64,000 nt of DNA from Erodium maritimum (lineage: Eukaryota > Streptophyta > Magnoliopsida > Geraniales > Geraniaceae). Position numbers and translations under genes: made by a program. Below, one piece after another: positions 1 to 64,000 of this stretch. The notes beneath the pieces are model-generated. The model saw nothing but the letters and a program-made list of their open reading frames with translations, was not told the origin of the DNA and made no database searches. The DNA lies in NCBI GenBank assembly GCA_963921825.1, contig OY997589.1, forward strand, positions 49,486,638 to 49,550,637, written 5' to 3'. How positions within the stretch are numbered: the stretch's first letter is position 1; each line of letters begins with the position of its first letter.

Positions 1-2079
1 TGCTTTTAAGATAATCAGTGTATCATCTGCAAATTGAAGATGAGAAATCATAGGCCCTGAGTTGCCACAAGTTACACCAGCCAATTTTCCTTCTGAGATC
101 CCTTGTTCCAAGATTAAATGTAAACCTTCAGCTGCAATTGCAAATAAAAGAGGGGATAAAGAACAGCCTTGTCTCAGTCCTCTAGAAAGTTTAAAATCCT
201 CTGAGGGAGACCCATTAATCAGGACTGATCCCCATGCCCTGAAGCAAGAAGCCATCCACCCTCTCCACATCTCACCAAATCCCATAATTTTGAGCACATT
301 ATTCAGATATTTCCAGTCCAAGTGGTCATAGGCCTTTTCAAAATCAGCTTTGAATAGAATTACTTCTTCTTTGGAATGTTTAAGTGAATGCAACACCTCT
401 GAGGCTATAAGTATACCATCCAGAATTTGTCTCCCTGCTATGAATCCTGTTTGAACATCACTAACAAGCTGGTCCATCACTGTCTTCAGCCTTGCAGCCA
501 ACACTTTTGAAATGATCTTATACAATGCCCCTACCAGACTAATAGGTCTATAATCATTAAAAGAGGAAGGGTTTGCCACTTTTGGGATGAGGGTAAAAAA
601 GGAAGAGTTGATACCCTTGCCCAGCATGCCTGTGGAGTGGAAATGGTGGAAAAATAATAGGATATCATGTTGCAAAAAATCCCAACCTCTTTGTAAGAAC
701 TTGAGAGTAATCCCATCTGGACCTGTGGCCTTTTCCCCATCACAAACTAAAACTGCAAAGTGTACTTCTTCAATAGTGAAGGGCCTTTCTAAAAAATCAG
801 CCTTGGCTTGTGATATAGAATTGAAAGGGAGGTGAGAGACATCAATAATCACTGAGTTGGTCTTGTGGAACCTGGAACTACAATGTGATGCAGCAGCAGT
901 CTTGATATCTTTAGGTGAAGTATAAATTTGGCCCTCCTCCAGTATTTGAGTAATTCTCTTTTTGGTGGCAGAGAAATTTGCCCATAAATGGTAATATTTT
1001 GTATTTCTTTCCCCTTCCTTGATCCACTTTAATCTTGATTTTTGGCTCCACAATTTTGCCAAGGCTTTGAATTTTTGTACTAACACAGCACTGCACAGAG
1101 ATCTTGAAGCTCTCTCAGCATCAGTAAGGGCCCTAGTTTCCAGTATGCCATCTAAGCCATTTATCTGAGATTGCAACTCCTCAATGGAGGTCTCCACATG
1201 TCCAAAAACCTGAGTATTCCATTTCTTGAGAAAGGTCTTAAGCTTCTTAAATTTTAACCAGATCACCACATGAGGGTCCCCCACCTCCACAAGCTCTCCC
1301 CAAAATTTAGCTACATCCTTTAGAAAAGTGGGATGGTCTAACCATACATTCAGGAATTTAAAGGGTCTTGGGCCCTAATCAATGATAGGATCACTTAGAA
1401 TGACTGGCTTATGATCAGAAATAGCCCTAGCAATACAGTTTTGGGACAAATTATGAAAAGTGTTCATTACTTGGGGTGCAAGCAAGAACCTATCCAGCCT
1501 AGAGGCAACGGAATTTGTCCCAAACCAAGTAAAATTCCCACCCACCAGAGGGATATCTAAGAGTGATGCCTCATTTATGAATCTATTAAAGCTTCTAATA
1601 GAGGATAAAGACTGGGAGTTGCCAGTTTTCTCAGAAACCTGTAATATAGCATTAAAATCACCAGCACAGATGTAGAAAGGTCCTAGCAAGCTGATCTCCT
1701 CAATAAGTGCAGTCCAGAGTGTTTTTCTTTCCCTAGCATTACAAGGAGCATAAACATTTATGATTGATAGAGAAACTTTCCATTCTTCAGAAAAACCTGT
1801 CCAGATCAAAGCATGTTGTATGGGCTTTATACTTTGCATCAGAAAAAAGTCAGTGTTCCAGCAAGTGCAAACCCCCCCAGAGAGGCCTATAGCATCAATA
1901 ACCACCACCTTCCATGCCTCAGAAAGTCCTATAGACCTTTGAAAATAAATAGGTAACTTCTGCAATTTTGTCTCTTGTAGCAATAAAAAACAAGGTTTTT
2001 GCTTCTATATCACACCCTTTAATGCCTTCTGCTTCTGCACAGAAGAGACCCCTCTTAAATTCCAAGAGAGGATCTTCAT
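1..2079 (-). pseudogene. LINE ORF2 (endonuclease plus reverse transcriptase), partial and broken
   Basis: ORF2 begins with ATG at 2,079-2,077, seven bases after the ORF1 stop (TAG, 2,087-2,089). The N-terminus MKILSWNLRG and the motifs LLLQETKL, AGDFNAIL, SRLDRFLL and SDHKPVIL mark an exonuclease-endonuclease-phosphatase domain with its catalytic residues kept. In-frame TAG codons at 2,005-2,007 and 1,375-1,377 interrupt it (the second replaces a Trp that LINE-2 keeps in DWGPRPFKF). Beyond that, reverse transcriptase motifs are readable: KATGPDGI, DYRPISLV, FKADFEKAYD, GLRQGCSLSPLLF and, near the left edge, LQFADDTL. The frame leaves the window there. Confidence 0.87.
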
Positions 2080-2086
2080 TCCTGGC

Positions 2087-4657
2087 CTAATCAGTGTTGA
2101 AAGCTCTAGCTTGAGATTCTATCTCATCCAGACATACATCCTCCTCTTCCTCAAGATCAATGAAGTCATCCCCAGAATCTGTCTCAAAATTTACTCTTTG
2201 GTTGATCTCAGCTTCTAAATTATCAAACTGATCTATGACAAGTTCATCAGCCACAAAAGCCTTTAACCCAATTGCCTTGCAATATTCCCAAGGGCTTTGA
2301 ATCCCTTCACCAGTTGTTGGTGACTCCACTGCCTTCTTCTTCTTCTTCTTATCTGTCAGAGATAGCAAAGGTGTTTCTTTCCCTCTCCTTGATCTTGTAT
2401 CATATACATATGAAACTTGAGGTTGCTTTGATTTCCTCTTTGAGAATTTTGTTTTTGTTTGGGGAGTAAAGTGCTGAGTTTTAGTGATCAAAGTGACTGA
2501 GGTGGCTGCTAAGGACTGTAGAGATTGTATTCCCTCCAAAACTAAAGTGTTCTCATTTCCAAAAATTTCTGGTGGTCCCTGAGGTGAAGTGTAGTCCTCA
2601 ACCCTTACCATCTCATTAATGCCTTCCCCTTTAGGTATATTGATATGAGGTTTATCAGTTCCCAAAACTGAGGCAGTTTCTTGGGCTTCCAACTCATCTG
2701 CAGCTTCAATATCCAATGGACTAAACCTGTTGGATAATAAAAGATGCTTTTCTTCCTCCATCAGCAGATCTTCAAGGTTTTGAGGTTGAGAAAACACAGG
2801 GAGAATATCAGAGGAATGTTTGTTGGTAGCCATTAATGGAGAATCCTCATAAGTATCCTTGACCACACCTGAAGAGATGGAAAATTCTGCTTTGTGGATC
2901 TTTACTGTCCCTGACATTTCTTCAGCATTTAACATCTGTGAATTTGTGATACTCATACCTTCCAAAATAATTTTCTTTAAGCCAAACTCTTCCCCAGCCT
3001 GTTCTTCTGATTTTGTCAAAGAATTGTTGTAATTCAAAACTGATGCTTGACCATTGTCTTGGCTTGCTTCAACCTGTTCCCCTGAAACCTCAATTCTAGG
3101 TAATAAGAAAGTGACCTTCTTGGTATTAGTAGGACTCAAATCCTGTTGAGGAGGGCTGATCTGAGTAGGGTTCAAATCTTGTTGAGGAGGGCTGGTCTGT
3201 GTCTGCAATGGTGTTGAAAATTGACTTGACATGGCTTCTTCATCAATAGAAGTAGAGGAGGACAAATAAGAGGGAGGGGGATCCCATTGAGGAAGTAAAT
3301 TTTTATCAAAAGAGGTAACCAATGTCTTGTACCTGGTCTTCTTCAGAATCACTGATGAATGCTTTGTGAAAACACTCAGCTGAGGAGCATGAATCAAAAC
3401 AAAGGCTTTGTCAAGATGTGTACCTTTGATTGTTTGTGGATGTGTATAAACCAAATCTCCCCAACCTTGTATTGATTTTTCCAGAGATTCCTCACACCAA
3501 CCCAGAAAAGGTATGCCTGTAACTGAGACCCATTGAAACCTCCCACTCCTCACTAACCATTTCTGACTCTTTGGTAGTAATATGACCCAATTATCCAACC
3601 AGTTTGAGTTCTCTTCAATCATCAACTTCTCAAATTCCTCATCTGGGAAAGTAAGGAGTACACACCTTTCCCCCAAATCTCTGACCTCAATGTCACTAAC
3701 TCCCTCAATAGCCATTTCTCTAGCTATTCCTTGTGCACTCAGGTTTCTCCAAGATATTGCCACATGGGAAGTTTTCAACTTCTTCTCAAATGCAGTGACC
3801 ACCGAGCCTAGCTGTGTGTGAGGGTAATCAATCTGTGGGAGTGTCTGTATAGTTGGTGCTAAATATTTGTCCACTCCAGGCTCCTTCTTCTTCCAAAAAT
3901 TCAGAGTCGATGAATCCAAGTACTGTTTTTCTTTCTTTCTCCAAGCTTCAGTGATGAATACTTTAAACCCACAGAGATGCCAGCCATTGAACATGCTGAT
4001 GACTTTCCTTAATCCTTCCTCTTGTTTAAAACGAATGAAAGCAAAGTTTCTTCCTCTTATATTTGGTTTGGTTGGTGCTTCAATTGAGATGATCTGTCCA
4101 GCTTCTTTGAACTGCTCTTCCAGCCACAATGGTGAGGCCTCTGGTGGAATGTTGCTTACAAAAGCCCAAAACTCTTTCTCTCCCGTTTTCACTTCATTCC
4201 AACCTCTGTCTCCATGTTCTATGGATTGAGGTCCAAGCCTCCTTCTCCACTTCTTGCCAAAATCAGTGTTTTCATCTAGAAGCAAGCCTCTGCCATGTTT
4301 GTGACTTTGTTCCGACTTGGTTCCTCCTCCAAAGCCCGGCAGTGGGCCTGTGTCTGATCTAGAGGACGTGGCTTCAAATTGATATAAGTTCTTCTTTGTT
4401 GTAGAGTTAAGTTTTCTGACCGATCCATCTGCTCTTGTTGTGAAGAATTGCTTTTCACTGTCGAACATGTTTGTGCATTTGAAATTTTCCTTGATGTACT
4501 TTCTGTCCTCAGACGAGGTTGGTGTATTCTGCTGCTGTGGGGAAATGTGGATTGGGGTCACCTGTTCCGATGGTGATCGAGGTGTCGGGGGTAAAGTTGT
4601 AGGTCTTGGATCCAAATCCAAAGGAGAAGGCTCTCTCGCCATTGCAAAGCAGAGCAC
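2087..4657 (-). CDS. LINE ORF1 protein with RRM-like and DUF4283-like domains
   Basis: An open frame of 856 residues. Two starts are close together: M1 (MLCFAM) and M6 (MAREPSP); M6 looks the more natural N-terminus, but the choice is not decided by sequence. An RRM-like fold lies at about residues 165-240 (EFWAFVSNIPP as RNP2, NFAFIRFK as RNP1). A DUF4283-like region follows at about 320-450 (DLGERCVLLTFPDEEFE, then GIPFLGWCEE). A low-complexity linker contains a 12-residue duplication around SPPQQDL. Near the C-terminus there is a lysine run and the box EYCKAIGLKAFVADEL followed by a strongly acidic tail. The same box ends the ORF1 of LINE-2. ORF1 proteins of L1 elements bind the element RNA to form the RNP. 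No CCHC knuckle was seen. Confidence 0.88.
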   Translation of the reverse strand: MLCFAMAREPSPLDLDPRPTTLPPTPRSPSEQVTPIHISPQQQNTPTSSEDRKYIKENFKCTNMFDSEKQFFTTRADGSVRKLNSTTKKNLYQFEATSSRSDTGPLPGFGGGTKSEQSHKHGRGLLLDENTDFGKKWRRRLGPQSIEHGDRGWNEVKTGEKEFWAFVSNIPPEASPLWLEEQFKEAGQIISIEAPTKPNIRGRNFAFIRFKQEEGLRKVISMFNGWHLCGFKVFITEAWRKKEKQYLDSSTLNFWKKKEPGVDKYLAPTIQTLPQIDYPHTQLGSVVTAFEKKLKTSHVAISWRNLSAQGIAREMAIEGVSDIEVRDLGERCVLLTFPDEEFEKLMIEENSNWLDNWVILLPKSQKWLVRSGRFQWVSVTGIPFLGWCEESLEKSIQGWGDLVYTHPQTIKGTHLDKAFVLIHAPQLSVFTKHSSVILKKTRYKTLVTSFDKNLLPQWDPPPSYLSSSTSIDEEAMSSQFSTPLQTQTSPPQQDLNPTQISPPQQDLSPTNTKKVTFLLPRIEVSGEQVEASQDNGQASVLNYNNSLTKSEEQAGEEFGLKKIILEGMSITNSQMLNAEEMSGTVKIHKAEFSISSGVVKDTYEDSPLMATNKHSSDILPVFSQPQNLEDLLMEEEKHLLLSNRFSPLDIEAADELEAQETASVLGTDKPHINIPKGEGINEMVRVEDYTSPQGPPEIFGNENTLVLEGIQSLQSLAATSVTLITKTQHFTPQTKTKFSKRKSKQPQVSYVYDTRSRRGKETPLLSLTDKKKKKKAVESPTTGEGIQSPWEYCKAIGLKAFVADELVIDQFDNLEAEINQRVNFETDSGDDFIDLEEEEDVCLDEIESQARAFNTD

Positions 4658-4850
4658 CAGACGAAGACGATGGGATTCGTGGAGAAGCAGTGGCGCTGGT
4701 GGTTGTCCGGTGATTGAAAATCACCCTGAACACTACACCCCAGATATAGAAGAACAACCGATGGAGATGATGAAGAAAATTGAAGAACACAAAGAACACC
4801 AAGATAGTTACTGTAGAGTCTTCATAGCAAAGCACTGTAGCTAGAGAGAG

Positions 4851-5790
4851 TTTTTGAATGTTAATGTTCCGCTTGAGTTAGTATCAAGACTTTAATGTGG
4901 GCGGTTTTCATCATCAGTGTTAAAATAAGTTGTCTCATGAGTCATGACAGAAGAGCAATAGTAAATTATGTCGCTACAGTCAGTATAGTTGTATGGTTAC
5001 TACAAACTTGAGGGTGCCTTAAGTTTTATGAGTTTATCCAATAGTGTCGACAACAATTTAAAGTAGTACTATTGTAATATGATTGTTGAACGTACATTCA
5101 GTTATCGATTTTATCTTTACCGTCAATAAATATGGCCCAAAATAACTAATTGGCATGTTGTGATTGTTAGACCGTAGAACAAAAAATTAAAATGTACTAC
5201 ATTTTAAACTCTCCGATATTTTATTTCACTTACTTTCATGTATTGTTTTTTAGGTTTGATTTTGCTCAATTATTTGAGCCTGGATTGACCTATAGAAAAA
5301 CGTATAATTTATCTAATAATATACCGTGTATCGCGCGGTGCTCACACCTAGTTTGAAATAATAAAGATGAATGGTACATAACAAAGAGCACAAAGTATTC
5401 AATATTTCGATACCGAATCAAATCAACCACACAAAGTAAAATCACCAGCGGCAAGCTTAAAAGCTTATTATGCACACCAGTCCAATACAATTCATCATGA
5501 ATCTATTTTAAAAGAAAAATAAATAAATGGTACACATCAAAAAGCACAAAGTGTATACAGGTTCTTGGAGCAACAGACTTTGAACTATTACAACTTTGCT
5601 CCTATTGATTTTTTCAAAGGGTGCATCTTTCCATTTGACAAATGAAGAGGAATTCCTTTATCACATAGTCTTGCTTAATCTGGCAAAAAAACGAAGTCAA
5701 AATACTGTAACAATGAAGTAGGTCATCACGTAAAAAAGTTATGTCAACTTTAACTTCTTTCCTTAATGTTTTAAGCAAATATAAAAACCT
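4851..5790. other. AT-rich spacer without recognisable gene
   Basis: No coding signal was recognised. A short diverged duplication is visible: a roughly 32-base segment containing ATGGTACA and AAGCACAAAGT occurs near 5,367-5,398 and again near 5,525-5,556. The spacer separates the 5' end of LINE-1 from the ORF1-only unit. Confidence 0.4.
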
Positions 5791-5793
5791 CTA

Positions 5794-5874
5794 TTGGTAT
5801 TGAATAGCATCGCCCGTTATTGGTTCAATACATCCCGAGCAGAACGAAACATTTTGAAATGCCAAAACCTCCCG

Positions 5875-5907
<33 letters not shown>

Positions 5908-7567
5908 TTATTGGCCTCCGGCCACCCTTGCTCCTCCCCTTCTTCTCGCCTCTTCGTCTGTAATCTCCCGGTGGATTGCACCTCTGAGACTCTCGCCAGC
6001 CTTTTCAAGGATTTTGGTCCGGTTAACCGTGCTTACCTGCCTTCCTCCCCCACAAGTTCTGGCAAGAAGTTTGGCTTCGTCTTCCTTCGCAATTCCGCCT
6101 TGGCGGCTGCTGCATCTATCTCCCTTTGGGTCTGATCGTCTCATTGTAGACTTCTGCAAGGGACCTCGTCGGGGAACCTCTCGCCCTCTCCAGACTGCCC
6201 CCTCCGGGGCGTTGGCAGCCCCCTCTGTTATACGCTCCTTCAAAGACGTGGTCTGGGGGGGACTACTCCTCCCTCTCCTCTTCAAGGCAGCCCCGACTCC
6301 ACCCTTTCCCTCACCTGCTCGGGCTCTCTTGGCCCCTTTGACACCTCTTTGCTCGGCTCCTCCATCATCGGAGTGTCCCGCGACAACCGGCCGGCCTCTT
6401 CGCTCCAGGCTGATCTCCCTCTCGCTTTGGTCGGAGAGGTGCGCTTGGCTGAACTTGGGGCCAAAACCTTTCTAATCTATTTCTCCTCAGTTGAGACATT
6501 CAAATCCATGGAAGCCAAGAACTGGTCGGAGCTCCGGCACATGTTTTTCGACTTCTTTGCTGATCTGAACTCCGTGGTTGACGACGATCGTTTCAGTTGG
6601 ATCTCCATGGCCGGAATCCCTCTCTCTGGATGGTCGCTTGCCTCAATTCGCAATCTTGCTTCGTCGGCCGGAACCCTGGTTGCTGTTCACCCCTGCTCTG
6701 CCTCCTTCAATCGTCTTGACTTGGCTTTCGCCCTAATTTTCACAAGCAATTGGTCCCCCATCAATTGCTTGGTTGAGCTCGATGTCTATGGCACCAAATC
6801 CCCCGTTCGGATTGTCGGAATCGAACCTCACCTCGTCCCTGACTCCGTTTTGGATTGCGTCGATTTTGAAGATGGAGAATTAGAGTTTGGCGCGGTGCTT
6901 GAGTGGCCAGCGCCCCGCCCTCTCTCCTCGTCTTCCTCTCCTCCCGGCAACCCGAACCTGTCGCCGGAGCTCGGCTCCGTTTCTCTCTTCCCATCGGCTC
7001 AGTCTCAGAACCCCAAGAGTCGCGCCTCCTCGTCTCCTGCACGCACCATCTCGTTTTCCATGTAGCTTTGTCCCGAGGTCAATAATGTCGTAAACCTCTC
7101 CTCTTCTCGAGACAACGTGTGCTTTGCTTTGAGACAGGACCTCCCTCCATCGGGCATGGTCGTTGATAAAGGCTTGCTGGCTTTTACTACGTTTGGCCAG
7201 CAGCTAGGCCCGACTGCTTCCAAGCCCAAGCCTACTGCTACCCTGGACCCCAAGCCCCAGGCCCATCCAGTGCCTCCCCGGCCTGCGACCCCCTCTCCCG
7301 AGCCCTCTGATTTCTCGTCTTTTATCGCCGACATCCGCTCTCCGGCTACTGACCCGGGTTTCAATCCTGCTTCGTCCCAAACATAAATACAAGAGGATTC
7401 GTAACGGTCGTCAGAAGTCCCTTAAGGCTCTCAAGGATGTCAGCCCCTCCAGATCCCGGCGGAAGAAGTCTGAGGCTAAACGTGCTTGGGCCCTCTGTAA
7501 GACGATGGGTTTCATCTCTTCGTGTAATGATAAGGACACTATCAAACTGTTCCAAGATATCGGCTAA
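5794..7567 (+). pseudogene. LINE-type ORF1 of half-LINE A, frameshifted
   Basis: The protein is readable in pieces over several frames. First comes a proline run encoded by a C tract, then an RRM-like domain (RLFVCNLPVDCTSETLASLF, then GKKFGFVFLRN). A frame change near 6,120 follows, then a basic segment (GSDRLIVDFCKGPRRGTS). The DUF4283-like region (DDRFSWISMAGIPLSGWS; TLVAVHPCSASFNRLDLAF) reads at 6,349-7,065 and ends at a stop. A proline-rich stretch follows at 7,117-7,386, and the C-terminus reads in a third frame (about 7,370-7,567) with a basic patch and RAWALCKTMGF. At least three frame breaks or stops make this copy dead. The order of parts matches ORF1 of LINE-1 and LINE-2, but composition is much more GC-rich, so it is a different subfamily. 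Confidence 0.7.
5876..5907 (+). repeat. Uninterrupted C tract, 32 bases
   Basis: A pure run of 32 C near the start of half-LINE A; on this strand it encodes a proline run just before the RRM. Such a long homopolymer is unusual, and its length is sensitive to sequencing or assembly error. Confidence 0.9.
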
Positions 7568-7846
7568 CCTTAGCCCTCTTCTTGCTCTTCTCTTCTCCAG
7601 TCTTTTGCTCTTCATCCTTCGATTGTAATTCTCCTTTGGAGTGTTTTGTTTGGTTGAATAAAAATTCGTTTTTTTTGCTGATAAAAAAAAACCTATGTCT
7701 CCTAATATGACAAAGAAATAAGAAAAATAGATGATAGCCCCTCTTCAAATCCTACTAATCAAAATATATCCCTCTTTAAATCCTACTAATCAAAATCTGT
7801 AATTCTTGTAGGAAAAAAAACATGGTTGATTTCTTACCTATTGTAC

Positions 7847-8098
7847 TGTAACATCCCGCCCTGCCAGACCCGGGCCCCACGCGCGGCGATGTTAGGTCTG
7901 CAGCCCAATACACCCCAACCCTTCTGGTGTACCGTCCACAGACAAATACCAACCTAGGTTGTTGATGAGACTTGAACCCAAGACCTCACCCTTTATAGCA
8001 TTTCCTTGAGTGATGCTATCACCAATTGAGGGTGTACTGGGCTGCAGACCTAACATCGCCGCGCGTGGGGCCCGGGTCTGACACAGCGGGATGTTACA
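7847..8098. mobile_element. 252-bp inverted-repeat (MITE or foldback) element with tRNA-like core
   Basis: Near-perfect terminal inverted repeats of about 65 bases begin TGTAACATCCCGC and end in its complement. They include the shared blocks AGACCCGGGCCCCACGCG and CGATGTTAGGTCTGCAG. The flanks carry TGTAC on both sides (7,842-7,846 and 8,099-8,103), a possible 5-bp target duplication, although GTAC is itself palindromic so the duplication is not fully secure. The core, read on the minus strand, contains CTCAATTGGTGATAGCA, like an A box, and GGTTCAAGTC, like a B box of a tRNA gene, about 35 bases apart. No protein is encoded. The superfamily is not clear from the termini. Confidence 0.7.
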
Positions 8099-8103
8099 TG
8101 TAC

Positions 8104-9150
8104 ACTTCCCTGAATAAGAGGAATAAAGACGTCCTTGTTCTTATTGAAAAACCATAACCATCATATAACCAAACAATAACACTATAACGTCCCATGATGT
8201 AGATAGTGAAAATCTCCAAGGGTATACTAACATAATAATACCTTATTATTGAGGTTTGGCCAGAATAGCTTGCTTGGCAGAGGAAAATGATGCACATAAG
8301 TCAAACATAAATACAAAATAAAGTTAAAGCAATAAAATTTCAAAATGACATCACAAAGACATTTTATCAAATTTCAAAACGACATGTCAAGTCATTTTAT
8401 CAAACACATTGTGACCATAAACAAGAACCAAACTCAAGTATGAAGAAGCAAGACCAAAGCTTTGAAATTGAGTTGAATCAATGTACCTGAATTCACAATA
8501 CTGAGATTATTGGCCCATAACATATAATTGCCATTCTCATCGGGATGATTAGGTTGTGAACATAAGTAAGGAGGTGGATGATGTTGGTTGCTTCAATTCC
8601 TAATTCACAAAACCACTCACATTCAAAAATGCAAATAGTCAACAAAATCATCAATAAACAAACATAATAATGAATGTTTCGGAAACTATCACTTGTCTTC
8701 CCTATAATTCAACAAAACCTATCCATCACTTCACCTCGAGAATCTACCAGATCAAGCCTTAGAAACTCGGTTCATAGAGAGAGCAACAAAGGGTCAAAGG
8801 ACTTGAAAAACAAATGAATTCAAAGGACTCGCAAGACCGATTGTCACAAAGCTTGTATCTCGATTTGACATGAACATTAACCATGAAAGAGTGGAAACAC
8901 TGTTCCAAAGTTGTAAGATAATTATTCATACATACTTGGTGTGAGAACTGATTAAGGCACGCTTATCTGAGAAAATAATTATTAACGATGCCCTGAAAAT
9001 TATAGTGCACTATGAAGGGATATATTTCACACAACTGATTCAAAGAGATGTTGCACACATTTAAATGATGTGCCAATATATTATTACTCCTATCTTGTAA
9101 GCACTTATTTATACGATATACCATATTCCTAACACTGATTCTCCAATATG
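8104..9150. other. AT-rich spacer, no gene recognised
   Basis: Short open frames only, without recognisable protein similarity. It contains a short internal duplication (CAAAATGACATCACAAAGACA and CAAAACGACATGTCAAGTCA, both followed by TTTTATCAAA) near 8,340-8,400. Confidence 0.4.
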
Positions 9151-9261
9151 TTGTGAACATGTACATGAGGGCAAGAGCAAAACACAATTGATGACAAGTT
9201 GTATCAACAATTTGTACACTTATGTCGTTAAAAACCAATAAAAAATCAATTATTCTCCAAT
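9150..9261. repeat. Diverged tandem unit, left part split by LINE-2
   Basis: The sequence AACATGTACATGAGGGCAAG, then AACACAATTGATGACAAGTTG, then ACCAATAAAAAATCA, recurs on the far side of LINE-2 at 15,200-15,430 in two to three further partial units. The unit is roughly 100-120 bases. LINE-2 therefore landed inside an older tandem array. Confidence 0.6.
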
Positions 9262-9276
9262 ATGTTGTGAGATATA
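9262..9276 (+). repeat. LINE-2 target-site duplication, left copy
   Basis: ATGTTGTGAGATATA is repeated exactly at 15,174-15,188, directly after the LINE poly(A). This fixes both ends of LINE-2. Confidence 0.93.
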
Positions 9277-9432
9277 GTGGTCTTCATCAGTGGTCTTCAT
9301 GGCGTCGATTCTTGGCTCTTCGATCATGGTGTAGTGTCCTTGGTAATCAACAGTTAGGTTACCGGACCACCATTACTTGGAACCAGGTTTGGTTACTTTG
9401 GGAGGGATTTCATCTTCGTTTGTTGAGTCGTT

Positions 9433-11481
9433 TTGACATTTTTTCTCATGTCGGTTGCTTCTTTTTTTGGGCCTCCTCCTGGGTTTGAAGGGGCATTGGA
9501 ACAACCTCTTACCACCAGATTAAAATCTGTGGTGGTCTCTCCACCACCTTCTGTTGGAGGTGAGAAATCTCAACGAGTCCACAATAAGCCTAGAGATTCT
9601 GAGTGGGAGCAGAGTAGACTGTTTATCCTTAATCTGCCTTCAAATACCTCAAATGATTGGTTACAAAACCTCTTTTTGGAGTGTGGGACTATAGTCAAGG
9701 TTGAGGCACCTTCAAAGCCGAATGGTAATGGAATCTGGTTTGGTTTCGTTACCTTTCATAATTCTGAAGCTTCGGAGAAAGGTATACATATCTTCAATGG
9801 TTATGTCTTGAAAGGTTACAAATTGTTTGTTTCAAAAGCCTGGAGTCTGAGTAAGGGCAAACACAAAAGGCTTGTTAAGGATACTTCGTGGAGGACTGAC
9901 CATCCAGTTCCTAACATAAACAGAGGAACTATTGTGGAAGAGAATAGGTGTCGGTTGGATAGAGGGCATCTAGCCTTGTTGCATAAGAATTTATCAGTTG
10001 AAGCAATCATGGAGGATTTCAAGGCTGGTGACATCCTCATCAAGGATCTTGGCAACAGAGTGGTGTTGATTTACTTTCCTGATGAAGATGTGGAAATACA
10101 GGCCTTAGAAAATGAGGCTGCTTGGCTTCTATTCTGGATGACCATCATTAAGGACAAGGCACATCTGTGCAGACGGGGAGGAAAATTCTCTTGGATTGCT
10201 CTTCATGGTGTTCCTATTCTTGGTTGGTGCTCCCAGACATTTGGGACATTTTCAGCAGATTTGGGGAGTGTAGTTTGTGTTCACCCTTCTTCTCTGTCTG
10301 GAATACATTCTGAGGCTGCCTATGTGCTTGTACATTCTCAAGAATATCTCAGGGTCCACAAAGAGGCTGGATTAATTCTTGAGGAGGAAGAGTTCAACGT
10401 TATGTCTATTTCTGTGGATATTTCAGTGGGACTTGTGGTGTGTCCCAACATTCATTCTCTTTTTGATAATTCCTCTTCTGATTATACTAGATCAGAAAAT
10501 TCAGTGTCTGCTGAAGGGTTTATGGCAACTGAGATTATTCCCTCTGGAGGCATTAATATGTCTACTGCTAATCTAGCTCATCAATCTGTTAGGGAAGTTG
10601 TGGTTGATGTTGATTTGGTGGAAATTAATGAGGGTTCCAATTCTAGAGCATTGAATACCACTCAAAAGTTTGATCTTTTGGCATCAGAAGTAGAGTTCCC
10701 AGTCCTGGAAAATTCTAACAAGGGGAAAATTAAGAACACCATCTCTCAGCCTGATGGGATCCTTCCTTTCACATACAAAGAAGTCTTGATTGCTCCTGAT
10801 ACATTTGGGGAAACTAATTCAGTTAGCTTGGCAACTGTTCAATCTCCTTTGGTCACTGTTTTGAATACTATGGGGTCTAAGGAACAATTAGCAGGGATGG
10901 ATGGGATGGAGTTGGAAGCTCAAGAAGAAAGTACCTCATTGGAAGCTGTTGGCATTAATGAGATTGGTAGTTTGGTCCCCAAAAATCTGACAGTTAGGGT
11001 TAACCCCACAAATTTGGAGGGAATAATTATTTCAAACCCAATTTCTGAAAACACTAATTTTTTACAGTCTACTCCTAAAAGGCTTGGGGTTACTGGTAAA
11101 AATAAGAAAAGCTCTACTAAGGTTGCTTACAATACAAGGTCTAAGGCTAAGATTTCTCTACAGTCTTCCAGTCCTTTTTCTTGCAACAAAGCTACAACTG
11201 GGGACATTGCTGCAACTGGGGACATTGCTAGCTCTGGGGACCTGCACAAATTTAAGCTTGGAGGGGAAGGAAATCTGGAGTATTGTAAGGCCTTGGGTTT
11301 GCAGACATTCATTTCAGATGATTTGGCTATAAAACATTTTGATAATCTGGAACTTGAGCCCAATCAAGCACTTGAACTGGAAGCCAATACTGATGGTGAT
11401 TTTTGTGATCTGGAGGATGTGGAGGAGGGTCTGATTTCACCTTTGATTTCTGCCCCTATACAAAATCTCTCCTCTCCATGA
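9433..11481 (+). CDS. LINE-2 ORF1 protein (RRM and DUF4283-like)
   Basis: An open frame of 682 residues. A second Met five codons in (MSVASFFGPPPGFEG, 9,448) is an equally good start. An RRM-like domain lies at about residues 60-135 (RLFILNLPSNT as RNP2, WFGFVTFHN as RNP1, FVSKAW at its end). A DUF4283-like region lies at about 190-310 (IKDLGNRVVLIYFPDEDVE; GKFSWIALHGVPILGWC; VCVHPSSLSGI). A long low-complexity linker includes a six-residue triplication (ATTGDI, AATGDI, ASSGDL) encoded by an 18-base tandem repeat near 11,190-11,245. The C-terminus has the box EYCKALGLQTFISDDLA followed by an acidic tail. The stop TGA overlaps the ORF2 ATG as ATGA. The expected role is RNA binding in the LINE RNP. 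Confidence 0.9.
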   Translation: MTFFLMSVASFFGPPPGFEGALEQPLTTRLKSVVVSPPPSVGGEKSQRVHNKPRDSEWEQSRLFILNLPSNTSNDWLQNLFLECGTIVKVEAPSKPNGNGIWFGFVTFHNSEASEKGIHIFNGYVLKGYKLFVSKAWSLSKGKHKRLVKDTSWRTDHPVPNINRGTIVEENRCRLDRGHLALLHKNLSVEAIMEDFKAGDILIKDLGNRVVLIYFPDEDVEIQALENEAAWLLFWMTIIKDKAHLCRRGGKFSWIALHGVPILGWCSQTFGTFSADLGSVVCVHPSSLSGIHSEAAYVLVHSQEYLRVHKEAGLILEEEEFNVMSISVDISVGLVVCPNIHSLFDNSSSDYTRSENSVSAEGFMATEIIPSGGINMSTANLAHQSVREVVVDVDLVEINEGSNSRALNTTQKFDLLASEVEFPVLENSNKGKIKNTISQPDGILPFTYKEVLIAPDTFGETNSVSLATVQSPLVTVLNTMGSKEQLAGMDGMELEAQEESTSLEAVGINEIGSLVPKNLTVRVNPTNLEGIIISNPISENTNFLQSTPKRLGVTGKNKKSSTKVAYNTRSKAKISLQSSSPFSCNKATTGDIAATGDIASSGDLHKFKLGGEGNLEYCKALGLQTFISDDLAIKHFDNLELEPNQALELEANTDGDFCDLEDVEEGLISPLISAPIQNLSSP

Positions 11482-14375
11482 GAATACTCTCATGGAACAT
11501 GAGAGGTGCCTCTTCTAGACAAAAGAGGAGGGCACTTAGGAATGTTTGTTGCAAACAACATTTGTCTATGGTTTTAATACAAGAAACAAAATTTGCTGCT
11601 ATACCTGATTTTTTCCTGTCAGCATGTGGTTTCTCCAGATCTTGGGAGGCCCTCTGTTGTCCAGCTGAAGGAAGTGCTGGTGGACTACTTACTTTGTGGA
11701 ATAAGGATCATTTCCAATTACTGTCTTCACTGGTGGATGAGCAGGTGATTTATTGGTTTGGAGTTTATTTGGGCACTAATGTTAACTTGACTGTGGTGAA
11801 TGTCTATGCTTCTTGCTATTTAAATTTGAGGTGCCAACTTTGGAATGAGATCAGATTGAGAAGTAATACTTTTGACAAAGCACTTATTGTGGCTGGGGAC
11901 TTCAATGCTATTTTGGATCCTTTGGAAAGAACTGGTCCTAATGTCTCTTCCTCAAGTACTAGAGAATTTAATCACTTCCTGGCTAGCTTGGGGTTGGTGG
12001 ATCTGCATTTATCAGGTGGCAAATTTACTTGGTTTGGCCCTGGTTCTAGGGCCTCTAGACTTGACAGATTTTTGGTCTCTCCTGATGTTTTGTTAACTTT
12101 CAATGCCCTTACCCAAACTTGTTTGGCTAGATGTCTTTCTGATCATAAGCCAGTTCTATTAAGCAATCCTTGTATTGACTGGGGTCCCAGGCCTTTTAAA
12201 TTCATTAATGCTTGGGTGGAACATCCTTCTTTTCTAAGGGATATCAAGGATTTTTGGGGACAAATTCAGGTTGTTGGTTCCTCCTCCTACAAACTCTGGT
12301 TCAAGTTGAAATCTCTCAAGAATTTTCTAAGAGGCTGGAACATTAATACTTTTGGGCTATTAGATAAGGTCATTGAAGATTTGAAGGCTGAGATCAAGTC
12401 CTTGGATGATTTAATTGATTCCAAACCTCTTGTCTCTTCTGAGATTATTCAAAGATCACTTCTTAATGTTTTGCTCACCAGGAGATTGAAATGGCAAGCT
12501 AAGCTATGGTTCCAAAAGGCTAGACACAAATGGAGCAAAGAGGGTGATAGATGCTCCAAGTTTTTTCATCTGTTGGCTAATTTTAATCAGGCCAGAAAAC
12601 AACTAAATTTGATTGAAGAGGAGGGGGTTTGTTATAGCAGTCCTGCTGAAATCAAAGTTGTAGCTAAGATACACTTTCAAAAGAGATTCTTGAACAACAA
12701 TGAGGCTTTTATTGATCTTTCTTCTCTGCCTTTTAATTCTCTCACCAGTATACAAAGTAAAGATCTGGAGAAGGCATTCTCTGAGGAGGAAGTTTGGAAG
12801 GCCATTCAGTCTTGCAAGGGGGACAAATCTCCTGCCCTGATGTGTTTACCATGAGATTCTATCAAGTTAGTTGGGATTTTATTAAAGCTGATATTATGAG
12901 TTTTATGGCTCACTTCAGTATCAGTGGAGGAGGTTTGTGACATATAGGTTGCTCAGAAGTTCAGCTCCCCTTCAATTATCTTGGGTTCCAGTTGGGGGCA
13001 AATCCCAGGAGGAAAAAGACTTGGGATCCTATCATTGCTAAATTCAAGAGCAAGTTGAGTCTTTGGAAAGCTAGAGCCAAATCCTTTGGTGGAAGGATCA
13101 CTTTAATCAAGTCTTCCCTCAGTTCATTGCCTCTGTACTATATGTCTCTTTTCAAAGCTCCTAAGGGTGTGATTAAAGAAATGGAATGTTGGCAAAGGAG
13201 ATTTTTATGGAATGGTACCATTTCTAAGAAAGTTTTACATAAGGTGAGGTGGAACTTGATCTGTAGGCCTAAGTCTGAGGGGGGTCTAGGCATTAAGAAC
13301 TTACACTTAATGAACTTGGCATTATTGGCTAGATGGTGGTGGATATTTGTTGTGGAGAAAGATTCTTTGTGGAAACAATTAGTGTGTGCTAAATTTTGGT
13401 GGGATTGTGATTCTTGGGATCTCTCAAAACTAATGATCACTGATGGTGTATCTCTATTTAGTCATATTCAATCTTTGTTGGAATATCCAAATTTTGCAGC
13501 CGCATTTGGTGCTGAAGGCCTATTGTGGACTGTGAATTCAGGGGATTGTGTGCTTTTTTGGGAGGATTCTTGGTTGTTGGAGATCCCTCTCAAAGCATTA
13601 TTTCAAAGGCTGTATCATCTCAGTACACAAAAAAAATTCTCTTGTGTCCAATTTCTGAGATTGCTTACTGATTTTCAGAAGAGATCTTAGGGGCTGGGAA
13701 CTGGATTTATTCTCTGTGTTGTGTGACTATCTTAATAATTTCCATCTGCAGAACAATGGTGGGGATTCTGTTACTTGGCTTCTAGACCCTAAAGGATTTT
13801 CAGTACAAAAATTGTATGAGAAACTTGACTCCAGAGTTGATCAAAATTTGGCTTGGCCTGCCTTACTCTGGGCTCCTCTTCTACCACCTAAGATAGCTGC
13901 TTTTTCATGGTTATTGTGTATGCAAGCTATCCCCACTAAATGTTTTCTCTTAGCCAGAGGTTTGTATGCTGATAATGTTTGGTGCCCTTTGTGTCTGGAG
14001 GATCCAGAAGAATTGGATCACCTGTTCTTGTCTTGTCCTTTGGCCAGCTCAGTTTGGGCTCTTTGTTTGGAGTGGTGGGGATTTAAAACTGCTATTCCTG
14101 ATGATATTGTTCACTAGTTTCTTTCTTGGAGATTGTTAGCTCCTTCTTCAGCCAGAAAACATTGGGACATTATTTTTTCAATATGCATCTGGAGGATCTG
14201 GCTTGGTAGAAACTCTGTCATTTTTAGAGGCTCACTAGTTTCTCCTGACTTATTGTTACAACAGATCCAAAATGAGTCCTATCAGATACTTTGGGCTAAT
14301 TTCAAAAGTGGCCAGACCTTCTCCTTTCTGTCTTGGCTGGCAGATCCTTGCTCTTGTTTGAGGAGTGCTTATTGA
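11478..14375 (+). pseudogene. LINE-2 ORF2, endonuclease kept, reverse transcriptase core deleted
   Basis: The frame starts at ATG 11,478, overlapping the ORF1 stop by four bases, and is open to 12,854. The endonuclease domain is complete by eye: MRILSWNMRG, LIQETKF, VAGDFNAIL, GGKFTWFG, SRLDRFLVSP, LSDHKPVLL. A one-base loss near 12,833 shifts the frame in what should be SPGPDGF. About 90 bases further on (near 12,935-12,950) the sequence jumps to the region after the catalytic core (PFNYLGFQLGANPRR). Compared with LINE-3, roughly 250 residues including the FADD box are missing. The remainder (thumb-like region, RNase H-like/zf-RVT region with LPPKIAAFSWLL and CPLCLEDPEELDH) reads at 12,992-13,690, 13,716-14,117 and 14,133-14,375, with a frame change near 13,690 and a TAG at 14,115-14,117. 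Confidence 0.88.
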
Positions 14376-15173
14376 TTTGAGAATTGTTACTTGGCTGACT
14401 TATTTCAGGGTTGGGGAATGGGTGGGATTTGTTTGGGGTGGATGGGTACTGTGGTGAGGTTTAGGGGGTGAGGTTAGGTTGTTGTTAACTGTTTATTGTA
14501 CTAGTTCTGAGGTGTGGGGTTTTTTTCTTGTTTCAGTTCTTAACCTTCTTGGAGTGTGGTTAGAACCCCTTTAGGCTGAGAGTTGATTTTTTCCTACTGA
14601 TCAGATCATTATTGGTTTTTGCTGATTGTTTCAAGATGTTTTTTGGTTCCATTTTGTCTGATGTTAGCTTCATTTTTGGTCTCTTTGGATCTTAGGGATA
14701 TTGGCTGAAGGGTCAAGTTGCTGAGGCAATGTCTGAGGTTTTTAAGGTACTGAGAAGGTTTACATGGTGTTTCCTCAACTTCTCCTTTGGGTTGACAGCT
14801 CCTTCGAAGGCTTTTTGGACAGAGACTTTGTCAATTTGTTCTTGGTTGGAGGGTTTGTTGTTCAGAGTTGTTTTGCTGAGTCTTTGGGGGAATTATGATG
14901 TGTGGGGGGGTATCAGTTTATAACCTTGGCATGTTTGGGTTAGTTGTTGTGCTAATTTATTTCCAGCCGAGTGGTAGCTTGCAGTGCAAGGCAAGTTTGG
15001 TTTGAATTTCCATCTTCATTTTGAATCCACTCGGTTACTTGCAGTGCAAGTCAAGTATAGTTTGAACTTTGTGGGGCTTGGGGTTAAAGGTCACATGTGT
15101 TGTAATAGTTTTTGGCTGGGTCTTTCATTTCGAAAGCTTGGCTTTAATACAAAAAATTGCTGATCAAAAAAAA

Positions 15174-15188
15174 ATGTTGTGAGATATA
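15174..15188 (+). repeat. LINE-2 target-site duplication, right copy
   Basis: ATGTTGTGAGATATA, identical to 9,262-9,276, immediately follows the A run of LINE-2. Confidence 0.93.
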
Positions 15189-15430
15189 AAGGTCAAAAAC
15201 GTACCCTGAAAATGTACATGAGAGCTAGAACAAAACACAACCGATAATTTGTAAAAAAAAGTACCCTGAACATCTACATGAGAGCAAGTACAAAACACAA
15301 CTGATGATAAGTTGACAGTTTGTACCCTTCTGTCACTAAGAACCAATAAAAATCACGTTTCAATAAGTTGTATCAACAGTTGGTGTACACTTTTGTCACT
15401 AAAAACCAACATCTAATCCTACCAACCAAT
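15189..15430. repeat. Diverged tandem units, right part of the array split by LINE-2
   Basis: Two to three partial copies of the unit at 9,150-9,261 lie here. TACATGAGAGC recurs near 15,214 and 15,273, and the CACTAA(A/G)AACCAA motif recurs near 15,335 and 15,400. No coding content is seen. Confidence 0.6.
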
Positions 15431-16455
15431 AAAAAACAATTTTCAAGCTTTCTTAGTGTTTCTTGGAAAAAGACTAATGTTTTGACAGATATGAAGAAAG
15501 GATCGGTGATAAGGGATTAAAAAAGTTAAAGAACCAAACTTGAATTGAAGAACCAAACTTGAAAACAAAGCTTTTCAAATATACTCAAGTACGAATGCAG
15601 TTCTATTTCCATACTTGTTTTTGTGCCTACCAAGAATAATACTCTCTCTGTACAAAATAAGTATCCTAATAGCGACAAAGGGTTCCTGAAATATGTTTTT
15701 ACTAACCACCCTCTATCCTCCTAATAGTCCATTTAAGCATTTTAATCCTTTATCTCCATTACATATCCTACTCAAAACACAAGAATCAACAACCATGGAT
15801 CTTAGCACTCCAGGGAGATTAAAAAAGCCATCAAACCCCATTTAACAAAATAAAAAAAAATCAAAATTTTCTAGAAATTTGAAGCAAATCGCAAAAGAAA
15901 ATTGAAGTAAAGGAAACTAACCCAATTTCAATTTCTTTTCTCAGCTACAACCAAATGAATTAGCTCTGGTTCCATGCTTTCTTCTCCTATCACTATAAAG
16001 CTCTTCTCTGTCGGCTTGGCGGAGAAAGTCGTCGTCGTCAACGGAGCAATGCGAAATCACGATCTGGGACATGTTGTTTGGGATTGGAACACAACGAAAC
16101 AAATAAAGGGAAACGGTAGATAATGGTGTCTACGTCTACTTCAAACAACCAGCAACAAAACGAAGATGTAAACATCAAGTTTTCATGAAATCAATTCTAT
16201 TCACACATATTTGAAACAAAATACCTACTTCCGAATCTGGAACTACAATTGGACAAAATCGGATGCCGAGATTGGGGAAAGAAACTCTCGCGGAATTTTG
16301 AGGCTCAACAGTCAACGAAGCCCTCCTAGTTTTTTGTAATTGGTCTGTGTTGTTGGGTGGATTAAAAAGGAACCCAACCGATTCCATGAAGGAGAGAGAA
16401 AAAATAGAGGAACCCCATAAACAGGAGCAGAAAAAAATGCGATAACCTTTCAAAA
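15431..16455. other. AT-rich spacer with a possible Stowaway-like end
   Basis: No gene is recognised. Near 15,641 the sequence TACTCTCTCTGTACAAAATA resembles the end of Stowaway-type MITEs (TACTCCCTCYGTCCCA), but no matching opposite end was found, so this is only a suggestion. A short minus-strand frame at about 15,945-16,071 begins MSQIVISHCSVDDDDFLRQA and is rich in charged residues; I do not recognise it. Confidence 0.3.
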
Positions 16456-16765
16456 TACGTAGACGTGTGTCAAAAAAACGCAGTAGAGTCGTGAAGGTTG
16501 GTTCTAGATCGGAGAAGAAACCACCAGCGGCGTCTCTTCCAGTTCCAAACCATCGCCAGCTATACCCACATAGTATCTACGTCTTCTTCAACAGACCGAC
16601 CAATTCCCAGCAAATCGACGACGCCTTTTCCCTCCTTCAAATTCTTCTGCGATCAGGGCCTTTAAATAACTGCATCACGCCGTTTCCGAAAAGCACCAAC
16701 ATAACATCGAATAAGAATGCAAAGAGGTTTACACAACTCTTGGGAGTTATTGTATAGCTGAGTAC
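16456..16765 (-). pseudogene. Badly eroded second copy of the NT-C2 gene 5' region
   Basis: Read on the minus strand, this stretch parallels 22,960-23,140. It shares a leader with GATGTTATGTTGGT and GTTATTTAAAGGCCCTGATC. Then comes TGTTGAAGAAG, where the other copy encodes LKKYEV, followed by GGCGATGGTTTGGAACTGG and AGAGACG, where the other encodes RRMEGFDLVGDG. The reading frame is destroyed by stops and indels. I infer a second duplicate of the same 5' gene region, in the same orientation 6.4 kb away. Alignment is by eye, so confidence is modest. Confidence 0.45.
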
Positions 16766-16849
16766 TGTGTTCGTCAATTGTGCCAATGTTAAATGCCAGT
16801 AAAACAAACAATCAGGAAACAAATTGGGATGACTCAACACCTAAATGAT

Positions 16850-18300
16850 TTAGATCACGAAAAAACATTTTTTTCTCTATGATGTGCTTGTCCTGCCAAA
16901 ATTCCATCACTTATAATTGCTTCCTTTGCTCTTGCAAAAGTCTTATCCTTTTCAAGGTGCTTCACCAATTGAACGCTGACTGAGCCCCTGGGTTGTTTTG
17001 TTATTTTGTGCGAAAATTATGTTACCAACTTCATAATTACAAAATAAGTCAATGTATTGTTGTATGCAACTAAATTAAGGAAACAAAGCCTTCCGAAAAA
17101 GAATTTAAAGTTACATATATGCACTTACAACATCATAAATCTGTCAATTTATCAACTTGTTTTCTACTTGTCTATACACAGCCATTACTTAAATAAACAC
17201 ACTAAAAATACTAACTTGAAATAATAAAATTAAAAACAAAGATTATATGAGTTGAGGTCACAAATTGAACACTAAGAGAGCAGTTGAGGCCATAAATCAG
17301 ACACTAACAAAGCACTTCTCATGTACAACAACTAAGCACCCAGCATGGATCAAGTCATCCTTACTTTTTCATCAACTTGACTTATTCACGTGACAAGCTA
17401 TAATCCTAGATTAAACCTACTAAACATTACTCATTCATCAACGTAAGAAGCACACCAACTCACAATTTATGAAAAAAAAAATGTAAAATTTCCCAGCAAC
17501 CAAACATAGGGTACCACCATAGCAACACACCCATGTGACCTACTCAAGTGTTCTGCTCAAAACAGATTTAATCAGACAAGTATCTAAGCTAATCGAGAAA
17601 TTGAAAACTTATACCAAACCATAAAACCCAATATCATTAAGTCCTAAAGATCCCAAATTTCATTTTAATTTTCCTTTTCATCTGCATACACATTTCAATT
17701 TTTCCAGCAACCAAACAACAGAACAACACCCATGTGACCAATCCAAGTCCCCAACCCTAAACCCGCATTAAATAAAACCACTAAACATTTTTCATTCAAC
17801 CACCATAAGAACTACACCAACTAACAATCGATCAGAGGAAAGAAACATAATCAAGAAAATTTTCCCACCATTTCTCAGCAACCAAACAACACGTAGAAAT
17901 CGAAAACTTCAAGCAAACCAGAGAAACCCAAAACATACCAATCCCAACCCTTTGAAAAGCAGAACAAATTTACCATATTTTTTTTATGCAACAGTCATAT
18001 ACAGCTTGCACAAAATATGATTTTTTTTTCCCAGAATTAAATATTGATCCTGAACCAAAATGATGTTTTGTACAATAAAAGCCAGTGATGTTCATAAAAA
18101 ACACTAATTAAAGTTAATTTCCTAATAGAGTGTTCCATATACTCCAGTTTTCTTCATATTAAAAAATCAGAATATAAGTCATCATCTTTGATTTACAATC
18201 CATACCACACTATTATGGCTTGAAGCAGACATTTGGGAAAACTCATTTTATTGATCATGGAAATTTTAAAAAGATCCAAACAGTAGAAACAATGCATCCT
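16850..18300. repeat. AT-rich stretch with diverged direct repeats
   Basis: Between about 17,395 and 17,945 the same sentence of sequence recurs two to three times. It contains CCTACTAAACATTACTCATT or CCACTAAACATTTTTCATT, then ACACCAACT, then CAGCAACCAAACA, then CACCCATGTGACC. Units are about 200-370 bases apart and diverged. No gene was recognised in the rest. Confidence 0.5.
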
Positions 18301-18355
18301 TCTGCTCCGTTATTGCTAGACCGGCAAAATGAAACGCCATACAAATACACTATAT

Positions 18356-18930
18356 TTATTCCCTTCCACCAGCCAGTTTGTGAGTTTCTCCACGCATGCC
18401 GGTTCTGGCATAAAATTCATAGCAACATCCTCTGGCAACCACCATAAAAGAAAATTACGATACCAAGAGTTGGATGTAAGCTCAATAAAACAAGTCATGT
18501 GTAATGCAAGGAAAAACTAAAATTGGGTATCAAACTAACTATAGTAGTGTCAAATGGTACAACATGGGCACTTGATGTTGATTGTTTTTTTCAATCCCAT
18601 TAGAATCACGCGTGTGTGAAATTTAGTTTGAACATAAACACTTTTATGAGTCTCTTGGGCATGAATGTGCTAGTGATGTGTCGATAAATAGCAAGTAAAA
18701 TAGCCCTCATATATCTTCAGAACTGCAAATGCAGGTTAGGACTGCCCATGCTGGGAAATTTTGTATGAAGAATTAAAGATTATCCCATGATATACAATCA
18801 TCACTTATAGTAAAGTGACCAGCGTACCAGCAACAACAATGACTGTGAGGACGTCCCCAACTCTTTTAATTTACTCAACGGCTTTCTTTTCTGATTTAAA
18901 TCGCATCAAGTATGGATCCTCTGGCAAGAG
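18356..18930 (-). pseudogene. SDH7-like (succinate dehydrogenase subunit 7) exons, disabled
   Basis: Two exons separated by an intron with plausible sites. The first (18,828-18,930) follows an AG acceptor and encodes LLPEDPYLMRFKSEKKAVE, a TAA stop (18,871-18,873), then IKRVGDVLTVIVVAG, ending at a GT donor. The second (18,356-18,429) encodes CCYEFYARTGMRGETHK and a natural stop. The two join in phase across VVVAG/CCYE. From memory of the family, plant SDH7, a small plant-specific subunit of mitochondrial complex II, has the core RFKS.KK..K..KRIGDVLT.VVVAGCCYEIYV. The N-terminal presequence exon was not found. The internal stop makes it a pseudogene or captured fragment. Confidence 0.6.
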
Positions 18931-19256
18931 CTGCAACATAGTCAAGTCAGTATAAGTTGTATAGGCTGAAAGAGCGAAGTAGATAGGTTGGGCTCCTTAG
19001 AATAATTCAACATACTTCATTGAAATAAACAATATTATGACTTGGAAAATAGATAGTCATGGTTACACTTCATCTGACGTTTTCATATTGACAATAAAAA
19101 TATTTTTCATCTGACGTTTTTCATATTAACAATAAAAATAGTTTAAGAACCAAGTAAAATACTAAACTTTATTTATTCAAGATATTCACAAAGCATACTC
19201 TATATAAACTATTTTCCATGTCACATGACATTCAGAGTAAATTGTTCCAGCCTATT

Positions 19257-19740
19257 TTTTTTTATCAGCAAAATTTATTAAGAGTCCATTATTTGAAATA
19301 AAGAAAAGACCAAGAGTACTACTCTCAAAGGAACCAAATGTTACAAAACCCATCACAACCAAAAAAAACCCTTAAACCCCACTTTTACAAAGGCTACGTG
19401 TCCCTCAAGCATACCCTATAACCCCAAGTGAAACCCATCACCAAGTGTTCCATACAATTGTTCAAACCCCTTACACCTAGATCATCAAAAACATCACTGA
19501 ATCAATCAGCAAGGCTCACACCATTCTGAGATCGAAACACAGGCACCCATCCATGTGAATGCTATACCAAAAATTCCAAACCTATCACTGATGTAGCAAT
19601 TCGGTTGTCCATAAAAGATCCACCATCTCAGCACTGTCAAAAAGCCCAGCCAAGCAAGGACCCTGTAATGTGAAGTTACTGAGTAGTTCTTGACATTTAT
19701 AGGGCTCCCCAATTGTGTAGATGATTAGTTAGTTGTAGCA
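19257..19740 (-). mobile_element. 5'-truncated LINE 3' end
   Basis: A T run followed by ATCAGCAAAATTTATTAA is, on the minus strand, the LINE 3' end signature TTTTGCTGATA plus A seen in the other LINEs of the window. The next 450 or so bases look like LINE 3' UTR, but I cannot fix the 5' limit or a target duplication. It lies in the region upstream of the SDH7-like exons. Confidence 0.5.
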
Positions 19741-20420
19741 CCAGCCAACCCAGCCTCCCTTACCAAACTGCTGCAGAATTATGCAGACAAGGGATGAAAA
19801 AACAGATACCAAATCTCCTAAAAGAGTACACCAGTTTCAGTTCCACACTATCAATGTAACCTTTAGAACAAAAAGATAACACAAATAGAGCATATATATG
19901 TCTAAATTAAGGGGTAGTCACTATCCGTATGACTTTTATCAATAATGCTCATATAATTCTGTACATGCTTGCACAATACTACCTACCGACACACATAAAG
20001 AGAGCTCATAAGCACAGGTATTATCATACAAGTTGAAGAAGTGAAGAAGGTAATGCAGAAAATAGTAAGTAATACACTTCTATTTATTTATTTATTTTCA
20101 ATCTAAGGTAAAGAAAATCATGAACTTCTTAGGTATTAACCAAAACATAAATTCTCATAAAGGATACACTATTTTACGGATTAAATTAAAAAAGGAACTT
20201 CAAAATTTTAAGATCAATCCCATTTCTTCCGATCATTCTGATCCTTGTAATCATAAGCAATCACGGACTGTAAGAACAACATACCAAAACCTAATCAACC
20301 AATTACCCACTAGATAAGTGTCCAAATAGAGAGGTGATAAAATTACACCAATCAGCAAATCAATAGAAGCAAAATGAAAACAATAAAAATGGCACTAACA
20401 ACCTTCTTACAAGCCCCTAA
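19741..20420. other. AT-rich spacer, nothing recognised
   Basis: No coding, repeat or regulatory structure was recognised here. Confidence 0.35.
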
Positions 20421-20885
20421 ATCGATGATGCGGGACAACAAATGCACCCTCCGTGTTCTGCAGAATCCCAATACAGTCACAAATTTAGAGTAAGAAATCT
20501 ACCTAGTAGGTGGTTGATCATGGTTGGCTCCATTTTCTTCTCACCCAATTTGACAAGCCTCTGGTACTGATACATTACGTCCTTCTGCATTGTTTTGCTT
20601 TCTCTTTCCCTTACTTCAGCAACCACAAACCTCTTCAGGATCAAAACAACCTGTTAGCTTCTTCTTCGCTTCCATAGTCTTTCCCCTCAACTCATGAGTC
20701 CTCGCAATTTCTTGTTTGTACCTATAATATTTGCAATAAAACTTACCAGCACCATCAAATACAAGCTCACTACCCAGACATTTCTCATGAAGAGCCATGA
20801 GACACTGCATTTCATCATAGAATAACACTTCAGCACCACCATCACCCTTGATACAAGTCCCCTGAAATGAACCAATCTCCATCAA
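20421..20885 (-). pseudogene. PHD-finger-like protein exons, degraded
   Basis: After a good AG acceptor (20,863-20,864) the minus strand encodes GTCIKGDGGAEVLFYDEM, then CLMALHEKCLGSELVFDG, then GKFYCKYYRYKQEIARTHEL and KTMEAKKKL. The spacing resembles plant PHD fingers (C..C..GG.LL.C....C....HEKCL...F...G.FYCP.C.Y..AI). Several metal ligands have changed: the first Cys pair is reduced to one and CPYC has become CKYY. A second open stretch, 20,508-20,616 in another frame (VVAEVRERESKTMQKDVMY), ends at a possible GT donor and is not identified. An exon-like piece follows a TTCTGCAG acceptor near 20,465. It is most likely an eroded gene fragment. Confidence 0.45.
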
Positions 20886-22400
20886 GAGTCACATTCACAC
20901 CATCACAATCCTCCTCCAAATTTCATTGAACAAATTATTTAACTCAACAAATTTTGGTTGGTCACAAAAAAGCCATTCAAACACAAAATCCAATAAGGAA
21001 AACAAAGCTTATATACATTCCAGCTAAGATTTACATTTTTCATTTACAAATTAACCATGAGACAAACAATGTTATTTTCAGGCCTATTTGAATAAAGATA
21101 AAATTAATACAAGCAAGCTCCTCGAAATTATAATTGTCTGGCATGCAAAATGGGATTTTTTTTTATAGGCAATGTACTATCCAAATTACTGAGAATAGGG
21201 TAATAAAATAATAATATAATATGTAAATACTTTGGTGATAGGAAGTAGGAATAAGTTATTAAAGGGGTTTGCACCAAAGCAAAAACGCCATAGGTTTACT
21301 CTATCTTAATCCAGTGGGTCAAACCTTGAAGGGTAGTTCAATTTACATATCAAACAATGATAGCATATTTTCAAGCATCCAAAATTAGATACCATTACGA
21401 AAAAAATATTTTTCCTACCAGTAGATTGAACTTTTGAAGAATTGGGAATACAGGGCAGAGTGTCTTGATTACATGGCAGAGATCAAGGACCTAATCAACC
21501 TTACTTCACATTATTATAATACATGTTATTAGTAATTTACTAATGTCTTCATAGATGGTGAATTCGACCCTTTACCATCCGTAGATAAACTTGTGTACAT
21601 ACTCCTAAGATTACCAAACCCATTTGCAAACGCAAGCATGTAGTGACAGACTCGACAAAGCGATATATATGGCTTCAAAACCAAAGCCTTGTCGAATAGT
21701 TTTACACCTCACAGAGCTTGATTACATGATGTGCATTACCTTTACCTTCATCATGATTCAGAACATTCAGAATCACCTTCATCACAAACATCACATTGGA
21801 GACTGATAATTTAAATTTATCACCGATCAATCCACATATACTAATTAAGGTTTCGTGCAAACCCAGAAAGTAAACCTACTACAAGCAGATAAGCTAATAA
21901 TCAAATACTCGAAACACGATTTTTTCAAATCAGAATCAGAATTTAACAAAACCCGAAACAAAATCTCAAATTAAACCAACCGATCAAGCCAAAATTCGAA
22001 AGGGAGACACAATGGAGAGAAAAGCACTGGTTAGAAGGGAATCAATTATGCGTGTGGGAGTACATATTTGCTTCAGGGTTGGATGCTTTATGGCTTCACA
22101 CTTGAACTACAAACCGACTTATATCATGACCCAAAACCCCTGATTGCAATATGCATTTTTCACAGCACATGATCAAATTATAATCACCCCAAGTATTTTA
22201 TAAAGCCAACCAACATTTTTAGAAAAGAAAAGTTCATAACCTGAAACCATCCCAAATACCCAATCGATTCCAAAAAAACAAAACAAAAAATAGATATTCT
22301 CATCCGTTCCCTCTTCTAGAACTACCAATTACCATCTCCAACAAAACCAAAGAAATTTAACCCACAGACATCCAAAGTCAGATCAAAGACAAACGCTACG
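20886..22400. other. AT-rich spacer, nothing recognised
   Basis: No further exons of the 14-3-3 gene (second exon expected to contain ERNLLSVGYKN and SSIEQKEE) were found on the minus strand in this stretch. No repeat structure was seen. Confidence 0.4.
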
Positions 22401-22489
22401 TTACTAAACAGACCCGATCTGCACCAAATGACAAATCATGACATACCTATGTTCAAAGTGAGGACAAAATCTGAGAAGCGAATCGTTAC

Positions 22490-22559
22490 CGTCATAGCGC
22501 TCCGCCTGCTCCGCGAGCTTGGCCATGTAAACTTGAGTCTCTCTCTCCTTCTCTGCCAT
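22490..22559 (-). pseudogene. 14-3-3 protein, isolated first exon
   Basis: Minus-strand ATG at 22,559 followed by MAEKERETQVYMAKL and AEQAERYD. This is the exact N-terminus of plant epsilon-group 14-3-3 phosphopeptide-binding proteins (helices A-B). It is then followed by a splice donor, G/GTAACG. The exon length (23 codons plus one base) and the intron position after YD fit that group. The exon itself is undamaged, with about 200 bases of UTR-like sequence upstream, but no second exon could be found in the next 4 kb downstream. I call it an isolated gene fragment; a gene with a very long first intron is not excluded. Confidence 0.75.
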
Positions 22560-22809
22560 CAACGATCGGTAAATTGCAGGAGGCTTAAAGAATGATAAGA
22601 AAATCCGTTCGTTGATCACATTACTCACAGGAGAACGAAATCCCGGAAACGCTGCTCCGGATTAAAACACTCGAACACATCAATTTTCACAAACCAACCC
22701 AATAAATTCAAACCGGTACAGATGAGTAAACTAAACTTTCCCAGAAAGGATCGAGGAGAGTAATTAATTTGGTAAAGAGATAAATACGGAATCGGAGACG
22801 GAGAAAAAC

Positions 22810-23090
22810 AAACTCATATTGAAGATGATGAAAGCGATCGTCCCAATCAACGACGCCGTTCAGGGCCGCACCACCGCCGACCTCCACCTACTTGGTGAAA
22901 TTCCAGTTGACGACGGCGCGGCGCAACGACCTCATCAGCGGCACCTTCGAACTGTTCCAACGAATCTCGGTCGTCAGCTTTCCGCCGTCTCCGACCAGAT
23001 CAAAACCCTCCATCCGCCGCAGGATCAACCTGACCTCGTACTTCTTCAACACCAGGGGCAACCATGACTACCAAAGCGACATTGCGATCA
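22810..23090 (-). pseudogene. NT-C2 (EEIG1/EHBP1 N-terminal) domain protein, 5' fragment
   Basis: The minus strand encodes WLPLVLKKYEVRLILRRMEG then FDLVGDGGKLTTEIRWNSSK, SLRRAVVNWNFTK, a TAG stop (22,888-22,890), and LNGVVDWDDRF. This is the start of plant proteins with the N-terminal C2-like domain (EEIG1/EHBP1 type), recognised by KYEV.L.V..LEG.DL, EIRWKG, SLRR and NGVV.WDEEF. The stop and the lack of anything beyond the first roughly 90 residues show it is a dead fragment. It sits 250 bases upstream of the 14-3-3 exon on the same strand. A more eroded copy lies at 16,456-16,765. Confidence 0.65.
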
Positions 23091-23198
23091 AGGGGCTTTA
23101 AATAACAAAATCACAAAGGTACCAACAAAACATCAAATAAAAACGTGTCAAGTGGAAGCCCAAATCTGTAGGAAATTTTGACAGGTTCTTATTCCCTT

Positions 23199-23251
23199 TA
23201 TATATGTATATATATATTGGTTACAATTATATTTATAAAAAATCAGGATTA

Positions 23252-23282
<31 letters not shown>
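23199..23282. repeat. TA-rich microsatellites
   Basis: Two runs of TA dinucleotides (about 23,199-23,217 and 23,253-23,282), separated by non-repetitive sequence. Confidence 0.9.
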
Positions 23283-23286
<4 letters not shown>

Positions 23287-23524
23287 GCAATCACGTGCGA
23301 ACCTGTGAACTCAACAACAATATGACACGTGTCGCGCTTAGAAATGCTCATCTTTTTTTTCTCACCAAGTTTATTAATTTAATTTTTCCCGCTTCGTTTC
23401 AACTCCGATTTAATTTTTTTTGTGCCAATATTCTTATTTTTTCAAGAGTTTTCTAACAAGTAGTGGATTGCATATATTTTGATGTGTTTTTGAATACGTG
23501 TGTGGATGTGTGAATATGAGTGCG

Positions 23525-23727
23525 AAAAAGTGTGATGTGGTTTGCAAATTTAGTGTATATGGTTTGCGGATTTAGTGTATATGGTTTGCAGATTTAGTGT
23601 ATATGGTTTGCGGATTTAGTGCATATAGTTTGCGAATTTAGTGTGTTTTGCAAATTTAGTGTATATGGTTTGCGGATTTAGTGTATATGGTTTGCGAATT
23701 TAGTGTATATGGTTTGCGAATTTAACT
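23525..23727 (+). repeat. 22-bp minisatellite, about nine units
   Basis: Tandem units of GTGTATATGGTTTGCGAATTTA with variants at the CGG/CGA/CAG/CAA positions and one shortened unit. The array stops where gypsy-type LTR sequence begins. Confidence 0.9.
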
Positions 23728-24805
23728 AACGTTTAAAGTTTATAAACCCGATAATTACAACTTTCGTAATTTAAATCCAAATTTCGATTCGGTTATGGAT
23801 AAATGGTCCGGGGAACGTTTTAAACCACCCGAACACTAAACCCGAGCACCCGAGCACGTGGGCCCCACCCGGACAAGCTAGGCCGTGGGTCCTAGGGCTT
23901 AAGTGGGCCCGGCCCACCATGGTGGTGGCCGGCCCTAGCTCCGGCCAGCCACCCCACATGGTGGCCGGAGCTCCTCCCGAGCTCCCGGTCGCCGGAAAAC
24001 GTCCTCCTTCCCCTCCAAACGTCCCCAAAACGTATCTAACAATCCACCAAACCTCAATACAACCTTAAACCATTCATTTTAACAAAACCCTAGCTTTTGA
24101 AATTAATCAAATCGACGATCGGTTTAGTGTATACCGTAGAGGAAGACGAGGGGAGTGTGAATCTCCAAGCTTTGAGACGATCCAAGGGTAGAATGCTCGT
24201 GAATAGTGCTCCAAACCCTTGCTCTCCTCTTACTTCTCCTTTTCTCTCTTCTCCTTCTCTCTCTAACTTCTCTCTTTCTTTTTCTATTTTTTTTCTCTTT
24301 GATTTTCTCTTGGCCGAACCCCCTATCAAGTCTCATCTTTTTCCCCCAAAACTAGCACCACCACTTGCTGGACAAGTGGCAAGGTGGGTCCCACACCTTT
24401 TGGAAAATATCTACTAGATATTTTCCAATCATATTCGCGAAAATCGGACGTTTCGGGCCCCGAACGGGCACTTTTTCCAAGAAATTACGAAACTTGACGG
24501 GCTACAAGGAAACGGCTCAACTAAGACTGCTGCGACGACGACTAAGCTTTTTGTATCCAAAACGGTCCTCGAATGGACCAAAACATCGCTCGGTTGACTT
24601 TTCCAGCGAAAAGTCAACATTTCCCAAATTGACCAGAAAGTTGCCCTGAGTCCCCCGGAACTCACTTTGGTCGATATCGGGGTCAACTTAAGTTCGGTAT
24701 GACCGTCGGGGTCAATTTAGGTCACGTTAAGTGTTTGTCTTAAAAATTTTAGATTTTCCTGTTTTTCGTAGGTTTGACTGGCGTTGACCGGGAGTGGTTA
24801 TTACA
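23727..24805 (-). mobile_element. Truncated LTR of a gypsy element related to the 28.6-41.5 kb family
   Basis: Clearly related, but strongly diverged, to the right-hand part of the gypsy LTRs at 28,588-31,387 and 38,755-41,497. Shared features include the CGTTTAAAGTTT start of the match, the ACGTGGGCCCCACC block, the pyrimidine-rich stretch, and the outer end GTTGACCGGGAG...TTACA at 24,805. The other end is lost against the minisatellite. It is an old fossil fragment of a sister family. Confidence 0.7.
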
Positions 24806-24813
24806 TTCTCTAT

Positions 24814-26272
24814 GAGTCTCGATCGCCTGTGAGAAACAGGCGAACTAGACCTATCTTGGGAAAAATTGAATACTTTCTTGCTGATCAGGATGTTATTCTG
24901 GACGATCGGCTATAGAACTTGGTTGAAGGGTTCTTTGTGAGTCTCGATCGCATGTGACAAATAGACGATCAAGACCTATTTTGGGAAAAGATGAATATTG
25001 TCTTGCCGATTGGTAGGTAATTCTGGATGATCGGGTGTAGAACTTGGTTGAATGGTTCTTTGTGAGTCTCGATCTCTTGTGACAAACCAGCAATCGAGAC
25101 CTATCTTCTGTAAAGATGAACCGATCAGTAGGTGTATCTAGACGATCGACTGTTGAAATACGATGAATATTGCATATTAAGAGTAGATTGGAAGATGAGA
25201 GGTCAAATAGTATTTTTCAACTTGAATACCATTAATATTGCTTATTAAGAGTAGATTAGAAGACGAGAGGTAAAATAGGGTTTTCTGCATCAATACCATG
25301 AATATTGTATATTAGAAGCAGATTAGAAGATGAGAGGTAAAATAGGGTTTTCAACTTAAATACGATGAATATTTCATATTAAGAGTAGATGGGAAGATGA
25401 GAGGTAAAATAGGATTTTTGACTTGAAGACCATGAATATTGCATGCTAGAAGTAGATTGGAAGATGAGAGGTAAAATTGGGTTTTCAACTAGACTGCGAT
25501 GGATATTACATATTACGAGTAGATTGGAAGATGAGAGGTAAAATATGGTTTCAATTTGAGTACCATGAATATCGGATATTAGAAGTAGATGAGAGGTAAA
25601 ATAGGGTTTTCAAGTTGAATACCATGAATATTACATATTAGAAGTAGATTGGAACGTGAGAGGTGAAATAGGGTTTTCAACTTGAATACAATGATTATAG
25701 CGTATTAAGAATAGATTGGAAGAAGAGAGGTAAAATAGGGTTCTCAACTAGAATATTATGAATATTACATATTAGAAGTAGATTGGAAGATAAGAGGTAA
25801 AATAGGGTTCTCAACTTGAATATTATGAACATTACATATTAGAAGTAGATTGGAAGATGAGAGGTAAAATAGGGGTTTCAACTTGAATACCATGAATATT
25901 GCATATTAGAAGTATATTGGAAGATGAGAGATAAAATAGGGTTTTAAACTTGAATACCATGAATATTGCATATGAGGACTATTTGTCTATCTCAATCAGT
26001 TGTGGTGAAGAGGCGATCGGGACCTTGTAGAGGCAACAACTTAATACCTTGCTTGATTGGTTTGTACTCCTAGACAATCGAATTATGAAATTGGTTTCAA
26101 TTGGACACTATAAATCTCGATCGTCCGTGATAAACCGGTGATTGAGACCTACTTTGGAAAACTATTTCATACACAACCAATCGGTTGGTATTTTGGGACG
26201 ATCAACTACTGAAATCGGGTTATGGACGCACTAGTAGTCTCGATCGTCTCTGATAAACTTGCGATCGAGACC
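24814..26272 (+). repeat. MULE subterminal array: six hairpin units at about 125-bp spacing
   Basis: Six copies of an imperfect hairpin, best preserved at 26,237-26,271 (GTCTCGATCG, 14-15-base loop, CGATCGAGAC). They begin near 24,814, 24,939, 25,064, 25,987, 26,113 and 26,237. Between hairpins the units share TGGACGATCGGCTATAGAAC. The third and fourth units are separated by the 67-bp minisatellite. Related sequence appears on the other side of the transposase at 43,235-43,400. Subterminal repeats are typical transposase-binding regions in DNA transposons; that role here is inference. Confidence 0.8.
25157..25976 (+). repeat. 67-bp minisatellite, about 12 units
   Basis: Twelve tandem units containing GAATATTGCATATTAGAAGT, GATTGGAAGATGAGAGGT and AAAATAGGGTTTTCAACTTG. 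One unit is shortened (near 25,565-25,620). The array sits between the third and fourth subterminal units of the MULE, so it expanded inside the transposon end. Confidence 0.93.
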
Positions 26273-26289
26273 TGTTGAAGGGAAAAACA

Positions 26290-27336
26290 TACAAGTACAT
26301 ATAAAACTTAATACCAATTTTACATATAAAGCATTATACGCGCATGTTTTTTTTTGTATGACCAACAACCTCACAAGTTCCATATCTTGTTTGACATTTC
26401 CCTTCATTATGAACGACATGAGGGATTCTTTTATGGTTCCTGCCATGCTCACCAGTCGATGGGATTCTGTTCAATTTCTCTTTACTCCGCTTCACATGTA
26501 AGTCAGGAGGGAGAACCTTTACAATTCTATATTTTCATTAATGGTCCATTCTTCTTTTCGTGGCACCGGATAGATCGTTTTGGTGTAAGCCAATGCCCAA
26601 CTATTCATCAAATAATACTTATCGCACAAATAATGAAGCTTTATCCTATTGAATGTAGAAAAGATGACATTCACATTTCTTCCCATATAAATCAATTAAG
26701 GCACTACTGTGTTCACCAAAGACTTGAAACTTGCTTCCATTTAATGGTATTGTAGTCGTCTTCAAAACCTCAATGTCCTTTCTCGAATTATTTTCTCCGC
26801 TCCTTGAGTCAAAGCGTTTGCGTTATAGGTATACAACTTATGTGCTTTCTACCTTCGTAGAACCACTTAGAGACTTTCGCCTGCATAACATTTATCAATG
26901 GAATGATAGGCCACTTCATAGGTTCTTTTAATGTTCCGTTTATAGACTCCACACCATTCGTTGTCATAATATTGTACCAAGCACCTATGAAGTGGCATCT
27001 AGCACACTAACATTCATGTATATTTGTTTCTTCAAGATATTTGACCGCTAATGGATATGTTCAGCCGAAATCTGTATACTTGTTGTTGAAATCAGCAAGT
27101 TTTATATTTTGAGACATATGTCACCTACAATGTCCATGTTCTGCCTCTGGGTAGATAGTTTCCACTACTCTGATGACACTCTGACATGTATAAGAAATTA
27201 TAACTACGTCACTCTTATCTGGTATAAACTTTTTTAACTTCTCAAAGAACCAGCACCAAGAAGCATCATTCTTTGAGTGTACCACAACCCAAGCAATAGG
27301 ATATTGTTGATGTTTGTCATCTTGTGCTGTTGCAAT
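26290..27336 (-). pseudogene. MULE transposase, C-terminal part
   Basis: Continues the transposase from 41,938 across the inserted copia LTR. It begins with TAQDDKHQQYPIAWVVV and DASWCWFFEKLKK of the MULE domain. It then has YPEAEHGHCR, where family members have a preceding SD that is SY here (second catalytic Asp apparently lost). MTTNGVESINGTLKE and KWFYEGRKH follow (about 26,830-26,970), then CECHLSTF near 26,665-26,676 and WALAYTKTIYPVP, the SWIM-type zinc-finger region and C-terminus. Frame changes occur in the last third. Family knowledge: these proteins cut and paste MULE DNA using a DDE triad. Confidence 0.8.
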
Positions 27337-28582
27337 TGTTGGGTCTCGAGGTAGGGTTGGAGATGAAACAACTCGCAACGGAAAATCAATGAAAACCAAG
27401 AGACGATTATAACCATGAAACAACTAACAAAGAATTGATTCACAAGAGAAAAATTCAGCACTATTTCTTACCAAAACAAGAACACCGGGAATGAATGATT
27501 GGCTTGAGTCTCCAAGACGCCTACGTATCCACATGGGAATCAAAGCCACGTAGTTCTTCTCTTTGAGGACTCAAGAACACAAAAATGAAGGTGGAACACA
27601 CCCTTGGCCGAAATTGCCATGGAGAGGAGGGAGAAGTTGTGTTTCCTATTCTTGTCTTGTGTTTGTTATGTTGAAAAAAGATGACTTAAACATAACAAAC
27701 CCCATACTTGTCTAACTAAAGGCATGAGACAAGTATGGTGTCAAGTAAGGTGTAAATAGGAAAAAGTATGACTAGACAAGATGAGTTATGTGGTGAATCA
27801 CCAACACCTTAACCTTTGTCTTGTTTACTTAGTACTAATTAATCAGGACTTGATTAATTAGTTCCATGGGATTTGGTTGCATGGGCCTCTCATGGTCCTC
27901 TTGGAACATGGCACGTGGTCATTCCCAACGAGGTCCCGTGATGCGCTCATCGCCTCCAAGCCTTCCATACCGGAAATGTCCAACATTATCCGACGTGATC
28001 AATCCCAAGACTCCAAGCCTTGTCTCGATCTGTAATGTCCTATTCAGTTACGGGCACATGACCCGAAACCCAGTTTTGGTCATGTCTCGAAACAACTCCC
28101 TTTTGACCATTCTCCATAAATGTGTTAATGAGTTTCATCCTCCGGTGTGACCCTTAGGTTTATGCATGTCAATAGATCAATGTAAAATCTCATTTCACTT
28201 GATCCTATTTAAGTGGAAACTAACGAGACTTAAGTATTTCCTGACACTGCATAACGAATCGACCCTATCGATTCTAACCTTTCCGTCGTCACTATCATTA
28301 TCCTTTTATCTTTAATATCCTGATTGAGATAAGGCATATAGCCGTCATCCTTATTATTCTCAATCAATGTTCCTTGATATGTGAGATGACTGAATATATG
28401 ATACCTAGTATCATGTGCATGGCCATGCTATTCTTTCAGTCACTCTCGATCAAGCGTCTGAGAACCGATATCTTTCCCATATTGTAGTATGAGGGATAAA
28501 TCCCTTAGCCGTCTTTCGTGTCACTCATGTAGTCCGTCCCCAAGCCAATCATAGCCGTTATGGAAGCCCTGTTACGGACAAC

Positions 28583-28587
28583 GTTAG
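28583..28587 (+). repeat. Gypsy target-site duplication, left copy
   Basis: GTTAG, repeated exactly at 41,498-41,502. It flanks the complete gypsy element inside copia LTR A. Confidence 0.92.
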
Positions 28588-31387
28588 TGTCACTCCCCGA
28601 ATTCAGTAGGACCGAACCCGGAAAGCGAACGGTGAAGCAATAAAACCATTTTAAAACATTTTAATAAAACCGCTTAAAATCACCACTTTGAGTTAATCAA
28701 AAACAATATTTTACAACTGAAAAGCGTCCAAAACAATCGGACAAAAACCAAAGCGTATGTCGCTAAACTCCCAAAAACCCGGACTCCCGCTCCCAGCTCT
28801 TCAAGTTTCGAGAGTTCCCCTAGTCCGCCTCGCGACCAGTACCTGTAGGAAAAGCAGCTAGGGGTGAGCGTTCGCTCACCACCACGGATACCAGACTGAC
28901 TACGGCATACTAGCAGAAATGCGGGAACACCAACAACAAACAAAACACCGGGGACTACTATCACCAAACTCAAATAACCCGACTGTCACACGAAAACTGT
29001 TACTTTCCCCAACCATCTAAACACCCGTACCCGTAGTGTAGACCCGACACAGTAAATATGACCTCAAAGAACACAACAAAGAAATGATCAAAGTCACGCA
29101 AACCCAACCACAAGCCTCAGCACTTTACCGATCACGTGCCAGAAGGTACGACACACCTAACGGGGACCACAACCTTCTGCTCTTTACCGACCGCGCATCG
29201 GAGGGTACGACACACCCCTCGGGCATAAATCCAGCCTCAGCACTTTACCAATCACGCGCTGGAAGGTGCGACACACCTGACGGGGACCACAACCCTCTAC
29301 TCTTTACCGACCACACATTGGAGGGTACGGCACACCCCTCGGGCACAGCTCTAACCTCAGCAGTTTACCGATCACGCGCCGGAAAGTACGACGCACCTCA
29401 CGGGAACCACAGCCCTCAGCACTTTACCGACCGCGCACCGGAGTTTACGACACACCCATCAGGCATAGCTCAACAGTCATCACCAGAACAATCACAGTCA
29501 CAACCAAATAACACACAATACCCCGCAAATAGAAAGAAAAATACGACAACACGACTAACTACCACTCGGCAAGTCAGTCAACCAATACGGGTTCAACTCC
29601 CCACAGGCACTTATGGCCACCACAAACACAAACAATTCAATCAACCTACGGGCACAACCAAATGCCACAAGTACTTATAATGTTCGATACTTTCACTTAT
29701 CCTATGACACCACTAAGTGTCGCATGCATTTCTACTGTTCGATACGTTCACTTATCCTACGACACCTCTAGGTGTCACATGCATTTCTAATGTTCGTTAC
29801 GTTCACGGATCCTACGACACCCAAGTGTCACATGCATTTCTACTGTTAACTTTCCCTAGTCAGGGCCGATATCCGGCTACTTTTCCCTACCTCGTAACGC
29901 TTTCCCAAAAGTCCATGCCCAAGCTCCGGCGTGCTCGCGATCACTCGCCTAGCCTCCCCTTTCCGCGGTCGGCGGCACGATCTAACAAGAACACAATTAA
30001 AACACTTTTTAAGTTCGCAGGCAAAGCTCAACTTTAAAGAATTAGACGCCCAAAAGAAACCCCGGTAATGTCGATCACTCCCAAACTTCCCAATTACTCG
30101 ACATTGTCAACAACGGGCCCGGAAAGGCCCGATTCGCCCGGCTCGGCGAATCTGCCCGGGATTGGAAAACGCCCTTCCGGGGCTCCGAAAATTCCCGTTT
30201 TCGTTTCTACGATCTTAGAATAATTCAAGGGTTCCAATGCAATCGACGGAATCAATTTCTGACTTCCGAGCGATTTAATTCGCGTTTAAAGTTTCTAAAC
30301 ACGAAATTTCCAACTTTCACAATTTAACTCCATAATTCGTTCCGGGTGTGAAATATCAATTTGGGGATCGTCCAAAACCACCCGAACAAGAAAAACCCGA
30401 GACCTGACACGTGGGCCCCACCCGGCCACCATTACCCGTGGGTGGCTGGACCGGTTTTGGACCGGTTCACCACAGTGGTGGCCGGTCCCAACTCCGGCCA
30501 ACCACCACCCACGGTGGCCGGAGCTCCCCCGAGCCTCCGGTCACCGGAATCCGATCATTTCACCCCAAAACGTCCCCAACGAACCCTACACCTCAACTCA
30601 TCCATATTTAACTCGTTTAAACACAAACCCTAACTTTCAAACGTATCAAAACGAGAAACAAATAGGTTCTCACCGTAGGTAATGACGATGGGAGCTCGAT
30701 TCTACGACCGTTGAGACGATCCGTTGGTTGGATCGTCGGGAAATCCACAAACCCTAAATTTCTCTCCTCTTTTCTTTTCCTTTTCTCCTTCTTCTTCTTC
30801 TTCTTCTTCTTCTTCTTCTTCTTCTTCTTCTTCTTCTTCTTCTTCTTCTTCTTCTTCTTCTTCTTCTTCTTCTTCTTCTCCTTGTTATGGTCGAACCCCT
30901 ACCCTCTCTCTTCCCTTTAGTTTGTTCAACATACCTACCACCACCACTTAAGTTACAAGTGGCAAGTGGGTCCCACCTCTTTAAAAATATCTTTGTAGAT
31001 ATTTTTCTGTCAGATTCGCGAAATTCGGCCGTTTCGGGCCCCGAACGGGCCCATTTTCCAAGAAATTACGAAATTTCACGTGCTACAAGGAATCGGCCCA
31101 ATTAAGACCGCTATAACGACGGCTAAGCTTTTTGGATCCAAAACGGGCCTCGAACGGACCAAAACGTCGCTCGGTTGACTTTTCTGGCGAAAAGCCAACC
31201 TTTCCCAAATTGGTCACAAAGTTGCCCTGAGTCCCCCAGAACTCACTTTGGTCGATATCGGGGTCAACTTAAGTCCGATATGACCCTGGGGGTCATATTT
31301 AGGTTCATTTAGGTGTCTGTCCCAAAAATTTAAATTTTTCTGTTTTTCCGCCGATTTGACCAGCGTTGACCGGGAGCGGTTCTTACA
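28588..31387 (-). repeat. Gypsy 3' LTR (left copy)
   Basis: 2,800 bases, TGTCACTCCCCGAATTC to GAGCGGTTCTTACA in plus-strand reading. It contains a roughly 120-bp tandem repeat (about 29,100-29,470, three units with CACTTTACCGATCACG) and a roughly 58-bp repeat around TCCTACGACACC (29,690-29,850). It also has a CTT microsatellite that makes it 57 bases longer than the right copy. Confidence 0.93.
30787..30880 (+). repeat. CTT microsatellite, about 31 units
   Basis: A pure TTC/CTT run inside the left gypsy LTR. The right LTR has only a short mixed pyrimidine stretch at the same place (about 40,950-40,995), so the run expanded after insertion. Confidence 0.93.
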
Positions 31388-31405
31388 ATCTACCCCCCTT
31401 AAAGG
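31388..31405 (-). promoter_or_regulatory. Gypsy polypurine tract
   Basis: On the minus strand a purine run with AAGGGGGGTAGAT lies directly before the 3' LTR, the usual primer for plus-strand synthesis. Confidence 0.8.
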
Positions 31406-31439
31406 AATTTCTTCCGCGAAATTTAAAACAAACGTACCT

Positions 31440-32728
31440 CAAGAGTCGAACAGATCGGGGTACTTCGCGCGAAAGTCGTCCTCTTGCTCCCAAGTCGACT
31501 CAGCCTCGTGGTGTCGCCATTGCACCTGTACTAGGCGGATAACCTTGCCACGCAGGACCTACTCTCGTGTGTCCATGATTCGAACCGGCTGCTCCTCATA
31601 AGAGACATCGTCCGCCACCTCAATATCTGCCCACTCAATGACGTGAGAGGGGTCCGCATTGTACTTCCGCAACTGGGACACGTGGAAGACTTTATGGACG
31701 CTCCCAAGTTGCGGTTGTAATGCCAGACGATATGCCACTACTCCCACTCTGCTCAAGATCTCGAAAGGGCCGATGTACCGCTGGGCTAACTTGCCTCCGC
31801 CGCGGCTGAACCGTACCAGTCCCTTCCTCGGGCTCACCTTCAGGAACACGTGGTCACCGACTGCGAACTCAAGAGGTCGGCGCCGTCTGTCAGCGTAGCT
31901 CTTCTACCGACTCTGTGCGGTCTTCAACCGCTTGCGTATCAGCGCGACCTTCTCTGTCGTTTCTTGGACGAGCTCTGGTCCTAGTAGATTCCTGTCCCCC
32001 ACCTGTGCCCAGCATACTAGCGATCGACACAACCTACCATACAACGCTTCAAACGGTGCCATCCCAATACTGGCCTGGAAGTTGTTGTTGTAGTCGAACT
32101 CGACTAACGGTAGGTGGGTTTCCCATGACCCCCTAAAGTCTAGCACACATGCCCGCAGCATGTCCTCCAAAATATGAATCGTGCGCTCGGACTGGCCGTC
32201 TGTCTCGGGGTGGTGTGCTGTACTGAGCAGAACCTTGGTCCCCAACGCGGTCTGTAAACTAGGCCAAAATCTGGACGTGCAACGAGGATCCCTGTCAGAC
32301 ACTATCGACACAGGGACTCCATGGAGACGCACTATCTCCTGAATGTACAGGCGGCTCAACTTGTCGACCTGATCAGTCATCCTCATGGCCAGGAAATGGG
32401 CCGACTTGGTCAACCGATCGACTACCACCCATACCGCATCGTGTCCCCTTGGCGATCTCGGCAACCCACTCACGAAGTCCATCGTGACGTGCTCCCACTT
32501 CCACTGGGCAATCGGCAGTGGCTGCAATAATCCGGCGGGACGCTGATGTTCGGCCTTCACCTGCTGACAGGTGAGACACCTCGATACAAATTCCGCGACC
32601 TCTCTCCACATCCCGCTCCACCAGAAGTGCCGCCTGATGTCGCGGTACATCTTGGTGCTACCCGAGTGCACTGTAAGACGCGAATGATGTGACTCTCGCA
32701 ACACGTCGTCTCTATAGTTGCGCGGCAC
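31440..32728 (-). pseudogene. Gypsy integrase region with chromo-like tail (fossil)
   Basis: Motifs on the minus strand: CLTCQQVKAEHQRPAG (end of the zinc-binding part), MDFVSGLPRS, VSDRDPRCTSRFW and HPETDGQSERTI of the integrase core, then YIGPFEILSRVG and VFHVSQLRKY. The C-terminal end has a chromodomain-like tail. The region is broken, as is the whole element. Confidence 0.85.
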
Positions 32729-32770
32729 GAATAACCCTCCTCGATAACGTAACCCCCAATCAGCACTGAG

Positions 32771-33616
32771 TTACCAGCCTTCCGCCTCGACACCGCTGAC
32801 GACCCTCTCTCGGATCTCTGACGTCTCGACATCCTCGGACTGCGCCTCCATCTCTCGGGCAAGTAGTGAGGGCTGAGCCACCAATGAGCACATGGCCACG
32901 CCACCAGTAACCTCCTCTAGCTCAAGCCCAAACGTGCCCAGTTCCCCTATCATGTCCCACTCTCGGACTGCTATGCTAGCAAGGCTCGGAACCGACTTCC
33001 TACTCAGGGCGTCGGCAACCACATTCGCCTTACCCGGATGGTAGTGTAGCTCAAAGTCGTACTCCTCAAGTAGCTCCATCCATCGCCGCTGGCGCATGTT
33101 CAGGTCTCGTTGGGAAAAGATGTACTTGAGGCTCTTGTGATCCGAGAACACCTGAAATCACTCGCCGTATAGATAATACCGCCAGCCCTTCAGCGCGAAC
33201 ACAACTGCTGCTAGTTCCAAGTCATGGGTAGGATAGTTGCGCTCGTGTGTCTTCAACTGCCTGGAGCCATAAGCAACAACTTTACCCAACTGCATAAGTA
33301 CATAGCCCAGTCCTTCCCCGGACGCGTCACAATAGACCTCATACCCGACCCCTCTCTCTGGCACTATCAATACTGGCGCGGTAGTCAGACGAGTCTTCAG
33401 CTCCTTGAACGCACGTTCACAATCCTCTGTCCACACAAACCCGACTCCCTTGTGCGTCAAAAGATTCATAGGCGCGGCTAGCCGCGCAAAGTCCTGGACG
33501 AACCGCCGATAATATCCTGCCAACCCCAAGAAGTTGCGGTTTCGGAGTGGGCCGCACCCACTCCGAAACCGCGTTGATCTTCTCCGGATCGACCAGTATA
33601 CCGTCACGGGATACAA
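32771..33616 (-). pseudogene. Gypsy RNase H region (fossil)
   Basis: Minus-strand motifs [58 protein letters not shown] and [16 protein letters not shown] are typical of Ty3/gypsy RNase H. Confidence 0.85.
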
Positions 33617-34115
33617 TGTGACCGAGGAATTTCACCTCAGCGAGCCAAAACTCGCACTTCTCCAGGTTGGCATATAGCTGATGTGTGCGCAGCAGGGTCA
33701 GAACAGCCCTCAGATGCTCCTCATGTGCCGCCTCGCTTTTCGAGTAGATCAAGATGTCGTCTACAAAAACCACCACAAATTGATCTAAGAACGGCAGGAA
33801 TATACTGTTCATCAGATCCATGAATGCGGCATGTGCGTTCGTCAGTCCAATTGGCATCCCCAAGAACTCGTAATGCCCATAGCGTGTCCGGAATGCAGTC
33901 TTTGCAACATCCTCCTCCCGGACTCGCAACTGGTAATACCCGGATCGCTGATCGATCTTCGAGAAGCATGTCGACCCTCTCAACTGGTCAAACAAGTCGT
34001 CAATCCTCGGCATCGGGTATCGGTTCTTTACCGTAACCGGTTCAGCTTCCGGTAGTCTATACACATCCGAAGCTCTCCACTCTTCTTCTTCACGAAGAGT
34101 GCTGGTGCTCCCCAC
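33417..34115 (-). pseudogene. Gypsy reverse transcriptase region (fossil)
   Basis: Motifs [55 protein letters not shown] (catalytic YVDD-type box, here FVDD) and [17 protein letters not shown]. Confidence 0.88.
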
Positions 34116-34162
34116 GATGATGTGCTCGGACGGATAAACCCCTTCTCATGAAGCTCCTCGAG

Positions 34163-34966
34163 TTAACCCTTCAGCTCGGTCAACTCTGTTGGCGCGAACC
34201 TGTAGGGCGCCATCGATATCGCTTTCGTTCCCGGCATCAGGTCAATCCCGAACTCCACCTCACGAACTGGTGGTAACCCACTCAATTCCTCAGGAAAGAC
34301 CTCGGGGAACTCGCACACCACTCGCGGTAACTCTCGGCTCTGCACGGCCGATACTTCCTCCACTGCGGACAAAGCCGAAAGGAGAACCCCGCTCTTACTG
34401 CCCAGAATACACGAAACCTTCGTGTTTCCTGCTAACACCGTCACTCGTCGCCTATAGCAGTCGATATTGGCTCGGTACTTCACCAGCCAATCCATTCCCA
34501 AGATTATGTCAAAGGTCGTCATTCCCAACACGAGAATGTCATTATGGTAAGGACAGTCTGCGACTCTAATTTCGCAGGCACGACATACCCTAATCAACAT
34601 CACATCACCCCCAACTGGCGTGTCTATACACAGGGGTGGACTCAACGGCTCTAAACTCAGCCCCAACCTCTCAGCACAACTCGACGAAATAAACGAGTGC
34701 GACGCCCCGGTATCAAATAAAAATAACGCCCACGAGTGATACAATAAACACGTACCATGAATGGTCTCATGGTAGGTAGCGGATCGTGTGGCTCGGGGGT
34801 CGGTAACTGCGTACACTCTTCCCTGTGACGCCTGCTGCCTCTGACCTGGCGCACTGACTGCTGGTTGTACGGACCTCTGTTGCTGCCTCGGAACTGGAGC
34901 GCTGGTGGACGGCTGCGAGAACCTCGACGGCTGACTCTGACGCTGGCGACCCCTGGGTGACTGCAC
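34163..34966 (-). pseudogene. Gypsy aspartic protease region (fossil)
   Basis: Motifs ALFLFDTGASHSFIS (catalytic DTG) and TFDIILGMDWLVKY, followed by FPEVFPEELSGLPP leading into the reverse transcriptase. Confidence 0.85.
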
Positions 34967-35089
34967 TGTATGCGACTACTGCGGTCGCTGCGCTGACGTT
35001 TCCCCAACCTGATCAGGGCACCTTGAAGCTGAGTGCCCAACCCGGCCGCACCGGTAACACCTAAAATCGTCGGCCCTCGACCCCGTGCC

Positions 35090-37842
35090 CTAGCCTGTCT
35101 GGCTGATCACTGGTAGCACCGCGGGCCTTCCGCCGGTCGGACACTCCCGTCGCAGATGACCCGACTGCCCGCAGGTAAAACATACCGGCACCCGCTCTGA
35201 GGCGACTGGCCCTACCGATGCCACTGACCCCGCAATCCTCTGTCTCCTCAGATCTCGGGACTCGGACAGTCCCACAACACTGGTCGGCTGCTGCGAAACC
35301 TCACGGGTCATCGCTGCCTCTCGGAGACCCCGCTCCACTACCGCTGCCGTCTCCACTAGCTCTGTATACACACGAATCCTCATGGCGAGGACTCGATCCC
35401 GAATCGTCGGCCTCAGCCCCGTCTCGAACCGTCGGCACCGATTCAACTCGGTCGTCACCATTTCTGGTGCAAATCGGGTCAGGGAAGTGAATCTAGCCTC
35501 ATACTCTGCCATTGACGCCCCGTCATGTTGCACTTCCAGGAATTGCTGATGTCGATCCGCCCTGGCCGAATCGGGGAAATACTACTTTAGGAAGACCGTC
35601 TCAAAGGTACTGTAGTCGTCCCCGACTCTGTCCCGTACACGCCCCCACCAGTGGTAGGCACTGTCCCTCAGCTGATGAGCTGCAAAGGACACCCTGGTGT
35701 GACCGTCATGTTGGGTCTCGAGGTAGGGTTGGAGATGAACCAACTCGCAGCGGAAAATCAATGAAAACCAAGAGACGATTAAACCATGAAACAACTAACA
35801 AAGAATGGATTCACAAGAGAAAAATTCAGCACTATTTCTTACCAAAACAAGAACACCGGTTAACGAATGATTGGCTTGAGTCTCCAAGACGCCTACGTAT
35901 CCACATGGGAATCAAAGCCACGTAGTTCTTCTCTTTGAGGACTCAAGAACACAAAATGGAGGTGGAAACTAGCCAAACCCGAAATGGCCATGGAAGAGGG
36001 AGAGAAAATGTGTTTCCTATTCTTGTCTTGTCTTTTTTATGTTGAAAAAAGATGACTTAAACATAACAAAACCCATACTTGTCCAACTAAAGGCATGGGA
36101 CAAGTATGGTGTCAAGTAAGGTGTAAATAGGACAAAGTATGGCAAGACAAGATTGGGTTAGGTGGTGAATCACCAACACCTTAATCCTTGTCTTGCTTAC
36201 TTAGTACTAATTAATCAAGACTTGATTAATTAGTTCCATGGGCCTTGGTTGCATGGGCCTTTCATGGGCCTCTTGGAACATGGCCCGTGGCCATTTCCAA
36301 CAAGGTCCCGTGATTCGCTCATCGCCTTCATGCCTTCCATACCGGAAATGTCCAACATTATCCGACGCGATCAATCCCAAGACTCCAAGCCTTGTCTCGA
36401 TCCGTAAAGTCCTATTCACTTACGGGCACATGATCCAAAACCCAGTTTTGGTCATGTCCCGAGACAACTCCCTTTTGGCCATTCTCCATAAATGTGTCAA
36501 TGAGTTTCATCCTCCGGTGTGACCCTTAGGTTTATGCATGTCAATAGATCAACGTAAAATCCCATTTTACTTGATCCTATTTAAGTGGCAACTAACGAGA
36601 CTTTAGTATTGCCTGACACTACATAACGAATCGACCCTGTCGATTCTAACCTTTCCGTCGTCCCTGTCATTATCCTTTTATCTCCGATATCCTGATTGAG
36701 ATAAGGCATAGAGCCGTCATCCTTATTATTCTCAATCACCGTTCCTTGATATGTGAGATGACTGAAGATATGATACCCAGTATCATGTGCATGGCCATGC
36801 TATTCTTTCAGTCACTCTCGATCAAGCGGCCGAGAACCGATATCTTACCCATACCTCAGTATGAGGGATAAATCCCTTAGCCGCCTTTCGTGTCACTCAT
36901 GTAGCCCGTCCCCAAGCCAATCCTGGCCGTTATGGAAGCCCTGTTACGGACAACGTTAGGCTCAGGTCAAACTCAGTTGTTGACTACATAGCGATCACAA
37001 AGACTCCTTGGTCTAAGGATACATGACAAGCTACAACACTGAATATGTTCATGACTTAATCTATGGCACATATTCAGGACGGGTCGTCCAATATCATGTC
37101 CCACATGATATCTATGATCAGACTCCGGAATCCCATTCCAATGACTAACAGAACGTAAGCCATAAAGAGTCATCTTTCATACTAGTCGCTTCTAGTGAAG
37201 CTTTGTTGACTAGGGACCCATCGAGTGTGATCTATCTCGATCTATGGTTCTATTCGCATGGTGGGCATAGATCAGAGCACACATCGATATATTACTCCAA
37301 CACATAAGTAATATAAAGCCGCTTTAATTTTATTGCTAACGATGATATATACATTTGGACATTTATGATTGAGCTACGGGCACTAAGACTAACACGTCCT
37401 CTATGCCTGACGTGTCCAGGCCCCGAGTGACCTGCTCCAGCCATCTCTCGGCTATGTCAGGGTTCGGTTCCCCGACGAACGTAGGTATGCCCAGCTTCAA
37501 GAAATCCAGCAGTGTCCTGGCCGTATGGCCTTCGGCCTGAACGGGCCTCGCTGGATCGGTTGCAACAGCAGCAGACACTGTCTTCGGAGCCGGCGACGCA
37601 GACTCCCTACGGGCGATGATCGCCACCAAGCTCTGCACCGTCCTGGTCAGCTCGCCCAGAGCGGCCGCAGTGGACGGGTTTGTGACCGGCGGTACGCTGG
37701 GCGGGACACCAAATGGTTCTGCGTCGTCCCTCCTGTCTTCCCCAATGGGAATACCCCGGGCTCCCGAGGACTCAACGGGTTCGACGGTGGGCGTCCGTCC
37801 CGGTGGCCCAGCTGATCGTCCTCTCCTGCCACGTGGTGCCAT
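35090..37842 (-). pseudogene. Gypsy gag region, interrupted by solo LTR B (fossil)
   Basis: The capsid-type part with PTFVGEPNPDIAERWLEQV lies at 37,395-37,842. On the other side of the inserted LTR are SAYHWWGRV (35,582-35,708) and, at 35,090-35,533, a CCHC knuckle (VCFTCGQSGHLRREC). Confidence 0.85.
35709..37394 (-). mobile_element. Solo copia LTR B in the gypsy gag
   Basis: 1,686 bases, TGTTGGGTCTCGAGG to ACTAACA in plus-strand reading. Flanked by CGTCA (35,704-35,708) and CGTCC (37,395-37,399), a 5-bp target duplication with one mismatch. It differs from the LTR at 57,135 at about 2% of sites in a 240-base sample, so it is younger than LTR A. No copia interior is present, which points to recombination between LTRs. 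Confidence 0.9.
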
Positions 37843-38077
37843 GTAGTAGGCATCCTCTGCACGGATACACGGAAACTCTTAGTTTGCGAACTTATACAAC
37901 GACGACAAGCCCAATACACTAGCGTTCACACAGCCTATGTCTATATCAAAACCCGATAGCAAAACGTCACACTACTCACGCTATCAATACCTCAAAATGA
38001 CCCGACACAAACGTGAACAAAGTCACGAAATAACAACACACAAACTGCACAGTCAAGAAGGTGGAACAAGACAGGAA

Positions 38078-38176
38078 TCACGGATCCGTGACAGACCCCT
38101 TCACGGTTGGGGTCACTGAGCCGTGACGAAGGCCCAAAACTCACCAAAACGCGCTGCTCCGTCACGGATCCGTGAC
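38078..38176. repeat. Palindromes in the gypsy leader
   Basis: GTCACGGATCCGTGAC (38,161-38,176) is a perfect 16-base palindrome, and its 14-base core recurs at 38,078-38,091. A related imperfect one (GTCACTGAGCCGTGAC) lies at 38,113-38,128. They sit between the primer site and gag. Confidence 0.85.
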
Positions 38177-38739
38177 AGGGTCCGTGACGCTCGCGCAGGC
38201 TTGTTTCCCAAATTCGTTTCAGACTCGATTTTAACCCCAATAAGCCTTAAGCGACACACACGCTCGATCACCAATTTATCAAACACACGCACAACAGTTC
38301 ACAGACAAAATCAAGTCACCCAACCTCAATCAAAAGCCCACAAGGCCAATCCAATTTCAAAACGTACGCCCACAGGGCCAACCAATTTTTAAAATTTTCT
38401 CCCTTTCATCATAAAATCTCATTTTTTTGACATCACGTAGTTACAACCCGATCCAGGCGTCCCTGAACTAAATTGTACCCACTTGATATCAGCACCGTCA
38501 CGTTCGACTACAGGGGCGCCCCTGAGTCGAGTCGCGACAGCTTAAAAATGTTTCACACCGCAGCACACAATCATTATGCCAGTATCATCAATACTGCAGA
38601 TACACACAACAACAAACAGGACTCTGGACACTACGGGTCTACACACGGTTTCGACTTGCGAAACCAACGCACGACGGGACTTTTAATGACTCAACTCTCC
38701 CCACCTAATTGACGTACAGTCCGAGGTGTGAAACCTCGC

Positions 38740-38751
38740 GCTCTGATACCA
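38740..38751 (-). promoter_or_regulatory. Gypsy primer-binding site, tRNA-Met type
   Basis: Minus-strand TGGTATCAGAGC, complementary to the 3' end of initiator tRNA-Met, lies three bases inside the 5' LTR. Confidence 0.9.
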
Positions 38752-38754
38752 AAC

Positions 38755-41497
38755 TGTCACGCCCCGAATTCAGTAGGACCGAACCCGGAACGCGAACGGT
38801 GAAACCATAAAACCATTTTCAAACATTTAATAAAACCGCTTAAAATCACCACTTTGAGTTAATCAAAAACAATATTTTACAACTGAAAAGCGTCCAAAAC
38901 AATCGGACAAAAACCAAAGCGTACGTCGCTAAACTCCCAAAAACCCGGACTCCCGCTCCCAGCTCTTCAAGCTTCGAGAGTTCCCCTAGTCCGCCTCGCG
39001 ACCAGTACCTGTAGGAAAAGCAGCTAGGGGTGAGCGTTCGCTCACCACCACGGATACCAGACTGACTACGGTATACTAGCATAAATGCCGGAAACACCAT
39101 CAACAAACAAAACACCGGGGACTACTATCCCCAAACTCAAATAACCCGACTGTCACACGAAAACTGTTACTTTCCCCAACCATCTAAACACCCGTACCCG
39201 TATTCTAGACCCGACACAATAAATACGACCTCAAAGAACACAACACAGAAGTGATCCAAGTCACGCAAACCACAACCACAAGCCTCAGCACTTTACCGAT
39301 CACGCGTCGGAAGGTACGACACACCTGACGGGGACCACAACCCTCTGCTCTTTACCGACCGCGCACCGGAGGGTACGACACACCCCTCGGGCATAAATCC
39401 AGCCTCAGCACTTTACCAATCACGCGCCGGAAGGTGCGACACACCTGACGGGGACCACAGCCCTCAGCTCTTTACCGACCACGCATTGGAGGGTACGACA
39501 CACCCCTCGGGCACAACTCTAACCTCAGCACTTTACCGATCACGCGCCGGAAGGTACGAGGCACCTGACGGGAACCACATCCTCAACACTTTACCGACCG
39601 CGCACCGGAGGGTACGACACACCCATCGGGCACAACTCAACAGTCATCACCAGAACAATCACAGTCACAACCAAATAACACATAATACCCCGCAAATAGA
39701 AAGAAAAATACGACAACACGACTAACTACAACTCGGCAAGTCAGTCAACCAATACGGGTTCAACTCCCCACGCGCATTCATGGCCACCCACAAACACAAA
39801 CAATTCAATCAACCTACGGGCACAACCAAATGCCACAAGTACTTCTAATGTCCGATACTTTCACTTATCCTATGACACCACTAAGTGTCGCATGCATTTT
39901 TACTGTTCGATACGTTCACTTATCCTACGACACCTCTAGGTGTCACATGCATTTCTAATGTTCGTTACGTTCACGGATCCTACGACACCCAAGTGTCACA
40001 TGCATTTCTACTGTTAACTTTCCCTAGTCAGGGCCGAGATCCGGCTACTTTTCCCTACCTCGTAACGCTTTCCCAAAAGTCCACGCCCAAGCTCCGGCGT
40101 GCTTGCGATCACTAGCCTAGCCTCCCCTTTCCGCGGTCGGCATCACGATCTAAAAAGAACACAATTAAAACACTTTTTAAGTTCGCAGGCAAAGCTCAAT
40201 TTTAAAGAATTAGACGCCCAAAAGCAACCCCGGTAATGTCGATCACTCCCAAACTTCCCAATTACTCGACATTGTCAACAACGGGCCCGAAAATGCCCGA
40301 TTCGCCCAGCTCGGCGAATCTGCCCGGGATTGGAAAACGCCCTTCCGGGGCTCCGAAAATTCCCGTTTTCGTTTCTACGATCTTAGAATAATTCAAGGGT
40401 TCCAATGCAATCGACGGAATCAATTTCCGACTTCCGAGCAATTTAATTCGCGTTTAAAGTTTCTAAACCCGAAATTTCCAACTTTCACAATTTAACTCCA
40501 TAATTCGTTCCGGGTGTGAAATATCGATTTGGGGATCGTCCAAAACCAACCGAACACGAAAAACCCGAGACCCGACACGTGGGCCCCACCAGGCCACCAT
40601 TGCCCGTGGGTGGTTGGACCGGTTTTGGACCGGTTCACCACAGTGGTGGCCGGTCCCAACTCCGGCCAGCCACCACCCACGGTGGCCGGAGCTCCCCCGA
40701 GCCTCCGGTCACCGGAATCCGATCATTTTCACCCCAAAACGTCCCCAACGAACCCTACACCTCAACTCATCCATATTTAACTCGTTTTAACACAAACCCT
40801 AACTTTCAAACGTATAAAAACGAGTAACAAATAGGTTCTCACCGTAGGTAATGACGATGGGAGCTCGATTCTACGACCGTTGAGATGATCCGTTGGTTGG
40901 ATCGTCGGGAAATCCACAAACCCTAAACTTCTCTCCTCTTTTCTTTTCCTTTTCTCCTGCTTCTCTCTTATTTCTCTCTCCTTCTCCTTTTTCCTTGTTA
41001 TGGCCGAACCTTACCCTCTCTTCCCTTTAGTTTGTTCAACATACCTACCACCACCACTTGTGTTACAAGTGGCAAGTGGGTCCCACCTCTTTAAAAAATA
41101 TCTTTGTAGATATTTTTTGTCAGATTCGCGAAATACGGCCGTCTCGGGCCCCGAACGGGCCCATTTTCCAAGAAATTACAAAATTTCACGTGCTACAAGG
41201 AAACGGCCCAATTAAGACCGCTATAACGACGGCTAAGCTTTTTGGATCCAAAACGGGCCTCGAACGGATCAAAACGTCGCTCGGTTGACTTTTCTGGCGA
41301 AAAGCCAACCTTTCCCAAATTGGTCAAAAAGTTGCCCTGAGTCCCCCAGAACTCACTTTGGTCGATATCGGGGTCAACTTAAGTCCGATATGACCCTTGG
41401 GGTCAAATTTAGGTTCATTTAGGTGTCTGTCCCAAAATTTTAAATTTTTCTGTTTTTCCGCCGATTTGACCGGCGTTGACCGGGAGCGGTTCTTACA
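38755..41497 (-). repeat. Gypsy 5' LTR (right copy)
   Basis: 2,743 bases, TGTCACGCCCCGAATTC to GCGGTTCTTACA in plus-strand reading, followed by GTTAG (41,498-41,502). It has the same internal tandem repeats as the left LTR, without the long CTT run. Confidence 0.93.
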
Positions 41498-41937
41498 GTT
41501 AGGCTCAGGTCAAACTCAGTTGTTTACTGCATAGCGATCACAAAGACTCCTTGGTCTAAGGATACATGACAAGCTACGACAATGAATATGTTCATGACTT
41601 GATCTTTGGCACATATTCATGTCGGGTCGTCCAATATCATGTCCCACATGATATCTATGATCAGACTCCAGAACCCCATTTTAATTACTAACAGAACGTA
41701 ATCCATAAAGAGTCATATTTCATACTAGTCACTTATAGTGAAGTTTTGTTGACTAAGGACCCATCGAGTGTGATCTATCTCAATCTATGGTTCTATTCGC
41801 ATTGTGGGCATAGATCAGAGCATACAACGATATACTACTCCAACACATAAGTAATAAAAAACGGCTTTAATTTTATTGCTAACGATGATATATACATTTG
41901 GACATTTAGGATTGAACTACGAGCACTAAGACTAACA

Positions 41938-43090
41938 ACAATTAGCATCATGTCTTTGTACATTATTTTCAATCAAGTACCATCTACTACAACGACCTTT
42001 CTCATGGCGACTTTAAATCCTTCAGTGCATGGACGATATGCTATAAAAAACCTATTTGAATTTGGACTCGGAATCCACTTCTAAGTGAGTGACTGGTTTT
42101 AGATTTTTCTTTATAACCATTGCAAATATGAAGGAATATGTTTATAACTTAATTCAGGCAAACTTCTACATTTTTCGTTTACAATTGCTCGAGCCTTCCA
42201 AGATTTTCAGTATGTTATGAAATATTGGTGCTCATTTTCCATGTGGGTTTGAATTGTTCTTGGCTTCATTGTATGATGTTGACACCCAAAACTTGACGTC
42301 CAAATATCAGCAATCACATTAGCACTTGCTTAACGTTGTTCTACCGTTCTTTCACTTACCGAGCAAGTATGAGCATTGCAATATGTTCTTATCGAGAATC
42401 CATCACAATGCTTCTTCTTTGTTGCACTTACTACCCATTTAAAATTCTTCCCAACACATTTCACAGAGTATAATGACTTGGAAGATTTTAAAGTATGGAT
42501 CTTAAAGTGGACCTTCACTGCTACCTTCTTGATATTGGACTTTCCCGCTGCTTTGTTCTGAAATTTATCATCAACTTTCACACCGGATTCATCCGTGAAA
42601 CCGATCAAGAATGCGTAATCATCAACAACGCCTACCGGAAGAACTTAGTTTACAATAATAGTCTCATAATCCTCATCACCATACATTCCATTGTCCAGTT
42701 CAACGTTCTCATAACATACCTCTTCTCAAGCAGGCCATGCCGATGGTTCAGATAGATGTGCAATATTATCACTTCGAAGAGAAACATTTTCTGTCCCTGC
42801 AACACTCAAAATATCAAAGTCAAAGTAGTTATCATGTCCAGCTCGTCCACCTACAACCACTTCGGCTACCCCAACACATGTATCTTTCTTCGCTAGTTGT
42901 ACGCATAAACAATTTTTACGATTGGTACCCCGTGTTCCAGAAGAAATGCATCAATACCTTCATCCTCTTCTATCTTTAATTGACAGACTGCTTCATCAAC
43001 ATTGTCATGCATGAAAGGCATGTAACTGAGATTCAACTCCATATCCTCCTCAAAGTTGTATTGGAATCATCAACAATAAAAACAATATCT
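41938..43090 (-). pseudogene. MULE transposase, N-terminal part
   Basis: On the minus strand from about 43,090: an acidic N-terminal stretch with stops, then the MuDR-type DNA-binding region (SSKSLYSVKCVGKNFKW and the HTC of NAHTCS, 42,330-42,608). After further sequence comes KVVVVDGT, a TGA stop (41,973-41,975), then LKIMYKDMML up to the LTR junction. VDGT contains the first catalytic Asp. The frame resumes at 27,336, which confirms that the copia LTR was inserted into this gene. Confidence 0.78.
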
Positions 43091-43234
43091 TTGTTATTAG
43101 TTGGTATCCATTTATACTTCCCTTGCTCTTGCTTTTATTCTCCACCATATACAACATGAATTAACACTCGAACAATCCCTGTAAACATTAAGCCCATAAA
43201 AAACAAGTTGCATCAACGAAATAGAAGTCGATTG

Positions 43235-43405
43235 AGAATTGGTTTCCCGATTCATTAGTCTGGATTGTGAACATATGTTGGACGATCGGCCATAGTAGAA
43301 TATTGTTCTTCTCGATCGGAATTTTTTCTTGGTATAATGTTTAGGCGATCGAGAATTTGTGGTAATTACCAGATATTGCTGATCGAGACCTACAACTATA
43401 TTTAA
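43235..43405 (+). repeat. MULE subterminal units on the transposase N-terminal side
   Basis: GTTGGACGATCGGCCATAG, TTCTTCTCGATCGG and GGCGATCGAGAA repeat the motifs of the left array (24,814-26,272) in the same direction, with the closing part GATCGAGACCTAC at about 43,383. Confidence 0.65.
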
Positions 43406-43804
43406 ACTTTCATTAAAGCTAAGGTTTTTTTATACGAGAAATTTATTAAAACCACTAATCTCAAAGAGAGAGAGCAGGGTAAGGTCATACGCAAAGAATG
43501 ATGAAGCTTAAAACAAAAATAGAACCGAAAAAATGATCCAAGACTCCTGAAACCTACTACTCCTACGGAAACACGAGCCAACAAAACACGTCGACTTAGA
43601 CCTAAAAACATAAACAAAAATACCTTGTATTGCAAACACACCAAGAATAAAAATACAGGGAACAACCTACCTTGCCCAAATACCTTAGAAAACAAAAACA
43701 ATCAGTGAATATAACTTATACCCCTCGAGACTAACAACTTCTTCAACAAAAATCAGTTTCCTCCACGAAAGTCGTCTGATGTCCTAAATCCTTCTAGCAT
43801 AGGT

Positions 43805-44453
43805 CTAGATGAACCAAAACACCATTCGAAGGTTTGAAACCCATGCCAGTCCAAACTCCCAGGCATTTTTATCAATCTCACCCTTCTCGTTAAAACGAGT
43901 TTTCGTGACAGTCACAAGAGCTGGTGAAGCTTCTTGTGGATCGTTGCTCAAAGACCTGGCCTTAATCTGGTAAACGACCTTCACTCCAGCCTTCGTCTTA
44001 GAAACAATGGACCTCCTAGTCTTCCTGCCCATAGCTACAACATTGAAATCCTGTTCCTCGACCCCTTGAGATGGGTCGAGCTCCAAACCTTCCGCCGAAT
44101 TCGTATAGGAGGGTCTAGGATCATAAGTTTCTAAAACGTTTGAGGCGAGAAAAGTTGGTCCAGCAAAAATTCATCTGGATTTGAAACGTGTTCAGAGTAT
44201 TCAACTTCCAAATGAACTGGAGCAACAACGCCAGTAACGCCTGGGACAAGGGAAGGAACCTAATCTTCCCCAATAAGATATTGACCAAGTGATTTTTCAA
44301 CTGAAGAAACACTCTGATCATCTTCTTCGCTGTCGTTTCTGACCTAAGAATCTGAGTTGAAAGAACTCTCAACATCAAACGACTATGGATTAAATATAAC
44401 AACCTGCGAAACATCCACCTCCCGAGCTCGAATACGAAACCTTTGTTAGACTG
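43805..44453 (-). pseudogene. Half-LINE B ORF1, C-terminal part
   Basis: Minus-strand frame with GRKTRRSIVSKTKAGVKVVY (a basic patch like the TRS/KAK segment of LINE-2 ORF1), then DKNAWEFGLAWVSNL and a stop at about 43,805. After this only a 3' UTR and poly(A) follow. The upstream part of the fragment (44,121-44,414) is in another frame. Confidence 0.5.
44449..44453 (+). repeat. Copia 44.5-50.9 kb target-site duplication, left copy
   Basis: ACCTT, repeated exactly at 50,940-50,944. Confidence 0.9.
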
Positions 44454-45539
44454 GTTAGTCCATAAACGATAAAAACAGATAAAATGAATCCAATATTATT
44501 GATGAATATTCAAATCACATACGAAACAAAAAAACAAACAAAGTACGTAAAAATGTAAAGTCGATACGTAATCGAAACAGTAACCTCAATCGATACTCGA
44601 AGAGGGAACTGGTATGTCGAGGCCTGCGAACCAGTTTCCTTAAGACTTTTTATTGCCCCGTCTGAGCAAGTCTCCCAAGATACAACGTAAACGAACTCGA
44701 AACCGTGTATGAGAAGTAGCACCGAGTAGAAAGAAATCAGTTGCTCTGTTCTTGGAGAAGGAGAGAAATTGTGTGGGTAAACTTTCGTATCTAATTCGTC
44801 TCTACTACGTGTCTAATTGTTTTCACTACGAATCATGAACTAGAACAGAGCTTATATAGGAAAAGGGGAGAGAGTTTTTGGAAACGAGTTTTATGGAAAC
44901 ACAATTTCCGGAAATATCAATTTTTGGGAAATAAACAATTTCGAAAATAATATATTAAATTCGAATTTAATAAATTCTGGAAACTAAAAATACTTTCAGA
45001 ATTATTATAAGATTCGATATAATATAAAATTTGGAAATTTCTTTAATTGCATATCAATTTCCAAAACTGAAAAAGATATCAATTTCATATTTCCTTATTT
45101 GCATATTCTGAAAATTGAAAATTAATTGTGGAGATTTTAATACGGGCCGAAGCAAAAACGAAACTGACGCTACAGGCCCAATTTCGCTGCAACATTCGTG
45201 CCCCGCACAAAGCCTTTCATCCAAGCAATTCAAACATGCTAGGAAGACAACGCTATATAAACCCAATGAAAGTTTAATAATCTTTCTATGTGGTAATACA
45301 CAAGAATGATGCATTTTCCATTTGCAATTTTCTTAACAACTAAGTTCAACGGGTGATCTTTGAGCTTTAATTTCTCATTCACCTCTTTTCCGTTTAGACC
45401 TCATAATATCTCGTTGGAAAGACCTCACATCCTAGAACACGAAACTAATATGTCCATAGTTCTAGGGTGAGCCGATCCTATATATAATTGAGCGTCAAGT
45501 TGACCATTTCCATTTGTCTAAACTCACTTTTGTCCAATA
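44454..45539 (-). repeat. Copia 3' LTR (left copy)
   Basis: TGTTAGACTGGTTAGTCC to CTTTTGTCCAATA. Directly inside it the minus strand has the purine tract ATGTGGGGGAT. Confidence 0.9.
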
Positions 45540-46230
45540 ATCCCCCACATGAATAGAAATTAACGCGAAAGGAAAGGGATAGGATGGTGACTTCTCATAG
45601 TTGATATCTGCATAGGATAGGTAGGCAACACCCTTGAACCTTCCCTTGTGAAGATGTATTTACTTCACAGACCGACTAGTAGACGCGATGTCCTTGAACT
45701 ATTCTGTCGTTTATGTAAATGAAGATACATTCCACACGGACACCAACAAACACAGTTTTTTCGGTTCTCATGGTTATGTCCGTAAGTCATGGACATCTCT
45801 TGGTTCTGCAAGAGTTTAAGACAACTAAGCCCAGTAGTTTCCCTTGAGGCGACTCCACCTCACTCTCACATAGGTGATTTCTTTGCTCATATTCTTGAAG
45901 CATAATGAATCATTAAAAGCATAGCTTAACCTTAACACGTTTTAAATCACTGTTTACATCATAGGATTGGACCCGGGGTGACCCCCACAGTGACCACACA
46001 AGGTTTATGCAATTAGGTTGTCCCATTGAACCTAGATCTTGGGATGTCCAGTCAACTAGGTTGGGTTTTCCTTCACATGACGCCTTAATTGATTACGGGC
46101 TTTAGTCACATTCCTTTGGATCTTGTAACAACTAGATCTCTATTTAACCCTTTGGTTAGCGGATCCGCGATGTTATATTTTGATCTTGCAAAATCAATGG
46201 TGATAACTACAATTGAGATCAGTTGTTTAA

Positions 46231-46920
46231 TCAGATTTGTGCCCTATTGATTGTTGTTTGATTATTACAACGCACACAAACCTTGAACACACGCTTTAGC
46301 CAGTCTGGGTTATCCTCCAAGACGTTTCGTAGCCACTTGGCTTCTTCACTTGGTTTTATCCAAGGCACAAACTCAGATTCCATGACGGATCTGGTTCTGA
46401 TCGTTTGTCTTGAGGATATCCACGACAGTACTGCTTCTACTAGAGTAAGGACATATCCACTCATGCTTTTTGAATCCTTAATATCAGATATTCAACTAGC
46501 ATCAGAGTATCCTTCAAGAACATTAGGTTCTCTCTTATAGTGCAGTCCATAGTCACACGAGTATATCGTAAGTATCCAAGTACTCTTACGATAATTGTCC
46601 ATTGGTCTCTCATGGATTACTCGTGAGTCTACTCAATGTACTTACCATAACTACACGTCAGGTCTAGTACAACTCATGAGATACATAGTCAATGCTTTCA
46701 CCTTTATTTTAGACAAGTGTTCACTAATGTCTATAGGTGTTCTGGCATTACAAGTATCATTCTTATTGAACTTACTCACTATCTTGTCTATGTAGTGTGA
46801 TTGGGTTAACATGACACCATTAGATGAGCGTTTGATTTGGATGCCCAAAATCATATACGCAAGTACCATTTCTTTTATGTCAAACTTAGAGTTTAACAAG
46901 GTTTTGGTACCCTTTACCAT
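46231..46920 (-). pseudogene. Copia reverse transcriptase and RNase H remnants (fossil)
   Basis: Minus-strand motifs LLNSKFDIKEMVLAYMILGI, IKRSSNGVMLTQSHYIDKIV and LMSCTRPDV (end of the copia reverse transcriptase), then an RNase H stretch with SEEAKWLRNVLED. Degraded. Confidence 0.8.
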
Positions 46921-47167
46921 CTTATCACTACCCCCATGATTAGAATGTCATCCACGTACAGACATAGGATCACATATCCCTCATTTGTCGTCTTGACATC
47001 TATCATTTGCCACACTTGTTTATCTAGTAGTTATTGGCTAACATGACATCATCAAGCCTTTTGGTCCATTGCTTGAGTGATAGCTTTAGTCCAATAAGCT
47101 ACAATCCACTATTTTTAAGACCGATTGTCATCTTATTTAATAATGGGGCAAATAACTTAGCAAGACA

Positions 47168-47190
47168 CCCCCCCCCCCCCCCCCCCCCCC
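47168..47190 (+). repeat. C tract, 23 bases
   Basis: A pure C run inside the copia interior, in otherwise AT-rich sequence. Confidence 0.9.
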
Positions 47191-47199
47191 ACATTTTCA

Positions 47200-49838
47200 C
47201 GTAATTATTGGAAGGTTTTCTCCTTTTCCATAATTCGTGTAGAGTCTTGTCTAATTTCTTAAGGGGTACCTTATTCAAAGGTAGTTAGCTAACAAAATAG
47301 CTTCCCCTCCCCCCACATGTCAAGTGACAACCCAGATTTGATTTGATCAAAAGGTTCGTCATGTGTATAATTAGTTTGACATAAATTCCACATTTAGTCC
47401 ATTGGAATTTTAGGATGTGTTCCGTAATTATTTACTCTTACGCAGCGCTACGTGGTAAACGTGTCCAATCTTCCATGTCATACATATAATGACACAATGA
47501 TATAATTATAAGAAGCGTCCCCCTTACATTATTCATTTATTGGACTAACGTGTTTGGAAACTTATTCATTTTCCACAAATATCCATCCTTAGTCAAAACT
47601 AATTTATCACCCTCATAAACCATCCTTAAGCCTTGTCCGCTTTAAGTCGTTTCGAGGTTCTTCCTATATTTGGAAGTCATATTGAAATTTGAGCAATTCC
47701 ATATAATGAATCCCAATTTCAAATAATTTCACGTTGTTTCACTAAGAAACTATTCCAATTCACAATCTTCTTAACATTTGGATGTATTCCAACATGTTTA
47801 AATTGATCTACCATATTTCAATTGTCAAGAATTGAAACTATATAAATTTGGTCATTTGTTCTTTTCATGGAGCAAAATTAACTTGATCTCGAAACCTTAA
47901 ATTTAATCGATCTAACGTGTTTCACATTAAAACAGAAATCGATTAATAGGTCAAAGATCAAATCAATCTTCTGAATGATGAATCGACCCATTCGATTGAA
48001 CTTGTACCAAGGAAGCCGAATCGATTAATTAATTTTAATCGTTCGCACGTGTTTGATCAAGAATTTGGAAATGAAACTATTCAATTTCTCTTTTCTTGTT
48101 CTTGCATAGGTTGGTTTCATTTTTGAAATCAATTGAACCTTTCTAATTTGTCATTTCTTGATAAGAACAAGATCAAATTCACTATTTAGATCCACATTAA
48201 TCTTTTATATGTTTCAAACCAATTGAACCGTTTAACTCAAACCTAGATTGAGCTTAAATATCGATTGATTCGTCTTTACGTGTTTCAAAGAAACAAGATC
48301 GATTCAATCTATTTTATCAACTATAGAATTTGAACAAATGGTTCACCACTTAAACCCGAAGTTCATAAGTAGATAGAACGACATCATTTATCCATCACAT
48401 TCTAAAGTGAAAGCAAGTTGTCGGTACGTATTCTTTAAAGAACATAATCAATATTGAACTTAAATTCTAACACATAATTTTTAGTTCCAACTTACTCGTT
48501 GTAACGTTTTTCCACAAAACAGGAATCAATTAATTTACTTTCCGAATCTTGGATGTTTTAATTAATTGAAACCATTCAGTTTGTCAATTTCCATCGAGTG
48601 TCTTTTAGTCGTTGAAAACACGTTCGATTTTAATCTTTTCGTACATGTTCTACTTTTAGAACCGAATATGATTTACTTTAGGGATCTCACTAATCCATTT
48701 GTTTGATCGTCTTTACGTGTTTCCAATAAACAAGATCGATCACAAATACCGTTCTTCTAAGGAAATGTTTTAAATTCCCTTTAGGAGACTAGGAAACCGT
48801 TTAGGAAATAAATCCAAATTGTTTCCCTCTTGAATTTAGAGAAAACCGTTTAGGTATTTTATTCCAAGTTCGTTTCTCTCGTTTGTTTCACAAAAAACTG
48901 TATTTATCCAGAGTTTCCAATCGTTGAAAACTTTAATCTGTTCGAACATGCTCTAATTAGAACCGAATCAGATGAAAAGTTCATTGTTCGTACATGTTCT
49001 AATTAGACCGAATTAGATGACACCCAAATTGGTGTAACAAGATCGTCTTTACGTGTTTCTAAGAAACAAGATCGATCACAAGAATTATTCTGGCATAAAG
49101 AATAAGGAGAAGAAGAGTTTTTTTTTATCTATATATAAAAAAAATATTCCAATCTGTCCAACCGGGTCAGAATTGACCCGCGAACCGGACCAGCTCCACA
49201 ACCCGTGCGCATCCCGGTTTGGTTCCCCGACCCGCGTCCATCCTGCTACCGCGCCCACGACCCGCGATCCTTTCCCGTGTCCACGACCCGCGCTTTGACC
49301 CACGGAGCGACCTGCTTTCTCCATCCTTTTGTCTTGGGCTTTCTCCATCCTTTTGGGCCTGAAACAAAATTAACCTACGGCCCACATAAGAAAAATCAAT
49401 ACACATAATCATACACCCTTTTCCAACCGTGTGTATTACAGTAAGCTAATATGAAGTCCTCCTTTCATTTGAGTAGTGTGTTGCAGCAGCAAGCCAAACA
49501 ATGGGAAGTCAACCTTCCTGTTCTATCCATCAAATTCGAAAAATTGATTTTCAAAATCAATTTATAAGGAGTTTGGACATAACAAGACCTTTTTTTTTAT
49601 TGTACTTGTTATGCAATATTTACCTTTCCTGTTGACATACAGAGGCTCAAACAAGAAATTAGTGGAAATAGATCAAATCAACGTTTGATTTTTGCAAAGG
49701 AAATCAATTGAATGTAGAATTATATGTTACCAGACTTTGTTACCAGATTTTAATTGTAAACTTAGTTTGAATCAAATTCCGGCAGAGATAACCTGTTCTT
49801 CGTCTATGGAACTTGCAAAAAATAAAAAGTCTTAAGAT
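47200..49838. repeat. Copia interior without clear coding, rich in short repeats
   Basis: A motif around CGTCTTTACGTGTTTC followed by AAACAAGATCGAT recurs near 48,262, 48,711 and 49,045. A second one around TACATGTTCTAATTAGA recurs three times between 48,650 and 49,015. A GC-rich patch with repeated ACCCGCG lies at 49,170-49,330. No gag or integrase was recognised. Confidence 0.6.
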
Positions 49839-50939
49839 TGTTAGACGGGTTAGTCCATAAACGATAAAAATAGATAAAATGAATCCAATATTATTGATGA
49901 ATATTCAAATCACATACGAAATAAAATAACAAGCAAAGTACGTAAAAATGTAAAGTCGATACGTAATCGAAACAGTAACCTCAATCGATACTCGAAGAGG
50001 GAACTGGTATGTCGAGGCCTGCGAACCAGTTTCCTTAAGACTTTTATTTCCCCGTCTGAGCAAGTCTCCTAAGATACAACGACAACGTAAACGAACTCGA
50101 AACCGTGTATGAGAAGTAGCACCGAGTAGAAAGAAATCAGTTGCTCTGTTCTTGGAGAAGGAGAGAAATTGTGTAGGTAAATTTTCGTATCTAATTCGTC
50201 TCTACTACGTGTCTAATTTTTTTCACTACGAATAATGAACTAGAACAGAGCTTATATAGGAAAAGGGGAGAGATTTTTTGGAAACGAATTTTATGGAAAC
50301 ACAATTTCCGGAAATATCAATTTTTGGGAAATAAACAATTTCGAAAATAATATATTAAATTCGAATTTAATAAATTCTGGAAACTAAAAATAATTTCAGA
50401 ATTATTATAAGATTCGATATAATATAAAATTTGGAAATTTCCTTAATTGCATATCAATTTCCAAAACTGAAAAAGATATCAATTTCATATTTCCTTATTT
50501 GCATATTCTGAAAATTGGAAATTAATTGTTGAGATTTTAATACGGGCCGAAGCAAAAACGAAACTGGCGCTACGGGCCCAATTCCGCTGCAGCATTCGTG
50601 CCCCGCACAAAGCCTTTCATCCAAGCAATTCAAACATGCTAGGAAGACAACGCTATATAAACCCAATGAAAGTTTAATAATCTTTCTATGTGGTAATACA
50701 CAAGAATGATGCATTTTCCATTTGCAATTTTCTCAACAACTAAGTTCAATGGGTGATCTTTGAGCTTTAATTTCTCATTCACCTCTTGTCCGTTTAGACC
50801 TCATAATATCTCGTTGGAAAGACCTCACATCCTAGAACACGAAACTAATATGTCCATAGTTCTAGGGTGAGCCGATCCTATATATAATTGAGCGTCAAGT
50901 TGACCATTTCCATTTGTCTAAACTCACTTTTGTCCAACA
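49839..50939 (-). repeat. Copia 5' LTR (right copy)
   Basis: TGTTAGACGGGTTAGTCC to CTTTTGTCCAACA, followed by ACCTT (50,940-50,944). The sequence just inside it does not match the usual tRNA-Met primer site. Confidence 0.9.
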
Positions 50940-50944
50940 ACCTT

Positions 50945-51971
50945 GACTTGATGAGTAACCCAAAAACGTTAGTAAAGGGGAGCTTCTCAAGTAGACGGTG
51001 TAAAAGGACATAGAAATAAGAGAGACGCATCCCCAAAATTACAAGCCAAAATCTCCGCGTTCTCTCTAGACTGTTGATGAAATGCACTCCGTCGAACACA
51101 TGCAATTGAAAAATCCATCATGTAGAGAGACAGAGCCTGATCCAGGGAGAATCGTGAACCAGTGCCTGAGCCATGACCAGTTTATCTCTAACATCGCTGC
51201 TTCGAAACTTGGGTCTGGGCAATTGATCAAAAACACTTTGTTACCGAGCGATTTGAAATCAATTTCCCAAACCCCTTCCCAGCCAATCTCGCCCATAATA
51301 TGATGAAGGCTCTAGTTCGAGTGAGTGATCCCCAAATGTCATGTCTGTGTTAACAAACGTTAAGATTCAACCACTGTCCCAAACACACCTTCTCCCGCTT
51401 CTCAATTAAAACAGGGTCTCCATCTCGCAACCTTCATAGACCCGCAGACGACCTTGCACCCAGGCCTCTGCCGTCAGAACTATGTGTCCTTGAATCACAA
51501 ATCCATTTAGCTTTGCAACTACGGCCGCAACGTCTCTAGCTCGCATAAGAAGAAAAAAAACCAAAAAAATCTCCCAGACCGTGAAGGTCTCCTCACCACT
51601 TCAGCTTCCAACACGAATCCCTCCTTGTGAAATAAATCAAAAAGCCAAGACAAATTCCAAAAGAAGATCTTCACGACCTCCTTGTCTCCATCTCCTATCA
51701 GCCTCATACACTCAGTATTCAATCCTCCATTTCCTTGTAAACTCGGGACAAAAGTTGCATGCTGTCCTGCTGTTCGATCTTCAACTGAAAAAGAAGTCAC
51801 TCCTTTGTTCATGGTAGAAACAGACCTGCCTGAGACGGTGCCGGTTGGAGTCCACCAAGTTTGTGTCATGCTCGACATCTGTGACATGTTATATTTGACC
51901 ACAACACCTCTCTGATGATCGGAAACGAAACCGCGGAGACACAAAACGAATGAAACGATCTGAAATTTCAT
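50945..51971 (-). pseudogene. Half-LINE B ORF1, N-terminal and middle parts
   Basis: From about 51,900 on the minus strand: MSQMSSMTQTWW, then an RRM-like stretch (VKIFFWNLSWLFDLFHKEGF, then RSGRFFWFFFFL) with a frame change near 51,520. The DUF4283-like part reads IDFKSLGNKVFLINCPDPSF, then EINWSWLRHWFTILPGSGS (51,066-51,296). The latter aligns with DLGNRVVLIYFPDEDVE of LINE-2. Frames are broken at several places. Confidence 0.6.
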
Positions 51972-53030
51972 TTTTTTTTATCAGCAATAGCATATTTAAA
52001 TAAAACCTCTCTTATGAGAGGGAAGAGGAGTTACATGGAGATGTAGTATTACAATTAATCAAAACATACTTGGAAACAACCATTAACAAACTAGTAAAAC
52101 TAACCAAGTTATCACTTGATGTTCTGTAGAGAATTAGGTGATACAGAACCCAAATGAGGATGTTGAAGGACTATACTTACTTCGCAAGGCACACCTGTTC
52201 TTCCAGATTCACTGAGAGATAGAAGAGTAACTTCAAAGACACATCTTCAACTAGAGAATCAGAGTCATCTACTTCAGAAAGTTAAAACTTGTGAGAGAGA
52301 ATCTTGATAAGCTGGATATGATGAGAATCCAGTCCATATAACCTTGCGAGGAAACAGATTGACTTGCAAGTCTTCGAGTTGTTTGAAGAGGAGCAAATCA
52401 GGTTGCTAAACTTTGTATTGATGAAGGATGGATGGATTGCTTGGAAACTTGGGGTGCAAGTCACTTGGGGAACACAGCTTCAAACGATTCTGTAGATGAA
52501 AAAACCAGCAAAACAAACCACTAGACCACAAAACAAAACACTCCAACCCTAAGAGAAGAACTAACCACATTCAAAAGAAAAGGGGTCAGAGGAGAACCTA
52601 ACTACCCACACACACAAGAGGGGGAAAGGGAAAATAAAACCAGGAGGAACCTTACCAAACTCACCATCTCACCCAAACCAGCCCCCAACCAACCCTAACC
52701 ACAACCAAAACATATGAGGATCAATGGTCCAACAGGACAGGACCTGAAATAAATTTCTTAGTACTGCAACTTCTTGGGGCAATTCTCCAGCTCTGGAAAG
52801 AAAAGAAGGTGCCCTTGGTTTGAAACATTTCCCATTCCAGGGAGTAGGATTGATGCACAATTTTTAGAAAAATGTCTTCTGCTGAAATAGAATCACCATT
52901 GAAGTATGCAACATTTCTTGCTAACCAGAATAGGCTGCATTGAACAATCTTTATCCATACTTTTTTGTGTCTTGTTGCTGCCAGGGATGCTAAGGTTACC
53001 CAACAAAACAATTTTTAGAGAAGGTTATTT
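51971..53030 (-). mobile_element. LINE-4: 5'-truncated LINE
   Basis: Minus-strand 3' end signature ATTGCTGATA plus A at 51,971-51,979, a 3' UTR of about 740 bases, and the last roughly 95 residues of an ORF2 (52,721-53,011). The ORF2 end has KVWIKIVQCSLFWLARNVAYF and FSFQSWRIAPRSC, like the end of LINE-2 ORF2 (IWRIWLGRNSVIF; FLSWLADPCSC). The 5' truncation lies near 53,015-53,035. No convincing target duplication was found. Confidence 0.8.
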
Positions 53031-53295
53031 AGTAAACAAAAAACAAAAATAAGGCCATTTCTCTAATTCGCCTGTCTGCGGACTGATTGTTTTGGTTTAT
53101 GAATGTGTTACATGTCAGTGAATCTGTGCAGTGTTTGTTATGATTTTTGAATGTGTGACTGATTTTGGCTAAGAGTTACGCAGATTCTCCTTGTATTTTC
53201 TCATGTGAGAATGAAGTTGCGTAGTGATTGTTTTGGTTTTGACTGTGTTGTCGATTTTGGTACGGAGCTGCGTTTATATCAGAATATGGTTTTGT
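53031..53295. other. Short spacer, nothing recognised
   Basis: T/G-rich sequence with GATTGTTTTGGTTT repeated near 53,085 and 53,227; no gene seen. Confidence 0.4.
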
Positions 53296-53845
53296 TTGTC
53301 TGTTAGTCGGCATTTTTTTTATTAGAGAGAAATACAGAGAACTCTTACTTGATCTAATTTATTCCATCATCTCTACGTACACATGCTCCCAAACAGGTGT
53401 ATCTAGTATCGTCCCTACACATGCTCCTAAACAGGTGTACCTATTAGGGTTCGTACCGACGTGAAAAACTCTTCACCATCAGGCCATTCTATGTGGTCAT
53501 CGTGATCGAGCAAATATCACATGATATCTCCGCTTTTGCTATGTGTACCTACTAGGATTCGTACGGGTGACCTCAAAAAAAGTGAGCGTGAAGAACTCTT
53601 TACCTGTTTGTCTGTTAGCGACATTTTTTTTATCAAGTAATTTAGCCCATCATCCCCACACATGCTTTCAAACAGGTATACCTATTATCATCCCCACACA
53701 TGCTCTCAGACATGTGTACCTACTAGGATTCGTACCGGTGACCTTAAAAAAAAGTGAGACGTGAAGAACTCTTTACTATCAGTCTATTTTAAGTGGGCAT
53801 CGTGATCAAGAAAATATCGCGTGATATCTCCGCTTTTGCTCACAG
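53296..53845 (-). repeat. Two tRNA-derived SINE-like copies in tandem
   Basis: Two related segments (about 53,296-53,545 and 53,605-53,845) share, in minus reading, AGCAAAAGCGGAGATATCA, then an A-box-like TGGCCTGATGG or degraded form, a B-box-like GGTACGAATCC, then CATGTGTGGGGATGAT, ending in TTGATA plus A (second copy). The B box differs from GGTTCGANTCC at one site. The first copy carries an extra partial repeat (GATTCGTACGGGTGACC, near 53,550-53,575). This fits a tRNA-derived SINE. Confidence 0.6.
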
Positions 53846-54069
53846 TCACTGTATCGGTTGAACTGTACTGAACTAAATGGATAGAATTCAATGGAGAGCT
53901 TTTCTTCTTATTTTACCGAAATGAAAGTGTTTACATCAAACTTTTAGTCTATTTCAGTGTTTTGATTGAAGTTGTTAACACCAAACATTGCATCATTTCT
54001 TTTGCAGTATAGGTAGGTTGATTAGAATCTGTTGTTCGGTCACAAATTAATAGTAATTCTTAATTTCAC
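53846..54069. other. Short spacer, nothing recognised
   Basis: No coding or repeat structure was recognised. Confidence 0.4.
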
Positions 54070-57000
54070 TTTTTTTTTTGGATCAACGAAAGCATAGATT
54101 AAAACCCTCTTCTGAGGTGGAACAAGGTTACAAAAAAACACCCTTCCAATCTGTCTACAGAATGGGGGAGGAAGTTAAAAACCATTACAATGAAATGAGA
54201 GATCAAAATAGAAGTGCTGAAATGTAAAGGTAAGGTGTGAGCATGATTGGAAATCTTTGAAATTGAGGTTGAGGGTCACAATTAGCCTTTATATGAGAGA
54301 GAACACTTGTGATGAAAGTGAGGGTAAAAAGAGGTGCCATTCAGATATAAGGTGGTGAAGGTCTGCACTTGGAGAGGCTCAATGATGTTGCTGCCAGTAG
54401 AGGAAATGAGTGGAAATATATGTGTAGGGTTTTAGAGGGTAAGGATCAGTATCTGAGGTAGCATGTTGAGGTCAAGATAGCAGCGGGGGAGTTGCTTGGG
54501 TTCCAAGTAATTGCTCTTCTGTATGCCTTTGTTTCTGAAGTAGAAAGTTGAGGTTGAAGTAGCAGTAAAATGCTGCTGCAGAGGAGTTGCTTGGGTTCCA
54601 AGTAATTGCACTTATCCATCCACATGAAGATTCTAAGGTGATGATCATCAACACTTTTTCTGGAGAAGTATAGGACCTGCAACAAGAAGGAAGAGAGGGA
54701 CAAAGAGAAGCACTCAAAACCCTAGAATCTACCCACACACAGAATGAAGAGACAGTAGCCCACACTCCAAAAACAGATAAACCCCAATGACACTCCTACT
54801 TTATAGAGCCTAAAAAACTCACAACCACCACCACCCAATTAAACCCATCCCAACCCCAGCCCCATGAAGAGAAGACAGCTCCAAACCAGTTGAGGAAGAG
54901 CTAATTACTTTCTGGCACAAGATCTTGGATTAGAGACCCATTGTTGCATGGTGAAGTGATAAGTGTTGCTGAAAGATGCCCATTCCCAGCCATAGGACTT
55001 ATTGAGTATTTTGTGGAAGATTGTCTCTGAACTTTCTTCAATTCCATTGAAAATGAGGGTGTTCCTGGCCAACCATAGTTGCCAGATGGTAATCTGAAGA
55101 ATGGATCCCCAAGATCTTTTGAGTTTGGAGGGTACCAAGGTGTACCAAGAGCAGAATTGTTGCTTTACATTAGCTGGACAAATCCAAAGAATTCCCCACC
55201 AGGAGCAAACTAGAGACCAGGTTAACCATGCTTTTTTGCAGTGTAGAAGTATATGTGCACCATCTTCAAAATCCCAAGAACAATGGGGGCAAATTAGCTG
55301 TTGTAGGGTTAGATCCATACCTCTTCCTTCTAGAAAGCATTTGGATGGGATAGCCTCAAGACAAGCCAGCCAGGAGAATGCACAAATTTTAGGAGGGATC
55401 CCAGAGCACCAAACCTTTGAGGTCCAATCCACTGCAGAGTTGCCTTGTTGTGCAAGCAAAGTGTATATCCTGTTAACAGTGAAGCCCTTCTCATTCATTT
55501 TCCAGCATATTTTGTCTTCTGAATTTGTGATAGTTATAGAGGATAGTATTGCTGTGAGAGAGCCCCATTCATGAGCCTCTCTTCCCAAGGGTACCCTTCT
55601 GAGGTTCAGTTCCCAGACACCTGATTCCCAAACTTCTGCAATAGTTTTGTTTTTGGAATTTGCCAATAAATACAATCTGGGAAATAGAATTTTAAAAGTG
55701 ACATCTCCCCACCAATGATCATGCCAAAATTGAATTATGTTCCCTTTCCCCAACACCCAGGTCAATCCTTTATCCCCAAAACAGTCTGCAAATCTTTCAT
55801 CTCTGAGCAAGGATAAAAAATGAGATATAAAGCTTGGCTTGCCAATCTCAGAAAATTTGGAGAGATCCCATTCATTGAAGGTCCACCCCATTTTTGCACA
55901 AATTGCTTGTTTCCACAGAGAGTTTTCTTCCAAGGCAAATCTCCACCACCATTTAGCTAGTAGTGAGATGTTCATTAGGTTAAGGTTCTTGATTCCCAAA
56001 CCCCCAAGTGCTTTGGACTTGCAAACCTGGTTCCATCCTACTTTGCAGAAGACTTTAGAAGGTGCAGCCCCATGCCAAAGGAATCTTCTTTGCCATCTTT
56101 CCATCTCTTTGAGGATTGCTTTTGGAGCTCTGAGCAGTGAGAAATAAAATAGAGGCAATGCACTGAGGGTTGATTTGATCAGAGTGATCCTTCCAACAAA
56201 TGACAACAGTTTTTCTTGCCACAGACCAAGGCTATTTTTGAATTTTTGAACTATTGGTAACCAGGTTATCAATCTCCTGGGATTGGCCCCTAGAGAGAAG
56301 CCAAGATATGGCAGGGGTAGTGATGAACAATTACAATCAAGTATCTCTGCATAGATGGGATGCTCTTCTGCTTGTATGTTGAGAGGGATAAGAGTGGACT
56401 TACTGAAGTTGACACTAAGGCCTGTAGATAATTTGAAAACTGAGAGAGCATTCTTGAGGTTCTGTGCTCCTTCTGTAGAGGCTTTGATAAAAAATAGTGA
56501 GTCATCTGCAAATTGGAGGTGTGAAATGTTGGGGCCAATTGGTCCTAGAGCAATTGCTTGAAACTGATTCTGCAGTAGACCAGATTGCATTATTTGATGT
56601 AGAGTCTCTGCAACTAATGCAAAGAGTAGGGGAGAGAGGGCACAACCTTGTCTTATTCCTCTATGTAAGCTGAAATCAGTGGATGGGGAACCATTTATAA
56701 GTACTGAGACATGTGCTCTGAAGCATGAGATCATCCACAGCATCCATTGAGTGCCAAAACCCATCTTTGTCAACAGTTTCATAATAAACATCCAGTTGAC
56801 TTTATCAAAGGCCTTCTCAAAATCAGATTTGAAGATGAGGGCTGGTATCTTTGTTTGTTTGATTTTGAGAACCACTTCATTGGCTACTAGAATCCCATCA
56901 AGAATTTGCCTCCCAGCAATGAAACCAGTCTGTTCAAAGCCCACAAGATCACTAACTACTCCTTTAAGCCTTGTAGCCAATAGTTTAGATAAAATTTTGT

Positions 57001-57134
57001 AGGGTCCTCCCATAAGGCTTATGGGTCTGTAATCATCAAAGGATAAGGGATTGTCACATTTAGGTATGAGGGTTAGAAAAGATGAGTTCAAACCCTTTCC
57101 CAAATGCCCTGACATGTGAAAGTAGTGCATGAAG
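54070..57134 (-). mobile_element. LINE-3: L1-type LINE interrupted by a copia element
   Basis: Minus-strand LINE with poly(A) at 54,070-54,079 (3' end CGTTGATCC plus A). It has a 3' UTR of about 825 bases containing a roughly 100-bp tandem duplication around GAGTTGCTTGGGTTCCAAGT (54,453-54,616), and an ORF2 open up to the copia junction at 57,134. The upstream part (endonuclease, ORF1) must lie beyond the copia element, off the window. Confidence 0.88.
54905..57134 (-). CDS. LINE-3 ORF2 reverse transcriptase, open but missing its N-terminus
   Basis: About 742 residues without a stop. Reverse transcriptase motifs occur in order: LIPKCDNPLSFDDYRPISLM, FKSDFEKAFDKVNW, GIRQGCALSPLLF and LQFADDSLFF (catalytic pair intact), then SLPLPYLGFSLGANPRR and MERWQRRFLWHG. 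The C-terminal part has the zf-RVT region (IPPKICAFSWLACLEAI; CPHC; AHILLHC) and ends SNPRSCARK. It is the best preserved reverse transcriptase in the window. The endonuclease half is separated by the copia insertion. The open frame continues about 41 codons into the copia LTR. Confidence 0.9.
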
Positions 57135-58822
57135 TGTTGGGTCTCGAGGTAAGGTTGGAGATGAACCAACTCGCAGCGGAAAATCAATGAAAACCAAGAG
57201 ACAATTAGAACCATGAAACAACTAACAAAGAATGGATTAACAAGAGAAAAATTCAGCACTAGTTCTTACCAAAACAAGAACACCGGTTAACGAATGATTG
57301 GCTTGAGTCTCCAAGACGCCTACGTATCCACATGGGAATCAAAGCCACGTAGTTCTTCTCTTTGAGGACTCAAGAACACAAAAATGGAGGAGGAAACTAG
57401 CCAAACCCGAAATGGCCATGGAAGAGGGAGAGAAAATGTGTTTCCTATTCTTGTCTTGTCTTTGTTATGTTGAAAAAAGATGACTTAAACATAACAAAAC
57501 CCATACTTGTCCAACTAAAGGCATGGGACAAGTATGGTGTCAAGTAAGGTGTAAATAGGACAAAGTATGGCAAGACAAGATTGTGTTAGGTGGTGAATCA
57601 CCAACACCTTAATCCTTGTCTTGCTTACTTAGTACTAATTAATCAAGACTTGATTAATTAGTTCCATGGGCCTTGGTTGCATGGGCCTTTCATGGGCCTC
57701 TTGGAACATGGCCCGTGACCATTTCCAACGAGGTCCCGTGATTCGCTCATCGCCTCCATGCCTTCCATACCGGAAATGTCCAACATTATCCGACGCGATC
57801 AATCCCAAGACTCCAAGCCTTATCTCGATCCGTAAAGTCCTATTCACTTACGGGCACATGACCCAAAACCCAGTTTTGGTCATGTCCCGAGACAACTCCC
57901 TTTTGGCCATTCTCCATAAATGTGTCAATGAGTTTCATCCTCCGGTGTGACCCTTAGGTTTATGCATGTCAATAGATCAACGTAAAATCCCATTTTACTT
58001 GATCCTATTTAAGTGGCAACTAACGAGACTTTAGTATTGCCTGACACTACATAACGAATCGACCCTGTCGATTCTAACCTTTCCGTCGTCCCTGTCATTA
58101 TCCTTTTATCTCCGATATCCTGATTGAGATAAGGCATAGAGCCGTCATCCTTATTATTCTCAATCACCGTTCCTTGATATGTGAGATGACTGAAGATATG
58201 ATACCCAGTATCATGTGCATGGCCATGCTATTCTTCCAGTCACTCTCGATCAAGCGGCCGAGAACCGATATCTTTCCCATACCTCAGTATGAGGGATAAA
58301 TCCCTTAGCCGCCTTTCGTGTCACTCATGTAGCCCGTCCCCAAGCCAATCCTGGCCGTTATGGAAGCCCTGTTACGGACAACGTTAGGCTCAGGTCAAAC
58401 TCAGTTGTTGACTACATAGCGATCACAAAGACTCCTTGGTCTAAGGATACATGACAAGCTACGACACTGAATATGTTCATGACTTAATCTATGGCACATA
58501 TTCAGGGCGGGTCGTCCAATATCATGTCCCACATGATATCTATGATCAGACTCCGAAATCCCATTCCAATGACTAACAGAACGTAAGCCATAAAGAGCCA
58601 TCTTTCATACTAGTCGCTTCTAGTGAAGCTTTGTTGACTAGGGACCCATCGAGTGTGATCTATCTCGATCTATGGTTCTATTCGCATGGTGGGCATAGAT
58701 CAGAGCACACATCGATATATTACTCCAACACATAAGTAATATAAAGCCGCTTTAATTTTATTGCTAACGATGATATATACATTTGGACATTTAGGATTGA
58801 ACTACGGGCACTAAGACTAACA
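57135..58822 (-). repeat. Copia 3' LTR
   Basis: 1,688 bases, TGTTGGGTCTCGAGG to ACTAACA in plus-strand reading, followed by ATCTCCCACTTGCCC, whose minus strand is the polypurine tract (GGGCAAGTGGGAGAT). Confidence 0.92.
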
Positions 58823-58973
58823 ATCTCCCACTTGCCCTAGTTCCAATCTAAACTCCTATATGTCCCCATCGACTTTACATGTCTAACATGTTCAGGCAGT
58901 GACACTGCCTTAGTCAACGAGTTGGCTATGTTATCATCTGTTGCAATATCGGTTATCTTCACTTCACCTCAGT

Positions 58974-60397
58974 TCAGTATTTATCTGATGAGGTGGATAC
59001 GCCGCAGTACATGTTTGGATTTGTTATGCGATCTAGGCTTTTAGCTTGCGCAATGGCCCTTGTGTTGTCGCAAAATGGATTCACCGGACTGGATGGGTTT
59101 TTAATTACACCCAGCCCTGCCATGAATTTCCAAATCCACATAGCCTCCTTAGCTGCCTCTACAGCATCCATGTACTTGGCCTCTGTCGTAGATTCGGCAA
59201 TGGTATCTTGCTTTACGCTTTCCCAGCTAAAGCTCTGCCATTCAGCGTAAACACATATCCTGATTGACTTCTAAAGTCATCTGGATTTGTCTTGGAAAAC
59301 TAGCGTCTACTCATCCTTCGACGACTAGTTCAGCATCATCTTTCCCCCGGGTTAGAATGATGTCTACTGGTACAACATAAGGCTTACGAGACGTCTGGTC
59401 TCATACATGTCATGGCATATATGATCGATCCTGCCCCCAGGCGCATAGGATTCTCATCATCCTTTTCAGCTCATCAGGTGTCTTAGGACACTGAGTCTTG
59501 CTGAGATGAATGCCATGACTAGTGGGTAAGAGTCCTTTCTTTGAATCGAGCATTAAGAACCTACTCAATGCCTTGTTCACATAGGTTCCCTGACTTAAAT
59601 CCAAGACCCTCTTGGTGCGATCTCTACATATCTTAATCCTTAAGATATGAGAAGCATCGCCTAAGTCCTTTATTGAAGAACACTTCCTCAACCAAGCTTT
59701 AGTCTCGTGCAAGGTTGGGATGTCGTTTTCAATGAGAACCAGAAAGGTAATATTGCTCCCACTAGCCTTCTTATAAACGCAAGATTCATCCTCGTTCTTG
59801 ATTAAGCCAAATCCAATTACAGCTTCATCAAAACGAAGGATCCAACTCCGAGAAGTTCGTTTCAATCCATAAATGGATTTCAACAACTTATAAATCTTTC
59901 CTTTATTCTTCGGATCGTCAAAACCTTTGGGCCGAGACATACAAACGTACTCAGTCAAATTTCCATTTAGGAAAGCGGTTTTGACATCCACTTGCCATAT
60001 CTCGTAATTATGATACGCAGTTATGTCAAGAAGAATTTGGATCGATTTTGACCATAGCCACTAAGGAGAAGGTTTCCTCATAGTCAATCCATTGGATCTG
60101 CCTATAACCTTTCGCCACCAGTTGAGCTTTGTAGGTCAGAGGGTTGCCGTCCATGTCAAACTTCACCTTGAAGATCCATTTGCATCCTATGGTCCTCACA
60201 CCATTGATGGGATCAACCGGTTCCCAGACTCGGTTGTCCGACATGGATTGCATTTCCTCCCTCATGGCTCCCAGCCATAACTCGGAGTTGGGCCCATCCA
60301 CGACTTCCTGAAAGGTGGCTGGATCATCGTGATCCACCATGACTTCATTGTCACCTCCGGATACCATATCTTGGAGGTGGAAGATTGATCCTTTCAA
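58974..60397 (-). pseudogene. Copia reverse transcriptase and RNase H region (fossil)
   Basis: Minus-strand motifs VWEPVDPINGVRTIGCKWIF, YKAQLVAKGY, MDVKTAFLNGNL, YVCMSRPKGFDD and IYGLKRTSRSW of the copia reverse transcriptase. Then FCDNTRAIAQAKS of RNase H at 58,974-59,171. Confidence 0.87.
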
Positions 60398-60485
60398 ATC
60401 GCCTTGGACCTTCCGGAATTGTAACAGGAATTGGTTCTTACTCTACGACAATCTCTGGCTCCTTTCTACTGGGTTGCCAATTGGT

Positions 60486-61722
60486 TTAGACAGATCTGTA
60501 CCATCCTGAATTTCTTCGAGATGCACAGTCCTCCCAATGACGTCTTTGGAAACAAAACTTCTTTTCCATAAAGACCCCACCCCAAGCGACGAACACCATG
60601 TTCTCACTGGGATTGTAGAAATAGTATCCCCTTGTTGCTTTGGGATACCACACGAAGGTGCATATCTCAGATCTTGGTTCGAGCTTAGTCGAAACCAAAT
60701 GTTTCACATAAGCCTCGCAACCACAAATCTTTAGGAAGGACAAAGCGGGCATCATCCCGTACCATTTTTAAAATGGTGTCCATTCCACACCATTCGTCGA
60801 AGCCCGATTCACTATGAATGCGGTCGTCTCTAGAGCAAAACCCCTAAAAGAGATTGGGAGATCAGTCCAACTAATCATGGAACAGACCATTGTCTAACAA
60901 TGTCCGATTTCTCCGTTTGGCTACACCTTTCAACTACAGTGACCTAGGAGGAGTCCATTTCAAAAGGATCCCATTCTCTTTTAGATGATCTAATAACTCT
61001 GTGGTCAAGTATTTTCCACCTCGATCCAATCGAAGTGCCTTAATACCTTTGTCGAGCTGGTTTTCTACTATAGTCTTAAACTCTTTGAATTTATCAAAAG
61101 CTTCAGACTTATGTCTCACCGAATAGACATAACCATATTTACTGTAATCATCAGTAAATGTGATAAAGTAGCTAAAACCCCTCCTGGCAAGTGAACTTAT
61201 TGGTCTACACACATTCGAGTGTATCAGCCCCAATAATTCACCCGCCCTTTCATCGCGATCGATAAAGGGCACTTTAGTCATTTTGCCCATCAAACAAACC
61301 TTGCACCTATCGATCGAATGGAATTCGAATGAACCTGAAAGCCCGCACTTCTGAAGTGCTGATAGGCGCTTCTTGTTTATGCGACCCAAATGACAGTACC
61401 ATAACAGAGTTAGGTTTAAATCGTTGGATTTAGACCTCTTGGTATTAACGGAATATATAGAACTTGAGGCATTGTTACCCATATCTAATATGTACAATCC
61501 TCCAACCATGTCAGTACTGGTATAAAACATATCATTGCATAGAACATTGAAAACTCCATTTCCAATATTAACATTATATCCTTCCTTGTCAAACACGGAT
61601 ACAGATATAATATTCCTACTAAGAGTAGGTATGCAATATACATTATACAATACTAAGACAAGGCCTCTTGGCAAAGCAAGACTCATGGATCCTACAGCAG
61701 TTGCCACAACTCTGAGGTCCAT
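60486..61722 (-). pseudogene. Copia integrase region (fossil)
   Basis: Minus-strand motifs LWYCHLGRINKKRLSALQ and CKVCLMGKM (zinc-binding part), FITFTDDYSKYGYVYSVRHK, ALRLDRGGKYLTTEL and ENGILLKWTPP, then CEAYVKHLVSTKLEPRSE at 60,486-60,755. Confidence 0.87.
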
Positions 61723-62221
61723 TTCGTGCTTTCCAAATCTCTCCTACTTTCAGCCACCATATATTAGTGCATGTGTGAGATTCAGTCATGGTATCTAATA
61801 CCCATGAATCTTTGGAAGTAGAGAGATGTAGCTCTATAGAGTTAATACCGAATGAAGGCACGGTCCCACCGCCCTTCCTTAGATCATCCAGGTTTCCTGA
61901 TGAAGGCGCAGTCCTACTGCCCTTCTTCAGATCATCCAGGCTATTTGATGAAGGCGCAGTCCCACTGCTCTTCTTCAGATCAGCCGTGAACTTCCTGTAA
62001 TCCCGGTTCCAATGACCAGGCTGTTGGCAGTAGAAGCAGACATTCTCAAGTGTCTCATCTTTCCTGCCAACTGCGCATGGGCCCAGCCCTTGCCACTTCC
62101 AATTCCCTTGTTGACCATCAGAATATCCTTGGATCCCAGATCCCTGAGATATTCTTCTCAGCAGCTGATGACACTTCATGTAACTCTGATATGGTCTTAG
62201 AGACAGCCTTGTCAAGGACAT
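61643..62221 (-). pseudogene. Copia gag zinc knuckle and protease-side region (fossil)
   Basis: A knuckle-like stretch CFYCQQPGHWNRDY is followed by a threefold repeat of about 16-17 residues (DLKKSSGTAPSSNSLD, then DLKKGSRTAPSSGNLD, then DLRKGGGTVPSF), and then WVLDT of the protease start. Confidence 0.8.
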
Positions 62222-63895
62222 ATTCTTTGCGTTCAGACTTGAGGACTATCCTCAAAAATTCTGTACCAGTCCAAATAGTTTGTCCCATTTAGCTTGACCC
62301 TGTCAAGAATGGTTTTTAATGACAAACTATTAATGTTCGCTGAATTTGCCATTTGATCTACAACAGATAAAATTCAATCAGTAAACTGAATAAATTTTAT
62401 GAAGATCAAGCTTAAACACCAACAATCAATTCTAAACCTTTAGAATCTGAAACCAAGATCCTTGATTCACTCGATTAAGCTGAACTAATGCTCACCACTT
62501 AATCGAGCTATGTAGGTAGGAATCCATCCAATCACATCCAATGTGACTCCTGGCTAGGGTATGTACTTATGTACACGACTTACCCTATCTGTTACCCTAG
62601 CTCAACCTCAGGCTAAGAATCGTAGTCGGGTCCACCAATTTTCAACTATGGCTCGTCACTATGTAGGTGCTCCGCTAATGCGCACGACACCCACATATGT
62701 CGTCCAAACCTACTACCCCGCTTTCCCATGGATGCTCCGCTAATGCGCACGACACCCATAGGACGGGGAGGTAGTAAGGTGTTGATGATTGGGAGGTATC
62801 GGACATGACCCGCTTTTACTTGTCCAGTTGTGTTCAAAACTTTGGCACATCCTAGATGCGATGAGCACATCAACTACATTCCAAATGCAATGATGCCTCA
62901 AATTACATCCAATGTAATTCTTCCTTTGAACCCGTCAACTACATCCAATGCAATGACGGTTCTAAGGGTTCACACACAAGGATTAAAATTCCAATTTTAT
63001 CTTTGCATGTGAGGTGATATGCTCGGTAAATAAAGTTAGGCATGCAATTCTAAAGCACATAGAATTAATCATGCATAAACCAAACCAAGCATAAAGCGAT
63101 AAATGTGCACATAATAGCCCCCTAAACTAACTCCCACTAGCTTCTTGAGCTCCACCGACTCCAAGCCGATGCCAACACCCGAAAAGCCACCAAATGACTT
63201 TTTCGCCCTTTCTTCATCTTGAGTAAAATATTACAATTTAATACACGACTCGCAGGTCGGGAATAAATAAATATTACAAACAAGTGGTTCGACGACCACA
63301 CCTTGAAAGAATAATTACACGTTACCTCTAACGGCTCGCAGGCCGTGAAAAGCGATAAATAATTAAATTGAGCTCGGGGCTATTATGTGCACCATGCCAA
63401 CATCACATCACACATCGTGTTATCAAACAAGCATGTTATCAAACATCATGTGATTTTCCGGTTTTAATTAATAGCCAAGTTTCGAAATTTTTTGATGGTC
63501 GGTTTATCGAAACCGTTCAAAAATGAAACTTTTGAACATTTGATCTTCGAGTTCATCATGACGGTTCCAAACTCGTCATAACTAACAAAACGGTTTAGCC
63601 TTGGCATATCAACCATCCAATGGTCATGCTTGGCCTAGCTCCGTCCAACGGAGCCCCGTTCGGTCCCGGTTTCGGCTCCCCGAGAGTCCCGCTCCCGAGA
63701 CCCGAAAAATCAAATTTTTTTCAAAATTTCCAGATTTGAAATAATTTTCAAAAATTCATTTTACATGCATTAAATCCATAAACAATAATTTAAAACATGT
63801 TATCAAACAATTTAGCAAAACAACATGCCAAAAACGAAACTTTCAAGCAAAACCGAAACTTTGAACACCGTCTTGTGAATCCCGAAGGTAGCACG
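62222..63895 (-). other. Copia leader between primer site and gag
   Basis: No long frame. It contains a direct duplication (TGCTCCGCTAATGCGCACGA, near 62,668 and 62,728) and repeats of ACATCCAATG around 62,870-62,955. Confidence 0.6.
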
Positions 63896-63907
63896 GCTCT
63901 GATACCA
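63896..63907 (-). promoter_or_regulatory. Copia primer-binding site, tRNA-Met type
   Basis: Minus-strand TGGTATCAGAGC lies one base inside the 5' LTR that begins at 63,909. Confidence 0.92.
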
Positions 63908-63908
63908 C

Positions 63909-64000
63909 TGTTGGGTCTCGAGGTAAGGTTGGAGATGAACCAACTCGCAGCGGAAAATCAATGAAAACCAAGAGACAATTAGAACCATGAAACAACTAAC
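63909..64000 (-). repeat. Copia 5' LTR, start only
   Basis: The first 92 bases match 57,135-57,226 exactly by eye; the rest is off the window. Confidence 0.92.

Follow-up and report, generated by a model that had tools for sequence, protein, structure and literature searches.

Locus and question

The window analysed here, a stretch of 64,000 nucleotides from Erodium maritimum (contig OY997589.1), contains a unit that was read from its sequence as an ORF1-only LINE at positions 5791-7691: the parts of a LINE ORF1 run straight into a short 3' untranslated region (UTR) and poly(A). We asked whether this unit is one LINE copy that has lost ORF2 or a member of a lineage that lacks ORF2, and how such a lineage would be copied. 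We consider it very probable that the copy belongs to a non-LTR retrotransposon lineage whose sole product is a LINE-type ORF1 protein (RRM, DUF4283, basic CK..G C-terminus) and which would depend on a helper.

Structure of the copy in the window

We confirmed that, in this plant genome of 763 Mb, positions 5859-7691 of the window hold the decayed remains of a non-LTR retrotransposon with ORF1 only. Its features are given below, with reference to P0001, the 581-aa product of the uninterrupted copy L028:3204-4946.

5791-5858, plus strand: stretch without homology to the other fetched copies, leader or flank, with no supported target duplication
5859-7567, plus strand: decayed ORF1 of a dead copy, ATG at 5859, TAA at 7565-7567, frame interrupted
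5876-5907, plus strand: 32 consecutive C in the opening proline codons of ORF1
5950-6155, plus strand: approximate RRM-coding region, placed by alignment with P0001 residues 28-95
6427-6726, plus strand: region matched by Pfam DUF4283 (6.7e-8), covering residues 27-126 in the ORF at 6349-7065
7385-7567, plus strand: approximate basic segment and CK..G box, read from the sequences
7568-7674, plus strand: 3' UTR of about 107 nt, with a weak hairpin CTCC-ttt-GGAG at 7631-7641 and AATAAA at 7657
7675-7691, plus strand: tail motif TTGCTGATA at 7675-7683, then A to 7691, resembling LINE 3' ends of the genome

The proposed order of LINE ORF1 parts was borne out. Pfam recognised DUF4283 in the longest open piece of the window copy (6349-7065) and both RRM_1 (2.6e-13) and DUF4283 (7e-7) in P0001, whose C-terminus carries a basic segment and a CK..G box as in LINE ORF1s. 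The start at 5791 proved too early, as homology to other copies begins at about 5857-5859, at the ATG. The AATAAA lies about 25 nt 5' of the poly(A). In-frame stops and the run of 32 C mark the window copy as dead; in L009, L010 and L024 this run is shorter, with T interspersed. No target duplication of the window copy beat shuffled sequences (score 8 versus a null maximum of 10). The coding region is GC-rich compared with LINEs, as had been noticed from the sequence (GC: window copy = 0.566; five relatives = 0.535-0.548; six LINE ORFs = 0.40-0.44).

A junction shared by many copies

A DNA search of the genome gave at least 47 matches (40 of 499 candidates scored), from which 20 loci were fetched. 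Alignment across the stop showed that in 19 of these 20 first-family loci ORF1 is followed by one and the same short 3' UTR with poly(A), the recurrence that the original prediction had named as the mark of a family. The exception, L012, seems to hold only the 5' half of a copy, with the 3' half in L022; other DNA splits the copies L011, L013, L014 and L021. Three loci were excluded from the counts: L012, which has no 3' end, L053, which has no tail, and L032, which was fetched and left unused. An ORF2 between the ORF1 stop and the 3' UTR, which had been named as the observation that would count against a family, was seen in 0 of the 19 first-family loci and in 0 of 32 more distant relatives. 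Endonuclease and reverse transcriptase matches in the 20 first-family loci all fell outside the aligned copies, one of them adjoining a copy (L020). The junction is common to many loci, which rules out a single deleted LINE copy.

At L020:4782-5948, the end of a LINE endonuclease fragment in sense orientation is exactly the start of a 5'-truncated ORF1-only copy, and a LINE in antisense orientation follows the copy; either the copy may have inserted into LINE debris or template switching may have produced a chimera.

A wider clade of ORF1-only relatives

Of 9077 candidates in a search with P0001, 75 were scored, giving at least 93 matches with identities of 37-100%; at least 12 of these, the query included, span at least 540 residues free of stops in a table read by eye. 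Both L028 and L029 carry uninterrupted ORFs (581 and 582 codons) and are 94% identical in DNA. We read 32 distant relatives with 37-83% amino-acid identity to the query; 28 carry the tail by pattern, and none has a sense-strand ORF2 behind ORF1. Among the first 20 of them, the tail was found by pattern in 17; a related tail was recognised visually in L051, and in L034 and L038 other DNA interrupts the element. Sense ORF2 was absent from all 20, the matches in L038, L042 and L050 being antisense and those in L038 falling outside the reverse transcriptase domain of the query. Two distant members then served as further queries, and 12 of the resulting relatives were read: the tail is present in 11, a foreign sequence also found in L034 interrupts L085, and none has a sense ORF2, with two weak antisense matches only (L076 and L086). 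This foreign sequence, starting TGTTAGTCTTAGTGCCC, interrupts both L034 and L085 near the end of ORF1, and may be an LTR of a single element whose insertion sites are alike.

As a control, an endonuclease start was found behind all seven LINE ORF1s chosen for having ORF2 (two in the window and five elsewhere, two being the queries' own loci; the five show 13-28 residues only). Set against these positive controls, the absence of ORF2 from all first-family and distant loci read upholds the earlier observation that the unit contains neither endonuclease nor reverse transcriptase. In a tree of ORF1 proteins, 12 from ORF1-only elements (the window subfamily represented via L028 and L029) split with 100/100 support from 7 of ORF2-bearing LINEs, 4 of which are fragments. 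Identity in this set was 0.34-0.90 within the ORF1-only group and 0.17-0.25 across to the ORF2-bearing LINEs. These comparisons support an ORF1-only state that appears to characterise a varied clade, wider than the one family first proposed.

The best-surviving alternative is that autonomous LINEs of the same ORF1 type exist, or existed until recently, and that several subfamilies lost ORF2 independently, as in mammalian HAL1. PMC5753468 describes HAL1 elements as encoding only the ORF1 protein and as having arisen several times, and with 75 of 9077 candidates scored and 32 relatives read, an autonomous relative bearing ORF2 may have been overlooked. We nevertheless regard independent deletion as unlikely, given both the uniform absence of ORF2 from varied relatives and first-family loci and the distance of the seven ORF1s sampled from ORF2-bearing LINEs, which are 17-25% identical to the ORF1-only proteins.

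Selection on ORF1

A lineage that encodes only ORF1 can be examined for selection on that protein, and a dN/dS comparison across copies had been suggested for this element. We projected copies, 13 at first and 15 later, onto the reading frame of L028 (L013 joined from two halves) and grouped them under our own subfamily labels A-E. Between L028 and 12 other copies, dN/dS was 0.23-0.34 at a dS of 1.0-1.4, which indicates selection on ORF1 in elements that lack ORF2. When subfamily E was paired with other copies, bootstrapping put the upper limit at 0.31-0.42 in the six pairs examined. Mean dN between subfamilies was lowest in the basic/CK part (0.109; 8 pairs), followed by RRM (0.259), DUF4283 (0.289) and the Pro/Ser-rich part (0.583).

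The median dN/dS was 0.55 within subfamilies (19 pairs) and 0.32 between them (85 pairs), with one pair of fewer than 250 codons dropped from these medians. Inside subfamily C the 10 pairs gave 0.50-1.09 (pairs with L011: 0.50-0.57; the other six: 0.59-1.09), as expected for dead copies. Since values below 1 were also found inside subfamilies A (0.47-0.80), B (0.29-0.46) and E (0.38-0.60), it is subfamily C that carries the contrast within versus between subfamilies. A weaker case is that of the two intact copies, L028 against L029 (0.60; 0.40-0.93). Not all of the labels A-E denote clades, since the long branches of D and E attach among the C copies in an unrooted DNA tree. On these ratios, the ORF1 protein appears to have been retained as the lineage diverged into groups, all of them without ORF2 as far as read.

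Marks of insertion

We tested target duplications by comparing the 5' side with the 3' flank (23 loci with 30 shuffles each, 12 distant loci with 50). Duplications scored above every shuffle in 20 of the 35 loci: 12 of the 23 (L010, L013, L016, L018, L019, L021, L023, L024, L025, L028, L029 and L030) and 8 of the 12 distant relatives (L055-L059, L061, L062 and L065). These duplications differ from locus to locus. None was found by this measure in the other 15 loci, the window copy included, with L054 and L063 tying with their best shuffle. The expectation that each copy has its own target duplication was borne out in 20 of the 35 loci. With boundaries set by hand, the cut reads T|AA in 6 of 17 listed junctions (L010, L013, L018, L019, L025 and L061), as for L1-type endonucleases. 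The copy L025 is 5'-truncated, and an uninterrupted ORF is combined with a target duplication in several subfamilies (L028, L029, L055, L057, L059, L061 and L062).

This last combination bears on a second alternative, that the copies are processed pseudogenes of a normal gene from a retroposed host family of domesticated ORF1 genes. Such a family could have an AATAAA before the tail, ORFs under selection and a 5' UTR that is not conserved, all of which we observed; uninterrupted ORFs flanked by target duplications in several subfamilies, together with LINE-like tails and LINE ORF1 architecture, make it very improbable. We give almost no credence to the idea that no functional family exists and that chance recombination or template switching linked pieces of ORF1 to LINE tails, as the dead window copy and the position of L020 and others in LINE debris are outweighed by the same junction at many unlinked places, by uninterrupted ORFs and by selection between subfamilies.

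The leader before the ATG

We saw no conserved 5' UTR across the related copies compared, and leaders were unrelated even between 93%-identical copies. In eight pairs whose first 300 nt of ORF1 are 82-94% identical, the 12 nt 5' of the ATG agreed no better than shuffles (shuffles matching the agreement: at least 254 of 500 in seven pairs; 51 of 500 in L057/L059). Where a target duplication is known the leader lies inside it, and so was inserted together with the element. With no 5' UTR in common, it is a question how an ORF1-only element is transcribed. Leaders might derive either from transcription that started in the flank of a parent copy or from a jump of the reverse transcriptase, at the end, to another RNA.

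One uninterrupted copy, L029 (G000 C7:7.2475M), has a leader at 3014-3076 most of which belongs to a different dispersed sequence. A 49-nt stretch of it matches two other places (96 and 94%) and begins just behind the nearer of two candidate target duplications. The 421-441 nt read at these two places contain nothing that matches P0001, and one place has an 18-nt match to L061. This single case is insufficient to choose between a start in the flank and a template jump.

The 3' end and possible helpers

The original prediction saw in the window copy the 3' end signature of LINEs in the same window. Similar tails are indeed present at 15157 (+) and 51987 (-), and a tail of the same kind at 19271 (-); the motif alone is statistically weak, with 3 window matches versus 1.4 expected at up to 2 mismatches, and 17 of 100 shuffles reaching as many. 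The last of these belongs to a 3' end at 19260-19420 (-) with a TTGCTGATAAAA tail, of which only the tail was recognised.

Elsewhere in the genome, stop-free open reverse transcriptase frames of at least 1200 aa were found at 5 of 57 scored places (of 40837 candidates). The 3' ends of these five open-frame LINEs were chosen without regard to the motif, and four (L069, L071, L073 and L075; not L067) have TC(C/G)(C/T)TGAT(A/C) before the poly(A). Tails of the form TGAT(A/C)A were also observed at several LINE ends across the genome. A search with the 3' UTR (40 of 393 candidates scored) returned no helper LINE that shares the whole of it. Upstream of 12 matches to the 3' UTR we read 320 nt; nine have an ORF1-only C-terminus (L088 weakly), three have no match, and an ORF2 was seen in none. 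LINEs and ORF1-only elements share only the terminal motif, whose pattern ends in an A run, and a loose hairpin form.

We dropped the 3' hairpin as strong evidence, its mean score being 6.3 versus 5.1 in shuffles (40 tails). In seven other LINE-like tails the mean score was 9.3 versus 6.0 in shuffles. The stems vary by subfamily (CTCC/GGAG, CTCTC/GAGAG and ATCTC/GAGAT).

Proposed cycle

On our reading, a transcript would start upstream of the ORF1 ATG and end at a TTGCTGAT(A/C) plus poly(A) tail. It would be translated into the ORF1 protein, which, from LINE biology and the selection described above, may coat in cis the RNA that encodes it. Resident LINEs with similar 3' ends would then supply the ORF2 protein, which would carry out target-primed reverse transcription into new sites and probably recognise the poly(A) and the terminal motif, perhaps aided by a small hairpin. 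What we observed is an ORF1-only structure in many subfamilies, poly(A), target duplications, 5' truncation, open ORFs, purifying selection between subfamilies and ORF2 frames of full length at other places in the genome; mobilisation by the ORF2 protein of other LINEs is inferred. We put forward more tentatively, as a possibility somewhat short of even, that the elements form an ancient, self-sustaining ORF1-only clade, obligately dependent on LINE ORF2 for most of its history, which has its own selected RNA-binding protein and no 5' UTR of its own, a leader being captured in each round of copying from flanking DNA or another RNA.

Whether the ORF1 protein is needed in cis while the ORF2 protein is able to act in trans is a standing question for LINEs. 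A lineage that has ORF1 and lacks ORF2 across many subfamilies would be a natural test of it outside mammals, and uninterrupted copies and possible helpers occur here in one genome. Our findings also suggest that some annotated plant DUF4283/RRM proteins stem from mobile elements without an adjacent reverse transcriptase.

Comparison with known systems

In guinea pig HAL1, the long-kept coding capacity was read in PMC3627910 as ORF1 being needed in cis and ORF2 in trans. As far as these sources describe HAL1, the plant elements are alike in encoding ORF1 without ORF2 and in a coding capacity kept by selection. They are unlike HAL1 in that their ORF1 is of the RRM/DUF4283 type, with members down to 34% identity, and in that no close ORF2-bearing relative was present in the sample and no conserved 5' UTR was seen. 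The suggestion of a plant counterpart of HAL1 is thus retained for the ORF1-only structure and the selected ORF1 and is set aside for membership: with an RRM_1 plus DUF4283 ORF1 near those of plant LINEs, and a plant host, the lineage would work like HAL1 and appears not to be a HAL1 member.

BNR of Beta vulgaris, reportedly described by Heitkam and Schmidt in 2009, is said to be a plant L1-clade LINE with an RRM in ORF1. The ORF1-only elements resemble plant L1-clade LINEs in their RRM plus DUF4283 ORF1, CK..G box, TGAT(A/C) poly(A) tail and target duplications, and differ in lacking ORF2 (endonuclease and reverse transcriptase), in their GC-rich coding and in the low ORF1 identity given above. 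Their ORF1 stops soon after the CK box, whereas the two LINE ORF1s of the window continue with a tail beyond it.

The plant SINE/LINE pairs of maize, ZmSINE2/3 with LINE1-1_ZM, share 3' ends (Ohshima 2013, PMC3747384). As this source presents them, such SINEs are likewise non-autonomous with a LINE-type 3' end, whereas the ORF1-only element encodes a protein and shares only a short terminal motif. A SINE was rejected as a candidate, a search limited to the tRNA head having found none. The EKA effector genes of powdery mildew reportedly derive from a LINE ORF1 (PMC4641428); they would likewise be amplified coding units from a LINE ORF1, and they are fungal. Among titles and the beginnings of abstracts of open-licence papers we found no plant ORF1-only LINE, which is not proof of absence in print.

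Neighbouring sequences

Other LINE units with an RRM/DUF4283 ORF1, endonuclease or reverse transcriptase lie in the window at 1375-4657 (-), 9433-15171 (+) and 54905-57259 (-). Directly behind the ORF1-only copy, at 7847-8100, visual inspection suggests a foldback element whose long ends are inverted (TGTAACATCCCGC ... GCGGGATGTTACA). At G000 C1:14869708-14881987, 13 matches to positions 123-531 of the query follow one another exactly 988 bp apart and form a tandem array. The 988-bp unit contains a piece of the ORF1-only element, and L014 holds two such units.
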